This document shows, piece by piece, positions 1-57,098 of a DNA stretch of 57,098 bases. The first letter of the stretch is position 1. Each line of letters begins with the position of its first letter. Origin of the DNA: Nitrospira sp. SB0662_bin_26 (GTDB lineage: Bacteria > Nitrospirota > Nitrospiria > Nitrospirales > UBA8639); NCBI GenBank assembly GCA_009840285.1, contig VXOF01000081.1, positions 1 through 57,098 of the forward strand, read 5' to 3'. The notes under the pieces are model-generated. The model made no database searches. It had not been told where the DNA came from and saw only the letters and a program-made list of their open reading frames with translations. The position numbers were made by a program, and so were the translations under genes.

Positions 1-771
1 CGTCCACGACAAGTAGCTGCTGCCATGCGTCATGCGTTGCAACTGTCCTACGATTGGGCCTCGCAAGTATCCACTTGGACGGATGCACTTAAGGTGCTAC
101 GGGATCAAGCAGAAGATGCCGGAGTCCTGGTGGTTTTCAATGGCATCGTGGGAAACAATACGCGACGCAAGCTGGACCCTGATGAGTTTCAAGGTTTTGC
201 TCTCGCTGACGAATATGCTCCGCTTATCTTTGTAAATAGCGCTGACTTCAAGGCAGCGCAGATGTTCACTTTCGCCCACGAACTGGCCCACCTCTTTGTG
301 GGAGAGACAGGTGTATCCATTTTCCAAAACTTGCAGCCAGCGCCCCATGCTACAGAGCGTTTCTGCAATCAGACGGCTGCTGAATTTCTAGTACCGAAGG
401 ACGATTTAAACCATTTCTGGCACACCGCCAAGCAAGCGAATGATCGTTACCAGGCGATTGCTCGTCACTTCAAGGTCAGCTCTCTTGTCGCCGCCCGTCG
501 TGCCCTTGATCTCGACCTCATCGACCAGGATGAATTCTTCAGGTTCTATCAGGAATATCAGGACACTGAATGGCACAGCAGACAACAGGACCAGGCAAGT
601 GGCGGTGATTTTTGGAACACCCAGAAATGGCGCATAGGCCCACGCTTTGGCACAGCAATCATCCGCGCAGTTAAGGAAGGCCGGTTGCTCTATCGTGAAG
701 CGTATAGCCTCACCGGCCTGAAAGGAGATACCTTTGAAAGAATGCCGAAGAAGATGGGAATGCTACTTTGA
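1..771 (+). CDS. ImmA/IrrE-family zinc metallopeptidase (5' end outside window)
   Basis: The reading frame is open to the left edge of the window, so the protein probably begins outside it; an internal ATG lies at 25. A zinc-protease motif HELAH (FAHELAHLF) is visible, with a downstream stretch of the ImmA/IrrE type (TAAEFLVP). In many relatives an XRE helix-turn-helix precedes this domain, and the missing N-terminus could hold it. These proteases cleave repressors or act as the antitoxin or regulator half of toxin-antitoxin modules. The next gene starts four bases before this stop, so the two are translationally coupled. The partner is a PIN-like DUF4411 protein, a recurrent neighbour of ImmA-type proteins. 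The family call is firm; the biological role is inferred. Confidence 0.8.
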   Translation, partial: RPRQVAAAMRHALQLSYDWASQVSTWTDALKVLRDQAEDAGVLVVFNGIVGNNTRRKLDPDEFQGFALADEYAPLIFVNSADFKAAQMFTFAHELAHLFVGETGVSIFQNLQPAPHATERFCNQTAAEFLVPKDDLNHFWHTAKQANDRYQAIARHFKVSSLVAARRALDLDLIDQDEFFRFYQEYQDTEWHSRQQDQASGGDFWNTQKWRIGPRFGTAIIRAVKEGRLLYREAYSLTGLKGDTFERMPKKMGMLL

Positions 772-1307
772 TGAACCAAGCGCACAAATTGTTTGTGTTA
801 GATACGAACATCTTCATAGAGGCACACCGTCGCTACTACGCGCAAGACCTGTGCCCCGGTTTCTGGGAATGCCTGATACACTATTGCCAAGAGAGACGAA
901 TGTTGAGCATAGATCGGGTTCGTGCTGAATTGATGGAAGGGCCAAATAATCAGGATACTCCAGACAAGTTGACTGAGTGGGTGAAAAATGCACCAAACGA
1001 TCTCTTCATATCATCAGCGGAGCAGTCGGTCGTAGATGTTTTCGCGGAAATGATGGACTGGGTCCGAAGAAATGACCAATTTCGACTTGACGCGAAAGCG
1101 GAGTTCGCAAGAGTAGCCGATGGGTGGGTTGCCGCCTACGCCAAGGGACACAACGCAATCGTGGTTACCCAGGAGAAATTCAACCCAGATGTAAAGAAAC
1201 GAGTGCCTCTGCCCAACGTTTGCCGACAGTTCGGCGTCAGTTACCAGGATACTTTTGACATGCTGCGGGAGATTGAAGTTCGTTTTGATTGGAGGCATCA
1301 TCGATGA
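768..1307 (+). CDS. DUF4411 family PIN-like protein, probable toxin
   Basis: This 179-residue protein opens with LFVLDTNIFIEA, the N-terminal PIN-type acidic motif. Further acidic positions (RVRAELMEG, and the VVTQEKFNP region) fit a PIN-fold nuclease core. DUF4411 proteins usually sit beside ImmA/IrrE-domain genes and are thought to be RNase toxins of a type II-like module. The start overlaps the end of the protease gene by four bases (ATGA), which supports a shared operon and matched synthesis. No substrate can be deduced from the sequence. The family assignment rests on motif pattern and pairing. Confidence 0.7.
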   Translation: MMNQAHKLFVLDTNIFIEAHRRYYAQDLCPGFWECLIHYCQERRMLSIDRVRAELMEGPNNQDTPDKLTEWVKNAPNDLFISSAEQSVVDVFAEMMDWVRRNDQFRLDAKAEFARVADGWVAAYAKGHNAIVVTQEKFNPDVKKRVPLPNVCRQFGVSYQDTFDMLREIEVRFDWRHHR

Positions 1308-1386
1308 TTACTGACAGCCCGGCAGCTAGAATGGTACTATGTCGTCACACTTGACGCGACCTTCAATTGGGGGGAGCTCTCGCGCT

Positions 1387-1905
1387 TTAGGCTGAATCGC
1401 CCCACCGTTTGTCGTAGGCGTCGATAATTACCGTTAGTGCTCGGTTGAGCGTAGCCGTCTGAAATATACCTCCGTGTTTTTCGTAAATATATCTCCAGTG
1501 TTCGTGGGCATCCTTGTGAAAACGCAAATTCTTTCGCAATGGTTCGAAGGACCGCATTCCTTCCTCGAGCAGGTCTTCTATTGTAAATGGTTCAACGGAC
1601 CGCATCCCGTCCTCAAGCAATTTTTTTGAGCGCGGTTCCAAGCTATCGAACAGTTTCAGCAAGTCGTGGGTGCGGTCAGGAGCTCCCTTCCGTTCTTGAC
1701 ACTGCCATGCCTTCAGTGCAATTTCTATCGCCAACGATAATAAGATTGGACTCGCCAAAAACACTCCCGAGAAAAGAAATAGATCCGATTGTGGAGACTT
1801 GGCCCCGTTGTGGTCCAATTCCTTCACAACACGCTGCAACGACTTTGCATTCCAAATCATCGAATCCGTATCCCAGCTTGCACCTCGATCTTTGTTTTCA
1901 GGCAT
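1387..1905 (-). CDS. HEPN-like small protein next to a SIR2-like gene
   Basis: This is a 172-residue, mainly alpha-helical protein. The segment LAIEIALKAWQ followed by HDLLKLFDSL resembles HEPN proteins. A possible Rx4-6H-type element (RKNLRFH) lies near the C-terminus, but whether it is an active RNase site is uncertain. The protein contains an internal duplication: LLEDGMRSVEPF and LLEEGMRSFEPL are 16 residues apart, encoded by two near-identical DNA segments at 1539-1571 and 1587-1619. It lies 51 bp downstream of a SIR2-like gene on the same strand, so the two probably form a defence-type operon. The function is inferred from fold resemblance and context only. Confidence 0.5.
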   Translation of the reverse strand: MPENKDRGASWDTDSMIWNAKSLQRVVKELDHNGAKSPQSDLFLFSGVFLASPILLSLAIEIALKAWQCQERKGAPDRTHDLLKLFDSLEPRSKKLLEDGMRSVEPFTIEDLLEEGMRSFEPLRKNLRFHKDAHEHWRYIYEKHGGIFQTATLNRALTVIIDAYDKRWGDSA

Positions 1906-1956
1906 TAGAATTTCTGCCGCATCTACGCTCGACGTGGAACTATATTGGCGGAACGG

Positions 1957-3150
1957 TCAAATAGGTCTACCTTCCCGTATTTTTGAAAAGTAATGGTTGC
2001 AACCTTCACAAAATTTTTGAAATTCGAGCTTGCTAGTTGTGATGTCAAGTGTGGCAGAGCCAAATATTTCCCTTAGTCGTTCTTTGACGGCTTGTGATCC
2101 CTTCTGATTGATGCAAATGATCTTTTTGGTCCTCCTTGGGCGTTGGTCCTCTACAAGAAGCCATATAAGCCGGCGAATGAGGACATCCTCCGGAGGGAAT
2201 GAATATCCCACAAACAACACTAGGTCCGCGCGGCGGAAGGCGACCGCTGCTTTATCAAGCACACACCGGAAGTACTCGGCGCCATAGCCCTGATAGTTCG
2301 ACGGCAATATCATTATGGGGTTTGTCACACTACTCCGATAGTCAATGGCAAAACCGGCTGAGTTTTCTGAAATCTCGAATCCCCCGTTTAACTTGAAAAG
2401 TTTTAGACCATAAGGGCGATCCATAAGGTATTGACTATTCTCTTCTCCATGTATGTGAGTGGGCGTAAAGCCACGGTACAGTGTGTCGAGAATGGGCTCC
2501 TGAGTGCTTTCTTGGAGCCAGGACTCTACACTATAGTCGTAGTTCGTTGTGACAAAACAGAGCTCTACGCCGCTGTGATCTGGTGTGAATTCGCAATGAT
2601 CGTGAAGCAGTTCGGACAAAAACTGGATCATGGGTTTCCGGTGTGGGCTTTTTTTGCTTTTGACGGGTAAATGGCCCGTTGGAGCATTGAGGTCGTTGAT
2701 GTAATGAATTTCTCGGAAGTGCTCTTTGATTACGTGCGCTAGTTCAACTTGAAGTCGTCGCGGACTGTATTGATCCATTAGGTTCCCGAGAAGAAAGGGA
2801 TGGTGAGCACATAGGTCGAGAAACGAGGCTAATTCCTTGAAATCGTCTTGAGTCAGGTACCCGCTATCTCCTTTGCTAAGATATTCCAACAAACGATAAA
2901 GGCTTTCGCTTTTTTTGAAAGCTGTAGTTGGGACTCCGAACAAATCCTTCGACAAAGGGCTTCGGAGCGACCACGCTTTAGCAAACCCAGCACCACAGAA
3001 TATGATAATGTGACATCGATCCTTATGGCCCGCAACGGGGCTTATTGCGGGCTCAAGTGCCGTGACGAAGCGCTTAGAGACCTGGTGAGGTGTCCACAAT
3101 TTTCTGTGACCTGTCACTTTTCCGGAATTCATGTTTGGTGTGTACCGCAC
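1957..3150 (-). CDS. SIR2-like NAD-binding protein, candidate defence effector
   Basis: The 397-residue protein has the SIR2 Rossmann signature: IIIFCGAGFAKAW near residue 50, FVTTNYDYSVE in the middle, and ADLVLFVGYSFPPED before the C-terminal strand. In bacterial SIR2 defence proteins (ThsA, DSR, SIR2/HerA) this fold hydrolyses NAD to stop phage replication. The usual catalytic His motif (KLHG) reads KLNG here, so the usual His is Asn. A second HIHG sequence lies about 30 residues earlier. Upstream, mdh ends 42 bp away on the same strand, and downstream is a HEPN-like gene. The family call is good; activity and defence role are inferred. Confidence 0.7.
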   Translation of the reverse strand: MRYTPNMNSGKVTGHRKLWTPHQVSKRFVTALEPAISPVAGHKDRCHIIIFCGAGFAKAWSLRSPLSKDLFGVPTTAFKKSESLYRLLEYLSKGDSGYLTQDDFKELASFLDLCAHHPFLLGNLMDQYSPRRLQVELAHVIKEHFREIHYINDLNAPTGHLPVKSKKSPHRKPMIQFLSELLHDHCEFTPDHSGVELCFVTTNYDYSVESWLQESTQEPILDTLYRGFTPTHIHGEENSQYLMDRPYGLKLFKLNGGFEISENSAGFAIDYRSSVTNPIMILPSNYQGYGAEYFRCVLDKAAVAFRRADLVLFVGYSFPPEDVLIRRLIWLLVEDQRPRRTKKIICINQKGSQAVKERLREIFGSATLDITTSKLEFQKFCEGCNHYFSKIREGRPI

Positions 3151-3192
3151 GAAAACAGACCGAGGTGCTGGCGGAGAAATTGCAGTAGCGGG

Positions 3193-4134
3193 TTACAAGC
3201 CGAGGATTTTATCGACCTCTGCGCATAATTCCCTGACACCCTGGGCCGAGACATCGAATGCGGCTTTTTCGTCGGGCGTCAGATCAAATTCCAGTATTTC
3301 TTCGACGCCGGTTTTCCCCAATCGTATCGGCACCCCCATATAGGTTCCTTTCAGGCCGTACTCGCCGTCGCACAGCGCCGCGCACGGAAGGACCTTGTGG
3401 TCATCCCGGACAATGGCCTCGACCATTTCGACGACCGACGCCGCCGGGGCATAGTAGGCACTCCCCGTCTTGAGGAGACTGACGATTTCCCCGCCGCCGC
3501 CGCGCGTTCGTTTCACCAAGGCATCGAGCCGCTCTTTCGACATCCATTGGTCCACGGGGCGACCGGCCACGGTGGTATACCGGATCAACGGCACCATCGC
3601 GTCTCCATGTCCTCCCAGTACCATGGCCTGGACGTTGTGAACCGAGACGTTCAACTCCTGGGCGATAAACGTGCAGAACCGGGCGGAGTCCAGAATCCCG
3701 GCCATGCCCACGACGCGCTGTTTGGGAAATCCGCTGACCCGGTAGGCCACGTATGTCATGGCGTCCAACGGATTGGCCACGATCACCAAGACGGCCTCGG
3801 GCGAACGGGTGGCCACTTCCTGCACCACGGATCGAACGATGTTGGTGTTGGTCTCCAGCAATTCGGACCGGCTCATGCCGGGTTTCCGGGCGATCCCGGA
3901 GGTCACCACCACCACGTCGGAATCCGTAGTATCGTCATATTGGTCGGTGCCGCGAATCGGCGAGTCATAGCCGCACACCGCGCCGGCCTGCGCCAGGTCC
4001 AAAGCCTTGCCCTGCGGAAGACCTTCCACAATATCAACGAGGACGATGTCGTACCCGCTCTTTTCGGCCAGCCTCTGCGCAACGGATCCTCCGACGTTGC
4101 CCGCCCCGACGATTGTGATTTTCTGTCGACTCAT
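3193..4134 (-). CDS. mdh: Malate dehydrogenase
   Basis: Malate dehydrogenase interconverts malate and oxaloacetate with NAD in the TCA cycle in the cytoplasm. The 313-residue protein matches the LDH-like bacterial type. It has an N-terminal GAGNVG dinucleotide loop, an Asp ending beta-2 (LVDIVEG) that indicates NAD preference, the mobile-loop arginines (ARKPGMSR), the NP motif (VIVANPLD), and the catalytic His in VLGGHGDAM. Both length and motif order are normal. An SIR2/HEPN-like pair follows on the same strand and may be reached by read-through. Confidence 0.95.
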
Positions 4135-4224
4135 GACGCACCTGACGTTAGATTGTTGGTTCGATTCGGATACGAACCATGAATGTAAAGAATCCCGGCG
4201 CGCGGCCGACTGACGTGACAGTCC

Positions 4225-4638
4225 CTAGTCGTCATCATCGTGACTGGCCCACCCTCCGACTTTGAAGTTGATGGTGCAGACGAAATTTTCTCCGTCGTAA
4301 AAATTCACTTTGATTTTTTTTCTGCCGTATTCCCTGGCCAGGAACTCTTCCGGCGTATCCACCAGTTCCTGGTAGCCGCCGGGCGGATAGGACCCCAATT
4401 CCGTGAAGCCCACGATCATGCCCTGCTTCACTTCCTGCAAAATTCTGGCTGACGATCGAGGATACACTTCCCAGAATTTGGCATCAATCTCTTCGCGTGA
4501 CGGCTCGGCACTCATCTCGCCGCGCTTCCGATCCTTTTTCTCAAATTTGGCCAGGCGACGGACGTACGGATACTGGTGCCCGGTAAACAGCTTGTACAGC
4601 CAGGGCGGAACCGTTCGTTCTTGAGATTCGGCGTTCAT
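4225..4638 (-). CDS. Conserved hypothetical protein, acidic C-terminus
   Basis: I do not recognise this 137-residue protein. It is hydrophilic and has no signal peptide or membrane segment. The N-terminal third is basic (RRLAKFEKKDRKRG). The middle holds a helical stretch (REEIDAKFWEVYPR), followed by a predicted beta-rich part (IKVNFYDGENFVCTINFKVGGW). It ends with four aspartates. It lies between mdh and the VWA-protein gene, all on the minus strand and 58 bp from the latter, so cotranscription with the VWA gene is possible. Clean start and coding-like composition support a real gene. Confidence 0.6.
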   Translation of the reverse strand: MNAESQERTVPPWLYKLFTGHQYPYVRRLAKFEKKDRKRGEMSAEPSREEIDAKFWEVYPRSSARILQEVKQGMIVGFTELGSYPPGGYQELVDTPEEFLAREYGRKKIKVNFYDGENFVCTINFKVGGWASHDDDD

Positions 4639-4696
4639 GGCTTGGTCTGATCCATTTCCTGTTTTCCCGCCCTTGCCCCGGAAGACGCAAAACGCG

Positions 4697-7600
4697 TCAC
4701 GACCTTCCCGTCAACCGTTGATACACGCGCGGTAACCGTTCAGGCAAGGTCAGGATGTCATCCAGGACCAGGTATTGAACGTCGCCGTACATGCGTTTGA
4801 GATAGCCGCTTGCCTGTTGATCGATGGTCAGGCAAAAGGGACTGATCCCTTGCTGCCGCGCCTCCCGAAGCGCCATTCGGGTGTCTTCCAAGGCATATTC
4901 CTCTCCGTACTCTCCGTCGAGGGGGCGCCCGTCACTCAACAGGATGAGCAACCGGTGCCGGGCCGGACAGCGCAGCAGTTTTTGGACGGCATGCCGGATC
5001 GCGGCCCCGTCACGATTTTGCTGCAACGGCGTCATGGCCGCAATGCGCTGGCCGATCTGATAGCGCCGGGTATCGTTGAAATCTTTCAGCACCACGAAAT
5101 CCACTTGTCGCCGGCCCTGGCCGGAAAATCCGTATAACGCGTATTGGTCCCCGATGGCCTCCAAGGCCTCGGTGAGTAGCACCAGGCCTTCCTTCTCCAC
5201 GTCGATCACGCGGCGCTGTCCCGTTTCCAATTGCCGGCCCGTGGAGCCGCTCATATCCACCAAAAACGCCACGGCGACCTGGCGTTCCCGTTTGTCCCGC
5301 CGGTCATAGATCCGGTCGGATGGGTCGATGCCTGCCCGTCGTTCCGCCACGTGACGAATCGCGGCATCCAAATCCAGGTGCTCGCCGTGGTCATAGCCGT
5401 GGACCCGCTGCAAGCCCGTGGGCCGCATGGTTTCAAAATACCGGCGCAGGACGCGGATAGCCGGGGCATGTTGTTCCAGAATCCGTTGTGCAAAATCCTG
5501 GGTACCTTCCTCGCCGGGACGCTCGACCACCCGGCACCATTTGAGCCGGTAGTCCTGGATCCCGCCGTCCCACTCCGGATAGACGTACGCCTGTTCCTGA
5601 CCTGACGGCACGGGCAACACCCCATCGCCCGCACCTTTCACGTGGAAATACTCGTCCAGGACTGATCGCTGCGACACCGATTCGCCGGCGTCGTCCTGCC
5701 GGGCTTCCCGAGTGTCCGGTTCTTCGGTTCGATATTCTTGAGAGAGAGAAGACGCGCCCGCATTTTCCAACTCCGGTGCCGACTGTTCCTCGACGTCCTC
5801 GCCTTCGTCCGATTCCGTGGATTCTCCACGGACGTAATCCGGATTCATTTCGCCCCGATAGGCCCAATTCGTAATGCCTCGATAACCGCCCCCGGTTTCC
5901 TCCGCGGCACGAGGCCCCGCACCCAACTCCTCCTCCTCGGCAGTCGAATCCGCGTCATGCGGAACCACGGGATCCAGGTGCCCAATCATCTCATCCAACA
6001 CCTGATAGATCCCGTCGGCCAACTCGACGGCATGCTCGTTCGTCGCGTCATGGTTCCGAATCGCCTGTGCCACGTCCCAGGATCGATCCACGACTTGCTG
6101 AAGGTTGTCCTGAACCGGCGGGTTATCCGCGCCTTGAGTAAACCGGAGCAGTAACTGGTCCAAGACCATCTCTCTGGCCGTCATGCCATGGAGTAAGGAC
6201 CGGGTCTGCACCGAGGCCCGGGCCACGGCGGCCAAATCATCGCGCAGGCCCGGATATTCCTGCTGCAACAAGAATTCCACGCGGGCGTCTTCCAGAATGG
6301 TCCACAGGTCACGGATCACCCCTTTTTGCGGATAGAGGTCAAAGAAATCCGTCAGGCTGTCGACGCCCGAAACATCGGTATCGAGTTGATAGCGCTCAAC
6401 CACCCGTTGCGCCAAAAGCCGAAGAAACGGCAGATCGATTCGATACGTTCCGAACTCCACGTGTCCCACTTCATGCGCCAGCGTGACCGTATAGCCGCGT
6501 ATGTTCTGCTCCGTTGACGAAAACCGGTTCATGATCGACGGCAGATACACCGTGGGGCCCTCGGCGTTCATCTCCAGACGCGGCGGCCGGGTCGAGTCGG
6601 CCAGGGATTCGATCTGCACGGGTTGGCCACAGATCATGTGGCCCAGCAGTTTCAGCGAGCGCGCCACCTGTCGAAGGGGCACGTTGTTGGTCGCCTGTTC
6701 GATCGCGCTCAGCGCCTTCGAGGTTTCCAGGGCAAAATACGCGCGCGCGCCCTCCGCGCTGTAGGCCAACACTTCCATGCCGCCACGGAACCACGTTTCG
6801 AAAGCCTCCTCGCGGCTTTCCGCACCCTCACACAGACGAATCACCTCCGGCGCCCGGCGAAAATATTCCATGGTCACGCCGGCATCCCGTTCGGCCAGCA
6901 GCCCTCCGTACCGGAGCACTTTCATGCGCCGTTCCATCGACGGCAGGAGCGCCATCAGCCCCGGCGCTTCAGCCAAAAAAATCAGGGCCGTTTCAGGCGA
7001 CTGATCCGCCAGGGTCGAGCCCACGTTCACGATGTGCGGGTGCAGGTCCGCATCGGGGATTTCCCCGAGCAGGCCGGGACTCGTCCGGAAGAATTCCAGA
7101 ATCCCCACGTAATCGGGTTTTCCCAAACTGTTCTGCGTAATCAGTTTCATGCCGAAGGCTACCCAGGGCCGCACGTCTTCCAGCGCCAGCACGTCCGCCA
7201 CCCGTGGACATTCCCGGATGAATTCAATACCCAACACGTCATTCCAATCCGTGAGTTCCCGGCCAATCTCGGCCCATTGGGCCAAGTCGGTTTGTGAATC
7301 CGCGAGCAACAGTTCCGGTGCCTTTCGAAAGAATTCAAACGCGCAGTTGGCTGCAAACTCCGAGTCGCTGTCGGCGAGTTCCAGCGTCGTCTCGAGCACC
7401 GCTTGACGAAGCGCGAGGGAATCCAGAACCCCCAATAGACGCGGGCTCTCTTTCAGGTATTTCAAGGTAATCGCCCCCGACAACCCGGCAAAGGTCACAG
7501 CCACGTCCAGCCACGGGACAACCGGCTCGGGACCGCACCGTTCCACCATCTCGGGAAGCGTGTCCACGGCCTGTCCCGCGAGTTTCGCGGAACGCTCCCG

Positions 7601-7738
7601 GAGTTCGTTCAATAATTCGGAGACGTGGCCGGTCCCGCCCGCCTCAAAAAGAACCGCGGCGACTTTTTGCGCACTGTCGGGACCCAGCCGGTCTGCCAGT
7701 TGAGCCTGAAGTGCTTGTGGAAAAGAAGATTGGTTCAT
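4697..7738 (-). CDS. norD: Large VWA-domain protein of the NorD/CbbO type
   Basis: This 1013-residue cytoplasmic protein has a long helical N-terminal half with several degenerate repeats around 'FFRxxPELL'. A middle acidic, low-complexity linker follows, then a C-terminal von Willebrand A domain. The metal-binding MIDAS is intact: DMSGS near residue 810, and a later LLSDGRPLDG. NorD and CbbO proteins work with MoxR-type AAA+ ATPases (NorQ, CbbQ) to insert metal or remodel enzymes such as nitric oxide reductase or RuBisCO. An HEVGH metallopeptidase-like motif is present near residue 425 (LAHEVGHVEF), as in family relatives. No NorQ/CbbQ gene lies nearby, so the client is unknown. The symbol denotes the family only. 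Confidence 0.8.
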   Translation of the reverse strand: MNQSSFPQALQAQLADRLGPDSAQKVAAVLFEAGGTGHVSELLNELRERSAKLAGQAVDTLPEMVERCGPEPVVPWLDVAVTFAGLSGAITLKYLKESPRLLGVLDSLALRQAVLETTLELADSDSEFAANCAFEFFRKAPELLLADSQTDLAQWAEIGRELTDWNDVLGIEFIRECPRVADVLALEDVRPWVAFGMKLITQNSLGKPDYVGILEFFRTSPGLLGEIPDADLHPHIVNVGSTLADQSPETALIFLAEAPGLMALLPSMERRMKVLRYGGLLAERDAGVTMEYFRRAPEVIRLCEGAESREEAFETWFRGGMEVLAYSAEGARAYFALETSKALSAIEQATNNVPLRQVARSLKLLGHMICGQPVQIESLADSTRPPRLEMNAEGPTVYLPSIMNRFSSTEQNIRGYTVTLAHEVGHVEFGTYRIDLPFLRLLAQRVVERYQLDTDVSGVDSLTDFFDLYPQKGVIRDLWTILEDARVEFLLQQEYPGLRDDLAAVARASVQTRSLLHGMTAREMVLDQLLLRFTQGADNPPVQDNLQQVVDRSWDVAQAIRNHDATNEHAVELADGIYQVLDEMIGHLDPVVPHDADSTAEEEELGAGPRAAEETGGGYRGITNWAYRGEMNPDYVRGESTESDEGEDVEEQSAPELENAGASSLSQEYRTEEPDTREARQDDAGESVSQRSVLDEYFHVKGAGDGVLPVPSGQEQAYVYPEWDGGIQDYRLKWCRVVERPGEEGTQDFAQRILEQHAPAIRVLRRYFETMRPTGLQRVHGYDHGEHLDLDAAIRHVAERRAGIDPSDRIYDRRDKRERQVAVAFLVDMSGSTGRQLETGQRRVIDVEKEGLVLLTEALEAIGDQYALYGFSGQGRRQVDFVVLKDFNDTRRYQIGQRIAAMTPLQQNRDGAAIRHAVQKLLRCPARHRLLILLSDGRPLDGEYGEEYALEDTRMALREARQQGISPFCLTIDQQASGYLKRMYGDVQYLVLDDILTLPERLPRVYQRLTGRS

Positions 7739-7848
7739 TGGTCACAAGAGGGAGATGAAAAATGGATTATAAAAAGCGGCCGGGACCGTTGCAAACCTTG
7801 GCCTTACCTCCCAGCCTGAAAATTTTTCTCATTTTCATTTTTTTTGGC

Positions 7849-7878
7849 TTGACAACCGTCCAGCGACTCGATTAGAAT
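7849..7878 (+). promoter_or_regulatory. Sigma-70 type promoter of the bfd-like gene
   Basis: A perfect -35 hexamer TTGACA (7849-7854) and a near-consensus -10 TAGAAT (7873-7878) are separated by 18 bp. They lie upstream of the small [2Fe-2S] protein gene and are immediately followed by a Fur-box-like sequence. No other promoter in the vicinity is as good. Confidence 0.6.
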
Positions 7879-7888
7879 GTGTGAAGAT

Positions 7889-7907
7889 GATAACGGAAAT
7901 CAATATC
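7889..7907 (+). promoter_or_regulatory. Fur-box-like operator
   Basis: The 19-bp sequence from 7889 matches the classical Fur box consensus at 15 of 19 positions, counted by eye. It begins GATAAC and ends TATC. It sits about 10 bp downstream of the -10 element, where a repressor would block transcription. Control of a bacterioferritin-associated ferredoxin by iron is biologically sensible. Binding is inferred. Confidence 0.5.
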
Positions 7908-7923
7908 GCATTCGGTGATTGTC

Positions 7924-8145
7924 ATGTATATCTGTGTTTGTAAAGGCATTAAAGAATCGGACGTCGAAGACCTCGGTCGCGCCGGTATCACCTGCCCGAA
8001 GCAACTGGCTGCCACGCTGGGTATCGACGACGAAGACAATTGTTGCGGGCGCTGTCTCGACAACATGAATGAGTTGGTCACCATTGCCTCGCGCGAACAC
8101 AAGCGCCATTGCACCCCCGTTCAGGTTACATCCGTTCAAAGTTAG
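7924..8145 (+). CDS. bfd: Bacterioferritin-associated ferredoxin-like [2Fe-2S] protein
   Basis: This small cytoplasmic protein of about 73 residues has the BFD/Fer2_BFD pattern: CVC near the N-terminus and CCGRC about 33 residues later. Together these supply four cysteines for a [2Fe-2S] cluster. Bfd reduces the iron core of bacterioferritin so that stored iron is released. I chose ATG at 7924 because MYICVC is the typical family start; a GTG at 7915 in the same frame is the alternative. The upstream promoter and Fur-like box suggest induction when iron is scarce. No bacterioferritin gene is adjacent. Confidence 0.8.
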   Translation: MYICVCKGIKESDVEDLGRAGITCPKQLAATLGIDDEDNCCGRCLDNMNELVTIASREHKRHCTPVQVTSVQS

Positions 8146-8236
8146 GCCTTCGCGGCAAGCTTCCCCCCTTCCACTTCCTTTCCTTCCCGGGTATTCTGTA
8201 CGAGTGCATTTGTTTGTAAACAACTAGAGGTTTCTT

Positions 8237-10216
8237 ATGCCGAATCCGCTCATCGCTCCATATGGGTCATGGAAATCCCCCCTGACTTCGGACCGGATTG
8301 TTTCAGAATCCATCAGGATCGGACAAATCTCTCTTGATGGAGACCGGGTATTCTGGGTCGAAAGCCGTCCCCAGGAAGGCGGAAGAAACACGATTCTCCA
8401 AAGGGACACGGAAGGGACCCTGCACGCCCTGACCCCTGCCCCGTTGAACGTTCGCACTCGGGTCCATGAATACGGAGGCGGGGCGTATTGCGTCGCGGAA
8501 GGAGTTGTCTATTTTTCCAATTTCTCCGATCAGCGGCTGTATCGACAATGCCTTGGCGGGGCGCCTGAACCCGTCACCGCGGACGCGCCCATGTGCTATG
8601 CCGATGGAATCCCGGACCTTCGACGCCGTCGGCTTCTTTGCATTCGTGAAGATCACACCCTTTCGGACCAAGAACCGCAGAACTCTATCGTCAGCATTCC
8701 TCTCGACAACAACTCCGGTCACACGTGCGGCACCATCCTGGTTTCGGGCAATGATTTTTATGCCTCTCCCCGCCTGAGCCCGGATGGACAGCAGTTGGCC
8801 TGGTTGACCTGGAATCATCCCAACATGCCATGGGACGGCACGGAACTCTGGGTCGCCGATCTGGGGCAGGACGGGGCGATTCGGATGCCGCGATGCGTGG
8901 CCGGAGGAACCGATGTCTCGATATTTCAACCGGAATGGTCACCGGACGGCCGCCTGCACTTCGTGTCAGACCAATCCGGCTGGTGGAACCTGTATCGCCT
9001 GGACAACGAGCACGTGACCGCGCTCTATCCCATGGAAGCCGAGTTCGGCGAGCCCCAATGGGTGTTCAGCCAACGCCTCTATGCGTTCGACTCACCTGCC
9101 CACGTGATCTGCGCCTACACGCACAACGGTTTCTGGCATCTGGGGCGTTTGGACACGAAACAACACACCCTGGAACGATTCGATCTTCCGTACACGACCT
9201 TCGACGACGTTCACGTGCAGCAATCCCGAATCGTGTGTACGGCCAGTTCGCCTTCCGACCCCACGTCAGTCATTCAGATCGATACGGGGTCGCAAGCCGT
9301 GACCGTCCTTCGTCGCTCGGTGAATTTTTCTCCGAACCCCCGTTATCTGTCCATGCCCTCCGCCGTCACCTATCCGACCCGGGACGGCTCGACCGGACAC
9401 GCGTTTTATTACCCCCCGCGCAATGAGGATTTCCAGTCCCCGCCTGCGGAGCGTCCTCCACTCCTGGTGAAAAGCCATGGCGGCCCGACCGGCGCCTCGT
9501 CCCCGACGTTCAATTTGATGATTCAATACTGGACCAGCCGGGGTTTTGGCGTACTCGACGTGAACTACGGGGGAAGCACGGGATACGGCCGGATCTATCG
9601 AGAACGGCTCAACGGCCAGTGGGGCATTGTCGACGTGGATGATTGCGTGAGTGCGGTCATGGCGCTCATTGACCGGGATGTCGTGGACCCGGCTCGTGTG
9701 ACCATCACGGGTGGAAGCGCGGGGGGCTTTACCACACTCTGCGCCTTAACGTTTCGCGACTGCTTTACGGCCGGCTCCAGTTACTATGGCGTCTCGGACC
9801 TCGAGGCGCTCGCTCGGGATACCCACAAGTTCGAATCACGCTACCTGGACCGTCTCGTCGGCCCGCTGCCCGAACAAAAGGCCCTCTATGACCAGCGATC
9901 TCCCATTCATTTCACCGACCGGCTGTCCGCTCCCCTCATTCTCTTTCAGGGATTGGAGGACAAAGTCGTCCCCCCGAACCAGGCGGAGAACATGTTCAAC
10001 GCGGTGAAAGCGAAAGGACTACCCGTGGCCTACATTGCCTTTGAAGGCGAGCAGCATGGATTTCGGCAAGCCAAGCACATCAAGCAAGTCCTGGACAACG
10101 AACTGTTTTTCTATTCTAGGATTTTCGGTTTTGTCCCCGCCGACTCCGTGGAAACATTCCCGATTGCGAATCTGAAAGAGTGGAAGAAAGAAACTCGGGG
10201 AAACAACATGCCTTAG
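8237..10216 (+). CDS. S9-family serine peptidase (prolyl oligopeptidase / acylaminoacyl peptidase type)
   Basis: The 659-residue protein has an N-terminal beta-propeller half and a C-terminal alpha/beta-hydrolase domain. The nucleophile lies in GGSAGG (Ser about 494), the acid in LEDKVVPP (Asp about 575) and the catalytic His in GEQHGF (about 607). It has no signal peptide, so it is cytoplasmic. Members cleave short peptides, often after proline or at blocked N-termini. TolB-like propeller motifs (ASPRLSPDGQQLAW, FQPEWSPDGRLHFV) are visible in the N-terminal half. The gene stands alone, with a 91-bp gap after the bfd-like gene. Confidence 0.88.
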   Translation: MPNPLIAPYGSWKSPLTSDRIVSESIRIGQISLDGDRVFWVESRPQEGGRNTILQRDTEGTLHALTPAPLNVRTRVHEYGGGAYCVAEGVVYFSNFSDQRLYRQCLGGAPEPVTADAPMCYADGIPDLRRRRLLCIREDHTLSDQEPQNSIVSIPLDNNSGHTCGTILVSGNDFYASPRLSPDGQQLAWLTWNHPNMPWDGTELWVADLGQDGAIRMPRCVAGGTDVSIFQPEWSPDGRLHFVSDQSGWWNLYRLDNEHVTALYPMEAEFGEPQWVFSQRLYAFDSPAHVICAYTHNGFWHLGRLDTKQHTLERFDLPYTTFDDVHVQQSRIVCTASSPSDPTSVIQIDTGSQAVTVLRRSVNFSPNPRYLSMPSAVTYPTRDGSTGHAFYYPPRNEDFQSPPAERPPLLVKSHGGPTGASSPTFNLMIQYWTSRGFGVLDVNYGGSTGYGRIYRERLNGQWGIVDVDDCVSAVMALIDRDVVDPARVTITGGSAGGFTTLCALTFRDCFTAGSSYYGVSDLEALARDTHKFESRYLDRLVGPLPEQKALYDQRSPIHFTDRLSAPLILFQGLEDKVVPPNQAENMFNAVKAKGLPVAYIAFEGEQHGFRQAKHIKQVLDNELFFYSRIFGFVPADSVETFPIANLKEWKKETRGNNMP

Positions 10217-10221
10217 CTACT

Positions 10222-11151
10222 TCAATCCGTGTGGACTCCCGACTTGTCATCGGGCCCGGCGCGCTCAATTTTCAAGGCTTTGTTGTTCATCAGCACTTTC
10301 GCTTTGATCCGGTCCCCATATCCGAATTCTTCCGTGATCTCGGTCTTGTGCGTGGCTTCGATTTGAATCTCGCCCCGCTCTCCCCGCACGATGTAGAAAT
10401 CCCGGTCAACGTCCAGTAGATCGCCGACAATGGTTTTGGTTTCCGGTTGCTTGGCCTGCGCCGATGGCGCGGGAGCTTGCTCCTTGTCTCCCTGTTGGGC
10501 CGCAGGGGCTTGCGCAACGACCGGAACATTTTCCGTCACCCCTGTCACGTCATCCGGCCCGGCGCGTTCGATCTTCAATGCCTTGTTGTTCATGAGCACC
10601 AAGGCCTTGATCCGATCCCCATATCCGAATTCTTCCGTGATCTCGGTTTTGCCCGTGGCTTCAATCTGAATCTCGCCCCGCTCGCCCCGCACGATGTAGA
10701 AATCCCGGTCAACGTCCAACAGGTCGCCCACAATGGTTTTGGATTCCGGTTGCTGAGGCTGCGCCGACGGCGCAGGGGCTTGCCCCTTGGCGCCCTGTTG
10801 GGCTTCAGGGGCTTGCGCGGTCACCGGCACATTTTCCGTCACTCCCGACACGTCATCGGGTCCGGCGCGCTCGATCTTCAACGCCTTGTTGTTCATGAGC
10901 ACCAGGGCCTTGATCCGATCGCCGTATTGGAATTCTTCCGTGATCTCGGTCTTGTGCGTGGCTTCGATTTGAATCTCGCCCCGCTCGCCCCGCACGATGT
11001 AGAAGTCCCGATCCACGTCCAGCAGATCGCCGATGATCGTTTTCGTGGGTTCGGTTGATCCTCCACCCTGCGCGAGGACAGACTGACCCTGGGCCAACAG
11101 GAGGATACAAACGGCACTCAGAAGTTTCCCAAGAACGACAGACCCTTTCAT
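10222..11151 (-). CDS. Secreted protein of three 101-residue tandem repeats
   Basis: An N-terminal signal peptide (MKGSVVLGKLLSAVCILLLAQG) is followed by three near-identical modules. Each begins KTI(I/V)GDLLDVDRDFY, includes GERGEIQIEA and YGDRIKA, and ends ALKIERAGPDD. Modules are joined by proline/alanine/glutamine-rich linkers (for example QAPAPSAQ). The DNA period is 303 bp: the segments starting near 10247, 10550 and 10853 are almost identical, indicating recent duplication. The module looks like a small beta-barrel (OB- or SH3-like) but I cannot name a family. It is probably periplasmic. No function is assigned. Confidence 0.75.
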   Translation of the reverse strand: MKGSVVLGKLLSAVCILLLAQGQSVLAQGGGSTEPTKTIIGDLLDVDRDFYIVRGERGEIQIEATHKTEITEEFQYGDRIKALVLMNNKALKIERAGPDDVSGVTENVPVTAQAPEAQQGAKGQAPAPSAQPQQPESKTIVGDLLDVDRDFYIVRGERGEIQIEATGKTEITEEFGYGDRIKALVLMNNKALKIERAGPDDVTGVTENVPVVAQAPAAQQGDKEQAPAPSAQAKQPETKTIVGDLLDVDRDFYIVRGERGEIQIEATHKTEITEEFGYGDRIKAKVLMNNKALKIERAGPDDKSGVHTD

Positions 11152-11221
11152 CCCGACACCACCTTTCCTGCTACACGCTATAAGTTATCAGTACAAGTCC
11201 ACGGCACGACACCGGTTCCGT

Positions 11222-11998
11222 TCAGATAGTACCATACCCGTTGAGCCTCATCCAAAGACTTCCCACCACCAGGATGGCAATCACTGCGAGCGCCACGAAA
11301 TCGGATCCGTGCATGTTCGAAACAAACAAGGGACGTTGAACCTGCCCTGCCCCGAAGCCCTTGGATTCCAGGGCCATGGCGAGCAGATTGGTCTGGCGAA
11401 GCGTATGACCGATTAACGGCACGATCAACGGAGGGTATCTGCGGATCTTTCCAACCACGCCCTTTGAGTGCACGTCCAACCCTCTCGACCGCTGGGCCTG
11501 AATCACCGCCCCGATCGAGCCCAACAACGTGGGCACCCATCGGAAAGCGAGCGACAACGAAAAGCCCAGAGGGCGAGGCACACCCAATCGATTCGAGGAC
11601 TCGCCAAGCTCTTCAATGGCCGTGGTCGACAAGAGCACGATTCCGCTGATGAGCATGGCATTCAGCCGCAGGCCCATGCCCATACCATACAGCACACCTT
11701 CCTGCATGACGGTCAGCCCGCCGATCGTGAACAGCGGGGTGGCCCCCTCCACGAAGAATGGCCAGAGCACCATGCTGTACACGAACAACAACGCCAGCAG
11801 GATCCATATCTTCCTGAGATTGTGGAGACTTTGCGCCCAGAGAACGAGGGTGAACACACCGGCGCACAGCCCCGACAAATACACCGGATCCGAAAAAATC
11901 AGGGTCAAGGAAAAGAGCCCGAGCAGGCAGAGGATTTTTGTCCGGCCGTCGAGCCGGTGCAGCCATGTCCGGGCGTCCACGTACAATGAGAGATTCAT
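11222..11998 (-). CDS. ecfT: ECF transporter transmembrane T component
   Basis: This 258-residue membrane protein of the EcfT/CbiQ family couples ATPase motion to the substrate-binding S component. It starts MNLSLYVDARTWLHRLDGRTK, a typical EcfT N-terminus, and has about five or six membrane segments. The coupling-helix motif with AQRSRG (family consensus A-R-G) is visible, as is ALESKGFG near the C-terminus, the second Ala-X-X-X-Gly-type element. The start overlaps the stop of the upstream fusion gene (ATGA), so the transporter is one coupled operon. Confidence 0.88.
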   Translation of the reverse strand: MNLSLYVDARTWLHRLDGRTKILCLLGLFSLTLIFSDPVYLSGLCAGVFTLVLWAQSLHNLRKIWILLALLFVYSMVLWPFFVEGATPLFTIGGLTVMQEGVLYGMGMGLRLNAMLISGIVLLSTTAIEELGESSNRLGVPRPLGFSLSLAFRWVPTLLGSIGAVIQAQRSRGLDVHSKGVVGKIRRYPPLIVPLIGHTLRQTNLLAMALESKGFGAGQVQRPLFVSNMHGSDFVALAVIAILVVGSLWMRLNGYGTI

Positions 11999-14379
11999 GG
12001 CACGGACCAAGCCTTCCGCACTTCCTCTATTGTCAGCAGCGTCATTCCCCACCGCTGAGCAAACCGGGTCAGGGCCGGCAGCTCCAAAGCCGCCGACCGC
12101 ACGAGCGCGGGGTCCGAGAAAATTTCCCGCGTCGGCCCATCCGCCAATATGGTGCCGCCTTGCATCAGCACGCATCGCGTTGCGTAGTTCGCGACGATCC
12201 CCATGTCGTGCGTAATCACGATAATGGTATGGCCCTGTCGGTGAAGCGCCCGCATCATGTTCATCATGCGAGCCGATTCCTCTGCATCGAGCCCTGTAGT
12301 GGGCTCATCCACAATCAGGATTTGAGGCTTGGCGGCAAGGATGGATGCGACCGCCACGCGCTGGCGTTCGCCTTTCGTCAGAGAAAACGGGTCCCGTTCT
12401 TCGGCCCCGGTCAACCCCACCGCTTGCAGCGCTTCGGTGACCCGGATTTCGCATTCATCGGGTGAACATCCCGCGTTCTCCGCGCCGAAGGCGACTTCCT
12501 TGCGTACGGTTTCCGCAAAAATCTGATGGTCGGGATTTTGAAAGACATACCCGACGAGGGACGACAAAACCCCGGTCTGCTGCGTATCCTTTCCAAGAAC
12601 CGTCACGCGGCCTTCCGACGGTAACAGGAGTCCATTGCATAATTTCGCCAGCGTGCTTTTTCCCGACCCATTCTGCCCCAGGATCGCCACGAATTCTCCG
12701 GCCTGAAACGACACGGAAACCCGGGAGAGCACCGGAACGTCCGGCTGGTAGTACGCCGACACGTTGCTGAGTTCCAGCACGGTGACAGGATGGTCGGAGG
12801 GGTTCGCACCTGAATTCTGCTCACGCAATTCCGGCGCGACGATGTCCAAGTCGAGGGTCTCGACCAATTGCCACGCTTCTTCAACCGTCGTCGGTAAGGC
12901 GTGAGCCCCTTGTCCCTGAAAACATGTTGCCAACGGATATGGGGTCACGCCGTATCGTTCGGCCAACTCGGGCTGACCGAGCAGTTCACGAGGGGTACCC
13001 TGCCACACCATTGCTCCTGCATCCAGCACGCACACTCGATCCGCTTCCATGAGGTCTTCGACTCCATGCCCCGCGATGATGATGGTGATCCCTTTGGCTT
13101 TCAGCTCCGTCAGGAGACGGAGAAACTGCTGCCTGCCCGCGGGATCGAGATCGGTCAGCGGTTGGTCCATAACGATCACCCGCGGTTCCCGGACCAGGAC
13201 CGATGCCATGACCAGGCGCTGTCGTTGCCCGCCCGACAAGGAAAAGGGATCACGCCGTTCCAGACCCGATAATCCGACCATATCGAGAAGGCGCCGCACG
13301 TGTTCCCGGAATGACGCTTCGTCGGCGAAATCGTGCGTTCCTCCCTGCGCTTCCAGGGCGCATCGAAGCTCCGCCTCCACGTTGGTCGAGACCAGTTGGG
13401 TTTCGAAATCCTGAAACACCATGCCGACGCGGTTCGCCTGTTGCCACACCGGGGATTGGGTCGTGGGTTGTCCGTGTACCGTCACCGTGCCGGTCCAGTC
13501 GCCCTGGATAAACTGCGGCACCAGCCCGTTCAAGGCGTAACACAATGAGGACTTCCCGGATCCACTCCGCCCCATCAGCACGACCAATTCTCCACGCGGG
13601 ACGACCAGGGACACGTGTTTGAGTACGGGGTGCTCTGTGTGAATCGGACGAAACGTCACGTCCTGAATGGAGACGGCAACGGACTCGGCGATCGCCGATT
13701 GCGACGACGCTGGGGGAAGAAGTTCTCCGGAAGTGTCTTGCGTCTCTCTCGCCGCACCGCCGAAAGCCAGATCACCGTAATACAGGTTCCATTGCTTAAC
13801 CCGCGGATAGAGAAAGAGCAGGAGCGGAGGGCCAAGCAACGTCGCCATCACCAGGTTGTTCAAGAAGATGGCCGGAAACAACAGCCAAAACGGAAGCAAG
13901 CCTAACAGTTCCACGCCCCAACTGATCGTGGCGGCACAGACCATGGACGCACAGGTGCAAACGAACACGTATTCCGCGCCTTGCCACCAGGAACGCACCA
14001 TGGGTTCCCGTCCCGAGGATAACCATCCCAGATTGCCCCATAACAGATACGGCACGTACCCATAGAGAAAATTGCCCAGAAACCCGAACAGACTGGCGGG
14101 GCCCAGCGTCCCGAAACAATCCCCGATCACGTTGCCGATCCCCGCCCCCCACGCCGCGGCCGGACCGAAGAGCAGCGAACTGACGATGGGAATCACGTTA
14201 GCCGGTCTGAGTTCCACGAAGCCCGGGATGATCGGAATCCCCACCTTGAACGGAATGAGCACGGCCGCGTAAATGGCCGCAATCTGCGCGGATAAAACCA
14301 GCAGCCGGGTATCCCGCCAGACGTGCCGGAGTTCCGCGTACCATTGACGTGGATTCCAGCGTGAAAGGGATTTGTTCAT
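11995..14379 (-). CDS. ECF transporter S component fused to two ATPase domains
   Basis: One 794-residue protein combines an integral membrane domain (about residues 25-195, with ECF-S features such as FGPAAAWGAGIGNVIGD) and two ABC ATPases. ATPase 1 has Walker A GRSGSGKSS at 270, signature LSGGQRQR and Walker B MDQP. ATPase 2 has GQNGSGKST, a divergent signature LTKGERQR and Walker B VDEP. The catalytic Glu is therefore Gln in domain 1 while the signature is degenerate in domain 2, predicting one canonical and one inactive nucleotide site. ECF importers take up vitamins or metals; the substrate here cannot be told. EcfT follows in the same operon. Confidence 0.85.
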   Translation of the reverse strand: MNKSLSRWNPRQWYAELRHVWRDTRLLVLSAQIAAIYAAVLIPFKVGIPIIPGFVELRPANVIPIVSSLLFGPAAAWGAGIGNVIGDCFGTLGPASLFGFLGNFLYGYVPYLLWGNLGWLSSGREPMVRSWWQGAEYVFVCTCASMVCAATISWGVELLGLLPFWLLFPAIFLNNLVMATLLGPPLLLFLYPRVKQWNLYYGDLAFGGAARETQDTSGELLPPASSQSAIAESVAVSIQDVTFRPIHTEHPVLKHVSLVVPRGELVVLMGRSGSGKSSLCYALNGLVPQFIQGDWTGTVTVHGQPTTQSPVWQQANRVGMVFQDFETQLVSTNVEAELRCALEAQGGTHDFADEASFREHVRRLLDMVGLSGLERRDPFSLSGGQRQRLVMASVLVREPRVIVMDQPLTDLDPAGRQQFLRLLTELKAKGITIIIAGHGVEDLMEADRVCVLDAGAMVWQGTPRELLGQPELAERYGVTPYPLATCFQGQGAHALPTTVEEAWQLVETLDLDIVAPELREQNSGANPSDHPVTVLELSNVSAYYQPDVPVLSRVSVSFQAGEFVAILGQNGSGKSTLAKLCNGLLLPSEGRVTVLGKDTQQTGVLSSLVGYVFQNPDHQIFAETVRKEVAFGAENAGCSPDECEIRVTEALQAVGLTGAEERDPFSLTKGERQRVAVASILAAKPQILIVDEPTTGLDAEESARMMNMMRALHRQGHTIIVITHDMGIVANYATRCVLMQGGTILADGPTREIFSDPALVRSAALELPALTRFAQRWGMTLLTIEEVRKAWSVP

Positions 14380-14524
14380 GGGGGCTTAAGAGGTGGACGG
14401 AGACTTAAGCAGCCAGCGAATTGTCGGAAGCGTTACGCTATGCAAGCCCGACCCACACTGACTTTCTTCTTGTGTAAAATTGTCGACAAATTTGTCATTA
14501 TACGGCAGATTTCATTGCTGTTCC

Positions 14525-14830
14525 ATGTGCGGCCATCACACAAAGAGCCATCGAGGTCTCGTGGGTACTCGTTCGAACGCTTATTGGAAGGCCAACCTGC
14601 GGCTGATTGCCTTGTGCCTGACGCTGTGGGGCGCGGTGTCCTACGGCTGCGGCATCCTCTTTGTCGAACAACTCAATCATTTTTCTCTGGGCGGGTACAA
14701 ACTGGGCTTCTGGTTCGCGCAACAGGGCGCGATGTACGTGTTTGTCGCCCTGATCTTCTTCTACAATTGGCGAGTCACCAAGCTGGATCAACGCTACCGG
14801 GCCGAACGTGACACAGGGGACGACGCATGA
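14525..14830 (+). CDS. DUF4212 small subunit of a sodium/solute symporter
   Basis: A small membrane protein of about 101 residues with two transmembrane helices and the DUF4212 pattern (AYWKANLRLIALCLTLWG, then YVFVALIFFYNWRVTKLD). DUF4212 proteins are encoded directly before VC_2705-type sodium:solute symporters and act as their small subunit. The start is uncertain: ATG at 14525 is used, GTG near 14561 would fit the family length better, and an upstream ATG exists at 14480. The next gene's start overlaps this stop by four bases. Confidence 0.8.
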   Translation: MCGHHTKSHRGLVGTRSNAYWKANLRLIALCLTLWGAVSYGCGILFVEQLNHFSLGGYKLGFWFAQQGAMYVFVALIFFYNWRVTKLDQRYRAERDTGDDA

Positions 14831-16629
14831 GTTTGCAGGTTTTGACGACGGTCGTCGTGGGATTCACGTTCGTGGTGTATATCGGGATTGCCTTCTGGGC
14901 CCGTGCCAACAGCACCAGTGAGTTTTATATTGCCGGTAAACACGTTCCGCCCGTGGCCAACGGCATGGCCACCGCGGCCGACTGGATGTCAGCCGCCTCC
15001 TTTATCAGCATGGCGGGCCTCATTGCCTTTCTCGGGTATGAAGGCAGCATGTATCTCATGGGCTGGACCGGCGGGTACGTGTTGCTGGCCATGCTGCTCG
15101 CGCCGTATTTGCGCAAGTTCGGCAAATTCACCGTGCCGGAGTTTATCGGCGAGCGGTATGACTCTGACCTGGCCCGCTTCGTGGCCGCCCTGTGTCTTAT
15201 CTTCATCTCCTTTACCTACGTGGCCGGACAAATGCGCGGGGTCGGCATCGTGTTTTCCCGCTTCCTCGAAGTGGAGATCGACGTGGGTCTGGCCGTCGGG
15301 ATGGGTATCGTGTTTGTCTACGCCGTGCTCGGCGGGATGAAAGGCATTACCTACACCCAAGTGGCGCAGTACTGCGTACTGATCTTCGCCTATACCGTGC
15401 CGGCCGTGTTTATCTCCATGCAGTTGACCGGCAACCCGGTCCCCCAGTTGGCCCTGGGGTCCACCATGGCCGATAGGTCCGGGCATCTCCTGCTGAAACT
15501 GGATCAGGTCCTTATGGACCTGGGGTTCACCGCCTATACGCATCCCTTCAACGACAGTTCCATGATCAACGTGCTGGCCATTACGTTTGCGCTGATGGCG
15601 GGGACCGCCGGCCTGCCCCACGTGATCGTGCGATTTTTTACCGTTCCCCACGTGGCGGATGCACGACGTTCCGCGGCCTGGGCCCTGGTCTTTATCGCGC
15701 TGCTCTATACCGTGGCCCCGGCCGTCGGCGGACTGGCGCGGTTGAATCTCATTACGACCGTCAACGGCGCCGACGGCACCGGGACTCCCTATGACACCAT
15801 GCCGGGTTGGTTTCGCACGTGGGAAAACTCGGGGCTGATCGCCTGGTACGATCACAATCATGATGGCCACGTCCAGCACGCGGCCGGCCAAGCCTTTACC
15901 GGCGGCAAACCCGTCTTCGACGGCGATGCTCGTGGCGAATCCGGTCAGCGTCTGGTCACGAATCCCGGTTCCGGGGACGTGGCCGAAGGAGCGCCCTTTG
16001 CCAATGAAGTCTACGTGGACCGGGACATCATGGTGTTGGCCAATCCGGAGATCGCCGGCCTGCCAGATTGGGTGATTGCCTTGATTGCCGCGGGCGGCAT
16101 CGCCGCGGCCCTGTCTACCGCCGCGGGACTGCTATTGGTCATTTCCGTGGCCGTGTCGCACGACATTCTGAAAAGCACGTTCGCGAAAAACCTGTCTGAG
16201 AAACAGGAATTGACCGCTGGCCGCGTCGCCGCGGCCGTGTCCATTGCGATCGCAGGCTATCTCGGGTCCAATCCTCCGGCGTTCGTAGCCCAGGTGGTGG
16301 CGTTTGCCTTCGGGCTGGCCGCCTCGTCCCTGTTCCCGGTCATCCTGCTGGGCATCTTCAGTACCCGCATGAACAAATGGGGAGCCATTGCCGGCATGCT
16401 GACGGGGCTTGTCTTTACCATGGGCTACATTCTGTATTTCAAAGGAGTGTTTATCGCCCCCATGGCGGAGAACGTCCCGGCCAACTGGTTTCTCGGCATT
16501 TCACCGGAAGGCATCGGCACGGTCGGCATGCTCCTGAACCTGTGCGTCGCGCTGACGGTCTCGCAATTTACCGCGCCCCCACCTACAAAGATCCGTGAAT
16601 TAGTCGAGCGGATCCGCCTGCCGGAGTAG
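14827..16629 (+). CDS. Sodium:solute symporter (VC_2705 / ActP-like)
   Basis: A 600-residue SSS-family transporter with about 13 transmembrane helices. It carries family motifs such as AADWMSAASFISMAG near the N-terminus, and GIAAALSTAAGLLLVISVAVSHD later, the SSS signature with its Na-site serines and threonines. Acetate or another small organic acid is the usual substrate of this branch, but the substrate cannot be read from the sequence. A hydrophilic insert of about 90 residues between helices carries an EF-hand-like DHNHDGHV loop. This insert is typical of the DUF4212-paired subfamily and probably faces the periplasm. Confidence 0.88.
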   Translation: MSLQVLTTVVVGFTFVVYIGIAFWARANSTSEFYIAGKHVPPVANGMATAADWMSAASFISMAGLIAFLGYEGSMYLMGWTGGYVLLAMLLAPYLRKFGKFTVPEFIGERYDSDLARFVAALCLIFISFTYVAGQMRGVGIVFSRFLEVEIDVGLAVGMGIVFVYAVLGGMKGITYTQVAQYCVLIFAYTVPAVFISMQLTGNPVPQLALGSTMADRSGHLLLKLDQVLMDLGFTAYTHPFNDSSMINVLAITFALMAGTAGLPHVIVRFFTVPHVADARRSAAWALVFIALLYTVAPAVGGLARLNLITTVNGADGTGTPYDTMPGWFRTWENSGLIAWYDHNHDGHVQHAAGQAFTGGKPVFDGDARGESGQRLVTNPGSGDVAEGAPFANEVYVDRDIMVLANPEIAGLPDWVIALIAAGGIAAALSTAAGLLLVISVAVSHDILKSTFAKNLSEKQELTAGRVAAAVSIAIAGYLGSNPPAFVAQVVAFAFGLAASSLFPVILLGIFSTRMNKWGAIAGMLTGLVFTMGYILYFKGVFIAPMAENVPANWFLGISPEGIGTVGMLLNLCVALTVSQFTAPPPTKIRELVERIRLPE

Positions 16630-16657
16630 GGGAAAGCCTTCAAAGGGATGGGACGGA

Positions 16658-18637
16658 TCAGAAATCGATTCGCAGGCTCGTCTGGGCTCCGTACCTGAAG
16701 GAGTCGCTGGTGTCATCGCCAAGGGACGAGCCGACTCTGCCCTGCAGATTGATCGAAACACCATCCATGATCTTTTTTACGGCGCCCAATCTGGCATGGC
16801 CCCAGGTATCGCTGAACCCTGAACGAAACTCGAACCCATAGGCATTGATCGAACTGTCATCCTGGAAATCATGCGAAACGCTCAGGTCAACGTAGAGGCT
16901 CAGGCCCTGCTTCGGAAGCACCGTTCCAAACCCCAAACCCGCCGATGCTTCGAGGCTGTCGCTGTCTCCCTGGCGGACGACCACGCCATCACCGTCGGTG
17001 AAGTCGCCGAAGTCCACTTCCGTATAGACCACTTGCAAGCGAGGCGTGACTCTGAAGTCGCCGGCTTCGAATTTCAAGCCGGTCTGGAACTCCCGGCCAA
17101 CCTCGAATGAGACTCCCCATGAACGCGCGTCTATAGATTCAGAAATCCTCTGCGAGGCGAAGTCTACGTCCGCATTCCAGAAGCTGAATCGGCTCTGTGC
17201 CTCCCAGTAAAAGCCGTTCGGAGCAAATCGGGCCAATGTCAACGCGCCGCCGTAGCCGGTGGCTTCGATGTCCGATGCCGCATAGGAGCGGCCTTTCCGG
17301 ACATCCGCCGTCGTGTGCGTCGCATAGATCGAGATTCCTCCGACCGTTGGGCCGGCCGCGGGGATCGGGAAGTCATAGCCGATCTCGACCTGGCCGCGGG
17401 TCTGTCGCCACTTGCCACCGCCGAAGGGGTCGGTTGCGGCGTCCACGTTCTCGATCCGGCGGTGGCTGCCCTTGGCCCGCATCCAGACGCCCGTTGCGTC
17501 GGCATCTGGCTGCATTCGGGCCGCGCCGGATTCACCAAAGCGACGTCCCGGACGCTCCAGCGTTGCCGGAAAGTCTTCGCGCATCAGTTCCGCCAAAATC
17601 GAATACGCGTAGATCTGGCCGAACACCTCGGTGGCATTCCACAGCCTGGCACGCTGCATGAACGCGAGGGGATCGGCACGCCACTCCGCGTAGCCGATAC
17701 GCCCATCATTCGTCAGCCAGTTGAGTCTGTCGTCTACACAGGCCGCCAAGGCCTCGTCGTCCTTGTCGAAGGCAAAGCCACCGAGTTCGATCTCGGGATC
17801 AAGGGCCGTCACCACAAACGCACCGTCGGAATCCGCACTGACGTCGCGGTTGCCGATCTCACCTCTTGCCAGGGCATCGACGTCCCCGTTACGGAGCGCC
17901 TTGAATTGCTCGTTCTCGATTTCGAAATAAATGACCTCGGCCACCGTGCCCCGGGGGCCTTGAAGGCGCGACCGACCATCGAGGTTGGACGTTGCCCCGG
18001 CAGCGGTGATACGGTAACTGGAACTGCCATCGGCAGTGACCTGAGTGCCGTCCGACTTGGAGACGATCGTCCCCTGGGCCAGGGCCCCATCGGCGTTGAC
18101 GATGCCCGTCAGTTCCAGCAGCCGGTGTTCGCCGGTGGTCCCGCCGAGCACGCCGACGCGCGCGTCAGCGAGGTCGTCATGGCTTGCGAGGCGCTCGGCA
18201 TCCTCCGCGCGCACCAGTAAGGATTGGCGAAACGTGATATGTCCCGAGGTAAAGGTGATCACGGTTTCGTTGGCGTCATTGCGGGTACGCGAATCAAGAA
18301 TCGTGATGCCACCTCCCACCACATCAAAGTCCGCGCCCGCGGGCGTCAGCCAGATGCCGGGCCAGACGCCAATGCCCCTGCGCCGGAAGGACAATCCTGC
18401 GTCCTCCATAGCTTCAAGAGCAGTCAGCAGGTCCGCTTCATACCCACGGTGGCGATCAAATCCGGCCGTTCCCGGGGTGGGATTCTCGCTGTAGCTGACA
18501 GGCTTGAAATCCGAGAAGAACCCAAGCTTGAGAACGCGCTCATCCGTACAGGCCTGCCGCAGCCGGTCAACCTCCGACGCAACGGCATTCGCGGAAAAGG
18601 CCAACAGACCGAAGATGGCGCCGAGCGCAAGGAACAT
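16658..18637 (-). CDS. Family 3 solute-binding domain fused to an autotransporter beta-barrel
   Basis: The 659-residue protein starts with a signal peptide (MFLALGAIFGLLAFSANAVAS). Residues about 25-335 resemble amino-acid ABC solute-binding proteins (family 3): LKLGFFSDFKPVSY, YEADLLTALEAME, FDVVGGGITIL and VGVLGGTTGEH. The remaining 310 residues alternate polar and aromatic strands and end in SLRIDF, a terminal Phe as in autotransporter barrels. The start at 18637 is chosen because a good ribosome site (AAGGG) precedes it and the open frame upstream overlaps egtB out of phase. It begins 7 bp after the egtB stop, so the two are an operon. A binding protein anchored by its own outer-membrane barrel is unusual. 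Confidence 0.75.
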   Translation of the reverse strand: MFLALGAIFGLLAFSANAVASEVDRLRQACTDERVLKLGFFSDFKPVSYSENPTPGTAGFDRHRGYEADLLTALEAMEDAGLSFRRRGIGVWPGIWLTPAGADFDVVGGGITILDSRTRNDANETVITFTSGHITFRQSLLVRAEDAERLASHDDLADARVGVLGGTTGEHRLLELTGIVNADGALAQGTIVSKSDGTQVTADGSSSYRITAAGATSNLDGRSRLQGPRGTVAEVIYFEIENEQFKALRNGDVDALARGEIGNRDVSADSDGAFVVTALDPEIELGGFAFDKDDEALAACVDDRLNWLTNDGRIGYAEWRADPLAFMQRARLWNATEVFGQIYAYSILAELMREDFPATLERPGRRFGESGAARMQPDADATGVWMRAKGSHRRIENVDAATDPFGGGKWRQTRGQVEIGYDFPIPAAGPTVGGISIYATHTTADVRKGRSYAASDIEATGYGGALTLARFAPNGFYWEAQSRFSFWNADVDFASQRISESIDARSWGVSFEVGREFQTGLKFEAGDFRVTPRLQVVYTEVDFGDFTDGDGVVVRQGDSDSLEASAGLGFGTVLPKQGLSLYVDLSVSHDFQDDSSINAYGFEFRSGFSDTWGHARLGAVKKIMDGVSINLQGRVGSSLGDDTSDSFRYGAQTSLRIDF

Positions 18638-18644
18638 AAACCCT

Positions 18645-19853
18645 TCAGGGGTTGTTGACGCACCGGAAGCCGGCGTGCGCGTGGGGATAGCCTTGGCGAA
18701 ACCAGTTCCGGAACGAGCGGCGCAAGAGGCAAGAGGCCGTGGTGGGGGCGCCGCCTTTGACGATGAAATGGTCGTCGTCGAAGAAGCGCGCGGAATATCC
18801 GGGATAGGTAGGATAAGGCTCGAAGCCTTCGAATGGGTGAAACCGCGTCGAGGTCCATTCCCATCCGTTTCCGACCAATTGGGACACCCCGAAGGCACTG
18901 TCACCTTGCGGATTGGCCGTGACCGGGACCGGATCCCAAAACCGGAAATGAAAATTTCCGTGTGCGCCGTTGGTGATCCGGTTTCCCCAGGGATAGGCGT
19001 GCTCTTCGCCGCTTGGCGTCCCATACGCCGCGCGATGATATTGTGCTTCGGTCGGCAGTGAGAGCCCGGCCCATTGCGCATAGGCCCGCGCGTCTCGCAG
19101 GGACACATAGACGGGCCAATGCGGGGGAAGCAGAATGTCTTCGAACATCGTCGACAGGAACCAGCGTTCGCCCCGCTTGACCCAAAACGGAGGGATGGGA
19201 CCCCCCTGTTCGACGAAGGCCTGATATTGCTCGTTGGTGATCTTGTATTTGCTGATCGCAAAGGCCGGCACATCTTCTCGATGTTCGTTGAATTCATTAT
19301 CCCAGCCGAACCCGTCAGAACGGCCGAGCGTCGCCGCGCCCTGCGGAACGCCGATCATGGCGTGATCGGGTGACGGACTGTCAGGCGCCGTTGACAAAAA
19401 CGGAGTAATTTTTCCGCCGTACGCCACGTGGTGCAACAGGTAGGCCGTGGTTTCGGCGTGCATCCACCGGTGTTCAATCGCCATACGCAGGACGGTTTCC
19501 GGAGCGTCTTCCAGCGCCGCATCAACCGATTCCCTCGCCTTGACGTTGTATTGCCGGATTTCTTCGAGCGAAGGCCAATCCGAGGGCACGTCTTGCTGTT
19601 TCGAGCCTACCTCGGGATCGATGCCCGCCTCGAACAGGGAATCGAACGTGTCGTGAAAGGAAGATTGTCCCAACGTCCAGCGACAAATCTGGTTCCAATC
19701 AAACGCCTCCAAATGGCCGACGTAAAACACGACGCGATGGCGTTCCGGGATGGGACGCTCATAGAGCGTCTTCGGTTGAAACAAGGAAAAGATGTGGTCG
19801 GTGCAGGCCCGCGCCGCGGATAATTCCTTTCGTATTTCGACTAAACGCGGCAT
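18645..19853 (-). CDS. egtB: EgtB-like iron-dependent sulfoxide synthase (DinB + FGE/SUMF1 domains)
   Basis: EgtB joins hercynine with cysteine or gamma-glutamylcysteine to a sulfoxide, using oxygen and an iron centre of three histidines. The 402-residue protein has the N-terminal DinB part with YVGHLEAFDWNQI and an HRWMHAE motif (HxxxHxE), supplying the three likely iron ligands. A C-terminal FGE-sulfatase part follows (ISKYKITNEQYQAF, LPTEAQYHRAAYG, GNGWEWTS, GFRCVN). EgtD and an EgtE-like enzyme are encoded 2.5 kb away, supporting an ergothioneine role over other EgtB/SenB-type reactions. No EgtC amidase is seen, so a cysteine-using enzyme is plausible. Confidence 0.82.
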   Translation of the reverse strand: MPRLVEIRKELSAARACTDHIFSLFQPKTLYERPIPERHRVVFYVGHLEAFDWNQICRWTLGQSSFHDTFDSLFEAGIDPEVGSKQQDVPSDWPSLEEIRQYNVKARESVDAALEDAPETVLRMAIEHRWMHAETTAYLLHHVAYGGKITPFLSTAPDSPSPDHAMIGVPQGAATLGRSDGFGWDNEFNEHREDVPAFAISKYKITNEQYQAFVEQGGPIPPFWVKRGERWFLSTMFEDILLPPHWPVYVSLRDARAYAQWAGLSLPTEAQYHRAAYGTPSGEEHAYPWGNRITNGAHGNFHFRFWDPVPVTANPQGDSAFGVSQLVGNGWEWTSTRFHPFEGFEPYPTYPGYSARFFDDDHFIVKGGAPTTASCLLRRSFRNWFRQGYPHAHAGFRCVNNP

Positions 19854-20003
19854 AATTCCCGACTCGATCAGGTACCGAACCTTTTGTATTTTACAATGAT
19901 GCGACGTCCGATTTCACGCCGAATCCCGTCGCGCAAGGGTCGATGGGCTTTCTCGCGGGCTTTTGTAATAGCTTCATAGGCGAATCTTGTCAAGAAAAAA
20001 TCC

Positions 20004-20759
20004 ATGATGAACACACCCGTCCTGAGTGTCCGCAACGTGAGCAAGGAATTCGGCCCCGGTGTTCGAGTCCTCGAGCACGTCGATCTCGAAATCCTTGAAG
20101 GCGAAACCTTGGTCCTGATCGGGGAAAGCGGGTCCGGTAAAACGACCCTGCTCCGGCTGTTCAATGGGTTGACTCATCCCAGCTCAGGAGAGGTTTGCAT
20201 CCATGATGAACCCGTACGAGTCAAAGATCCCATCGATCTCCGTCGCCACGTCGGGTACGTGCAGCAGGACGCCGGATTGTTGCCGCATTGGACCGTCGAG
20301 GAAAACGTCGGCCTGGTGCCGCTGTTACTCGGATGGAAGGCCGAACGACGAACAAGCCGGGTGCATGAACTCCTGGACCTTGTTCAACTTGAGCCGCAAC
20401 AGTTTCGAGCGCGTTATCCCATTGAACTGTCCGGCGGGCAACGACAACGCGTGGCTTTTGCGCGAGCCCTTGCGGCCGATCCCGGGATCGTCCTCCTCGA
20501 CGAACCCTTTGGCGCGCTCGACGCGATCACCCGTCGCGAACTCCAACGCCAATTCCTGGGACTGAAACAACGTCTCAACAAGACCATGGTCATGGTCACC
20601 CACGACGTGGATGAGGCGATCCGACTCGGCGACCGCATCGCGGTGCTGAAGGAAGGTCGTCTCTTGCAGATCGGAACCCCGGCCGACCTGCTCAACGCTC
20701 CGGCCCACGACTACGTGGTGCAATTACTCCGCCATCGATCCCACGGAGAGAACGCATGA
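20004..20759 (+). CDS. ABC transporter ATPase of the betaine/ergothioneine (OpuCA/EgtV-like) type
   Basis: A 251-residue cytoplasmic ABC ATPase with Walker A GESGSGKTTL, signature LSGGQRQRVAFARAL, Walker B IVLLDEPFGALD and the switch His in MVTHDVDEA. It belongs to the OpuCA/ProV group but lacks C-terminal CBS domains. Its stop overlaps the start of the permease gene by four bases. Its position between egtB and egtD suggests that the importer handles ergothioneine or a related trimethylated compound, like EgtV of EgtUV systems. Choline or betaine import is the alternative. Confidence 0.85.
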   Translation: MMNTPVLSVRNVSKEFGPGVRVLEHVDLEILEGETLVLIGESGSGKTTLLRLFNGLTHPSSGEVCIHDEPVRVKDPIDLRRHVGYVQQDAGLLPHWTVEENVGLVPLLLGWKAERRTSRVHELLDLVQLEPQQFRARYPIELSGGQRQRVAFARALAADPGIVLLDEPFGALDAITRRELQRQFLGLKQRLNKTMVMVTHDVDEAIRLGDRIAVLKEGRLLQIGTPADLLNAPAHDYVVQLLRHRSHGENA

Positions 20760-22318
20760 CCAGACTGCTTCGTTCTCTGTGTTTGGTGGCGCTGGCCTTC
20801 TTCGTGTTGCTGCCCATGCCGGCCTTTTCTCAGGGCGAACGCATCGTCGTCGGTTCAAAAAACTTCATGGAGAGCAAACTCCTGGCTGAGATTTTCGCGC
20901 AACTCATCGAAGCCCGCACGGACCTTTCCGTGGAACGGCGATTGGGCCTGGCGGGCACGCAGGTTTGCTTCGAAGCGCTGCGTACAGGCGCTATCGACAT
21001 CTATCCCGAATACACGGGCACCGGGCTCGTCAGCATTCTTCAGCAACCGCCGACCGGAGATCCACGAAAGGCGCTCAACGCCGTGCGCGCGGAATTTCTC
21101 AAACGTTGGGATATTTGGTGGCTGAATCCGCTGGGGTTTGACAATTCCTATGCGCTTGCAGTCCCTCGCGCTCGAATAGCCGGCATTCCCCTGCGAACCA
21201 TTTCGGACCTCGCCGAAATCGCGCCCTCCCTGACTGCGGGGTTCGGGTATGAATTCATCAACCGGCCCGACGGCTTACCCGGTCTGCAAGCACGGTATGG
21301 CCTCACCTTTCCACGCGTACAGGCCATGCAACAGTCCCTGAAATACCAAGCGGCCGCTGCCGGTGAAATCGACGTGCTTGACGTGTATACAACCGACGGG
21401 CGGCTTACCGAGTATGACTTCGTGGTGCTCGAAGACGATCTCCACTTTTTCCCGCCCTATGAAGCATCCGGATTGATTCGAGGCTCCACCCTTGCGCAAC
21501 ACCCCGAGTTGGGAGGGCTCCTGGGTTTGCTGACTAACGCGTTCGACGACAAGACCATGAGGCAACTGAACTATCGCCTGCAGGAAGGCGGGGAACAGGT
21601 GGAAGTAGTGGCGCGCGATGCCCTGTCGGCCCTTCAGCTTTTTGTCACCGAAGACGCCGAGACACAGCCGGTTTCTCATCAGGAAGGGCTCTTTGCCTAT
21701 ATGTGGTCGAAGCGAACGGATCTTGGGGGGCGAATTATCGAACATCTGACCTTGGCCGGGCTGGCTTTGGGCTTGGGGATCCTGTTGGCTGTTCCCTTGG
21801 GCTTGCTGCTCGAACGTCACCAAGCCGTTGCCGAACCCGTCATCCGAGGTATCGGTCTGACGCAAACGATCCCGTCCATCGCGTTACTCGCCTTCATGAT
21901 CCCGGTGTTCGGTATCGGGATGCTGCCGGCCGTGATCGCCTTGTGGATTTATTCCCTGTTCCCGATCGTCAGGAATACCTATTCGGGCCTCCGCGATGCC
22001 GCGCCTCAGGCCGTGGACTCGGCTCGTGCCCTCGGCATGACGGAATGGCAAATCCTCCATTGGGTACGACTGCCGTTGGCCGCGCCCGTGATCATGGCCG
22101 GCGTACGCACCGCGGGGGTCATCACCGTAGGCACGACCACGCTGGCCGCATTCATCGGCGCGGGAGGCTTGGGCGTACCGATTGTCGCGGGCCTGCAAAT
22201 GGCCAACACGACCGTGATCCTTTCAGGAGCCTTACCCGCAGCCGCCCTAGCACTGGTGATCGACGGGTTCCTCAGCCGGGTGGAAACGTGGGTCAGACCG
22301 CGGGGCGTCAGCCTCTGA
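20756..22318 (+). CDS. Fused substrate-binding protein/permease of a betaine-type ABC importer (EgtU-like, reversed order)
   Basis: A 520-residue protein. It has an N-terminal signal or anchor, an OpuAC-type binding domain (about residues 28-300) with IVVGSKNFMESKLLAE and the family motif IDIYPEYTGTG, then a C-terminal permease domain of about six helices with LGIL-type transmembrane segments and an EAA-like loop (SARALGMTEWQILHWVRLP). In EgtU and OpuC-like fusions the permease usually comes first; here the order is binding domain then permease. Cotranscribed with the ATPase gene. The ligand is inferred from neighbouring ergothioneine genes. Confidence 0.85.
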   Translation: MTRLLRSLCLVALAFFVLLPMPAFSQGERIVVGSKNFMESKLLAEIFAQLIEARTDLSVERRLGLAGTQVCFEALRTGAIDIYPEYTGTGLVSILQQPPTGDPRKALNAVRAEFLKRWDIWWLNPLGFDNSYALAVPRARIAGIPLRTISDLAEIAPSLTAGFGYEFINRPDGLPGLQARYGLTFPRVQAMQQSLKYQAAAAGEIDVLDVYTTDGRLTEYDFVVLEDDLHFFPPYEASGLIRGSTLAQHPELGGLLGLLTNAFDDKTMRQLNYRLQEGGEQVEVVARDALSALQLFVTEDAETQPVSHQEGLFAYMWSKRTDLGGRIIEHLTLAGLALGLGILLAVPLGLLLERHQAVAEPVIRGIGLTQTIPSIALLAFMIPVFGIGMLPAVIALWIYSLFPIVRNTYSGLRDAAPQAVDSARALGMTEWQILHWVRLPLAAPVIMAGVRTAGVITVGTTTLAAFIGAGGLGVPIVAGLQMANTTVILSGALPAAALALVIDGFLSRVETWVRPRGVSL

Positions 22319-22417
22319 ACCTTGCATAAAAGAGAAGCGACCCGTTACAGTGCTGGCTCTACCATCCCACTCCTCTCCATGACGGTACCCGCCGGCTTTT
22401 CATCATGATGCGCGTTC

Positions 22418-23401
22418 ATGCTTAAGCAATCCAACATTACGATCGACGTGCACCTGGCCAACCAGGATCCCGATGCCGTCAAGGACGAACTTCGTTCGGG
22501 TCTGCTGTCGAAACCGCGGCGATTGCCGACGAAGTATTTTTATGATGATCACGGCTCCGCGCTCTTTGAACAGATCTGTGAAGTGCCCGAATATTACCCG
22601 ACTCGCACGGAACACCAATTGCTCAAAACCGTGGCCGATGACGTGGTGGCGCGAACCTGTGCCGAGGAATTGGTCGAATTGGGCTCCGGAGCAGCCACCA
22701 AAACTCGGGTCTTGTTGGATGCCATGGCCCGCACAAACCGGCTGCGCTTCTACGTGCCATTTGATTTCAGCGAGGGCATCGTGCGACGAGTGGCGCAAGA
22801 ACTGGTTGAGGAATACGAAGGGCTACACGTTCACGGGGTGGTTGGAGATTTCCTGGCACATTTGGAACATATTCCGCAGGGCGGCCGACGCCTGGTCGTG
22901 TTTTTGGGCGGAACCATCGGCAACTTGGGACCTGAAGCCGCTCCGGCCTTTCTATCGTCCGTCGCGCAGGAAATGGATCCAGGTGATTTTTTTCTCCTTG
23001 GTGTTCAACTCATCACTGACGTGGAGCGCCTGGAAGCCGCGTATAATGATTCGGCCGGGCTCTCGGCCGCGTTCAACAAAAACATATTGTCCGTGTTGAA
23101 GGTCGTGATTGGAGCGGAATTTGATCCTGACACCTTCGACCACGTGGCCCGATTCAATCATGACGAACAGCAAATTGAAATGTACCTTCGGTCGGTCTGC
23201 CGGCAAGTGATTCCCATTCCCGAATTGGAGTTGACCCTTCGGCTCGAAAAGGGGGAAGAAATCCTCACGGAAATAAGCAGGAAATATACGCATCATCACG
23301 TGGAGGCCCTGTTGACCCGCGCTGGATTTACCCCCATGGCCTGGTATGCTGATCCGGCCGACCTTCACGGTCTGGCCCTGGCTCAAAAGCCGTCCGGCTG
23401 A
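22418..23401 (+). CDS. egtD: L-histidine N-alpha-methyltransferase
   Basis: EgtD transfers three methyl groups from S-adenosylmethionine to histidine, giving hercynine, the first step of ergothioneine synthesis. The 327-residue protein has the family start region (LPTKYFYDDHGSALFEQICE with PEYYPTRTE), the SAM-binding LVELGSGAATKT, a VFLGGTIGN motif and the C-terminal SRKYT histidine-binding region. Length is as expected. It follows the ABC importer by 99 bp and precedes the EgtE-like gene by nine, forming the rightward arm of the locus. Confidence 0.92.
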   Translation: MLKQSNITIDVHLANQDPDAVKDELRSGLLSKPRRLPTKYFYDDHGSALFEQICEVPEYYPTRTEHQLLKTVADDVVARTCAEELVELGSGAATKTRVLLDAMARTNRLRFYVPFDFSEGIVRRVAQELVEEYEGLHVHGVVGDFLAHLEHIPQGGRRLVVFLGGTIGNLGPEAAPAFLSSVAQEMDPGDFFLLGVQLITDVERLEAAYNDSAGLSAAFNKNILSVLKVVIGAEFDPDTFDHVARFNHDEQQIEMYLRSVCRQVIPIPELELTLRLEKGEEILTEISRKYTHHHVEALLTRAGFTPMAWYADPADLHGLALAQKPSG

Positions 23402-23410
23402 CTGGCACCC

Positions 23411-24499
23411 ATGATCTATCTGAACTACGCGGCCCTGTGTCCGACTCTTGCAGAAGCTGAAGAGGAGGTCGAACGGACGCTGACCGAGTTCAAACGCTAT
23501 CTGTATTCCGAAGCGGGCATCGCGTGGTATCTCGGGAAGGTCAGTGATTGCCGGCAACAAGTCGGCGCATTGTTACACGTCAACGATTCTTCGAGCATCG
23601 CGTTCACCACGAACGCGTCCACTGCACATTATCTCTTGCTTTCTTCTTTGAAATGGGTGCCGGGCGACACCATTCTCACAACGACGCACGAAAACCCCTC
23701 CATTACGAAACAGCTTCGCGCCCGTGAACGCGAGGGGGTCCACGTTCACGCCGTCAGGCCAACGTCCATACCTTCGTTTCTGCATGCGCTGGAAGAACGG
23801 CTCGACGAACCCGGCGTCAATGCCGTCGTGATAAGCCACGTGTCGCACGTTGACGGGCGTATCTTTCCCATACAGGAAGTGGCTTCATTGGCCAGAGCAC
23901 GGCACTGTCTGGTCATCATCGACGGTGCGCAAGCCATTGGGCACATACCCGTCGATCTGAACGCGCTGGATTTCGACGCCTACTTTTTTGCCGGACACAA
24001 GTGGTGTGAAGGCCCTCTCGGCACGGGGGCGATGGTCGCGCGTGAGAGTTTTTTTACGCATCCCCGTTACCGTGAGATCGAAGGAGAACAGCCCGGTGGG
24101 TCGCCGGCCGGCTCATTTGAAATCGGCACGCACAACATCGGGCTCATTGCAGGACTCGCCAGAGCCTGCGAGCAACGACATCAACGGGGCATTGACACGG
24201 AACCACAACGGACCTTTCGAGAAACGGCCAAGGAACTGCTGGGTGGGCACCGGAATTGTCGTTTCCTGGAATGGCAGGGACCCCATGCTCCCGGCATCCT
24301 GACGTTCAAAGGCGCAGCTGACCTGGATCACGAAGCATTCGTCAAACGGCTTGCCTCCGAAGCGGGAGTTGTCGTGAAGCCTTTTGTGGACTATCCGGAA
24401 GAGGACGCACCTGCGATACGGCTGTCATGGTCTTCAACCATGGCGACGGGAGATTTTCAGAAGGGCGTTATGACGATTGCGCAGCGGCTGGATTCATAA
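23411..24499 (+). CDS. egtE: Class V aminotransferase-fold PLP enzyme, EgtE-like C-S lyase
   Basis: This 362-residue pyridoxal-phosphate enzyme of the cysteine-desulfurase-like class V group has the PLP Asp region VIIDGAQAIGH and the Schiff-base lysine in FFAGHKWCEGP. Starting directly after egtD, it most likely does the last ergothioneine step, cleaving hercynylcysteine sulfoxide to ergothioneine, pyruvate and ammonia. By sequence alone it could also be a cysteine desulfurase, but the active-site Cys loop of those enzymes is not obvious. The symbol is given on context. Confidence 0.72.
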   Translation: MIYLNYAALCPTLAEAEEEVERTLTEFKRYLYSEAGIAWYLGKVSDCRQQVGALLHVNDSSSIAFTTNASTAHYLLLSSLKWVPGDTILTTTHENPSITKQLRAREREGVHVHAVRPTSIPSFLHALEERLDEPGVNAVVISHVSHVDGRIFPIQEVASLARARHCLVIIDGAQAIGHIPVDLNALDFDAYFFAGHKWCEGPLGTGAMVARESFFTHPRYREIEGEQPGGSPAGSFEIGTHNIGLIAGLARACEQRHQRGIDTEPQRTFRETAKELLGGHRNCRFLEWQGPHAPGILTFKGAADLDHEAFVKRLASEAGVVVKPFVDYPEEDAPAIRLSWSSTMATGDFQKGVMTIAQRLDS

Positions 24500-24514
24500 G
24501 CACGAGGCAGGCCA

Positions 24515-25321
24515 TCAGGCTTCACGTTGGCGATCCAGCCGTTCCTCCAAACGACGCAAGGCCTTCTGGGTTGAACGAAGATCGCGCAAGATTTCTTCTC
24601 GCGATACGGGTTGTTCCAGTTCCCGCAGGCGCTCGGCCTTGGCCTCCTCCAGGTTGTTGAGGACTACCGCGATGAAGAGGTTGATCACCACAAACGTGCC
24701 GACCACCACGAAGCTGACGAAATAGATCCACGCCATGGGATACAGGTCCATGGCGGTGTACATGATGTCCGTCCAATCCTCCAGCGTCACGACCCGGAAC
24801 AACGACAAGAGGGAGATGCCCAAGTTTCCCCAATGGACGGGGTCATGCTCATGAAACAGTTGGTACCCTGTAATCGCATAGATATAGAAGATGATGCTCA
24901 TCAGGAGCATGACATGACCCATACTCGGGATCGAGCGCACGAGCGTCGTGACGATCAAGCGCAGTTCCTGGATCGTGGAAATCAGCCGGAGGACTCGCAG
25001 TAACCGGGCGAGCCTGGCGATCATGGCATACTCGCCGGTCGCGGGAATCAGCGAGAACACAATCACTGAAAAATCAAAGACGTTCCAGCCATCTCGAAAA
25101 TACCGGTCGACCTGCGGGGCCACAGCTGTCATTTTCAGCAGGGCTTCGAGAATAAATATGCCCAAGACGAGTTGGTTGCCCAGGTGCATCCATTCTCCGT
25201 ATTGGCGAACCAACGTAGGAGACGTCTCCATACCCAGCAACGCCCCATTCCCGAGAATGAGCCCGATAATCACGTATTCAAACGCGGGAGCATTGACCAG
25301 TCGTTGCGCGAATAGTTTCAT
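24515..25321 (-). CDS. Single-domain voltage-gated cation channel (BacNav-like) with acidic filter
   Basis: A 268-residue, six-helix ion channel. The S4 voltage sensor has arginines at every third position (R103, R106, R109, R112 in ARLARLLRVLR). The pore helix and selectivity filter read TLEDWTD at residues 179-185. The classical sodium channel NaChBac/NavAb has TLESW followed by a small residue, whereas the engineered Ca-selective CavAb has TLDDWSD. Three acidic filter residues per subunit therefore suggest a Ca-permeable channel. A C-terminal coiled coil of about 45 residues is present for tetramer assembly. Confidence 0.85.
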   Translation of the reverse strand: MKLFAQRLVNAPAFEYVIIGLILGNGALLGMETSPTLVRQYGEWMHLGNQLVLGIFILEALLKMTAVAPQVDRYFRDGWNVFDFSVIVFSLIPATGEYAMIARLARLLRVLRLISTIQELRLIVTTLVRSIPSMGHVMLLMSIIFYIYAITGYQLFHEHDPVHWGNLGISLLSLFRVVTLEDWTDIMYTAMDLYPMAWIYFVSFVVVGTFVVINLFIAVVLNNLEEAKAERLRELEQPVSREEILRDLRSTQKALRRLEERLDRQREA

Positions 25322-25400
25322 CGTCCGTGACCTTTACTTTTGTACAATGGGCAAAGTGAACAACGAGTAGCCCCTACAAGCCGTGGACTTGTTCCCTGCC

Positions 25401-26312
25401 TTAGCCCAACCCACATTGTTTGAGTCGATGCTCCAAAGTTTGCGCCTGCGTCAAGGCATCAATCTGAAGATCGTGTCCCTCGGCCTGCACAAAAGCATCC
25501 TGAGGGATCAGCCCCACCAACTCGTTTTTCACCACGGCGACGCCTTTGAGAGCCGCTGCCCGTTTCACGGCTTCAAACGCCACGTCAACCGGCGTTTGAC
25601 GATAGTCGGTGAGATTCATCGACACCTGTACATACCCTTGGCTTTTCAGTTCCAGCCCAATGGCCTTGACCGCAGGCAACCCGCCGTTTGATGCGCGAAT
25701 GCTTCGGGCAATCTCCCGCGCCAATGACAAATCATGACTCTCCAACCACACGTTGAAGGCGACGAGCGGATTCCTGGCTCCAACCACGATCACGCCGGCC
25801 GTCGGGTGCGGCTCGGCCGGACCGAAATCCGGAGCCCATGCCGGGCCGGTTGCCATTCGCTTCTTCAGAGTCTCCGGCCCCCCTTTCCGAATCTGTTCCA
25901 ATCGTTTACGGAAAGGTCGTTCGCCGGCTTCCTCATACAGAAAAACCGGTATCCTCAACTCTTCCCCGATTCGCGCCCCGACCCGATACGCGAGACGGAC
26001 GCATTCCTCCATTGTCGAGCCTGACAACGGAACGAACGGCAACACGTCACATGCTCCAAGGCGAGGATGTTGGCCCGTGTGATGCGTCAGGTCGATCAAT
26101 TCTGCAGCCTTGGCAACCACCGAAAAAGCAGCCTCCCCTATCGACTCGACGGACCCGGCAATGGTCAGGACGCACCGGTGGTGGTCCTCGTCCCGGTGCC
26201 GGTCGAGCAGAGACACTCCGCGAGTCGCGGTCAAGCTGTTTTCGAGATGCTCGATGATCCCCGGATCACGGCCCTCGCTGAAATTGGGAATACTTTCGAT
26301 GATGCCGGCCAT
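25401..26312 (-). CDS. ftcD: Glutamate formiminotransferase
   Basis: This 303-residue protein matches the formiminotransferase domain of FTCD. It opens with IESIPNFSEGRD, and contains THHTGQHPRLGACDVLPFVP (the folate-binding region) and an ANPLVAFNVWL-like segment (GARNPLVAFNVWL). It transfers the formimino group of formiminoglutamate to tetrahydrofolate in histidine degradation. No cyclodeaminase domain is fused. The gene is isolated; no hut genes are adjacent. Confidence 0.9.
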   Translation of the reverse strand: MAGIIESIPNFSEGRDPGIIEHLENSLTATRGVSLLDRHRDEDHHRCVLTIAGSVESIGEAAFSVVAKAAELIDLTHHTGQHPRLGACDVLPFVPLSGSTMEECVRLAYRVGARIGEELRIPVFLYEEAGERPFRKRLEQIRKGGPETLKKRMATGPAWAPDFGPAEPHPTAGVIVVGARNPLVAFNVWLESHDLSLAREIARSIRASNGGLPAVKAIGLELKSQGYVQVSMNLTDYRQTPVDVAFEAVKRAAALKGVAVVKNELVGLIPQDAFVQAEGHDLQIDALTQAQTLEHRLKQCGLG

Positions 26313-26428
26313 GTCCCTGTTTACTGAAATCGCGCTTTGTTGACAACCTCAAAAAGGTGAGATAAAACTTCTGATAGGTATTCGTATTTGCAGCATCGAC
26401 CCTTTACCAGATCAAAACAGGTGATCCC

Positions 26429-26959
26429 ATGACGATGACCCAAGTGGAACCAGCCGCCACGCTGGCCGATCTTCAGGAATCCAAACCGGAGCGGGTGACC
26501 ATTGTGCTCCTGAGCGGAGACATGGATAAAGCCATGGCCGCCTTCATCATCGCTACCGGCGCCGCAGCCATGGGCATGCACGTGACCATGTTCTTCACGT
26601 TCTGGGGACTGAACGTCATTCGCAAACCCGGAGCGACCAGCGCAGCCAAGGACCTTCTGCGCAAGGCCTTCGGCTGGCTCAACAAAGGAGGAGCCGCGAG
26701 CCTGTCCCTTTCAAAATTCAACTTTGGCGGGCTGGGCGCCACGATGATGAAAAAGGTCATGCGGGAAAATCATATGCCCGGAGTCCCGGAACTGATCGAA
26801 ACCGCGCAGGATCTCGGCGTCACCATGATCGCCTGCACCACCACGTTGGGATTGCTGGGCATTTCAAAGGAAACGTTGATCGACGGCGTGGACCAACTCG
26901 CAGGGGTCTCGACCTACCTCGCGGAAGCCAAAGAAGGCTCGGTAAATTTGTTTATCTGA
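26429..26959 (+). CDS. DsrE/DsrF/DrsH-like (DsrE2) family protein
   Basis: A 176-residue protein of the DsrE2 group with VTIVLLSGDMDKAMAAFIIATGAAAMG near the N-terminus, a transmembrane-like helix, and the conserved C-terminal segment with the cysteine in MIACTTTLGLLG. These proteins move sulfur with TusA partners and often lie beside them. Here a TusA-family gene follows by 23 bp, so they form a small sulfur-transfer operon. The sulfur acceptor pathway is not apparent; no sulfur-oxidation operon lies in the window. Confidence 0.85.
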   Translation: MTMTQVEPAATLADLQESKPERVTIVLLSGDMDKAMAAFIIATGAAAMGMHVTMFFTFWGLNVIRKPGATSAAKDLLRKAFGWLNKGGAASLSLSKFNFGGLGATMMKKVMRENHMPGVPELIETAQDLGVTMIACTTTLGLLGISKETLIDGVDQLAGVSTYLAEAKEGSVNLFI

Positions 26960-26982
26960 GTCGAACACGGGAGTTTTTTCAG

Positions 26983-27228
26983 ATGATCCAATCCGATATC
27001 ACACTCGATACGCTGGGGTACTTCTGCCCCATGCCCATTATTCTCACCTCCAAGAAAATCAAGGAACTCACCATGGGCCAAGTCCTTGAAGTCCTCTCCG
27101 ACGACGAAGGGATCAAGAAAGACATGCCCGCCTGGTGCCAAACCACGGGCCACGAATGGGTCGGCCTCGAAGAAGAAGAGACGAACCCCAAAACGGTCTA
27201 CAAGGTCTACGTGAAGAAGACCAAATAG
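26983..27228 (+). CDS. TusA-family sulfur carrier protein
   Basis: An 81-residue protein with the TusA active-site motif: GYFCPMPIILTSKKIKE, where the Cys in CPMP carries the persulfide sulfur. The remaining strand pattern (GQVLEVLSDDEGIKKDMPAWC) is typical. It lies directly after a DsrE2-like gene, a recurring pair in sulfur metabolism, and could also serve tRNA or cofactor thiolation. Confidence 0.9.
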   Translation: MIQSDITLDTLGYFCPMPIILTSKKIKELTMGQVLEVLSDDEGIKKDMPAWCQTTGHEWVGLEEEETNPKTVYKVYVKKTK

Positions 27229-27285
27229 CGCCTCCCGAATCCTTCTTTAAGAAAAGCCGGTAAGCGATCACACACTCCTTGGCGG

Positions 27286-27924
27286 TCAGGCCTCTTCTTT
27301 TAATCGGCCGACGTTGTCATCAATGGCTTGAGCCCATTCATCGCCGGTAACTTCCACGACCGACACGTCGCCGACGAAAGCACTGCTCATGACAATGCCG
27401 GGATTGAGGTCCCGAAGCCTCAACAGGCTGTCGGCAAGCGACGCCTTGCTGCCACCCGCCTGCGGGAAGGCCAGCGTCGCCCACTTCCCATTGCTCTGAA
27501 AGATCGTATCGCCGGTAAAGAGGTAGGAGTTCCCGTAAGGCGACTTGTAGAAGAAGCAAATGCTGCCGGCGGTATGACCGGGGGTATAAATGATGTCAAT
27601 ATCGCCCAGATGATGATCTTCTGGCTGAAAAGTTACATCAACCTGCGCGTCTTTGCCGATAATCACGGCTTCCAGGGCACTGCAACACAACTTGGAACCG
27701 AACCGGTCTCTTATGCGGTTCAATGACGGACCCGACTCATCGCGATGGCTGAGAAGTTGGAACCGGATACCTCCCAATTCAGCCATTTGCTCGATATCAT
27801 CATCGTGACCGGTATTGTAAAAAAGCACGTTTCCTTCCGACCGCCGGAGGAAATACGCATGGGTATTCAGCGTACCCATGCTATGGATCGTGCTTTGCCA
27901 TAAATCTTCTTGTATCTGTTTCAT
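27286..27924 (-). CDS. MBL-fold hydrolase-like protein with an altered metal site
   Basis: A 212-residue metallo-beta-lactamase-fold protein. The expected HxHxDH box reads SHRDESG, so most ligands of the first metal-binding motif are absent. Later ligand elements persist: TPGHTAGSICF (His) and LFTGDTIF (Asp). The catalytic capacity is therefore doubtful and it may be a modified or non-catalytic member. Its start overlaps the following gene end by four bases, so it is cotranscribed with the YdeI-like gene upstream. Confidence 0.75.
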   Translation of the reverse strand: MKQIQEDLWQSTIHSMGTLNTHAYFLRRSEGNVLFYNTGHDDDIEQMAELGGIRFQLLSHRDESGPSLNRIRDRFGSKLCCSALEAVIIGKDAQVDVTFQPEDHHLGDIDIIYTPGHTAGSICFFYKSPYGNSYLFTGDTIFQSNGKWATLAFPQAGGSKASLADSLLRLRDLNPGIVMSSAFVGDVSVVEVTGDEWAQAIDDNVGRLKEEA

Positions 27925-28205
27925 CGCCGTCGTTGTTGCCGGGGCTCAAAGACTCTGTATGCCGATGCCGGGTGTTTCATCTTCATGTAGACGCCCCCTC
28001 TTTCGAGTTCTTCAAGCATCTGGCGCAGCCGTTTTTCTTTGGTCTCCCGGCGCTTGGCCCGGTTTATCCAGCCGACGTAATCATTCTGTTGATACGCGGG
28101 GCGCTTCCGATAGGCTTCCATCAAGCCACTCTCGTCCAGAGCCTGCTTGACAAAACCCGGCATCGGGTATCGTGGTCTCTTCAGTTTGGAAAAGTCGCCA
28201 CCCAT
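27921..28205 (-). CDS. YdeI/OmpD-associated family protein
   Basis: A 94-residue basic protein. The stretch RPAYQQNDYVGWINRAKRRETKEKRLRQML, shortened here to its key elements (YxxxNDYxxWIxxAKRxETKxxRL), is typical of the C-terminal domain of the YdeI or bacteriocin-protection family. Only this short domain is present; longer members have an N-terminal part. The stop overlaps the MBL-fold gene start. Biochemical activity is not established for the family. Confidence 0.7.
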   Translation of the reverse strand: MGGDFSKLKRPRYPMPGFVKQALDESGLMEAYRKRPAYQQNDYVGWINRAKRRETKEKRLRQMLEELERGGVYMKMKHPASAYRVFEPRQQRRR

Positions 28206-28245
28206 TTCTCCGTCTCACTTTTTTTCTGCTTGAACAGGCGCTAAC

Positions 28246-28280
28246 TTTGTCTTATGCATATTCCATATGCATAAGACAAA
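28246..28280. repeat. Perfect 15-bp inverted repeat, 5-bp centre
   Basis: The arms at 28246-28260 and 28266-28280 are exact inverse complements (TTTGTCTTATGCATA and its complement), with TTCCA between. There is no T-run after it, so it is not a typical terminator. It lies between the divergent YdeI-like gene and the toxin-antitoxin operon and probably binds a dimeric regulator. Confidence 0.7.
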
Positions 28281-28301
28281 TATGGAGTATTATCCATATT
28301 T
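28278..28301. repeat. Perfect 9-bp inverted repeat adjoining the first palindrome
   Basis: The arms AAATATGGA (28278-28286) and TCCATATTT (28293-28301) are exact inverse complements around a 6-bp centre. The element overlaps the end of the 15-bp palindrome by three bases, making a continuous array upstream of the toxin-antitoxin operon. Confidence 0.6.
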
Positions 28302-28382
28302 ATAGGGAAGACTGAAGCGCATACTATGGTAACCCCAGACGGGCTCGTTGCCATCTCTGGACCAGTAAGGCTTAGCAATTTG

Positions 28383-28406
28383 ACGCTATAACGCTAAAAC
28401 GCTAAG
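28383..28406 (+). promoter_or_regulatory. Three 8-bp iterons ahead of the antitoxin gene
   Basis: The hexamer ACGCTA occurs at 28383, 28391 and 28399, exactly 8 bp apart, ending 8 bp before the antitoxin start. Ribbon-helix-helix antitoxins bind short direct repeats of this kind to repress their own operon, so this is the likely operator. Confidence 0.6.
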
Positions 28407-28414
28407 ATCTAAAG

Positions 28415-28651
28415 ATGGCTGAATCCACACAAAAGCGGGCGACCGTTTATTTTGAGCCCTCCCTCCACAAAGCCCTGCGCCTGAAAGCCGCGGAGATCGA
28501 CAGCAGCGTTTCCGAACTGGTGAATGAAGCAGTTCGGGAAGCCCTGGCAGAAGACGCTGAGGATCTTGCCGCGTTCGAGGCTCGTAAAAGAGAGCCCGAG
28601 CTGATGTTTGAAAATGTCGTAAAAGATTTGCGGCGACGTGGAAAGATATAA
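28415..28651 (+). CDS. Ribbon-helix-helix antitoxin
   Basis: A 78-residue protein. The N-terminal part KRATVYFEPSLHKALRLKAAE is a typical ribbon-helix-helix DNA-binding domain, followed by VSELVNEAVREAL. The acidic C-terminal tail would wrap the toxin. It overlaps the toxin gene by 14 bp. The upstream iterons suggest autoregulation. Confidence 0.85.
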   Translation: MAESTQKRATVYFEPSLHKALRLKAAEIDSSVSELVNEAVREALAEDAEDLAAFEARKREPELMFENVVKDLRRRGKI

Positions 28652-28904
28652 GTTACACATCAAGCAGTCAGCGGCAAAAGAACTGGAGTCTATTTCTCGG
28701 AAGGCAGACCGCCAACGAATCGTTGCCCGAATCACGGCCTTGGCGGACAATCCTCGTCCTACAGGATGCAAGAAGCTGTCTGGATTTGAACGCTATCGAA
28801 TCCGCCAAGGATCTTATCGCATCGTCTATGCTATTGAAGATGATCGGCTTGTCGTTTACGTTGTGAAAATCGCCGATCGCAAGAGCGTTTATCGCGCCCT
28901 CTAA
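28638..28904 (+). CDS. RelE/ParE-family toxin
   Basis: An 88-residue protein of the RelE superfamily: YKLHIKQSAAKELESI at the N-terminus, then the core LSGFERYRIRQGSYRIVYAIEDDRLVVYVVKIADRKSVY, here recognisable by RxRxGxYRIVY and KxxDRxxVY. The Arg-rich core and final Tyr fit mRNA-cleaving RelE toxins that act on ribosomes. It starts within the antitoxin gene. Confidence 0.9.
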   Translation: MERYKLHIKQSAAKELESISRKADRQRIVARITALADNPRPTGCKKLSGFERYRIRQGSYRIVYAIEDDRLVVYVVKIADRKSVYRAL

Positions 28905-28938
28905 CCTGTCAAGGAAAACGCCTCCAGCACTAGCCGGG

Positions 28939-28964
28939 ACAGGGCTGATCCTGTGCTTTGTTTT
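28939..28964 (+). terminator. Weak stem-loop after the toxin gene
   Basis: ACAGG (28939-28943) pairs with CCTGT (28950-28954), followed by a T-rich but broken stretch. It lies between the rightward toxin gene and the leftward end of nuoN. The stem is short, so the call is weak. Confidence 0.3.
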
Positions 28965-28970
28965 GAGCCG

Positions 28971-30470
28971 CTATCCGCCTGCCAGGGACGTCAACACGGC
29001 AGGGGCTGAGGCCGTGGGCGCAGCTATATTGGAGAACATCAGGGTGGCGGCGGCGGCCCAGTCGATGAAGGGTTTGGGGTAAATGCCGAGCAGCAGGGTG
29101 CCGGCGATGCCGACGAAAATGACGGCTTTCAGCGGGGGCGATACCGAAAGCGGTGTGGGGTCGTGAGGTTCGTTGATGTACATTTTTTTGACCACGACCA
29201 GGTAGTAGTACATGGAGATGACGATGTTGATCAGCCCGACGATCAACAGCGTGTAGAGTTCCTGTTCGATGGCCGCGACAAAGATATAGAGTTTGCCGAT
29301 AAAACCCGCGAGCGGTGGCACGCCGGCGAGCGACAACAGAAAGAGCAGCATCGCAGCCGCGAGAAACGGCGACCGACGATTCAACCCGTTGTAATCTTCA
29401 ATTTCATCGCTCTTGATCAGGTTACTCACGCCGATAACCACGGCGAAGGCGCCCAGGTTGGCGAACAGGTAGGTGAGCAAATAAAAGAGGATCGCGTCAC
29501 TGCCCCGTTTGGTGCCGGCCGCCAAGCCGATCATGACGTTGCCGATTTGCGCGATGCCGGAATAGGCGAGCAGCCGTTTGATGTTTTTCTGGGCTATGGC
29601 CACGATGTTGCCGTAGGTCATGGAGACGATGGAGGCCACGACGAACAGGAGGACCCACGTGGGTTTGAACGTCGCGAGCGCGACGTAGAACATGCGGATG
29701 AGAATGGCTAACGCCGCACCTTTCGGCGCGATCGACAAAAAGGCGGTGACGGGCGTGGGAGCTCCCTGATACGTATCGGGAATCCAGGAGTGAAAGGGCA
29801 CGGCCCCGATTTTGAAGCCTAACGCGGCGAAGATCATGATGAAGCCGATGGCCAGCCCGATGCTGCCGGGTGCCGATGCCATTTCGGAAAACACCAGCGT
29901 TCCCGTTTCGCCATAGACGAGACTGATGCCGTACGCGAGCAAGCCCGCGGCAAACACGCCCAGAATGAAGAACTTTAGCCCCGCCTCGCTGGATTTCTGG
30001 TCTTCCCGCAGATAGGCCACCAGGACGTAAAAGCCGAAGGTGGAAAATTCCAACGTGACGAAGACGGAAAGCAGGTCCTGCGCCGAGGCCATGAACATCA
30101 TACCCAGGGCCGACATCATGACCAGGAAATAATACTCGCCCCTGAAGAACTTGAACGATTTCACGTAGTCGATCGAAGCCAGCAGGACCAGCGCCGTGGA
30201 GATCAACACCAGAATCTTGAAGAAAATCGCCACTCCGTCCAGGACAAACATGTCTTTGAACAAGGCACCTTCGACGCCGGTGTAATCGAACCAGATCAGG
30301 TTGATGAGCGTGGCGATGACGCCGCCCACGCTCAGGTAGGCCAGTTTTTCGTGGTCGATCTGTTTATAGGTAAAGTCGACGGCCAACACCACACACAACC
30401 AGATGGTGAGAAAAATCTCCGGCGCCAGGAGGAGGAGGTCCGAACTCGATAGGGTAAGGTCGAAGGTCAT
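28971..30470 (-). CDS. nuoN: NADH-quinone oxidoreductase subunit N
   Basis: A 499-residue antiporter-like membrane subunit of complex I, with about 14 helices. Core features include ALGFKIGAVPFHSWIPD (with the helix-7 Lys) and the preceding glutamate helix (TLEFSTFGFYVLVAYLRED). It pumps protons in the membrane arm. It is the last gene of the nuo operon, 6 bp after the second nuoM. Confidence 0.95.
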   Translation of the reverse strand: MTFDLTLSSSDLLLLAPEIFLTIWLCVVLAVDFTYKQIDHEKLAYLSVGGVIATLINLIWFDYTGVEGALFKDMFVLDGVAIFFKILVLISTALVLLASIDYVKSFKFFRGEYYFLVMMSALGMMFMASAQDLLSVFVTLEFSTFGFYVLVAYLREDQKSSEAGLKFFILGVFAAGLLAYGISLVYGETGTLVFSEMASAPGSIGLAIGFIMIFAALGFKIGAVPFHSWIPDTYQGAPTPVTAFLSIAPKGAALAILIRMFYVALATFKPTWVLLFVVASIVSMTYGNIVAIAQKNIKRLLAYSGIAQIGNVMIGLAAGTKRGSDAILFYLLTYLFANLGAFAVVIGVSNLIKSDEIEDYNGLNRRSPFLAAAMLLFLLSLAGVPPLAGFIGKLYIFVAAIEQELYTLLIVGLINIVISMYYYLVVVKKMYINEPHDPTPLSVSPPLKAVIFVGIAGTLLLGIYPKPFIDWAAAATLMFSNIAAPTASAPAVLTSLAGG

Positions 30471-30476
30471 GACGGC

Positions 30477-32072
30477 TTACGGTAACAGCCCCGTGGTATT
30501 CTGGGTGACCAGCGGAGCCACTTGATTGATTCGATCCAACATCGGCACGACAGTGGAGCGCACGACGTTATAAAAATGCATGGGGAAGATCCCGAAAAAG
30601 ATGCTGCAGCCGATCATCAGGAGCAGCGGGAGCCGGTCCACCCATTGCGACGTGTCGCGGGCATGCGCGTATTCGGGTGACATTTGTCCGTAAAACAGAC
30701 CGCGCATCATTTTAAAGAGATAGGCCATCGTCAACACGATCCCCAGTACGGCTACCACCACCTGGAAGGGATATTTCTCCCACGCGCCGACGATAATCAT
30801 GATTTCGGCAATAAAGTTCACGGTGCCCGGCATCCCGACCGACGCCATACAGGCGATAATAAAGGCCCCGGCCAGAAAGGGCATGTTCTTGACCAGCCCG
30901 CCCAGAGACGGAATATCCCGGGTATGCGTTTGGTCATATACCCAGCCTGCCATGGCGAAGAGCATGCCCGTGGCCAACGCGTGCGCAAACATGTAAATCA
31001 CCGCGCCGGTCAGGCTGATGTAATCCAGGGCGGCCATGCCCAGGAACACGTAGCCCATGTGACTGGAACTGGAATAGCCGATGACGTACTTCGTGTCCTT
31101 GGCGAAATACGCGACAAACCCGCCGTAGAGGATGCTGAACACGCACAACACCGCGGCAATGGGCATGAGTTCCCGCGTGGTCTCGGGCAGGATTTCATAC
31201 GCCACGCGAATGATGGAGAAATGGCCGAGTTTCATCAGCACGCCGGCGTGCAACATGCTGGTCGCGGCCGGGGCCGCAGCGTGGCCGACGGGAGACCAGG
31301 AATGCAACGGCCAGATTGGCGCGATGGACGCAAAGCCGAAGAAGACCAATAACCAGATAATGATGGCCAGCGTGCCGTCGAAATGGGCCACTTCCCGCAG
31401 CACCAGAATATCGAACGTCTGGACCGGCGAGAAATGGTAAATCAGCAGGATGCCCATCAACGCGAACACCGCCCCGGCCGAGAGGAACAACGTGAGCTTC
31501 ATCGCGGCGTATTCCTTGCTGTTCGCCCCGAAGTTCAGGATGAACCCGACCGAATCCCGGAGCTTTCGGCCTTCCTCATCGGTCATGCTCAAATAGCCTT
31601 TGGTATGACTTCCCCAGATGCCCAGCAACACGTACATGGGCAAGACCGACATTTCATAGAAGAAGTAGAGGAAGAACAGATCCAGCGACATGAACACCCC
31701 GATGGTCGCCGCCGCCAGGATCAACAGGAAGATATAGAATTCCTTGGTGCGATCCTTGATATGCCACGAAATGAAAATGCCCGCGAACAGCAGAATGGCC
31801 GAGGCAAAGACGAGGGGCGCCCCGATTCCATCCACTCCGATGTGAAAACCGATGCCCAGTTCTTCGGACCACGCCCATTTGGTGATGAATTGAAAGCCGC
31901 CCTGATCGGGGTCATAGGCCATGAAGACGTAGAGAGAGGCGAGCAGCGCTGTCCCGGCAGACGCCGCGGCCACGGCACGCACCAGGAGAGGCTTACGATT
32001 GGGAATGAACAGCAACACGATCGACCCCAGGAACGGGGCAAACAACGTTGCCAGTAAGGCCACCTGTCCCAT
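30477..32072 (-). CDS. nuoM: NADH-quinone oxidoreductase subunit M, second copy
   Basis: A 531-residue NuoM-type antiporter subunit. The helix-5 Glu is present (FFYEMSVLPMYVLLGIWG). The helix-7 lysine of ordinary NuoM (AxKxP before PLHTWLPD) is replaced by a hydrophobic residue: ASIAPIWPLHSWSPV. The helix-8 Lys survives in LMKLGHF. A loop insert (about residues 158-185) lengthens the N-terminal half. A second NuoM next to the first is the signature of the enlarged two-NuoM complex I described from Nitrospira and relatives. It starts 3 bp after the first nuoM. Confidence 0.92.
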   Translation of the reverse strand: MGQVALLATLFAPFLGSIVLLFIPNRKPLLVRAVAAASAGTALLASLYVFMAYDPDQGGFQFITKWAWSEELGIGFHIGVDGIGAPLVFASAILLFAGIFISWHIKDRTKEFYIFLLILAAATIGVFMSLDLFFLYFFYEMSVLPMYVLLGIWGSHTKGYLSMTDEEGRKLRDSVGFILNFGANSKEYAAMKLTLFLSAGAVFALMGILLIYHFSPVQTFDILVLREVAHFDGTLAIIIWLLVFFGFASIAPIWPLHSWSPVGHAAAPAATSMLHAGVLMKLGHFSIIRVAYEILPETTRELMPIAAVLCVFSILYGGFVAYFAKDTKYVIGYSSSSHMGYVFLGMAALDYISLTGAVIYMFAHALATGMLFAMAGWVYDQTHTRDIPSLGGLVKNMPFLAGAFIIACMASVGMPGTVNFIAEIMIIVGAWEKYPFQVVVAVLGIVLTMAYLFKMMRGLFYGQMSPEYAHARDTSQWVDRLPLLLMIGCSIFFGIFPMHFYNVVRSTVVPMLDRINQVAPLVTQNTTGLLP

Positions 32073-32075
32073 CGT

Positions 32076-33725
32076 TCAGTCCTTCCCTCCGGGTTCAGGG
32101 GCAATCGGATTGTGGATTGCGGATTCTGGATTGCGGATTGCCATCGCCCAGTCCTGCCTTTCAGGTTCAAGCGCCCGGGCATGAGACAGCAACGTCCGGT
32201 CCTGTTCAATGCTCGCGATCGATCCGCGGTCCAACCGGTCCATCACCGCCTGCAGCGATCCGTTGACCATGCGCAAAAACGGTGAGGGATATAACCCGAT
32301 CCAGAAAATCATGACACACAGGGACACGGCGATGATCGTTTCGCGCTGCGTCAGGTCCTTGAGCACCTGAGGAACGTGCTCGCCGATGGGTCCGAAAATC
32401 GCCCGCTCGTAATACCACAGGAAATAGGCCGCGGCGAAGATCACCCCCGAGACAGCCACGGCCCCGTACACCCAATGCGCTTGAAAGGCGCCGAGCAGGA
32501 TCAGAAATTCCCCGATGAATCCATTCGTGCCGGGCAATCCGATCGAGGCCATTCCGATGATCAAGAAAAAGGTGGCAAGAAGGGGCATCTTCGATGCGAT
32601 GCCTCCGCAATTATCGAGGAGTGTATTTCCGAGCCGGTCATAGAGGAAGCCCGCCAGGAAAAAGAGCCCGGCGGTGGTAAATCCCAAATTGATCATTTGC
32701 AGCAAACTGCCTTGCAGACCTTGGAAGTTCAAGGCAAACAGGCCCAACACGACGAACCCCAAGTGGCTGATGCTGCTGAAGACGAGCAGGCGCCGGAAGT
32801 CCGGCTGCATAATGGCGATGATCGCCCCCCAGACGATGGCGGCCAGCGCCAAACTCATGACGATCACCACCACGGTGGCATTGGTCGAGGCGTCTGGCAG
32901 CAACGGGAAACTGAATCGCAGGAACCCGTAGGTGCCCAACTTGACGCCCGCCAGCACGACGGACATCCCGATCGGCCCTTGTACCAGTGCGTCCGGCAAC
33001 CACGTGTGGAACGGAAAGACCGGAGCCTTGAAGGCCAATCCCATGAAGATGAGCCAGAAGATCAAAAGTTGATCCGAGACCGGAACAGGCACCTTCAACA
33101 GATCCAGCAGATCGAAACTATACGTATTCGTGACATCGTGGTAATTCAAACTCAATAGGGCGAAACCGACCAGCATGAACACGCTGCCCAACAGGGTGTA
33201 CAACACGTACTTGAGCGCGGCGTAGTGCCTGTCCGCACCCACGCCCCAGAGTTTGATCAGAAAATAACTGGGCACGAGCATGAGCTCCCAGAACACGAAG
33301 AAGAGAATCAGGTCGACGGACACGAAAATCCCCATGATCGTCGTTTCCAAGGCCAGGATACTCATGAAGTAGGCTTTGGCCCTGTCCTGCACGGTATCCC
33401 AGGAGTAGAGAATGATCAGGACCGTGATGAAGGCCGAAAGGCCGACAAACAGGATGCTGATACCGTCCACGGCGAGGTGATAGGAGATCCCGAGGGCCGG
33501 AATCCAATTCAGCCGTTCCGTGAACTGCATGGCCGCGGATTCCGGGATGAACCGGAGCAATACGAGCGCAGCCAGAGCCAATTCGAAGAGCGCGACGCCC
33601 AGCGCCGTCTTCTTGATCAGCTCGGTATCCCGTTGTGTCCACAACCCGATCGCCCCGAGAAGCGGGAGAAAGAGCAGCATCGACAAAATCGGGAATCCGA
33701 ATTCTAGTTCTTCAAGCATCGCCAA
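32076..33725 (-). CDS. nuoM: NADH-quinone oxidoreductase subunit M, first copy, with a repeat-derived C-tail
   Basis: A 549-residue NuoM subunit with both key residues of the channel: Glu in FFVFWELMLVPSYF and Lys in LAFKAPVFPFHTWLPD. The last 20 or so residues (IRNPESAIHNPI...) are out of character for NuoM. They are encoded by five tandem 7-bp units at 32107-32141. The tail therefore looks like a non-coding repeat that became translated. The start is 3 bp after the nuoL stop. Confidence 0.93.
   Translation of the reverse strand: MAMLEELEFGFPILSMLLFLPLLGAIGLWTQRDTELIKKTALGVALFELALAALVLLRFIPESAAMQFTERLNWIPALGISYHLAVDGISILFVGLSAFITVLIILYSWDTVQDRAKAYFMSILALETTIMGIFVSVDLILFFVFWELMLVPSYFLIKLWGVGADRHYAALKYVLYTLLGSVFMLVGFALLSLNYHDVTNTYSFDLLDLLKVPVPVSDQLLIFWLIFMGLAFKAPVFPFHTWLPDALVQGPIGMSVVLAGVKLGTYGFLRFSFPLLPDASTNATVVVIVMSLALAAIVWGAIIAIMQPDFRRLLVFSSISHLGFVVLGLFALNFQGLQGSLLQMINLGFTTAGLFFLAGFLYDRLGNTLLDNCGGIASKMPLLATFFLIIGMASIGLPGTNGFIGEFLILLGAFQAHWVYGAVAVSGVIFAAAYFLWYYERAIFGPIGEHVPQVLKDLTQRETIIAVSLCVMIFWIGLYPSPFLRMVNGSLQAVMDRLDRGSIASIEQDRTLLSHARALEPERQDWAMAIRNPESAIHNPIAPEPGGKD
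32107..32141. repeat. Five 7-bp tandem units (GGATTGC-like)
   Basis: Units at 32107, 32114, 32121, 32128 and 32135 read GGATTGT, GGATTGC, GGATTCT, GGATTGC and GGATTGC. They lie inside the 3' end of the first nuoM and encode its odd C-terminal tail. Confidence 0.75.
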
Positions 33726-33728
33726 TCC

Positions 33729-35711
33729 CTACAAGAGAGAACTTCCGGTCAACCACACCAGCAAAAAATGCGTGAGCAGAAACAGGCCGATCACGATCAC
33801 CGCGGCATAATGATTGACCAACCCGGTTTGCAATTTCCGCCAGGACCAGGCAGCCAGATGGTTCGCGTACCCGATCACGTTGAGTCCCCCGTAAATCACG
33901 TGTTTCTCGGCCCAGGTCGCGCCGGCCGCACTCACGTCGGCTCCGCGACCGATCTCTCTGATGACGCGATCAATGACGTGTTGATCGAACCAATCCCATA
34001 GCCGGCCAAGCCGTTTGCAGGGCTCGACAAAGACGGCGTCGTACAGTTCGTCCACGTAGTATTTGTTCAACAGCGTCCGATAGGCCACGGCGAACCGTTC
34101 CGACCATGCATCCGCGGTCCCCGGCTTGATCGTGTACAAATAGTGCGCCACCCCCCAACCACCCAAGGCGATCCCGATGGCCACCGCCATCAATCCGATA
34201 AGGGTCCCCATGCCGACTTCATGCGTCACCGCTCCCACTGGCGCGGCCACGGATTCCAAAAATCCATGGAACCAGCCATGTTCCGGCGGTACGCCCAGAA
34301 ACCCGCCCAGCACGGAGAGCCCGGCCAGAATCATGAGCGGCACGGTCATGACCCGTGGCGACTCATGAATATGATGCTCGACCTTGGGATCAACACGGGA
34401 CCGCCCGTAGAACGTCACATAGGTGAGACGGAACATGTAAAAAGACGTCAGGAAGGCACCAACCGCCGCAAACAGGTACAGCACGTAATGGTGATGCACA
34501 AAGGCATGGGCCATGATTTCGTCTTTGCTCCAGAACCCCGCCAGAGGCGGAATGCCGGCGATAGCCAGAGTGCCGATGAGAAACACGGCGTGCGTGACGG
34601 GAATTTTCTTGGAAAGCCCCCCCATCTTTCTGATGTCCTGTTCTCCTTCGAGCGAATGGATCACCGCGCCGGCGGACAGGAATAGAAGCGCCTTGAAAAA
34701 CGCGTGGGTCACGAGATGGAAAATGGCGGCCATGTACGCCCCGACCCCGCAGGCCAAAAACATGTAGCCCAATTGACTGACGGTCGAATAGGCCAGCACC
34801 CGCTTGATGTCGTTTTGCACCAGCCCGATCGTGGCGGCAAACAACGCCGTCAGACCGCCGATGATCCCCACCGTCGCCATGGACACGGGGGCCATGTCAT
34901 AGAACACGTGCGTGCGCACCACCATGTACACCCCGGCCGTGACCATCGTCGCGGCGTGGATCAACGCGCTCACCGGCGTCGGGCCTTCCATGGCATCGGG
35001 CAGCCACGTATACAACGGAATTTGCGCGGACTTCCCGATCGCACCCACCAACAGGCACAGCGTAATGGCCGTGGCCATTTCGACGGAGAGTTGGTTCGCG
35101 TTTTCGAAGACTTTCAAATAATCCAAGGTCTTGAAATTGACGAAGACCAAAAAGATCGCCAGCAGGAATCCGGCGTCGCCGATCCGGTTGACCACGAACG
35201 CCTTGGTGGCGGCCTTGGCCGCGGAAACCTTATTGAAGTAGTACCCGATCAGGAGGTAGGAGCAGAGACCGACCCCTTCCCAGCCGATGAAGAGCACCAG
35301 GAAATTGTTCCCCATGACCAGCAACAGCATGGAGACCATGAACAGATTCATGTACACGAAGAAGCGGGTAAAGCCGTCTTCGCCGTGCATGTACCCGACG
35401 GAATAGACGTGGATCAAAAATCCGACGCCCGTCACCACCATCAACATCACGGCAGTCAGCGGATCAATCAGAAATCCAAAATTGACGTGCAGGTCTCCGC
35501 CAAAAATCCACGCATAGGCAATGACCTCACGTGGCGTGGGATCGGAGATGACGCCGGCCACCACCGCCACGGCACACAGAAAAGAGAGGCCGATGGAGCC
35601 CACTGCAATGCGGCCGGCCAAGTCGGTGGCGTACCGATGGCCGAGCAAGCCGTTCACCAGGACCGCGATCAGCGGGAAGACGGGGATGAGAATGACGAGA
35701 AGATCGGACAC
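33729..35711 (-). CDS. nuoL: NADH-quinone oxidoreductase subunit L
   Basis: A 660-residue distal antiporter-like subunit of complex I with the usual motifs: FIGWEGVGLCSYLLIG (helix-5 Glu), GKSAQIPLYTWLPDAMEGPTPVSALIHAATMV (helix-7/8 Lys and His), and a long C-terminal region with the amphipathic lateral helix. In complexes with two NuoM, the lateral helix is expected to be extended; I cannot judge this reliably without alignment. Next to nuoK with a 1-bp gap. Confidence 0.95.
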   Translation of the reverse strand: MSDLLVILIPVFPLIAVLVNGLLGHRYATDLAGRIAVGSIGLSFLCAVAVVAGVISDPTPREVIAYAWIFGGDLHVNFGFLIDPLTAVMLMVVTGVGFLIHVYSVGYMHGEDGFTRFFVYMNLFMVSMLLLVMGNNFLVLFIGWEGVGLCSYLLIGYYFNKVSAAKAATKAFVVNRIGDAGFLLAIFLVFVNFKTLDYLKVFENANQLSVEMATAITLCLLVGAIGKSAQIPLYTWLPDAMEGPTPVSALIHAATMVTAGVYMVVRTHVFYDMAPVSMATVGIIGGLTALFAATIGLVQNDIKRVLAYSTVSQLGYMFLACGVGAYMAAIFHLVTHAFFKALLFLSAGAVIHSLEGEQDIRKMGGLSKKIPVTHAVFLIGTLAIAGIPPLAGFWSKDEIMAHAFVHHHYVLYLFAAVGAFLTSFYMFRLTYVTFYGRSRVDPKVEHHIHESPRVMTVPLMILAGLSVLGGFLGVPPEHGWFHGFLESVAAPVGAVTHEVGMGTLIGLMAVAIGIALGGWGVAHYLYTIKPGTADAWSERFAVAYRTLLNKYYVDELYDAVFVEPCKRLGRLWDWFDQHVIDRVIREIGRGADVSAAGATWAEKHVIYGGLNVIGYANHLAAWSWRKLQTGLVNHYAAVIVIGLFLLTHFLLVWLTGSSLL

Positions 35712-35712
35712 G

Positions 35713-36015
35713 TTACCACTTCAACAGGTTAATCTGGTCGACGTTCGTCGCAATTTTTCCACGGAACACCACGATGATAATCGCCAGACCCACGGCAGCC
35801 TCCCCCGCGGCGATCGCGATCACGAACAATGCCGCCATCTGGCCGGCCATCGACGACAGGTAATGGGAGAACGCGACAAGGTTGATGTTCGCCGCATTCA
35901 ACATGATCTCGACCGACATTAGCACGATAATGAAGTTCCGCCGGATCAGGACGCCCAACAACCCCGTCATGAACAGGATGAAACTCAACGCCACGTATGC
36001 CGAAAGAGGAATCAT
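35713..36015 (-). CDS. nuoK: NADH-quinone oxidoreductase subunit K
   Basis: A 100-residue, three-helix membrane subunit. The conserved Glu residues in helices 2 and 3 are visible ([19 protein letters not shown] and [19 protein letters not shown]). Length is normal for NuoK. It starts 6 bp after nuoJ. Confidence 0.95.
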
Positions 36016-36021
36016 GACGAG

Positions 36022-36558
36022 TTACTCGCGTTGGCCCGTCGGCTCCGGAACCGGACCCGTCGGGGTTTTGGCCAGGACGATCGCCCCGATAATGGCGCCC
36101 AGGAGAAAGACTCCCACGATCTCGAACAACAACAAGTAGTCGCTGAACATGGTGATGCCCACGGCGTGACTCGGGCCGGTCTGCAACACGACTTCCGGGG
36201 TCGCGGTCCCGACGACTCCGCCGTAGGGGGTTTGAAACACCAGAATGAGCAATTCCGCGAGGATCGCGACGCCGGCGAACAGGAAAAAGGGATATTTCTT
36301 ATGCAGATACTGTTCTTCGGTTTTCAGACTGAGCAACATCAGGACGAAGAGGTAGAGCACGAGGATAGCCCCGGCGTAGACGATGATCTGCACGGCAAAG
36401 AGAAACTCGGCGTTGAGCAACACGAAAAGCCCAGCCACGTGCAAGAGCAACGACAGCAGGCTCAGGCCGCAATGGACAGGATTTTTCAAAGCGATCGTGA
36501 AGATACCCGACAGGATACTCACGGTCGCAAAGTACCCGAACAATACGTACATCACCAT
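36022..36558 (-). CDS. nuoJ: NADH-quinone oxidoreductase subunit J
   Basis: A 178-residue membrane subunit with about five helices. The N-terminal half holds the typical NuoJ pattern (NPVHCGLSLLSLLLHVAGLFVLLNAEF, with Y-A-G-A-I-L-V-L-Y-L-F-V in the third helix, the pi-bulge region). It links quinone reduction to proton channels. Six bp after nuoI. Confidence 0.93.
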   Translation of the reverse strand: MVMYVLFGYFATVSILSGIFTIALKNPVHCGLSLLSLLLHVAGLFVLLNAEFLFAVQIIVYAGAILVLYLFVLMLLSLKTEEQYLHKKYPFFLFAGVAILAELLILVFQTPYGGVVGTATPEVVLQTGPSHAVGITMFSDYLLLFEIVGVFLLGAIIGAIVLAKTPTGPVPEPTGQRE

Positions 36559-36564
36559 GAAAGT

Positions 36565-37140
36565 TTACGAGTCGGAAGCCTCGGTTTTCCCTATGGGCTG
36601 CGGGAAATGATAGCGGTAGGTGCGACTCTCCTCGTCATCCTGTTCCTGGTTGTGGGCATAGAGATATTTTTTCGCGTCTTCCAAATGTTGGTCACCGATC
36701 TCGTAGAGTCGCTGTTTATCGAACATGAGGGTCCGTTTGTCATGCGTCGAATACTCGTACATCTTCGTCATGGCCAACGCATTGACCGGACAGGCTTCCA
36801 CGCAATATCCGCAAAACACGCATTTGGTAATATCGATGTAAAACTCGGTCGCGTACCGTTGCAGGGGCAGGGACTTGTCCTCTTCACTGATGACTTTGAT
36901 GCACCGCGACGGACAGGCGGCCTCGCAGAGGTCACATCCGACGCACCGTTCCTGCCCGTTGTCGTACCGCAACAAGCCCAGGGCCCCGCGATGCGCGTCG
37001 GGAATCGTTCGCTTTTCACGCGGATACTGGAAGGTCATCGGGCGATGGAACATGTGTTTGAAGGTGACCTTCATCGCTTTCCAGATTTCGCGGAACAAGA
37101 CCGCGTCCAACAATCGTGTAGTTTGCTTTTGCGTATCCAA
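36565..37140 (-). CDS. nuoI: NADH-quinone oxidoreductase subunit I
   Basis: A 191-residue peripheral subunit carrying two [4Fe-4S] clusters (N6a and N6b). The two ferredoxin motifs are CVGCDLCEAACPSRC and CVFCGYCVEACPV. It passes electrons from NuoG toward NuoB. It starts 9 bp after the nuoG stop. In a standard operon nuoH would lie between nuoG and nuoI; here it does not. Confidence 0.95.
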   Translation of the reverse strand: MDTQKQTTRLLDAVLFREIWKAMKVTFKHMFHRPMTFQYPREKRTIPDAHRGALGLLRYDNGQERCVGCDLCEAACPSRCIKVISEEDKSLPLQRYATEFYIDITKCVFCGYCVEACPVNALAMTKMYEYSTHDKRTLMFDKQRLYEIGDQHLEDAKKYLYAHNQEQDDEESRTYRYHFPQPIGKTEASDS

Positions 37141-37149
37141 GAGACGCTC

Positions 37150-39840
37150 CTAAACTTTTTCGATTGTCACCTGAGTGGATTTGAAATAGGGCACGTGCGT
37201 GATGGGATCCACGACGACCCGGACCAGATCCTTGACCGGAGGCTCATTGAAGTGTTCGGGGAACGCGCAGGTGCCCGGCAGGACGTTGACGTCGGCTTGC
37301 ACGCCCAATTCCAGGCTACCGTGATCTGAGGTCACGCGAACGCGGCCGCCTTCGGCAAGACCCAACCGTTCACATTCCTCCAGGGACATCCGTAACGCTC
37401 CGGCATTCGGCGAAATGTCCATCAACCCGGACGCCTTCGTGGACAATTTTCCCGAATGATAAATGAGTTGAATCAATTTCAATCCGTACGGCCGGCCGGA
37501 CTTTTGTGCGCGGCCGTCGGCATACCGGGCGCGAACCGAATCCGCATACCCGTTCCGAAGATACGCGACGGCATCGGCGACAACGGGCCGAGGTTCGCCG
37601 AGATTGTAGTAGCCGGGAAGCACCTTCCGAATTTCCGCTTGAATATCCTGCGTGTTTTCATACGGAAGCGACTGCCCCATGCCGTTGGCAAGCCCCACCA
37701 TGATATGCCAATCCAGCGCACTCTCACCCAGCGGGTCCAGTGCCGGCCTCAGGAATTGCACCATCCCCTCCTGGTTCGTGACGGTGCCGTCCTTTTCCGC
37801 AAACGTACATGCGGGGAACACCACGTGCGCATAGTGCGCCGTCTCCGTCAGGAAGGGATCCTGATAGATCAACAGTTCCAATTGGCTCAAGGCTTCCTCC
37901 ACGCCGAATGATTTCGGAAGTGTGCCCAATGGATTTTCGCCTACCAGATAGAGGGCTTTGATCTTGCCAGCGCGACAATCGTCCAAAATTTCAACGAGGG
38001 ATTTACCGGATTGCGCATCCGGCAACGGCGCATCCCATGCTTCGGAAAATTTCTGCCGCGCTTCGGCTTGCGCACATGGCACCGGTCCCGGAAGAAATTC
38101 CGGTGCGACGCCCATATCCACGGCCCCCTGCTCGTTCCCCTCCTCGGTGAACGTATTGATCCCGCACCCGGGTTTATTCAATTTCCCCGTGACCCATGCC
38201 AAATCGACCAGGGACAACGTATGGTTATACCCGTCGGGCTGGCGCACGATCCCTTCCCCGCACAGGATGACGGAACGCGGGGCTTCCGCAAATATCCTTG
38301 CTGCCTCCTGAATCGTTTCGACCGGGATTCCCGTTTCAGCGGCGACGGCGTCGAGCGAAACCGCCCGGGCCGCGGCCTTCAAGGCAGACAAGGCCTCGGG
38401 GGCCTGAGCGGTCGCGTCAGGATCGATGAGATCCTGCTCCAGGACCGATTTGACCAATCCCTTGATGAACGCGCCCTCCGACCCCGGTTTGACCATCATC
38501 GGATGCGACGCCAACTTGGCCAGGTTGGTTTGCATGGAATCCACCACGATGACCGACGCCTTGTAGGTGCCGATCGCGGCTTTCACCCGCAGGCTGGCCA
38601 CGGGATTCGTTTCCGTGACGTTGGCTCCCACCACCAGGATCGCCTTGGCTTTCGTGAGGTCGGCCGAGGTGTTCATTGTCCGATTGATCCCGAGGGCATG
38701 ATGTACCGCCCGCACGAAATTCATATGACCGTACCGCGCGCTGCTGTCGAGGTTGTTCGTCCCGAGCACGGTCCGCATAAATCGTTGGAACACGTACAGT
38801 TCTTCATTCGTGCACCGTGCCGTGATCAATCCTGCAATGGCTTCGGACCCGTATCGGCTCTTGATGTCCGTCAGCCGCTCCGCGGTCGTATCCAGGGCTT
38901 CGATCCACGGCGTTGGGGCCAGACCCGTTTCGTTCCGAACAAGCGGCTCCTTGAGTCGTTCTTTACTGTCAATGAACTGGAAGCCGAAGCGCCCTCGCAC
39001 ACAGAGCCCTCCGTGCCCGTTGACCGTATCCCCTCGGTCGCCCCATTTGTTTTTCCAAGACAAGGGAGAGGTCACCCGCACGACTTCCGTATCCTTCGTT
39101 TCCACGTACATCTGACAGCCGTCACCGCAGTAATTGCAGGTGGTCGTGGTTTTTCGAAGTTGCCAGGGCTTGTACACGTATTTTGAAAATTTATTGGTAA
39201 TCGCGCCCACCGGACAGACCGCGAGACAATCACCGCAAAACTCGCAGTCCAGGGCGTGATCCCCCTTGGCCACGACCTGCGTAAACCCGCCCTTTTTCAT
39301 GAACTGCAGGGCATCGATACGCTGGACGTCCTTGCAGATGTTGATACATTCCCCGCAGGCGATGCAGCGGTTCATGTTGAAATCGAGCACCAGGCTGCGC
39401 GTGTCCTCCGGGATGTTTTTCTGTTTGGCGTTGGCCAGGTCGGTGACCTGATGCTCGAAGGCCATGTCCTGCAGTTCGCAATGCCCGTCCGCGTCGCAGA
39501 CCGGACAATCCAAGGGATGCACGGACAGGTGTTTTTCCACGGCTTTCTTTCGCGCCGCAAACAGATCCTCCCCATCCGTCCGGATCACCATCCCTTCAGT
39601 CGCCTTGGCGGTGCAGGACCGCACCGGCGACTTTTTCCCTTCCTGCAGGACCAGACACATGCCGCAGGATCCGAAGGGATCGAACGTATAGTGATAACAC
39701 ATGGCCGGGACGATTTTCCCCATGCTGGAAATCACGTCATACAGCGAAACCCCTTCTTTCGCGGTGACGGTTTCGCCGTCGATATTCAGGGAAATCGTCG
39801 CGGCTTCAGTATCGGGTGTCGTGACCGGTTTGAGTGCCAT
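37150..39840 (-). CDS. nuoG: NADH-quinone oxidoreductase subunit G
   Basis: An 896-residue subunit with an N-terminal [2Fe-2S] ferredoxin domain (CGMCLVLQEGKKSPVRSCTAKA), a His-Cys cluster site (HPLDCPVCDADGHCELQD), two [4Fe-4S] motifs (CIACGECINICKD and CEFCGDCLAVCP) and a C-terminal molybdopterin-oxidoreductase-like domain beginning with CNYCGDGC. Its presence means the complex keeps the electron-input chain, although nuoE and nuoF are not in this operon. No sign of a frameshift. Confidence 0.95.
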   Translation of the reverse strand: MALKPVTTPDTEAATISLNIDGETVTAKEGVSLYDVISSMGKIVPAMCYHYTFDPFGSCGMCLVLQEGKKSPVRSCTAKATEGMVIRTDGEDLFAARKKAVEKHLSVHPLDCPVCDADGHCELQDMAFEHQVTDLANAKQKNIPEDTRSLVLDFNMNRCIACGECINICKDVQRIDALQFMKKGGFTQVVAKGDHALDCEFCGDCLAVCPVGAITNKFSKYVYKPWQLRKTTTTCNYCGDGCQMYVETKDTEVVRVTSPLSWKNKWGDRGDTVNGHGGLCVRGRFGFQFIDSKERLKEPLVRNETGLAPTPWIEALDTTAERLTDIKSRYGSEAIAGLITARCTNEELYVFQRFMRTVLGTNNLDSSARYGHMNFVRAVHHALGINRTMNTSADLTKAKAILVVGANVTETNPVASLRVKAAIGTYKASVIVVDSMQTNLAKLASHPMMVKPGSEGAFIKGLVKSVLEQDLIDPDATAQAPEALSALKAAARAVSLDAVAAETGIPVETIQEAARIFAEAPRSVILCGEGIVRQPDGYNHTLSLVDLAWVTGKLNKPGCGINTFTEEGNEQGAVDMGVAPEFLPGPVPCAQAEARQKFSEAWDAPLPDAQSGKSLVEILDDCRAGKIKALYLVGENPLGTLPKSFGVEEALSQLELLIYQDPFLTETAHYAHVVFPACTFAEKDGTVTNQEGMVQFLRPALDPLGESALDWHIMVGLANGMGQSLPYENTQDIQAEIRKVLPGYYNLGEPRPVVADAVAYLRNGYADSVRARYADGRAQKSGRPYGLKLIQLIYHSGKLSTKASGLMDISPNAGALRMSLEECERLGLAEGGRVRVTSDHGSLELGVQADVNVLPGTCAFPEHFNEPPVKDLVRVVVDPITHVPYFKSTQVTIEKV

Positions 39841-39903
39841 CTATCTCTCCCGCCCCTGCATTCAGGAGCTCATCAGGTTTTATTCAATAACCCTAACTTT
39901 ACG

Positions 39904-40019
39904 GACCGTTCAAAAAGTTCACCAGCAAGGCCGCAGAGTGAGAAGGCCGAGGCGTACAAGAAAAGTACGTTGAAGCCTTCGAGCAACGAGAACGCCGCTG
40001 GTGGGCTTTTTGAACGGTC
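39904..40019. repeat. MITE-like palindromic repeat between nuoG and nuoD
   Basis: Inverted ends GACCGTTCAAAAAG (39904-39917) and its exact complement (40006-40019) extend inward with two mismatches to a CACCAGC pairing, giving arms of about 23 bp. The inside has further complementary stretches, for example GTAC with GTAC around AAGAAAA. The element of about 116 bp fills the nuoD-nuoG gap and ends 2 bp from the nuoD stop. Similar GC-rich hairpin repeats occur widely in related genomes, to my knowledge. Confidence 0.7.
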
Positions 40020-40021
40020 TG

Positions 40022-41272
40022 TCAGCGATCACATTCTCCCATCACGATGTCATACGATCCGAAAATCGTGACCGCATCGGCGATCATGTACCCTTTGGCC
40101 ATGAAGTCAAACGCCCCCATGTGGATAAAGGACGGGGACCGGATCTTCAGGCGATACGGGTTCCCTCCTCCCGTACTCACGATATAAAAGCCCAGCTCGC
40201 CTTTATGCGCTTCGGTTCCGCAATAGATCTCCCCGGGCGGCGCATCGAATCCCTGGGAAAACAGTTTGAACTGCTGGATCATGGATTCGAGATTAGTAAA
40301 CACCCGGTTCTTGGGCGGCAGGGTGACGCTGGGCACGTCGGCCAAGACCGGGCCTTCTTTCGGCATCTGGTCCATGCACTGACGAATGATCTTGATGCTC
40401 TCGCGCATTTCCTCGATTCGGATCCAATACCGGTCATACGTGTCGCCGTTCTTGCCGACCGGCACGCTGAACTCGCACTTGGGATAGGCCCCGTACGACT
40501 CGTATTTGCGCAAGTCGTAATCCACACCCGACCCCCGGAGCGTGGGCCCACTCAACCCGTAGCCCAACGCGTCCTCAGCCGAAATGACCGCGACGCCCAC
40601 GGTCCGGGCCAGCCAAATCCGGTTTTTTTCCAAGAACACCACGTACTCGTCGATCTTGGGAGGAAAGTACGCGAGAAAGTCCCGGATCTTGGTCTCCAGC
40701 GAAGCGGTGAAGTCCCGCTCCACGCCGCCGATGCGGTACCAACTGGTCGTCAGCCGCGCCCCGCACAGTTCATCGAACCAGTCGAGCAGGATTTCACGAT
40801 CACGGAACGTGTAGAAAAACACGGTCATCGCCCCGATATCCAGCGCCTGCGTTCCCAGCCAGAACAGATGCCCGATAATCCGCTGGACCTCCGCCACGAT
40901 GGTGCGCAGATATTCCGCCCGCTCGGGAACTGTCACGTTCATCAGTTTCTCCACGGCCCGGCAATACGCGAAGTTGTTGTACATCGCGCAGACGTAGTCG
41001 AGACGGTCCGTATGGGGAATGAATTGATGATACGTTCCGTGTTCGGCGAGTTTTTCCACTCCCCGGTGGAGAAAGCCCATGACCACCGTGGATTTCGTGA
41101 TTCGCTCTCCTTCGAGGTCGAGGATCACTTTCAGCACGCCATGCGTCGCGGGATGCTGCGGCCCCATGTTCAACAACAGTTCCTCGGTCCGCAGAATCGG
41201 AAGATCCTTGGTCTCCGGATGGGCCGGGTCGACCTTATAGATGGTTTCGCGTTGGTCTTCCAAATGCGCCAT
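40022..41272 (-). CDS. nuoD: NADH-quinone oxidoreductase subunit D
   Basis: A 416-residue 49-kDa-type subunit forming part of the quinone site. Motifs include NMGPQHPATHGVLKVILDLEGE near residue 30, the HRGVEKLAE region with the quinone-site His, and the C-terminal GSYDIVMGECDR. It is separate from nuoC, which lies 29 bp upstream. Confidence 0.95.
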   Translation of the reverse strand: MAHLEDQRETIYKVDPAHPETKDLPILRTEELLLNMGPQHPATHGVLKVILDLEGERITKSTVVMGFLHRGVEKLAEHGTYHQFIPHTDRLDYVCAMYNNFAYCRAVEKLMNVTVPERAEYLRTIVAEVQRIIGHLFWLGTQALDIGAMTVFFYTFRDREILLDWFDELCGARLTTSWYRIGGVERDFTASLETKIRDFLAYFPPKIDEYVVFLEKNRIWLARTVGVAVISAEDALGYGLSGPTLRGSGVDYDLRKYESYGAYPKCEFSVPVGKNGDTYDRYWIRIEEMRESIKIIRQCMDQMPKEGPVLADVPSVTLPPKNRVFTNLESMIQQFKLFSQGFDAPPGEIYCGTEAHKGELGFYIVSTGGGNPYRLKIRSPSFIHMGAFDFMAKGYMIADAVTIFGSYDIVMGECDR

Positions 41273-41301
41273 GGTTGCTCTCGAAAGGTTCCTCCTGCCA
41301 G

Positions 41302-41802
41302 TCAGGAGGTCGCACCTTCATTCAAGAAGTCAAACGAATCGCGCCAACCCTTGCCTTGCAGCGGGAAATCCTTTCGCAAGGGATAGCCTTCGGGAAAGTC
41401 ATCCGGCATCAAAATCCGCCGCATGTCCGGGTGGTTGTTGAACCGGATGCCCATCATGTCAAACACTTCCCGCTCCATGAACTCGGCCCCCGGCCAAATG
41501 TCCGTCAATGAATCCACGTAGCAATCGTGTTCAGGAACCCGCGTTTTCACGCGAATCCGGTGGCGATGGCGGATGGAATAGACTTCATACACGACTTCGA
41601 AGCGCTCCTCCTCGTCAGGCCAATCCACCGAACTGACGTGCACGATATAATCGCAGTCCATGGCCGGATCATCCTTCAGAAAACGGCCGATTGCGTGCAG
41701 GGCCTCGCGTTTCACCGTCACGGCCAGATCACCCCGCCATTCCTGTGCGCTCAGGAACCCGTCGGGAAAGCGAGCTTGGATGGTTTCGGCAATAGGATGC
41801 AT
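41302..41802 (-). CDS. nuoC: NADH-quinone oxidoreductase subunit C
   Basis: A 166-residue 30-kDa-type subunit. It contains the family signature of NuoC (ERFEVVYEVYSIRHRHRIRVKTRVPE) and the motif AEFMEREVFDMMGIRFNNHPDMRRILMPDDFPEGYPLRKDFPL, recognisable by EREVxDMxGI and GxPLRKDFPL. It docks NuoD and NuoB in the peripheral arm. A non-nuo repeat gene precedes it in the operon. Confidence 0.94.
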   Translation of the reverse strand: MHPIAETIQARFPDGFLSAQEWRGDLAVTVKREALHAIGRFLKDDPAMDCDYIVHVSSVDWPDEEERFEVVYEVYSIRHRHRIRVKTRVPEHDCYVDSLTDIWPGAEFMEREVFDMMGIRFNNHPDMRRILMPDDFPEGYPLRKDFPLQGKGWRDSFDFLNEGATS

Positions 41803-41844
41803 TACTGCCCTTAGCTGTCCGAATGCAGCGGCTTGTTAGAGGTC

Positions 41845-42237
41845 TTATTCTGGATATTCCCAACTGCCAGAATACGGATTGTACTCTGGGCTTTGCCCTT
41901 CTGGTGCATACTGCCACTTCCCTTCATAAGGATTATATTGAAGTTCGGAATTTGGGCTCGTAGTTTCCCACTCATTTTCATACGGGTTATATCTATGTTC
42001 GTAACTATCTGGTGCCATATCCCACCGGTTTTCATAAGGATTGTACTTCGGCGAAGAATCAGGGGCAGAATACCTCCATTGTCCCGCATACGGGTTGTAC
42101 TGAAGTTCTGAATCTGGATTTGTAGTCTCCCATTGTCCAGAGTATGGATTGTATTTTTGCTCGCCGAATGTGTCTTGGTAAGCCATTAACGAAACAACAA
42201 ACACAACTAAACTCGCAGTCAGCTTTATGGTTTTCAC
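41845..42237 (-). CDS. Secreted protein of six 18-residue YNPY repeats inside the nuo operon
   Basis: A 130-residue protein. It starts with a signal peptide ([20 protein letters not shown]) and then has six repeats beginning YNPY at residues 29, 47, 65, 83, 101 and 119, a perfect 18-residue period. The consensus is YNPYxGxWExxxPDSExx. I chose the GTG start at 42237 because it overlaps the nuoB stop (GTGA), which indicates translational coupling. A longer frame to 42339 exists but lacks a signal. Base composition is clearly more AT-rich than nuoB and nuoC on either side, suggesting later insertion. No named family is recognised; probably periplasmic or on the cell surface. Confidence 0.7.
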
Positions 42238-42773
42238 GGCCTGACCTGTTCGGGCTGTTTGGTAAAGACCCGCTTCTGCATGATCTGGTCCTGCAGTTTC
42301 AAAATCCCGTCGAATAGGGCTTCGGGGGTCGGCGGGCATCCGGGCACGTAAATGTCGACCGGCACGAACCGGTCCACGCCCTGGACCACGCTGTAACTAT
42401 CGTAAATGTTCCCGGACGTGGCGCAGGACCCCATGGAAATGACATATTTGGGTTCGGGCATCTGGTCGTAGATCTTGCGAATGACCGGCGCCATACGCCG
42501 GCACACCGTGCCCGCCACGATCATCAAGTCGGATTGACGCGGAGAACCACGAAACACGCCAGCCCCGTACCGATCCACGTCATACCGGGAGGAGACCGCG
42601 GCAATCATCTCGATCGCGCAACAGGCCAACCCGAACGTCATCGGCCACAGCGACCCTTTGCGCGCCCAATTCGCGGCCTTCTCCAAAGACAGCGTGATGA
42701 CTCCGATATCGCCGTCTTTCTCGTGCTTTTTCCCTATTTGGATCAGTCCCACTCCAACGCGCCCTTTCTCCAC
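42234..42773 (-). CDS. nuoB: NADH-quinone oxidoreductase subunit B
   Basis: A protein of 172 to 179 residues carrying cluster N2. Motifs: GLACCAIEM (the paired cysteines), [28 protein letters not shown] and [12 protein letters not shown]. Start choice is open: ATG at 42773 overlaps nuoA by 31 bp; an in-frame GTG at 42752 gives the shorter protein. The stop is overlapped by the repeat-protein start. Confidence 0.94.
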
Positions 42774-43129
42774 GCATACACGTAGGCCACGACAAACAGA
42801 CCGATAAAAATCATCATTTCAATGAGGCCGATCACGCCGAGTTGGTCAAAGGTGACGGCCCAAGGATAGAGAAAAATGACTTCGATATCGAATATAACGA
42901 ACAGCATCGCGATGACGTAATACCGGACGGGAAACGGCATCCGGGAATCGGAAAACGGCTCACTGCCGCATTCATAGACGCTGAGTTTTTCAGCTTCGGG
43001 GTACTTCGGCTGGACGAGATAACTCAGGAGGAGCGTCACAATGCCAAATCCCGCTGCCAGTATAATGAACACGACTATCGGCGAATATTTCGCAAGATAG
43101 TCCAGGAACAGATCCAAGCCACCGACCAT
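42743..43129 (-). CDS. nuoA: NADH-quinone oxidoreductase subunit A
   Basis: A 128-residue, three-helix membrane subunit and the first gene of the operon. It contains [12 protein letters not shown] with the conserved Cys-Glu, and [29 protein letters not shown]. The 250 bp upstream has no gene and should hold the operon promoter. Confidence 0.94.
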
Positions 43130-43259
43130 TAGGATTTAACCTCGCAGGAACTTGCCCCCGACATCCGGCAACAGGAGGCAAAAACTTCAATCTTTTCGCA
43201 CAATTCGGGATCGTAGCACCCCATTTTTGGCCGAATCAAGAGAACAAAAGACCTACCAT

Positions 43260-43325
43260 CCCGTTTCAAAAGCCCCAATCCCGTAATTCCCTTGGTCAAC
43301 AATCAGCCTATTCCCGTGAAACGGG
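43260..43325. repeat. 9-bp inverted repeat upstream of nuoA
   Basis: CCCGTTTCA (43260-43268) is repeated in inverse at 43317-43325, 48 bp apart. Both lie in the 250-bp region upstream of the nuo operon, so a regulatory role is possible but unsupported. Confidence 0.3.
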
Positions 43326-43381
43326 AACCTGTAGGAACGATTTTTCGAGACACCTGGAGAGAATAAGGAAGGAAGGGCTCG

Positions 43382-43573
43382 CTACGAGTTCCGCATATCC
43401 TTCGGGGGGCGTTTCAAGCCCTTGGGAGGATCCGCTTGCGAACTTTCCCATTCATCCGTCAGGGGAGAGACCGCCTTGGCCTTCTTACGCCGATGGATTT
43501 GCGTTTCAATGCGTTTCGGTGGATTCGACAACTGCGAATTTTTTTGCTCTTTCAACTTTTTTTTCGACATCAC
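43382..43573 (-). CDS. Small basic protein, doubtful
   Basis: A 63-residue lysine-rich reading frame (MMSKKKLKEQKNSQL) without a recognisable family or a clear ribosome site. It lies alone between the nuo operon and the secreted EF-hand-like gene. The composition would suit a small nucleic-acid-binding protein, but chance cannot be excluded. Confidence 0.3.
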   Translation of the reverse strand: MMSKKKLKEQKNSQLSNPPKRIETQIHRRKKAKAVSPLTDEWESSQADPPKGLKRPPKDMRNS

Positions 43574-43622
43574 ACGCGCTCTACATGGAATATCCGAAAG
43601 TGATCCCCTCTAACAGGCATAT

Positions 43623-44147
43623 CTACGGAGAAGGCGCGGACCACCGCGGAATACGCGAAGGCTCTTTTTCCAGGTGGCTGGTATCATACGTCCGTTCATT
43701 GCCGGTAAGGCCGTCCTCATCGGGGTCCGACCACATCTCGCCTTTGCCCGTTTCAAATTCCCCGTTCCCGTTGACGTCCAACCAATAGAACAGCGGAGAC
43801 CCGACCGTCACGACGACCGGCGTGCCGAATTCATCAAGCCAGACCTTGTAGGTCCGCCGGGCGGTCATATAATTCACCACGCCGTCCCCGTTCAGGTCGA
43901 ATTCCCGGAAGAACAAGTCATTGCGCCAGTCGTAATAGGCCTTCACCTCACGATCGTCGAATTCTTCGGGCTCTTCCGGGAGAGGCGAGAAATCCCGCAA
44001 ATGCGTTTCCCGGGAAGTCGCAGAACCCGGCGGCAAGGTCGAGGGCTCTTCCTGCCCATAGAGCGGGACAGCCGGCATCCCTGCGGCCAAGACAACCGCC
44101 CAGAGCCCCACAACGTTCCACGTTCTCTTGGCAATTATGACCCGCAT
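43623..44147 (-). CDS. Secreted protein with EF-hand-like calcium loops
   Basis: A 174-residue protein with an N-terminal signal sequence ending near PLYGQEEP. Three DxDxDG-like loops follow in the C-terminal half: DLNGDGVVNY, DVNGNGEFE and DPDEDGLTG. These are typical of EF-hand or dockerin-type Ca sites. It is likely periplasmic or secreted and calcium-binding. It is divergent from priA. I do not recognise a more specific family. Confidence 0.6.
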   Translation of the reverse strand: MRVIIAKRTWNVVGLWAVVLAAGMPAVPLYGQEEPSTLPPGSATSRETHLRDFSPLPEEPEEFDDREVKAYYDWRNDLFFREFDLNGDGVVNYMTARRTYKVWLDEFGTPVVVTVGSPLFYWLDVNGNGEFETGKGEMWSDPDEDGLTGNERTYDTSHLEKEPSRIPRWSAPSP

Positions 44148-44170
44148 CTCAAGTCCCCATGGGTTCCATA

Positions 44171-44200
44171 AGAGAAAAGCCCAAAAATCGGCTTTTCTCT
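44171..44200. repeat. 11-bp perfect hairpin between divergent genes
   Basis: AGAGAAAAGCC (44171-44181) and its exact complement (44190-44200) flank an 8-base loop in the 91-bp gap between two divergent genes. It has no T-run, so it is probably an operator or a 5' leader hairpin rather than a terminator. Confidence 0.5.
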
Positions 44201-44238
44201 CGTTGTGAGGTCACCGTTCCTTTGGCACAATAGCCCGC

Positions 44239-46467
44239 ATGCCGCCATCCTATGCCGACGTCGTCTTCCCCCCTGCAACCTCTCAAGCATTTACGTATCG
44301 TATTCCTGAGTCGTGGCAGACTCGGCCTCAAATAGGGCAATGGGTCCTGGCCCCGTTCGGGCCACGCGTCAAACCGGGGATTATTGTCTCTCTTGCCGTA
44401 AACGCGAAGCAACCCCTGGTTGATCCGGGCCGTATTCGCGAACTGTATCGTCTCACCTCGGCGCACTGGGAGCCGGACCCCAAGCTGGTTGCCCTGGCGG
44501 AATGGATGGCCGACTATTACCTGGCCCCCATGGGAACCTGCTTGGCGCTCGTCCAACCACCGGGCGCCCCCTTTCGCAGCAGCACACGTTGGACCATCAC
44601 CCGGCAAGGACAACAACGTCTGGAAACCGTCAGGACCGGCACCTCCACGCACACGCTCCTCGCCGCGCTGGCCAAACGTCCCAAAGGCCTGGCGCAATCA
44701 ACCATTGACAGGCTGCTGGATAACCCTTCCACGATCTTACAAAGGCTCAAGCGAAACAAGTGGATTCAGGCCCTGCAGGACTGGACCGAACTGCCGTTTC
44801 AAAGCAGCCCGAAACCGGCAACTCCTGCACAAGACTGTCTCGAAGCCCAAGAGGAAAACCCCGGCCTATTCTCACGGCGGGGCCGTTTTCGGCAACACCT
44901 CGCAGCCAAACGATTCGGTGAGATGCTCCTCACCGATTTGGAAGACCCGCCACCGCTGTTGGACGTCATACAAGAAACAATGGCCCAGGGAAGGACGGTC
45001 CTGGTCATTGCCCCGAATATCAACCGATCGAGACGCCTGGCCTCCTATCTTCGACAGTCGGTAGGACAACCGATAGGCGAGTTTCACAGCGGCCATTCAG
45101 ACAAACAACGTCTTCAACTTTGGGAAGCCATCAAACAAAGAACCTATGCCGTGGTCGTGGGGACCAGATCCGCACTGTTCCTACCTCTCCCTTCCCTGGG
45201 CTGCGTATGGATCGAACGTGAAGGAGACAGCGCGTACAAGGAAGACCCGAGTCCGCACTATCACGCCCGGGAGGTCGCAAGAAAAAAAGCCGAGTTGGAC
45301 GACGCCGTGCTCGTGCTGCACGCGCCTTACCCGACACTCGAGACCGTGCATCGCTTTGCCGAGAACGCCAGGTCTCCACAGGCTTTCGCCGACAAGAGCA
45401 CACCAAAGCCGGTTCAGGTGATCAGCCTGCAGGACTTGGCGTTCGGAACGATGTTCTCCGATGCCCTGAAAAACGGCATGGAGCAGGCCCTGACGCAAGG
45501 TGGCGGAGTCGTGATCTACCACAATCGCAAAGGGTTTTCATCGTCCATCACCTGTCGGGATTGTGGGACCGCGCCACAATGCCTGCGCTGCCGCATCCCG
45601 TTGGGTCTCTGGCAATCACAACTGCAGTGTTCCTATTGCGGCCAGGCCGAACCCATCCCGTCCGCGTGCCCGGCCTGTTCCGGCATTCGTTTGGAACCGG
45701 TGGGATTCGGCACGGAACGTCTTGAAGAAGAATTGCACCGGCTGTACCCCCACGCCGCCATTGCCCGCTATGACGGCAACACGATACGGAGTGAAGCCAC
45801 CGCGGACCGTATCCGCGAACAATTTTCACAGGGCAGGACCCACGTGGTCGTCGGGACGGAACTGCTCTTCCAGGCTTCACCGTTCACGCCGGTGAGATGC
45901 GTCGGCATCCCCTATGCTGACGCCGGCCTGCATGTACCGGATTTTCGGTCCTCGGAACGTGTGTTTCACCATCTCCAACAGGCCGTGGATATGTTGACAC
46001 CCGGTCTCTTGGGGTCCGCAATCATTCAAACGCGCCTCCCCTCACACCCGGCCATGCATGCCATCGGCCAACAACAGCCCGACCTCTTCTATGATCATGA
46101 ATTGGCCTTTCGCCGGCTGGTGGGGTATCCGCCCTTCGGGCAACTCATCCAATTACACGTGTCAGGTCAAGATGCAACGGAAACCGAGGAGGCCGCAAAG
46201 CTATGGCGGCAGCATCTCACAAGCGGACTCGCCCGCATGATCGCGCAAGGCGAGATGCAACAGGGCGAACAAAGCGCCATCCTGGGTCCCCTTGCCACGT
46301 ATGGGGCCCAGCCTCGAAGGCTCTCCCGCTATCAACTGTTGGTCAAAGTCGCAGACGGAATCGCCGGGCGAATCCTCGTTCGACGGACGCTCGAGTTGAT
46401 GAACCAAGGACAAACTAATCGACGCCTGAAATTCAGGGTGAACGTGGACCCTATTGAACTGTTATAG
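44239..46467 (+). CDS. priA: PriA-like primosomal protein lacking helicase motifs
   Basis: PriA reloads the replisome at stalled forks. The 742-residue protein keeps the N-terminal 3'-DNA-end-binding domain (residues 1-105), the eight zinc cysteines (439, 442, 448, 451, 464, 467, 477, 480) and the C-terminal domain. The ATPase motifs are gone. The Walker A slot near 230-240 reads MLLTDLEDPPPLL, the DEEH box near 324-330 reads WIEREGD, and the motif VI region QVAGRAGR reads QQAVDMLTP. It should therefore bind forks but not unwind DNA. Mycobacterial-type PriA proteins show a similar loss. The reading frame is intact, so this is a diverged protein, not a pseudogene. Confidence 0.85.
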   Translation: MPPSYADVVFPPATSQAFTYRIPESWQTRPQIGQWVLAPFGPRVKPGIIVSLAVNAKQPLVDPGRIRELYRLTSAHWEPDPKLVALAEWMADYYLAPMGTCLALVQPPGAPFRSSTRWTITRQGQQRLETVRTGTSTHTLLAALAKRPKGLAQSTIDRLLDNPSTILQRLKRNKWIQALQDWTELPFQSSPKPATPAQDCLEAQEENPGLFSRRGRFRQHLAAKRFGEMLLTDLEDPPPLLDVIQETMAQGRTVLVIAPNINRSRRLASYLRQSVGQPIGEFHSGHSDKQRLQLWEAIKQRTYAVVVGTRSALFLPLPSLGCVWIEREGDSAYKEDPSPHYHAREVARKKAELDDAVLVLHAPYPTLETVHRFAENARSPQAFADKSTPKPVQVISLQDLAFGTMFSDALKNGMEQALTQGGGVVIYHNRKGFSSSITCRDCGTAPQCLRCRIPLGLWQSQLQCSYCGQAEPIPSACPACSGIRLEPVGFGTERLEEELHRLYPHAAIARYDGNTIRSEATADRIREQFSQGRTHVVVGTELLFQASPFTPVRCVGIPYADAGLHVPDFRSSERVFHHLQQAVDMLTPGLLGSAIIQTRLPSHPAMHAIGQQQPDLFYDHELAFRRLVGYPPFGQLIQLHVSGQDATETEEAAKLWRQHLTSGLARMIAQGEMQQGEQSAILGPLATYGAQPRRLSRYQLLVKVADGIAGRILVRRTLELMNQGQTNRRLKFRVNVDPIELL

Positions 46468-46491
46468 GAACTGTCGTAAGCGGAATAGCCG

Positions 46492-47010
46492 TTACCGCTG
46501 CTTCTTTCGCTTGGCTTTGGCTTGGTTCGGCGTTAAGGGGGCAACAGGTTCCTCGGGTGCGGGTTGGGTCCGGCGGTATAGTCCGTAGGCGAAGGTCAGC
46601 CAAAATATTCCGGAAAACACGCCGAACAACACCGCCGTAAAGACCTTGCTCATCTCTTCGAGGGGCGGCTCGGGACCGAATTGTTGAAGTTCGCCTAACA
46701 TGAGAAACGGCCATGCGAGACTTTCCAGTCCTAGCAGCAGGGTGGACCACATCCAGACATGGGCAACGCCGGGGCAGGTCTTCGCAAATACCACCATGAG
46801 ACCCACCACCACTACGACGGTCGCACCCAAGGAGAGCCCCCCTTGAAGAAACCAAAGCCCTCCGGTGACAGCCATGGCTCCAAGAACCGCATTGACTAAA
46901 AGGCGAACACTCAGGTTCGCGTCTATCACATCGTCCGGCATGGACGCCACCTTAGCATATCCAGCCTCATGCCCGCACGGCGTCACGGCTTCGGAAATAA
47001 CGCAACCCAA
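46492..47010 (-). CDS. Small integral membrane protein, unknown function
   Basis: A 172-residue (or 149-residue, from ATG at 46941) protein with about four transmembrane helices and a basic, proline-rich tail (TPNQAKAKRKKQR). The shorter form starts with MPDDVIDANLSVRLLVNAVLG, a more natural N-terminus. No family is recognised. It is convergent with priA. Confidence 0.6.
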   Translation of the reverse strand: MGCVISEAVTPCGHEAGYAKVASMPDDVIDANLSVRLLVNAVLGAMAVTGGLWFLQGGLSLGATVVVVVGLMVVFAKTCPGVAHVWMWSTLLLGLESLAWPFLMLGELQQFGPEPPLEEMSKVFTAVLFGVFSGIFWLTFAYGLYRRTQPAPEEPVAPLTPNQAKAKRKKQR

Positions 47011-47035
47011 AATGTGGAAGAGAGAACCTGTACCC

Positions 47036-47728
47036 TTACAGGGAATCGAAAGACGGGTTTTCTTCCGTCTCCGAAGGAGAACCCATGATGGAAGAAAATT
47101 CGTTTGGATGGATCAAGGTCACACAGTCTTCGGCAACCGGATCTTTATGAAACAGTGCGTAGATGGAAAACACCTGGGGTGATTCTTCGCCTTGCGTGGA
47201 CGGGAACACGACCGGCACTTCAACCCACGGCCCTGACGTTGCCGAACCGGCCATTCTCAGACGCACCGCCAACAACATATCGCGTACGCGGAGATCCCAT
47301 TCATGCGGGTCGAGATCCAAGGACTTCGTGATGTTCCGGTCCCACAAAGACTTCGTGATCCCGACCGCCACGTTAAAGCCGATGCGTTTGGCCTTCTTGG
47401 TTACGTCGACCAGCAACCCGGCCTCGATGGCCTCTTGGCGGGAAGGCACGTGACGGGCCGTTGCCGGCTCCCCTTCGCCTGGGTTCCCGGACGAAAGCAC
47501 CGGCCCCATCGCCTCCGTAAACACGGTTTCAGGGGTTTCAAACTCCTTGGCGGCCTCCCGGTTGACGCGACCCCCGTCAAACGCATCCACCGCATACCCT
47601 CGGGCCGTCAGAATGCCGTCATACACGGCCCGGGCAGCCTGCGACCACGAGACATCGAATGGCCGGCCCCGGTAGGCTGCCTCCGCGGCTTTTCTCTCAT
47701 CATGGGTTAAGGGACGGGAATGCTTCAT
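47036..47728 (-). CDS. DUF6573-like protein
   Basis: A protein of about 230 residues, starting at MKHSRPLTHDERKAAE (the frame extends to 47764 but the longer form is less likely). The central part VDVTKKAKRIGFNVAVGITKSLWDRNI resembles DUF6573 domains found in mobile elements. The role is unknown. It lies directly before the IS1595 element. Confidence 0.55.
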   Translation of the reverse strand: MKHSRPLTHDERKAAEAAYRGRPFDVSWSQAARAVYDGILTARGYAVDAFDGGRVNREAAKEFETPETVFTEAMGPVLSSGNPGEGEPATARHVPSRQEAIEAGLLVDVTKKAKRIGFNVAVGITKSLWDRNITKSLDLDPHEWDLRVRDMLLAVRLRMAGSATSGPWVEVPVVFPSTQGEESPQVFSIYALFHKDPVAEDCVTLIHPNEFSSIMGSPSETEENPSFDSL

Positions 47729-47771
47729 ACTAAAATTGATAACCCGTAAAATGGAACAAGTCAAGAGAGCC

Positions 47772-47779
47772 GAAACTTT
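47772..47779. repeat. Left 8-bp target-site duplication (GAAACTTT)
   Basis: The octamer GAAACTTT directly outside the left inverted repeat recurs exactly at 50979-50986 outside the right one. An 8-bp direct repeat is expected for IS1595-family insertions. Confidence 0.85.
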
Positions 47780-47802
47780 GGGACTTATGTATTTAACTTG
47801 AC
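47780..47802. repeat. Left terminal inverted repeat of the IS1595 element
   Basis: This 23-bp end begins GGGACTTATG and contains the start of the transposase promoter (-35 TTGACA at 47798). It matches the right end in inverse with two differences. Confidence 0.85.
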
Positions 47803-47826
47803 AAACCCCTCATTTTAGTATATGAT
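47798..47826 (+). promoter_or_regulatory. Transposase promoter
   Basis: TTGACA (47798-47803) and TATGAT (47821-47826) with a 17-bp spacer form a near-perfect sigma-70 promoter whose -35 box is inside the terminal repeat. A strong ribosome site (AAAGGAGG) precedes the transposase start at 47863. Confidence 0.7.
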
Positions 47827-47862
47827 CCTCCCTACTGAATATTACACAGAAAGGAGGAAATC

Positions 47863-48795
47863 ATGAAAAAATCAGCCACAACTTTGAGCCTCTTCCAATT
47901 AACCGAACTCTTTCCTACCATTGACCATGCCATACGATATTTTGAGCAAGTGCGCTGGCAAGGTACTCCCATTTGTTCTAAATGTCAGAACATACATAAA
48001 ATCACAACACAAAAGAAAACTGGGACGTACTGGTGTGGCATGTGTCGCGCCTATTTCACCGTATTTACGAATACTCCATTAGAACGGAATAAAGTCGATG
48101 CTCGCAAGTGGCTCTTTGCTGCGTATCTCATGTTGACGGCCCGTAAGGGTATTTCTTCTATGCAGTTAAGCAAGGAGTTATCTGTCCAACAACGTACCGC
48201 TTGGTTTATGTTGCATCGACTTCGGTTAGCTTGTGAAACCATGCCGGAATTATTGTCAGGTGTGGTTGAAATTGACGAAACATTTGTTGGAGGGAAAGCG
48301 AAAAATAAACACATGAAACGAGGAGGGAAGCCGTCTGGAGGACAAGTGAATCAACAGCCGGTGATGGGATTTAAACAACGAGATGGAAAAACACTAGCAA
48401 AATCTATTCCTGGAACAGATCGACTCACGTTATGGACTGAAATTCAGAAAACCGTTCAACAAGGAAGTGTGTTATGTACGGATGCGCTTCCCGCTTATCG
48501 AGGGATTGTCAGAAAAGGGTATCAGCATGAAGCGTTGAATCATAAAGCTAATGAATATGTCCGAGGTATGGCCCATACGAACGGGATTGAAAGCGTATGG
48601 GCTGTTCTCAAACGAGGATTAGCAGGAACGTTTCATCAAGTGAGTATGAAACACTTGGACCGCTATGTGAATGAGTTTACATTCCGGTTGAACGAAGGGA
48701 ATTGTCAGGTTGATACGATAGATAGAATGGAGTCTTTATTTCAAGCTATGCCTGGAAAACGGATTATGTATCGGGATCTTATTGCAAAAGCTTGA
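47863..48795 (+). CDS. IS1595-family transposase
   Basis: A 310-residue transposase of the IS1595 (ISXO2-like) family. An N-terminal zinc ribbon has Cys 38, 41, 58 and 61 (CSKC and CGMC). The catalytic residues follow the DDNK scheme: D138 (VVEIDETFVGG), D207 (CTDALPAYRG), N240 (HTNGIESVWA) and K250 (LKRG). It is full-length with a good ribosome site, so probably functional. It catalyses cut-and-paste of the surrounding element. Confidence 0.93.
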   Translation: MKKSATTLSLFQLTELFPTIDHAIRYFEQVRWQGTPICSKCQNIHKITTQKKTGTYWCGMCRAYFTVFTNTPLERNKVDARKWLFAAYLMLTARKGISSMQLSKELSVQQRTAWFMLHRLRLACETMPELLSGVVEIDETFVGGKAKNKHMKRGGKPSGGQVNQQPVMGFKQRDGKTLAKSIPGTDRLTLWTEIQKTVQQGSVLCTDALPAYRGIVRKGYQHEALNHKANEYVRGMAHTNGIESVWAVLKRGLAGTFHQVSMKHLDRYVNEFTFRLNEGNCQVDTIDRMESLFQAMPGKRIMYRDLIAKA

Positions 48796-48832
48796 CAGAA
48801 GAACTACGTAAGTAGTATACTCTGTGAAATGA

Positions 48833-48926
48833 GGCACGGACGGGAATCAAACCCGCTCTCAAAAGATTGTTCCTTTTGAGGCCAGGGGATGCAAATCCCA
48901 GCACCTTATCGGTCAGTCACCGTGCC
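48833..48926 (-). ncRNA. tRNA-like structure with long variable arm (possible degenerate tRNA)
   Basis: Read on the minus strand, 7-bp acceptor arms GGCACGG and CCGTGCC enclose 94 nt. A T-arm-like hairpin (GCGGG, TTTGATT loop, CCCGT) directly precedes the 3' acceptor strand. Before it lies an 8-bp variable arm (CTCAAAAG with CTTTTGAG). The anticodon region around TTTGCAT does not fold cleanly with five pairs and the D-arm is poor. It may be a decayed or unusual tRNA carried by the transposon. Confidence 0.5.
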
Positions 48927-48941
48927 ATAAGTATTTAAAGA

Positions 48942-48975
48942 AAAGGCCCATCGAGATGCAACGGTGGGCTTTTTT
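48942..48975 (+). terminator. Rho-independent terminator after the transposase
   Basis: GCCCATCG pairs with CGGTGGGC (one G-T pair) across an 8-base loop, and is followed directly by a run of seven T. It would end rightward transcription from the transposase. Confidence 0.7.
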
Positions 48976-49024
48976 TCTATTCTCCTTTCTTGATTCTCTC
49001 CTGACAACCTGCTACGGTTTCTTC

Positions 49025-49167
49025 TGCTGTATCTCTCAGGTGGCCCTTAGTCGGGTCTCCTGCCAATACAAGAGCCTGATTTTGTCATCTTGGGTAGCTC
49101 CCAAGCCTGATGAAATCGTTTTCCAAAGGTAAATACGCAGGGTCTTCCTTTACCTGGGAGATACAGC
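49025..49167 (+). ncRNA. Structured RNA candidate upstream of the passenger glycosyltransferase
   Basis: The ends GCTGTATCTCTCAGG (49025-49039) and CCTGGGAGATACAGC (49153-49167) pair over 15 positions with one mismatch. Inside are smaller hairpins: CTTGGG with CCCAAG, flanked by CATC and GATG, and GGTAAA with TTTACC. No protein-coding frame fits. It lies about 50 bp before the glycosyltransferase start and could be a leader or an independent RNA. The strand is assumed from the downstream gene. Confidence 0.4.
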
Positions 49168-49218
49168 AAGGCCCGACCTTGTGTTGGGCTTGTCTAGCTC
49201 AATCCAGGAGGGCCTACC

Positions 49219-49998
49219 TTGCCACAACTGCGCGTTCGCACAATCCCTGTTTTTGTGGTGTCGTTACCGGATTGCACTGAGCGACGTGAATCTATTTCAA
49301 AAGCCCTCTTCAATCTCGGTATCAAATTTGAATTTATTGATGCGGTGGATGGTCGCCACGGTCTCGATCCCCAGTATGAAGACCAGATTGACCGTACCAC
49401 TACCAAACAGAATGGGAAAATTTTGTCCGATGCCGAGTTTGCTTGTGCGTTATCACATCTTACTGTTTATCAACGTATCGTCTCTGAAAACATAGCCTAT
49501 GCTCTCATCTTAGAAGATGATGCTATCCCCTCTCTGAAGTTAGCCGAGTTTCTGGTTGAATGCTATTATCGTGACGCTGAATTGACGCAACTCTATTGTC
49601 CACGGGCATATGTAAGTCGATGGGGCTCCTATGCCCTCCTCCAGCATCATACGTCATATGTACGCTTACCTCGCGTCCCAGTAGTGGGTGCGGTTGCGTA
49701 TACGGTGTCCTATCGAGCCGCCCTGCATTTTGTGAACCATGCTGTCCCGATCACAAAGGAAGCTGACTGGCCGAGGTGCATTGAAGCCTTAATTAAAAAC
49801 CGGCAGTGTCGTGCCATTTATCCTCCACTGGTCGGGCACCCGATCCGTCATCCTGGACAGTCCTTGCTTGCTCATAGTGAACGAATATACGACAAAACAA
49901 GCCGTAGATTCTTTGGTGTCTACTTTCCAACTTACCGAAGAATGATCGAGTCTTGGAGTAGGACTCCCTACAAACTGATAGGGAAACGTTTGCCATGA
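49219..49998 (+). CDS. Glycosyltransferase family 25 protein (transposon passenger)
   Basis: A 259-residue GT25-type glycosyltransferase, as in LPS core or lipooligosaccharide synthesis. It starts VFVVSLPDCTERRESI, contains FIDAVDGR, and has the EDD metal-binding motif in ALILEDDAIPS at residues 99-101. The start codon is TTG, supported by AGGAGGG seven bases upstream. It could alter surface sugars. It overlaps the next gene by four bases. Confidence 0.8.
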   Translation: MPQLRVRTIPVFVVSLPDCTERRESISKALFNLGIKFEFIDAVDGRHGLDPQYEDQIDRTTTKQNGKILSDAEFACALSHLTVYQRIVSENIAYALILEDDAIPSLKLAEFLVECYYRDAELTQLYCPRAYVSRWGSYALLQHHTSYVRLPRVPVVGAVAYTVSYRAALHFVNHAVPITKEADWPRCIEALIKNRQCRAIYPPLVGHPIRHPGQSLLAHSERIYDKTSRRFFGVYFPTYRRMIESWSRTPYKLIGKRLP

Positions 49999-50381
49999 AA
50001 CTAGTCATCGTTTCATTCATTGTGGCAATTGTTATGCTTGTGACTGATCAAGGGAAAGCTGAAGAATTTTCGGCAGAACAGTTAGATAAAATTCTTGAAG
50101 AGCACAGCTATGATTATCGACAGGAAATTGAAGAAGACGTATTTAAGCCCTGTCTTCAATATTATCTAAAAAGGATAGAACGCAGATATGCCAGCATTGG
50201 TTGGGACTATAATGAAAAGCTCATCCACTCAGAGCTTTCGCTCTTAGTTATGAAATTAAGAAAAATGGAACCAAGCATTTATTATGAAGCGATAAAACAT
50301 GATGCAGAAATGCGAAATGCGATTTATGCGCTGGTGTTAGCACAGTGTAAAAAACAAGTTGATGAAAGTGAGGGAGGGTAG
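49995..50381 (+). CDS. Small secreted protein, unknown (transposon passenger)
   Basis: A 128-residue protein with a signal peptide (MKLVIVSFIVAIVMLVTDQGKAEE), then an alpha-helical part with two cysteines far apart (KPCLQYYLK, LAQCKKQ). It is translationally coupled to the glycosyltransferase (ATGA overlap). I recognise no family. Confidence 0.65.
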   Translation: MKLVIVSFIVAIVMLVTDQGKAEEFSAEQLDKILEEHSYDYRQEIEEDVFKPCLQYYLKRIERRYASIGWDYNEKLIHSELSLLVMKLRKMEPSIYYEAIKHDAEMRNAIYALVLAQCKKQVDESEGG

Positions 50382-50468
50382 GCTTGTTTTTCGTTGTCGA
50401 TCTTGGTATACTTACGTATATTTGTTATCTTTATTGAAGATAAGATGACTGTAATTTAGGAGGTTCTT

Positions 50469-50684
50469 ATGGAATGGATTAAAGCTTTAGGGCCAATTAT
50501 TGTTGCTCTTGTTGCTGTGTATACACTTTCACAAGATACAGGAATTATGCTTGGAGAATTAAAAGAAAGCGTTAACAATTTAGATAAGAGGATGGGCACA
50601 ATAGAAATGGAAGTGCGTCTTTTGAATACTAAATTTGATGGTCTTCAAGTTACCGCTCTGTCCCCCAAACTCGCTGCTAATTAA
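50469..50684 (+). CDS. Small membrane protein with coiled coil (transposon passenger)
   Basis: A 71-residue protein: one transmembrane helix (LGPIIVALVAVYTL) then a heptad-rich region (LKESVNNLDKRMGTIEMEVRLL). AGGAGG lies 6 bases upstream of the start, a convincing ribosome site. It resembles small phage or mobile-element membrane proteins in layout only. Confidence 0.55.
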   Translation: MEWIKALGPIIVALVAVYTLSQDTGIMLGELKESVNNLDKRMGTIEMEVRLLNTKFDGLQVTALSPKLAAN

Positions 50685-50746
50685 AGATTCATTCCTCTTT
50701 TCCAAGTTCTTATTTATACGTTAAATCAACAGAAGGAAAAATCAAA

Positions 50747-50965
50747 ATGAAAGTTGTTATCGAAAAACTAGATTTGCTGGACATACTTGATCCTCGAATA
50801 CACAAGGTTCTCACTTATGGGCTTGAAGGGGATAAAGATGCCATTCAATTTTTGGAAGAAAAAGGCATAATTTCTATTGAAATGATTGATTCCGAAACAA
50901 TGAACATTTTAATCAACCGTAATGAACTTAAGAAATTAGAGGATGAAGAATGCTCGTCAAATTAA
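50747..50965 (+). CDS. Small hypothetical protein at the right end of the transposon
   Basis: A 72-residue, soluble, acidic protein (LEGDKDAIQFLEEKGIISIEMID). A ribosome site (AAGGA) precedes the start. The stop lies inside the right terminal repeat of the element. No family recognised. Confidence 0.5.
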   Translation: MKVVIEKLDLLDILDPRIHKVLTYGLEGDKDAIQFLEEKGIISIEMIDSETMNILINRNELKKLEDEECSSN

Positions 50966-50978
50966 CTACATAAGTCCC
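50956..50978. repeat. Right terminal inverted repeat of the IS1595 element
   Basis: Complement reads GGGACTTATGTAG and continues to TTGAC, matching the left end at 21 of 23 positions. The end of the small passenger gene overlaps it. Confidence 0.85.
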
Positions 50979-50986
50979 GAAACTTT
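50979..50986. repeat. Right 8-bp target-site duplication (GAAACTTT)
   Basis: Identical to the octamer at 47772-47779, marking the insertion point. Confidence 0.85.
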
Positions 50987-50994
50987 CCACTTGA

Positions 50995-51128
50995 CACAAC
51001 CAGCCGATAAACCCGCCCCCTGGGCCGTATTGGCCGAAAAACAACACATCATAGAGGCCGAAGATTTGGGAAACGGGAATAATGAAACGGCCTAAGGTCT
51101 GAACAATAACACTGCTGCTCAACCGCAA
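50995..51128 (-). pseudogene. Remnant of an mnhB (Mrp antiporter subunit B) gene
   Basis: The translation SSVIVQTLGRFIIPVSQIFGL then YGPGGGFIG matches the N-terminal part of MnhB/MrpB, with its hallmark PGGGF. Only about 45 residues remain and the family continuation is lost after this point. No other mrp gene is adjacent. It lies between the IS1595 insertion and a MITE-like repeat, so repeated rearrangement probably destroyed it. Confidence 0.6.
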
Positions 51129-51146
51129 ACGTAAAAAAGCATTTAG

Positions 51147-51288
51147 GGAACCTCTGATTTAGTGCACTATCGGGCGCATGGCTGCGTTGCGTCCTCGCTC
51201 AACCCTCACCTATCTCTCTGATAAGCCTCGGGTTTCGCTCCGGGACGCCTTGCCCTGCATCCCGCTATCACAATAAATCAGAGGTTCC
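51147..51288. repeat. MITE-like element with 15-bp inverted ends
   Basis: GGAACCTCTGATTTA (51147-51161) and its exact complement (51274-51288) bracket about 142 bp without a gene. The right end abuts the stop of the HtrA gene. The inner part is GC-rich with CGTTGCGTCCTCGCTC-type sequence seen in dispersed repeats of many bacteria. Confidence 0.65.
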
Positions 51289-52839
51289 TTAGTTTCCGCC
51301 GATCGACAGGAAGAGCGTGGAACGGCCTCGTCTGAGAAGAACCAGGACCGCATCGTCTTCGTCGAGCCGGCTGGTGACGCGATCGAAATCGTCCGTATCC
51401 GCGATGGCGATCCGGTTGATTTCCATGATGACGTCGTCTTTTCGTATCCCGGCCCGGGCTGCACGGCTGTCGGGCTGGACCTTCATGACGCGGACCCCTT
51501 TGTTGCCGTCAGACCGTTCTGACGCCACCGATTCGACCGTCAAACCCGACAGGGCATGATGTTCCCCGACGGTACCCACTTCGCCGGTCCCGGCCATATC
51601 CTTGGGCATCAGTCCGATGACGACGGTCAGGCGCTTCTTGTTGCCTTCACGCAGAATCTCCACATCCAACTTGGTTTCGGGAGGCGTCTCGGCTACGTAG
51701 GTACGTAGCTTGGTCGAGTTCCCGACCGCACGCCCGTCGTATTCGCGAATGATGTCACCCCGTTGAAACCGGGCATCTTCCGCGGGACTCCCCTCGACCA
51801 CGTCGGTGACCAGGGCGCCTTTGGTCTCCGTGGTTTCAAATTGTTTCGCCAGGTCGGGAGTCAGGTCCTGGATGGACACGCCGAGCCAACCCCGGACCAT
51901 TTTGCCGTAAACTTTCAAACTCTGCGCCACCCCTTTGGCCATGTTGCTCGGGATGGCGAAACCGATACCCATATACCCGCCGCTCCGGCTGAAGATGGCC
52001 GTGTTGATGCCGATCAGTTCCCCTCGGACGTTCACCAAAGCCCCGCCGGAGTTCCCGGGGTTGATGGCCGCATCGGTTTGAATAAAATCCTCGTAGTCGG
52101 CAATACCCACGTTGGCCCTTCCCACGGCACTGATAATACCCATGGTCACGGTCTGGTTCAGGCCGAAGGGATTTCCCACGGCCACGACCATCTCCCCCAC
52201 CTCCAACGTGCCGGAATCACCCCAGGAGAGAAACGGCAACCCCGACGCATCAATTTTCAATATGGCCAAGTCGGTCTTGGGATCGGTCCCGATCAATTCC
52301 GCCTCGAATTTCCGTTGATCGCCCAACACCACCTGAATTTCATCGCCCTCGGCCACCACGTGATTGTTCGTGACGATATAGCCGTCGGGATTGACGATGA
52401 CCCCGGACCCCATGCCTTGTTGCCGGCGTCTCGGCGCTTGGCGACGTTCCTCCCTGAATCGGTCTCCAAAAAATTTCCGAAAGAAGGGGTCGTCAAAAAA
52501 CGGGGAATGAGGAAACGGAGAACTTCGCGGGGCGGTCGTCTTCACGATTGAGATATTGACCACCGCGGGCGTGACTTTCTTGGCAATCGCGATCAGGTGC
52601 CGGTTGAAACCGAGGAGGTCTTCGCTCGTGGCGGAAGGAGAAAAGGCAGCCGGTTGAGCCATGGGGGCTTGCGCAAGCAGCTCAGGGGGCGCAACCTGTT
52701 CTTCCGAAGCTTGAATGGCCGTGGGCGGCTGAAAGAACGTCGCACTCGCGCCCAACGCCAGGCACACACAGATAAAACTCCCGATCGCCAGGACGACGGG
52801 GTTCTTCAAGACGGAATTCAGGGACCCTTGTTCTCGCAT
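51289..52839 (-). CDS. degQ: HtrA/DegQ-type periplasmic serine protease
   Basis: A 516-residue protease-chaperone. An N-terminal signal anchor is followed by a trypsin-like domain with His160 (VTNNHVV), Asp190 (TDLAILKI) and Ser264 ([11 protein letters not shown]), then two PDZ domains in the C-terminal 220 residues. It degrades or holds misfolded envelope proteins. The long N-terminal linker is Pro/Ala-rich. Length and motif order are normal. Confidence 0.93.
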
Positions 52840-53078
52840 CTTACCTTCCTCATTGTTACTTGAAAATCTTCGAACGACCGACGACGAGATTATACCATAC
52901 GCCCGGCGCTGACAAATGTTCCCTCATGTCAGCCTCTCCCGAAGGGTACGCGTTCTGCGTGGCGAAGAACGTGTGTTATCTAATCAATTCCCACGTGCCG
53001 CCGGAACGATTCCGAACGCACGTCGATACACAACACCAGTTGCGCGCGCGGGCGCGCTTCGAGCGGTGATACGATGCC

Positions 53079-54527
53079 TCAGTGCGTCGTAAGTCTTTGG
53101 ACAATGTCGGCCCGAAAGAAGTCTTCGTAGGCCTCAAGCCACACCGGACCGTGTTGGTCCGGAGGAAAGGCATCCAGCCATTCCAACACCGTGCGCGCAT
53201 CGTCCGAAGATAGATCGAGCATCTCGAGCGGCGACATTTCCAACACCTGAGCGAGGTGAAACAGCCGCCAGGCATCACGGCAAATGGCCCGTTTTACGGG
53301 GTCCACGGCATGTGCGCCCCCACTCATCCTTTTTGTGTATTCATCCGAACGCTCTTGCCAATAGGCAACCAGCGCCGGCACGGTGCCGTCAATCCCCCAC
53401 TCCAGCCGGCAGGCCGCCTGCGTCAATTCGGCTTCGTAGACCAGCCGCACCGCCAGATACTGGACAGAATCGACCGGATGTTTGCGTTGTGCCTGATACG
53501 CGGAATTCGTCTCCAGCCAGCGAACGAACCGGGTCCACCCCGGCAATTGGGACAACTGGCGGGCGAGGTAATCGCTCCAATTCGCCTCGGGCACGCCCAG
53601 ACGACGCAAGCTCGACGCAATCGCATCCTCGGGCTCAGACGGCAGTTCGCTGATTTTTTGTTGGAATTGTCGAATGCCTTCAAACCGGTGGGACTGATCG
53701 TGTTGCGCCAAATCCCGCCAGGCTGCATAGAATCCCCCGTACCTACCCGGCATTTCCCAGCCAGCCAAGCCTTCGTCGACAAACGCCGCCAACCATTTGA
53801 TGAGCTGGTTATTGATCTCCTCGACAAGCGTCGTGCCGGCAAGGACATCCACCCAATCGCTGACGGTGCGCTGGGCTGGCAAGGCTACATCGCTAGGGAC
53901 ATGTGATGCGTCCGATGCGCCGGGGCTCGCCTGCCTGCCACGCTCGCCGCCGGACAACCCCAAGACAGACAAGATGACCTGCCACAGGTTGGTTGCATAC
54001 GCCGCCTCGGGATGATCCCGGCAATGCTCACATTCCCGGATTGTGCGTTCGATGATCCGTTGTACTGATTCGTCCGGCAGGTCTTGCCGAAATCGCTTCG
54101 TGGCGCCTTCCTCACCGAGTTTCCATTCCAACAGCGCGGGCTCCAACGCCTCGAATCCATACACCACGTGCAACCGCCATACTTCCTCGACCGTGATTTC
54201 CCGACTCCCGACCATGACTGTCCGGACTTGTTCCGACCGAGGACCCACGCGCGCTATCGCCCTTCGGAGTCCATCGCCGGTGATCCGTCCCGCGCGGTAG
54301 AACGCACGATATTCCGCATTGGGCAGGTACCCGCGACCGCCGAGCAGGCGTAGGCCTTTCCGTACGGCCTGATCGAATGGCAGATACTCCAAACCGTGCA
54401 TGGGATTTTGGGACACCATGATCTGCATGGGCCAAAACGGGGGGATCGGTTCGCTGGCCTTGGTCACCGTCTCCCGGACCCGATCACGTTCTTCCCGGGA
54501 AAGCACCTGTATCGACGTGAGGCTCAT
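53079..54527 (-). CDS. N-terminal half of a DabA-like (DUF2309) protein
   Basis: A 482-residue protein starting at MSLTSIQVLSREERDRV. It carries the DUF2309 N-terminal pattern (VSQNPMHGLEYLPFDQAV and AFYRAGRITGDGLRRAI). DabA proteins are usually 800-1000 residues; the C-terminal half with the beta-carbonic-anhydrase-like zinc ligands is missing, and no continuation follows downstream. It is either a truncated relic or half of a split DabA. A NuoL/DabB-like gene lies 2 kb away, so a bicarbonate-accumulation role is possible. A longer frame to 54620 is less likely. Confidence 0.7.
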   Translation of the reverse strand: MSLTSIQVLSREERDRVRETVTKASEPIPPFWPMQIMVSQNPMHGLEYLPFDQAVRKGLRLLGGRGYLPNAEYRAFYRAGRITGDGLRRAIARVGPRSEQVRTVMVGSREITVEEVWRLHVVYGFEALEPALLEWKLGEEGATKRFRQDLPDESVQRIIERTIRECEHCRDHPEAAYATNLWQVILSVLGLSGGERGRQASPGASDASHVPSDVALPAQRTVSDWVDVLAGTTLVEEINNQLIKWLAAFVDEGLAGWEMPGRYGGFYAAWRDLAQHDQSHRFEGIRQFQQKISELPSEPEDAIASSLRRLGVPEANWSDYLARQLSQLPGWTRFVRWLETNSAYQAQRKHPVDSVQYLAVRLVYEAELTQAACRLEWGIDGTVPALVAYWQERSDEYTKRMSGGAHAVDPVKRAICRDAWRLFHLAQVLEMSPLEMLDLSSDDARTVLEWLDAFPPDQHGPVWLEAYEDFFRADIVQRLTTH

Positions 54528-54710
54528 GATGCGACGTGTATCGTATGGGGCATAAAAAAGCCAACCTATCAGGTTGGCGTGTACTGTACCCACCCTACAC
54601 CGTAGAAGGCATGCACCCAACCGGCCACGGCACTGATCTTACTTCCGTCGAGATCTTTATACCAACGTTCGGCACCCGGCACAACTGCTATCTGCTCGAC
54701 GGCAAGAAAA

Positions 54711-55610
54711 TCACCCGAAGACTTTATCTGTCGCGGACTCGGAAATGGCCATGACGGCCGGATGATCCAAACGGCGCTCAACGGTAATGCCATAGAAGCG
54801 TTGCCTGACTCCCGTGATGAGTCCCACTTTTCGGACTTGATTCTGCCGGGCTATTTCCGACTCAACGACCGAAGAGCCGGGAAACAGCCCGTGGCCTTCC
54901 CGGGCGAACGCTTGCATCGTGGCCCCATCTTCAAACTCCCCGACAATGAAAGGCTCTATGCCATGTTTTCGAAACCAATCATCCAGACCCCGTCTGAGCA
55001 TGGAATCGGGCGCGGGCAACAGAAACGGCGCCCCATCCAATGACCGTGGAAACCTCCGTTGGTAGTGAGAAGCCAAGCGTTCGGGTCCGAAGAGTGTCAC
55101 TCCCGATTCCCCGAGCAGATGGGCATGAGCTTCGATACTGACGGTGGGCGGGACCGGGGTGTCCGTTAAGACAATGTCCAGTGCGTGCAGAGCCAGTTCC
55201 CCCAACAACCGCTCCAGGCGACCTTCCCAGCACACGATTTTCATATGCTCGAACTGTTTGTATGCAGCCTTCAGCAGTTTATAGGCCACCATTTTGGGGA
55301 CGTCTTCCGCAATGCCGACTACCAGCCGCACGGGGCGTTGGGTTCCATAGCCTTTCAATGTACTCGTTAATTCTCTGCCGAGCGAAAAAATTTCATCCGC
55401 GTAACGGTAGACCACTTTTCCGACGTCCGTCAGAACCAGTTTACGGCCTATGCGAGAAAACAGTTTTTCGCCTATCGCGTCTTCAAGCGCGCGCAATTGA
55501 GCACTCAGGGCGGGCTGCGACAAGGTCAGCACCTCGCGGGCCTTCTTAATGGATCCTTCCCGGGCAATCACCCAAAAATAGAGCAGATGATGGTAGTTGA
55601 GCCAACCCAC
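54711..55610 (-). CDS. nhaR: LysR-family regulator, NhaR-like
   Basis: A 299-residue regulator. The N-terminal helix-turn-helix (NYHHLLYFWVIAREGSIKKA and LTLSQPALSAQLRALED) is characteristic of the NhaR subgroup; the rest is a LysR ligand-binding domain. NhaR activates Na/H antiporter genes. Here it probably controls the neighbouring DabA/NuoL-type genes. It is divergent from a small secreted protein gene; the AT-rich 120-bp gap between them should hold the operator. Confidence 0.9.
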   Translation of the reverse strand: MGWLNYHHLLYFWVIAREGSIKKAREVLTLSQPALSAQLRALEDAIGEKLFSRIGRKLVLTDVGKVVYRYADEIFSLGRELTSTLKGYGTQRPVRLVVGIAEDVPKMVAYKLLKAAYKQFEHMKIVCWEGRLERLLGELALHALDIVLTDTPVPPTVSIEAHAHLLGESGVTLFGPERLASHYQRRFPRSLDGAPFLLPAPDSMLRRGLDDWFRKHGIEPFIVGEFEDGATMQAFAREGHGLFPGSSVVESEIARQNQVRKVGLITGVRQRFYGITVERRLDHPAVMAISESATDKVFG

Positions 55611-55733
55611 GATATAAAATTATACATCTAATTTTTGGATACTTCAATTCATTATTATTTATTTGTTTTATTAACAATTATGGTTATTAATAGATTATCG
55701 GTTGATGAACATAGAACAAGAAAGGAGGACGAC

Positions 55734-56090
55734 ATGAAAACCTTAATCTCCGTGATTTCAACTTTCGTGCTGTGTGTGGGACTCACGTTACCCGGATTTG
55801 CGGCGGATGGCCCCGTTCCCGGCGGACCCCTCGCAGGAGAGGCCATAGCGCAATCCGTCGAATTTCACAAAATAGCCATTCAGGGCCACCAGGACAGAGC
55901 GGGCGTGCTTGAGCAAAAAATCCAAAATTTGGAAAACCGGCTGGACATGTTCAAGAACTCCTACCGGGATCCCAAAGGATTTCGAAGCGCCAGTTGGAAA
56001 AGAATGGTAGGGGCGTGGCGCGGGGAACTGAAGGAGATTCGGCAACACATTGTCTGGCATGAAGAACAAATTGCCTTGTTGAAAGCATGA
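55734..56090 (+). CDS. Small secreted coiled-coil protein
   Basis: A 118-residue protein. The start at 55734 is chosen because AAGGAGG lies 5 bases upstream and it begins a clean signal peptide (MKTLISVISTFVLCVGLTL). The mature part is a long helix (ISLEQKIQNLENRLDMFKNSYRD region). A perfect terminator follows. The function is unknown; it is probably periplasmic. Confidence 0.75.
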   Translation: MKTLISVISTFVLCVGLTLPGFAADGPVPGGPLAGEAIAQSVEFHKIAIQGHQDRAGVLEQKIQNLENRLDMFKNSYRDPKGFRSASWKRMVGAWRGELKEIRQHIVWHEEQIALLKA

Positions 56091-56156
56091 ACAAGAGCGA
56101 GTGCCGATCAGAGGCCCAACCGGCGTCATAGAAACACGTCCGGCCGGCAGGCATGG

Positions 56157-56197
56157 GAGGGAGACCGGGACCACGTCCCGGTCTCCCTCTTTTTTTA
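56157..56197 (+). terminator. Strong Rho-independent terminator
   Basis: A perfect 15-bp stem (GAGGGAGACCGGGAC at 56157-56171 with 56175-56189) and a 3-base loop are followed by a run of eight or so T. It ends the small secreted protein gene. Confidence 0.9.
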
Positions 56198-56244
56198 TGG
56201 GGAAAATCCGCAACCGGCGTAGAGGGAGGCAGGAGATTCTGCGG

Positions 56245-56394
56245 GAAAATTGTTGTTCGCCCATCGCGTCTTCAAGCGCGCAATTGGGCGCTCAGCGCGT
56301 GGGAGAACGTCGGCATTTCGCCGGCCTGCTTCATGGATCCTGCCCAGGCACCCACCCGGAAAGAGAGCAAATGATGGCAGTTCAGCCAGTCCAT
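56245..56394 (-). pseudogene. Decayed partial copy of the nhaR 5' end
   Basis: Reading leftward from ATG at 56394 gives MDWLNCHHLLSFRVGAWAG and later HALSAQLRA, clearly matching the start of the intact nhaR at 55610. A 2-bp deletion after the LRA codons shifts the frame, and the copy then ends. The AT-rich sequence upstream of both copies is also alike. It is a duplicated fragment next to the NuoL-like gene. Confidence 0.75.
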
Positions 56395-56659
56395 GACTTG
56401 AAACCAGACATTAAAATGTAGATGATTGGATAAAGAATTATTTATTTGCCCATGCAGGAGATCCAGATTATTACATGCAGCCATTGAGAAACACACTTCC
56501 ACGTAAGTAGAAAAGAACACGAAGCCCATGCACGTACCTCATCTTCCCCCTTCTTTGGCACAGACCAAAGCATGAAGAGACGTGTGACCGAACTTAGCCG
56601 TTTTCGTTGGAAAAGACCGTCATGATCGGCAGCCTTGTCCGTTTGCCAGAAAGCACTCG

Positions 56660-57098
56660 ATGACGACGACGGCGATCCTCATTCCCCTTCTTCCGTTGTT
56701 TGCCGGAGTAGTGATCAGTGTTCTCGGCAAACGGTTCGTCTCGTATGTGCCCACCATAGGAATCAGCGCCACGGTCGGCGCCGGCATCCTTTCTATTGTG
56801 ACGTTGTACTCCGTCAGCTCGGGCGAGCCTTTTCGGGTGACCCTCTGGCCGCTCCAGGACGATGGTTCCTCGTTTTTCACGTTCGGCATGCTGGTTGACC
56901 GGCTCACGGCCGTGATGATGGTCCTGATCACCGGCGTCAGCACCGTGATTCACGTGTTTTCCGTTCGTTATCTCCGAGGTGATTCCGGCTATGCCCGATT
57001 CTTCGCGTTACTCGGCTTCATAACCTTTGTCATCCTCGCGCTTGTTTCCAGTCCGAACCTCCTGATGCTGTTTGTCTTCTGGCAGTTGTTGAGTTGGG
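56660..57098 (+). CDS. NuoL-like antiporter subunit (DabB or MrpA type), 3' end outside window
   Basis: The frame from ATG at 56660 runs off the window. The 146 visible residues (MTTTAILIPLLPLFAGVV, and FGMLVDRLTAVMMVLITGVSTVIHVFSVRYL) match the N-terminal half of NuoL-type proteins. Placed near nhaR and a DabA half-gene, DabB or an Mrp subunit is more likely than complex I itself, because a full nuoL is present elsewhere. The decayed nhaR copy sits just upstream. Confidence 0.75.
   Translation, partial: MTTTAILIPLLPLFAGVVISVLGKRFVSYVPTIGISATVGAGILSIVTLYSVSSGEPFRVTLWPLQDDGSSFFTFGMLVDRLTAVMMVLITGVSTVIHVFSVRYLRGDSGYARFFALLGFITFVILALVSSPNLLMLFVFWQLLSW

Follow-up and report, generated by a model that had tools for sequence, protein, structure and literature searches.

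A solute-binding domain joined to an autotransporter barrel in Nitrospira sp. SB0662_bin_26 and its relatives

Introduction

In Gram-negative bacteria, solute-binding proteins (SBPs) are periplasmic and meet their ligands only past the outer membrane. Where would such a domain act, and on which ligand, if it is joined to an autotransporter barrel? This question is raised by one gene in a stretch of 57,098 nucleotides (the window), contig VXOF01000081.1 of Nitrospira sp. SB0662_bin_26 (GCA_009840285.1; 2.20 Mb in 113 contigs). The genus is probably GTDB bin75, the sponge Nitrospirales Ca. Nitrosymbion. In the cited passages, its members are described as mainly sponge-associated, with genomes of about 2.4 Mb and many toxin-antitoxin modules (PMC11812461). 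Here, we analyse the architecture, binding pocket, distribution and genomic place of the gene and weigh what its product might do.

Results

The preliminary description of this DNA proposed a family-3-like SBP domain followed by an autotransporter barrel that ends in Phe. Both domains were borne out, the barrel by PF03797 and TIGR01414 and the SBP part by profile comparison, and Phe is the last residue of the translated frame. The order in the 659-residue protein is putative signal peptide, divergent family-3 SBP domain, linker helix and 12-strand autotransporter barrel (Table 1). In ten pairwise comparisons of the five carriers within the genus, dN/dS was 0.17-0.27 for the whole gene (mean 0.21). 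The SBP part alone gave 0.14-0.37 and the barrel 0.15-0.31; both parts are under purifying selection. Since the frame 16658-18637 is kept in five genomes at this mean value and is collinear in a Gammaproteobacteria MAG, it is a real coding unit and not a chance frame. A decaying gene is ruled out by the whole-gene values, and an assembly chimera by the presence of the architecture in five genus genomes and one from another phylum.

Table 1. Positions of the gene, its parts and its neighbours in the window
Feature	Positions	Strand	Basis
SBP-autotransporter gene, 659 aa	16658..18637	-	open frame; Pfam, NCBIfam, relatives
Putative signal peptide, residues 1-20 (about)	18578..18637	-	read by eye; compared with four sisters
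SBP family-3-type domain, residues 22-334	17636..18574	-	Pfam, profile comparison, models
Lobe-2 insert, ~58 residues (about residues 175-232)	17942..18115	-	alignment
Linker helix, residues 335-355	17573..17635	-	AF2 model, low confidence
12-strand autotransporter barrel, residues 383-659, C-terminal Phe	16661..17491	-	Pfam, NCBIfam, AF2 model
Cys30, invariant in 7/7	18548..18550	-	alignment
Cys300, invariant in 7/7	17738..17740	-	alignment
Junction to egtB-like gene, 7 nt, AGGG directly after egtB stop	18638..18644	-	sequence
egtB/ovoA/senA-like gene, directly upstream (context only)	18645..19853	-	Pfam, NCBIfam
ABC ATPase, Opu-type SBP-permease fusion, egtD, egtE-like class V aminotransferase (context)	20004..24499	+	Pfam, NCBIfam

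The barrel matched Autotransporter PF03797 over residues 384-632 (E 1.1e-26; 94.6 bits, cut-off 26) and the NCBIfam barrel model TIGR01414 (E 1.4e-29; 103.4 bits, cut-off 16). A full-length AF2 model built from six sequences (mean pLDDT 38) placed a helix at residues 335-355 and twelve long strands at 383-658. The best 20 Foldseek matches of this model were all autotransporter units, with AIDA-I first (3.3e-8). In a fold comparison with VIA, the porin CymA (Z 19.7, rmsd 3.3, 263 residues) ranked level with EspP (Z 18.8, rmsd 4.1, 273 residues), and the barrel type thus rests more on sequence families than on fold. The gammaproteobacterial protein ends in Glu, after one additional residue. At the other end, a probable signal peptide was read by eye from its hydrophobic core and Ala-x-Ala-type end. 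The window copy is shorter than its sisters by about 56 nt, a loss that leaves the n-region, present in the sisters, nearly absent. A lipoprotein was considered and rejected: the Cys found in the signal region of L005-L007 is replaced by Phe in the window copy and by Tyr in L008.

The SBP domain is more divergent. It matched SBP_bac_3 (PF00497) over residues 37-314 with E 5.7e-5 and 23.3 bits, below the cut-off of 26.4, and remained below it at 25.9 bits when scanned alone; three of the six family members scanned matched at E<=0.01. The match is interrupted by the lobe-2 insert, for which neither EhuB nor any of five E. coli SBPs has a counterpart. When a profile of the SBP part (7 sequences) was compared with one of the five E. 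coli family-3 SBPs, the result was E 4.5e-6 over 208 columns, with homology running across both lobes. The E. coli SBP profile scored the SBP part at 18.3 bits, versus 8.2 for the best shuffle listed (2,000 shuffles generated, 1,036 sequences among the output listed). The nearest solved sequences were ancestral CDT proteins, namely CDT-Anc1 (2.5e-10), AncCDT-1 (2.9e-10) and the later ancestor in 5jos (9.5e-6). A separate model of the SBP part reached a mean pLDDT of 55. Its lobe 2 was well modelled and matched amino-acid SBPs (Z 11.6, rmsd 2.4, 93 residues); the underlying alignment was deepened from viral contigs with L061, L062, L063 and L107 (L061 and L107 represent one TcyJ-like locus), and because it contains a TcyJ-like row this fold match is partly built in. 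Structure prediction, which the preliminary description had named as a check, gave the barrel, at low confidence, as a helix plus 12 strands and supported lobe 2 with the reservation just named; lobe 1 stayed below pLDDT 50.

We then compared the putative pocket with LAO, whose ligand contacts we take to be R77, T121, S72, Y14, F52, D11 and D161. On the carboxylate side, R77, T121 and S72 correspond to R117, T168 and T112, all invariant in the seven family members, and R117 aligns with Arg99 of the ArgT precursor. F44 (Tyr in L016) takes the place of Y14, W92 (Phe in L016) that of F52, and F41 that of D11. The segments GGGIT and GTTGE, together with R117, T112, T168 and F41, are nearly or fully invariant across two phyla. 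Asp161, on the alpha-ammonium side, is replaced by Gly259 in all seven members; this Asp is present in the five E. coli family-3 SBPs, and the S. meliloti protein assigned by TIGR02995 to the ectoine binder EhuB has Pro there. Since the carboxylate Arg and Thr are kept and the alpha-ammonium Asp is gone, the pocket suggests a carboxylate without free alpha-amine as ligand, unless the adjacent Glu260 substitutes for the Asp. The exchange of Asp161 for Gly could also mean that ligand binding was lost. The ligand types proposed earlier fared differently under this comparison. The betaines ergothioneine and hercynine are compatible with the missing Asp, ergothioneine being possible but not favoured, and histidine itself appears less likely.

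PF00497 searches found no other match in the window genome and one (G040) across the other 13 genomes of the genus, compared to matches in 12 of the 14 control genomes. The search missed the present gene itself and may likewise have passed over further split copies. As no other family-3 SBP was seen in this genome, we consider it unlikely that the domain feeds a family-3 ABC importer.

The pair C30 and C300 comprises the sole cysteines outside the signal regions, 270 residues apart. For L009, the aligned sequence begins at an upstream start and has two additional Cys, within or ahead of the signal region.

To see how far the architecture extends, we searched for relatives of the whole protein and of its parts. 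Full-length relatives with 86-88% identity occur in Nitrospira or Nitrospirales MAGs (L005-L008). A gammaproteobacterial MAG (genome G149, locus L009) encodes a protein of the same collinear architecture with 49% identity over the full length, 62% in the SBP domain and 39% in the barrel. Within the genus, 6 of the 14 genomes matched, five of them at full length; in G082 the match was confined to the SBP part. The search for the same domain pair that the preliminary description called for thus recovered it at full length in five genus genomes and the gammaproteobacterial MAG. The whole protein was present in 5 of the 146 genomes of the window's class. Around the gammaproteobacterium, the SBP profile found none but G149 among 369 genomes of the class, 293 of the order and 398 of the phylum (overlapping sets). 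The genome contigs were scanned by six exact peptides, a procedure that detects close relatives only and therefore undercounts. Phage or plasmid cargo was rejected, since no relative of the SBP part was found in viral contigs or plasmids; in the 15 listed of 26 plasmid records matched by the whole protein, the match covered the barrel part only.

In G082, an SBP part with 55% identity to that of the window is followed by ~570 residues without meaningful match to the window barrel; within them, Pfam matched PF03797 over its first third (E 8.7e-8). The same module on an unrelated barrel indicates, at the level of sequence, that it has been shuffled between barrels. This gene lies on the 3' side of a gene whose genus orthologues often precede a GDSL-esterase autotransporter: among 11 orthologous loci, five have the GDSL gene, one has the SBP gene and five have neither in the flank examined. 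The GDSL-esterase autotransporter (L001 1435-3378) and the G082 gene (L016 8608-11547) occupy the same place beside this orthologous neighbour. Furthermore, the window SBP domain is closer to the gammaproteobacterial domain than to that of G082 from its own genus, which points to a transfer between phyla.

Within the genus, a tree of four proteins grouped all five carriers together (support 0.996). The non-carrier G033 falls within this clade, and one gain plus one loss is the simplest history. The mean dS of the gene (0.32) was similar to or below that of its neighbours (0.33-0.47). Together with the mean dN/dS, this argues for vertical descent within the clade under constraint.

The tight link to egtB noted in the preliminary description held: in all five copies an egtB-like gene lies on the same strand, its stop separated from the start of the SBP-autotransporter gene by 7 nt in the window and 9 nt in the four sisters (GTG start). 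Directly after this stop, a Shine-Dalgarno-like AGGG or AGGA is found in three of the five copies, with weaker motifs in L007 (CGGA) and L008 (CGAA). However, what had been read from this link, a ligand of the ergothioneine or histidine type, was not supported. The egtB-like gene occurs in all 14 genus genomes (77-100% identity) and the SBP-autotransporter gene beside it in five. The ABC pair and egtD adjoin the egtB-like gene in all 14, the egtE-like gene in 13 (it falls outside the L053 stretch). Between the egtB-like and SSF genes of non-carriers we identified, by eye, VapBC-like pairs in L046 (4309-5844), L047 (5809-6590), L048 (4965-5949) and L051 (5335-6510), and intervals of 133 bp in one genome and 32 bp in another; L052-L054 had no SSF gene within the stretch examined. 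A RelE-like pair was likewise seen by eye in the egtB-SSF interval of L006 (9978-10838). That is, the spot next to egtB is an accessory slot, otherwise filled by toxin-antitoxin-like pairs or almost nothing.

No egt gene adjoined the SBP module in G082 or the gammaproteobacterium within the flanking DNA examined. An EgtD-type gene was present in all three carriers searched (window genome, G082 and G149), although PF10017 matches by themselves say little, as the E. coli control also matched. The EgtD of G149 is 37% identical to that of the window and encoded on a separate contig from its SBP gene, which indicates that pathway and receptor did not travel together. The egt cluster is retained where the gene is absent, and the other SBP-barrel genes lack an egt neighbour in the DNA examined; linkage alone does not set the ligand. 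The neighbouring gene 20756-22318 encodes an Opu-type fusion with the SBP first and the permease second, and is a better candidate for ergothioneine traffic than the SBP-autotransporter gene. In EgtU the binding domain is located at residues 232-503 and hence after the permease, according to the cited section (PMC9732360).

The divergently oriented set at 20004-24499 is a candidate cluster for ergothioneine synthesis and transport that accompanies the egtB-like gene genus-wide. The egtB-like protein itself (18645-19853) scored 219 bits with the OvoA N-terminal model, 184 with SenA and 177 with EgtB, all far under the cut-offs.

Discussion

We give roughly an even chance to the reading that the protein is an autotransporter-anchored, surface-mounted ligand trap or receptor with a family-3-type SBP domain as passenger. 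It would be exported through Sec, and its barrel would be inserted in the outer membrane with helix 335-355 within the pore. The SBP domain would remain attached, be displayed outside the cell and close there on a small carboxylate without free alpha-ammonium (betaine-, ectoine- or keto-acid-like), supplied perhaps by the sponge or by neighbouring symbionts. It would serve as a surface trap or receptor and not as a family-3 ABC importer feeder. Its expression would be tied by position to the egtB-like gene, which does not oblige the ligand to be ergothioneine.

Among classical (type Va) autotransporters, those whose passenger is compact and globular, such as EstA and AaaA, likewise have a C-terminal PF03797-type barrel, a preceding helix and a single passenger, and they were matched by the structure searches. 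Their passengers are enzymes, however, whereas the window protein carries an SBP domain. Family-3 SBPs (ArgT/LAO, HisJ, GlnH, TcyJ; AncCDT-1) align with it in both lobes and have the carboxylate-side Arg and Thr in common, but lack its barrel anchor, its insert, the exchange of Asp161 for Gly and the invariant Cys pair; nor was a family-3 SBP partner system seen in the window genome. EhuB is the free periplasmic SBP of an ABC importer and differs in this respect from the barrel-fused domain studied here. It likewise lacks the alpha-ammonium Asp, with Pro in the place of Gly. The EhuB NCBIfam model matched L009 (E 5.6e-8) and the window protein (4.1e-4) weakly, and the SBP-family profile A2 did not detect EhuB. 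In MltF, a family-3-like domain likewise serves apart from ABC transport, but its partner is a lytic transglycosylase and a barrel is lacking. EgtU shares with our locus the ergothioneine context and an SBP fused to another membrane part, as far as the cited section describes it (PMC9732360). Its SBP is of Opu-type and fused to a permease, though, and the window counterpart would be the neighbour at 20756-22318; the SBP-autotransporter protein gave no PF04069 match up to E 1.

Several other readings have to be weighed against surface display. It is unlikely, on our assessment, that the SBP domain stays in the periplasm, held by the barrel on the inner side of the outer membrane, where it would sense or store a periplasmic ligand. 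The invariant Cys pair complicates secretion and is the reason why the domain may be periplasmic: large disulfide loops formed before translocation inhibit the translocation of passengers, as the cited passage reports (PMC9769942), and a C30-C300 loop, if formed that early, would be of the blocking kind. However, the same passage names disulfide-loop proteins that were translocated once fused to autotransporter barrels, C30 and C300 may pair only after export, and linker helix and barrel are of the autotransporter type, whose passengers are exported. We hold it improbable that the domain has become an adhesin or scaffold which kept the SBP shape and lost ligand binding. The Gly in place of LAO Asp161 and the absence of a partner importer in the PF00497 search would fit, but the conservation of R117, T112, T168, F41, GGGIT and GTTGE over two phyla exceeds the needs of a scaffold.

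An extracellular ergothioneine or hercynine receptor, functionally part of the egt cluster, is quite improbable. It would explain the 7-9 nt junction in the five copies, the adjacent egt enzymes and Opu-type ABC system and the EgtD-type gene of the three carriers searched, and a pocket that lacks the alpha-ammonium Asp and presents the aromatic residues F41, F44 and W92 would suit a betaine. Against it stand nine of the 14 genus genomes, which have the egtB-like gene and its neighbours without an SBP-autotransporter gene there, the use of the position as a toxin-antitoxin slot, L009 and L016 without egt neighbour in the DNA examined, and the divergent EgtD of G149 on another contig. Very improbable is a surface enzyme, in which a catalytic SBP fold, for example a dehydratase from the lineage of cyclohexadienyl dehydratase, would be displayed in the manner of EstA or AaaA. 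AncCDT-1 and AncCDT-3 are the nearest solved sequences; however, AncCDT-1 is described in the cited text as a non-catalytic arginine binder (PMC7683729), and the general acid Glu173 of PheC corresponds to Gly262, in an alignment stretch of -1.0 bits with Glu173 placed from numbering.

A bolder version of the surface reading, which we regard as rather unlikely, is a mobile receptor module: the SBP domain would have departed from ABC import, been passed between phyla inside sponges and re-mounted on available barrels, and would bind a betaine-type compound outside the cell, possibly ergothioneine or another zwitterion of the sponge pool.

If surface display is correct, an SBP on an autotransporter would bind small molecules before they cross the outer membrane, and would do so in a genome in which we saw no further SBP of family 3. 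The protein would then be a concrete candidate for the sensing or holding of host-pool metabolites by uncultured sponge nitrifiers. Because the module recurs on two different barrels and in two phyla, it is plausible that the combination has been selected for. In line with the preliminary description, which knew of no such protein, we found none described in the literature searched, which covered main texts and few subscription journals. The words 'solute' and 'SBP' are absent from the main text of a survey of 1,523 autotransporters (PMC3419190).

Two further observations concern other surface or secreted proteins. G082 contains 14 PF03797 matches, several of them in frames of 6,251-9,287 codons (G082:C1, e.g. 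665790, 1473293, 72745), so that this one genus member encodes giant surface proteins. In the window, positions 10222-11151 encode a secreted-looking protein with three near-identical ~65-residue repeats and proline/alanine/glutamine-rich linkers, whose repeat number seems variable among relatives.

Follow-up and report, generated by a model that had tools for sequence, protein, structure and literature searches.

An IS1595-family transposon of a Nitrospira genome carries a glycosyltransferase gene behind a conserved and previously undescribed structured leader RNA

Introduction

Insertion sequences of the IS1595 family carry a DDE_Tnp_IS1595 transposase, which in all groups but IS1016 has an N-terminal zinc-ribbon domain (PMC8101967), and generate 8-bp target duplications. 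Inverted ends beginning with GG, which are documented for Merlin elements (PMC8101967), also appear to be a feature of this family. Members that hold, inside the IS ends, passenger genes not involved in transposition are already described as transporter IS (tIS), with ISNha5, cited for a transcription-regulator passenger, as a named IS1595-family example (PMC11891212, citing Siguier et al. 2009). Here we analyse an element of this type in Nitrospira sp. SB0662_bin_26, within a window of 57,098 nucleotides (assembly GCA_009840285.1, contig VXOF01000081.1, positions 1 to 57,098). An initial annotation, made from the sequence alone, had proposed a complete IS1595-family transposon with passenger genes, whose cargo, not known to its author from such elements, could change surface sugars or protect the host.

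Results

Organization and insertion of the element

The features identified in the element and at its borders were the following:

47772..47779 (no strand), target-site duplication, left copy, GAAACTTT
47780..47802 (+), left terminal inverted repeat, GGGACTTATGTATTTAACTTGAC; its TTGAC end supplies the -35 box of the transposase promoter (TTGACA-17-TATGAT at 47798-47826, 11/12)
47863..48795 (+), IS1595-family transposase, 310 aa, presumed catalytic D138 D207 E243, N-terminal zinc ribbon
48792..48821 (+), promoter-like site reading into the tRNA-like unit (TTGACA-18-TATACT, 11/12; consensus match only)
48832..48926 (-), tRNA-like sequence with a long variable arm (class II shape) and no proper anticodon loop
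48945..48976 (+), terminator-like hairpin with a T-run on the plus strand; called on the minus strand by the terminator scan, so possibly bidirectional
48990..49018 (+), promoter-like site TTGATT-17-TACGGT just upstream of the leader RNA (read by eye; inferred)
49022..49196 (+), leader RNA of an undescribed structured class: P1 49025-49043/49150-49168; crossing strand GTCGGG 49050-49055 with CCCGAC 49172-49177; P2 CCTGC/GCAGG; conserved internal loop AATACAAGAGCC / GGTAAATACG; competing 3' hairpin 49175-49189
49206..49211 (+), Shine-Dalgarno AGGAGG, 7 nt before the TTG start
49219..49998 (+), GT25 glycosyltransferase, 259 aa, with LEDDA motif
49995..50381 (+), 128-aa ORF with a signal peptide-like N-terminus, no family match
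50469..50684 (+), 71-aa membrane/coiled-coil ORF with a strong Shine-Dalgarno, no reliable family match
50747..50965 (+), 72-aa ORF running into the right inverted repeat, no family match
50956..50978 (-), right terminal inverted repeat
50979..50986 (no strand), target-site duplication, right copy, GAAACTTT

The element proper spans 47780-50978 (3,199 bp), whereas the limits 47772-50986 given in the initial annotation include both duplications. Its inverted ends, which begin GGGACTTATG, match at 21 of 23 positions, and in a scan of the surrounding 12 kb for inverted ends (at least 15/20) with a 7-8/8 duplication this was the only pair reported. Noticeably, same-genus genomes carry the uninterrupted site with a single octamer: this was observed in the relatives designated G004 (95% identity across the junction) and G001 (93%) and, more locally, in G010 and G006, the octamer being GAAACTTT in G004 and G010 and differing by one base in G001 and G006. 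The ends are therefore not a chance match, and the proposal of a complete IS1595-family transposon is supported. The GC content of the element is 42%, against 56% for the window. The element is single-copy in its own genome.

The transposase is intact and matches the family models PF12762 (E = 6.1e-44) and NF033547 (199 bits, cut-off 75), while the zinc ribbon matches PF12760 with 28.4 bits over a cut-off of 25.4. Close relatives of the transposase were not found in viral contigs, and in plasmids were found only below 60% identity. Passenger-carrying elements are frequent in this Nitrospiraceae genus, with methyltransferases, KilA-N, P63C and lipoprotein cargo; in relatives, 8-bp duplications were observed as CTTACAAA, CTATTTAG, CACTCGAC and ATTCAATT, and one sub-type in the genus has ends that begin with CGCAATTTCC instead of GGGACTTATG.

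The glycosyltransferase matches PF01755 (E = 2.6e-27) over residues 10-177, with the LEDDA motif starting at residue 98, and relatives in G008 are 62% (behind the same leader) and 57% identical. A phage origin for this gene was not supported by a tblastn search, which gave no match in 50,697 phage records, although two PHROG glucosyltransferase profiles match. No PADLOC match to a defence system was obtained, and no convincing homologues of the three small ORFs were found among the loci retrieved for comparison. The suggestion that the cargo alters surface sugars is plausible, given the GT25 enzyme and the other targets of the leader described below.

With respect to the tRNA-like sequence, ARAGORN made no call at default settings and only an ambiguous one ('???') at a reduced threshold, and the Rfam tRNA model scored 26.2 bits, below its gathering score of 29, so that a functional tRNA was rejected. 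Interestingly, a similar copy is present inside another IS1595 unit, in G006:C73, with compensatory changes in the acceptor and variable stems.

A conserved class of leader RNA

The structured RNA upstream of the glycosyltransferase gene (fold z = -6.4), mentioned only in passing in the initial annotation, is the novel part of the element. None of 4227 Rfam covariance models matched it at gathering score, nor convincingly at relaxed thresholds. Searches of related genomes gave 46 matches, with E down to 1e-46, in 13 of 14 genomes of the genus, and none in 35 other Nitrospiraceae, none in 287 other Nitrospirota genomes and, for a core pattern, none in viral contigs. Of these matches 45 were examined and 42 were used to assess covariation. 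In the 42 members 98.2% of the counted pairs stand, 19 of 20 pairs have two-sided changes and 222 cells are compensatory, against 53.5 +/- 8.1 in shuffled and at most 33 in slid controls. Own P1 strands score 15.4, against 7.4 when swapped between members. An almost invariant GTCGGG/CCCGRC pairing, which crosses the closing stem, is 6/6 in 41 of 42 members, with the compensated variants ATCGGG/CCCGGT and GCCGGG/CCCGGC. A downstream competing hairpin of at least 6/7 was found in 22 of 42 members, against 11% in shuffles; about half of the members lack a convincing one. Considering its 17-nt inverted repeat, we also evaluated whether the leader could be a MITE, which was rejected since this repeat is the covarying P1 stem.

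The leader usually ends about 20-30 nt before the start codon of an exported protein or glycosyltransferase. Of the 45 downstream ORFs, 29 look exported, against 75 of 424 background ORFs, although the background was drawn from loci around leaders and transposases rather than from whole genomes, and start codons were picked by script, some of them wrongly. The targets include surface lipoprotein (among them a TbpB-type lipoprotein), outer-membrane protein and small membrane peptide genes, and, by reading of the translations, GT25, GT8-like and GT2-like enzymes.

Association of the leader with IS1595 units

Eleven of the 45 leaders lie within 4 kb of an IS1595 transposase, against 0.5 expected. 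Eight leaders lie inside end-bounded IS1595 units: that of the window and those of G004:C10, G001:C28, G005:C100, G005:C11, G005:C33, G005:C48 and G005:C92. These include two identical 945-bp units at different sites of the same-genus genome G005. In three of the units (G005:C48, G005:C92, and G005:C100, with degraded flanks) the duplication cannot be seen or is not preserved, and the genomes are mostly fragmented assemblies. In several further leaders an IS1595-like end lies 49-238 nt upstream.

Discussion

The inverted ends, the duplications and the uninterrupted sites indicate that an IS1595-family transposase between matched ends has carried a passenger segment into this chromosome, although current activity does not follow from the single copy present. 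The passenger includes a complete expression cassette, composed of a promoter-like site, the leader RNA, a Shine-Dalgarno, the GT25 gene and probably the three small downstream ORFs. Comparison shows that the leader belongs to an undescribed, candidate cis-regulatory RNA class of this genus. Although neither expression data nor a known ligand or trans-acting factor supports it as yet, the leader probably acts as a riboswitch-like switch: the covarying stem P1 encloses a conserved internal-loop core, the GTCGGG strand inside P1 pairs with CCCGRC just outside it, and in many members the same CCCGRC strand can instead pair with a downstream GGTCGGG-type hairpin shortly before the Shine-Dalgarno, so that a signal stabilising one fold would change translation of the surface gene. 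The switch may work differently in the members without a convincing hairpin. IS1595-type units have repeatedly captured and moved such RNA-led cassettes within the genus, as seen in the eight end-bounded units, so ready-regulated surface genes travel between genomes. We consider this overall reading likely, although most of the 45 leaders are not inside a recognisable unit and the RNA need not have spread mainly by transposition.

It remains possible, although we favour it less, that this is an ordinary transporter IS whose cargo happens to include a chromosomal gene with its own leader, the association being incidental because IS elements pile up in accessory regions where surface genes also lie. 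The predominance of leaders outside recognisable units agrees with this view, as does the fact that the promoter-leader-GT25 cassette is alignable with a copy in G008:C40 that shows no IS1595 ends; the enrichment of leaders near transposases, the eight end-bounded units with their two identical copies, and the IS1595-like ends upstream of further leaders argue against it. The proposal that the conserved leader is mainly a DNA element for recombination, shuffling surface genes behind a common 5' sequence, is very unlikely: different surface genes do follow a shared leader, but P1 sequences differ widely while staying paired, which selection on RNA structure explains and homologous exchange does not, and identity between leaders in different genomes is mostly low.

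A more open alternative, held tentatively, is that the leader is not a ligand-sensing riboswitch but another kind of 5'-UTR element, such as a binding site for a protein, a temperature- or salt-sensitive fold or an mRNA-stabilising structure for surface-protein transcripts. Its targets are many and functionally broad, as expected for a global surface regulator, and the competing hairpin is clear in only half of the members. However, two long, nearly invariant internal-loop strands inside a freely covarying stem look like an aptamer core, the crossing helix is kept in nearly all members, and the window genome has a single copy that arrived on a transposon, which fits a self-contained switch better than one needing a dedicated partner. 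A more speculative proposal, which we regard as less probable than not, is that a new riboswitch class confined to sponge-associated Nitrospira co-ordinates the symbiont's surface (TbpB-type lipoproteins, outer-membrane proteins and surface-sugar enzymes) in response to a host- or habitat-derived signal, with IS1595 transporter ISs acting as vehicles that carry ready-regulated surface-gene cassettes between genomes.

These results add a well-supported candidate class of regulatory RNA, with targets that form the cell surface, in an uncultivated, largely sponge-associated nitrite-oxidiser lineage. They also show transposons carrying genes together with a structured candidate RNA regulator, so an acquired surface gene could plug into an existing regulatory response on arrival.

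Comparison with described systems

With transporter ISs such as ISNha5 the element shares a DDE_Tnp_IS1595 transposase with zinc ribbon, GG-starting inverted ends (which appear to be a feature of the family), 8-bp duplications and passenger genes between the transposase and the right end, so the element type is not new; its passenger differs in being a GT25 cassette preceded by a leader RNA, plus a tRNA-like unit. As in riboswitches and other covarying 5'-leader RNAs, the leader displays a long closing stem, a conserved internal-loop core, a crossing helix, an alternative 3' hairpin, a position just before the Shine-Dalgarno and many unrelated target genes, but it matches no Rfam family at gathering score or convincingly at relaxed thresholds, was found in one genus only among the genomes searched, and is repeatedly carried by transposons. 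Finally, the glycosyltransferase resembles family 25 in its PF01755 match, its LEDDA motif and its distant sequence relatives among solved GT25 and procollagen galactosyltransferases, and differs in that it sits in a transposon behind the leader RNA.

The transposon and its insertion site

The element described in the initial annotation as a complete IS1595-family transposon carrying passenger genes is real. Its left end, GGGACTTATGTATTTAACTTGAC, and the matching right end agree at 21 of 23 positions and are flanked by perfect GAAACTTT duplications, and a scan of the surrounding 12 kb for inverted ends with an octamer duplication reported only this pair. The two flanks are found joined in relatives of the same genus (genomes are designated here by G numbers, their contigs by C numbers and the loci retrieved from them by L numbers): in G004 and G001 across about 300 bp, at 95% and 93% identity, and in G010 and G006 over about 150 bp. 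In each case a single octamer is present, GAAACTTT in G004 and G010 and a sequence differing by one base in G001 and G006, which constitutes the empty site that the initial annotation had asked for. The insert lies between a DUF6573 gene and an HtrA-type protease gene, with a GC content of 42% against 56% for the window, and the whole unit occurs once in its own genome. This 2.2-Mb genome comprises 113 contigs, and such genomes fit the mostly sponge-associated lineage IVb (PMC12342949), although the assignment of this genus to IVb is our inference. Noticeably, the region also holds a very abundant MITE-like or REP-like element, a repeat of ~150 bp with imperfect inverted ends (AGGGAACCTCTGATTTA...) at window positions 51144-51291. 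It has at least 42 copies in the same genome and many more in 10 other genomes of the genus, the listed ones at 93-99% identity, and is absent from the matching flank in G004 and G001.

The 310-aa transposase matches the IS1595 catalytic and zinc-ribbon models above their cut-offs, with D138, D207 and E243 as the presumed catalytic residues, assigned by motif. A near-consensus promoter overlaps the left end.

IS1595 units in related genomes

Further end-bounded units of 1.8-4.7 kb were found in G001, G002, G004, G005, G006, G008, G009 and G012. Their cargo includes KilA-N and P63C proteins, C5 and N6/N4 DNA methyltransferases with or without an Mrr-type domain, a TbpB-type lipoprotein and, by reading, HicAB-like ORFs. 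Some units have no full transposase. One of these, of 1.8 kb (G001:C24; L266 5403-7215, L016 1461-1542), shares 42 and 41 nt (98% and 95% identity) with the sequences flanking the leader RNA of the window, but lacks the RNA domain between them. Another is a non-autonomous 945-bp unit present twice in G005 (L270 5490-6434 and L271 5533-6477) with different target duplications and no mismatches, each copy holding a leader RNA and what looks by eye like a small hydrophobic ORF. Interestingly, the octamer CTTACAAA, its reverse complement TTTGTAAG or a one-base variant (TTTGTAAA) recurs as the target in five units (L245, L246, L247, L248 and L249), suggesting a target preference.

A conserved leader RNA

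A DNA search of relatives repeatedly returned the stretch between the transposase and GT25 genes. The aligned copies share GTCGGGTCNCCTG..AATACAANAGCC and GGTAAATACGCAGGG inside a long stem of differing sequence. Using a covariance model we obtained 46 matches in 13 of 14 genomes of the genus, 45 of which were examined one by one, whereas none was found in 35 other Nitrospiraceae, nor in 287 other Nitrospirota genomes under strict filters. Rfam gave no match at gathering score and nothing convincing at relaxed thresholds. The window copy folds far better than shuffled sequences (z = -6.4).

The closing stem, P1, was assessed in three ways. The strands of each member pair with a mean score of 15.4, against 7.4 when partners are swapped between members. 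In 11 members of equal geometry, 99.3% of cells pair, against at most 47.6% when the strands are slid. In 42 members aligned to the model, 19 of 20 pairs have two-sided changes (222 cells, against 53.5 +/- 8.1 in shuffles and at most 33 in slides), bearing in mind that this alignment was fitted to the structure. The strand GTCGGG inside P1 is complementary to CCCGRC just outside it in 41 of 42 members, twice with compensated substitutions, and we read this as a pseudoknot. CCCGRC can alternatively pair with a downstream hairpin in 22 of 42 members, against 11% in shuffled sequence, which gives a plausible switch, although not a universal one. From this we infer that the leader may switch translation between two folds in answer to a signal.

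The leader mostly ends 20-30 nt before a start codon. Of the 45 downstream ORFs, 29 have an export-type N-terminus, against 75 of 424 background ORFs from the fetched loci. Several of the remainder are glycosyltransferases: GT25 (window, G008:C40), GT8-like (G012:C49, G004:C6, G011:C103) and GT2-like (G005:C92), the last two named by reading. In the window element, GT25 is inferred to alter a surface glycan, with the small ORFs assisting.

Association of the leader with transposons

Eleven of the 45 leaders lie within 4 kb of an IS1595 transposase, whereas 0.5 are expected from genome sizes. Eight are inside end-bounded units: the window, G004:C10, G001:C28, G005:C100, G005:C11, G005:C33, G005:C48 and G005:C92. 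Among these, G005:C100 has degraded flanks, while G005:C48 and G005:C92 end or begin exactly at an inverted end, as assemblies do at repeats, so their duplications cannot be read. These breaks, at the end of L252 (G005:C48) and the start of L253 (G005:C92), and likewise those at the start of L255 (G006:C73) and L243 (G005:C57), hide units from duplication-based detection in these draft genomes. In several units the leader begins about 50 nt inside the end, whose TTGAC can serve as a -35 box, this promoter role being inferred. The promoter-leader-GT25 block of the window aligns at 73% with G008:C40 from just upstream of the promoter, so the block was probably captured as one cassette.

The tRNA-like unit

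In the window, the following features were located:

48832-48926, minus strand: sequence resembling a class II tRNA
48792-48976, plus strand: near-consensus, strong promoter-like site and terminator-like hairpin, bracketing the tRNA-like sequence

The tRNA-like sequence lacks a usable anticodon loop. An 81% copy, also inside an IS1595 unit and with compensatory changes in two stems, is present in G006:C73, which has a similar layout. Given that the promoter-like site and the hairpin lie on the plus strand, the transcribed strand is unclear, and the arrangement suggests a separate small RNA complementary to a tRNA shape. In a third case, G012:C49 (L267 6829-6903), a tRNA gene of unusual anticodon (ACT, called Ser) but without a long variable arm lies between an IS1595-like end and a leader RNA with a GT8-like gene.

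Comparison with known elements

Taken together, the comparisons show insertion with an 8-bp duplication, a conserved covarying leader before surface genes, and leader cassettes inside transposon units. The leader class and its carriage by transporter ISs are new as far as the databases and papers searched here show. The transposon itself, on the other hand, is of a type already known, since passenger-carrying IS1595 elements have been described as transporter IS, with ISNha5 as the named IS1595 example (PMC11891212).
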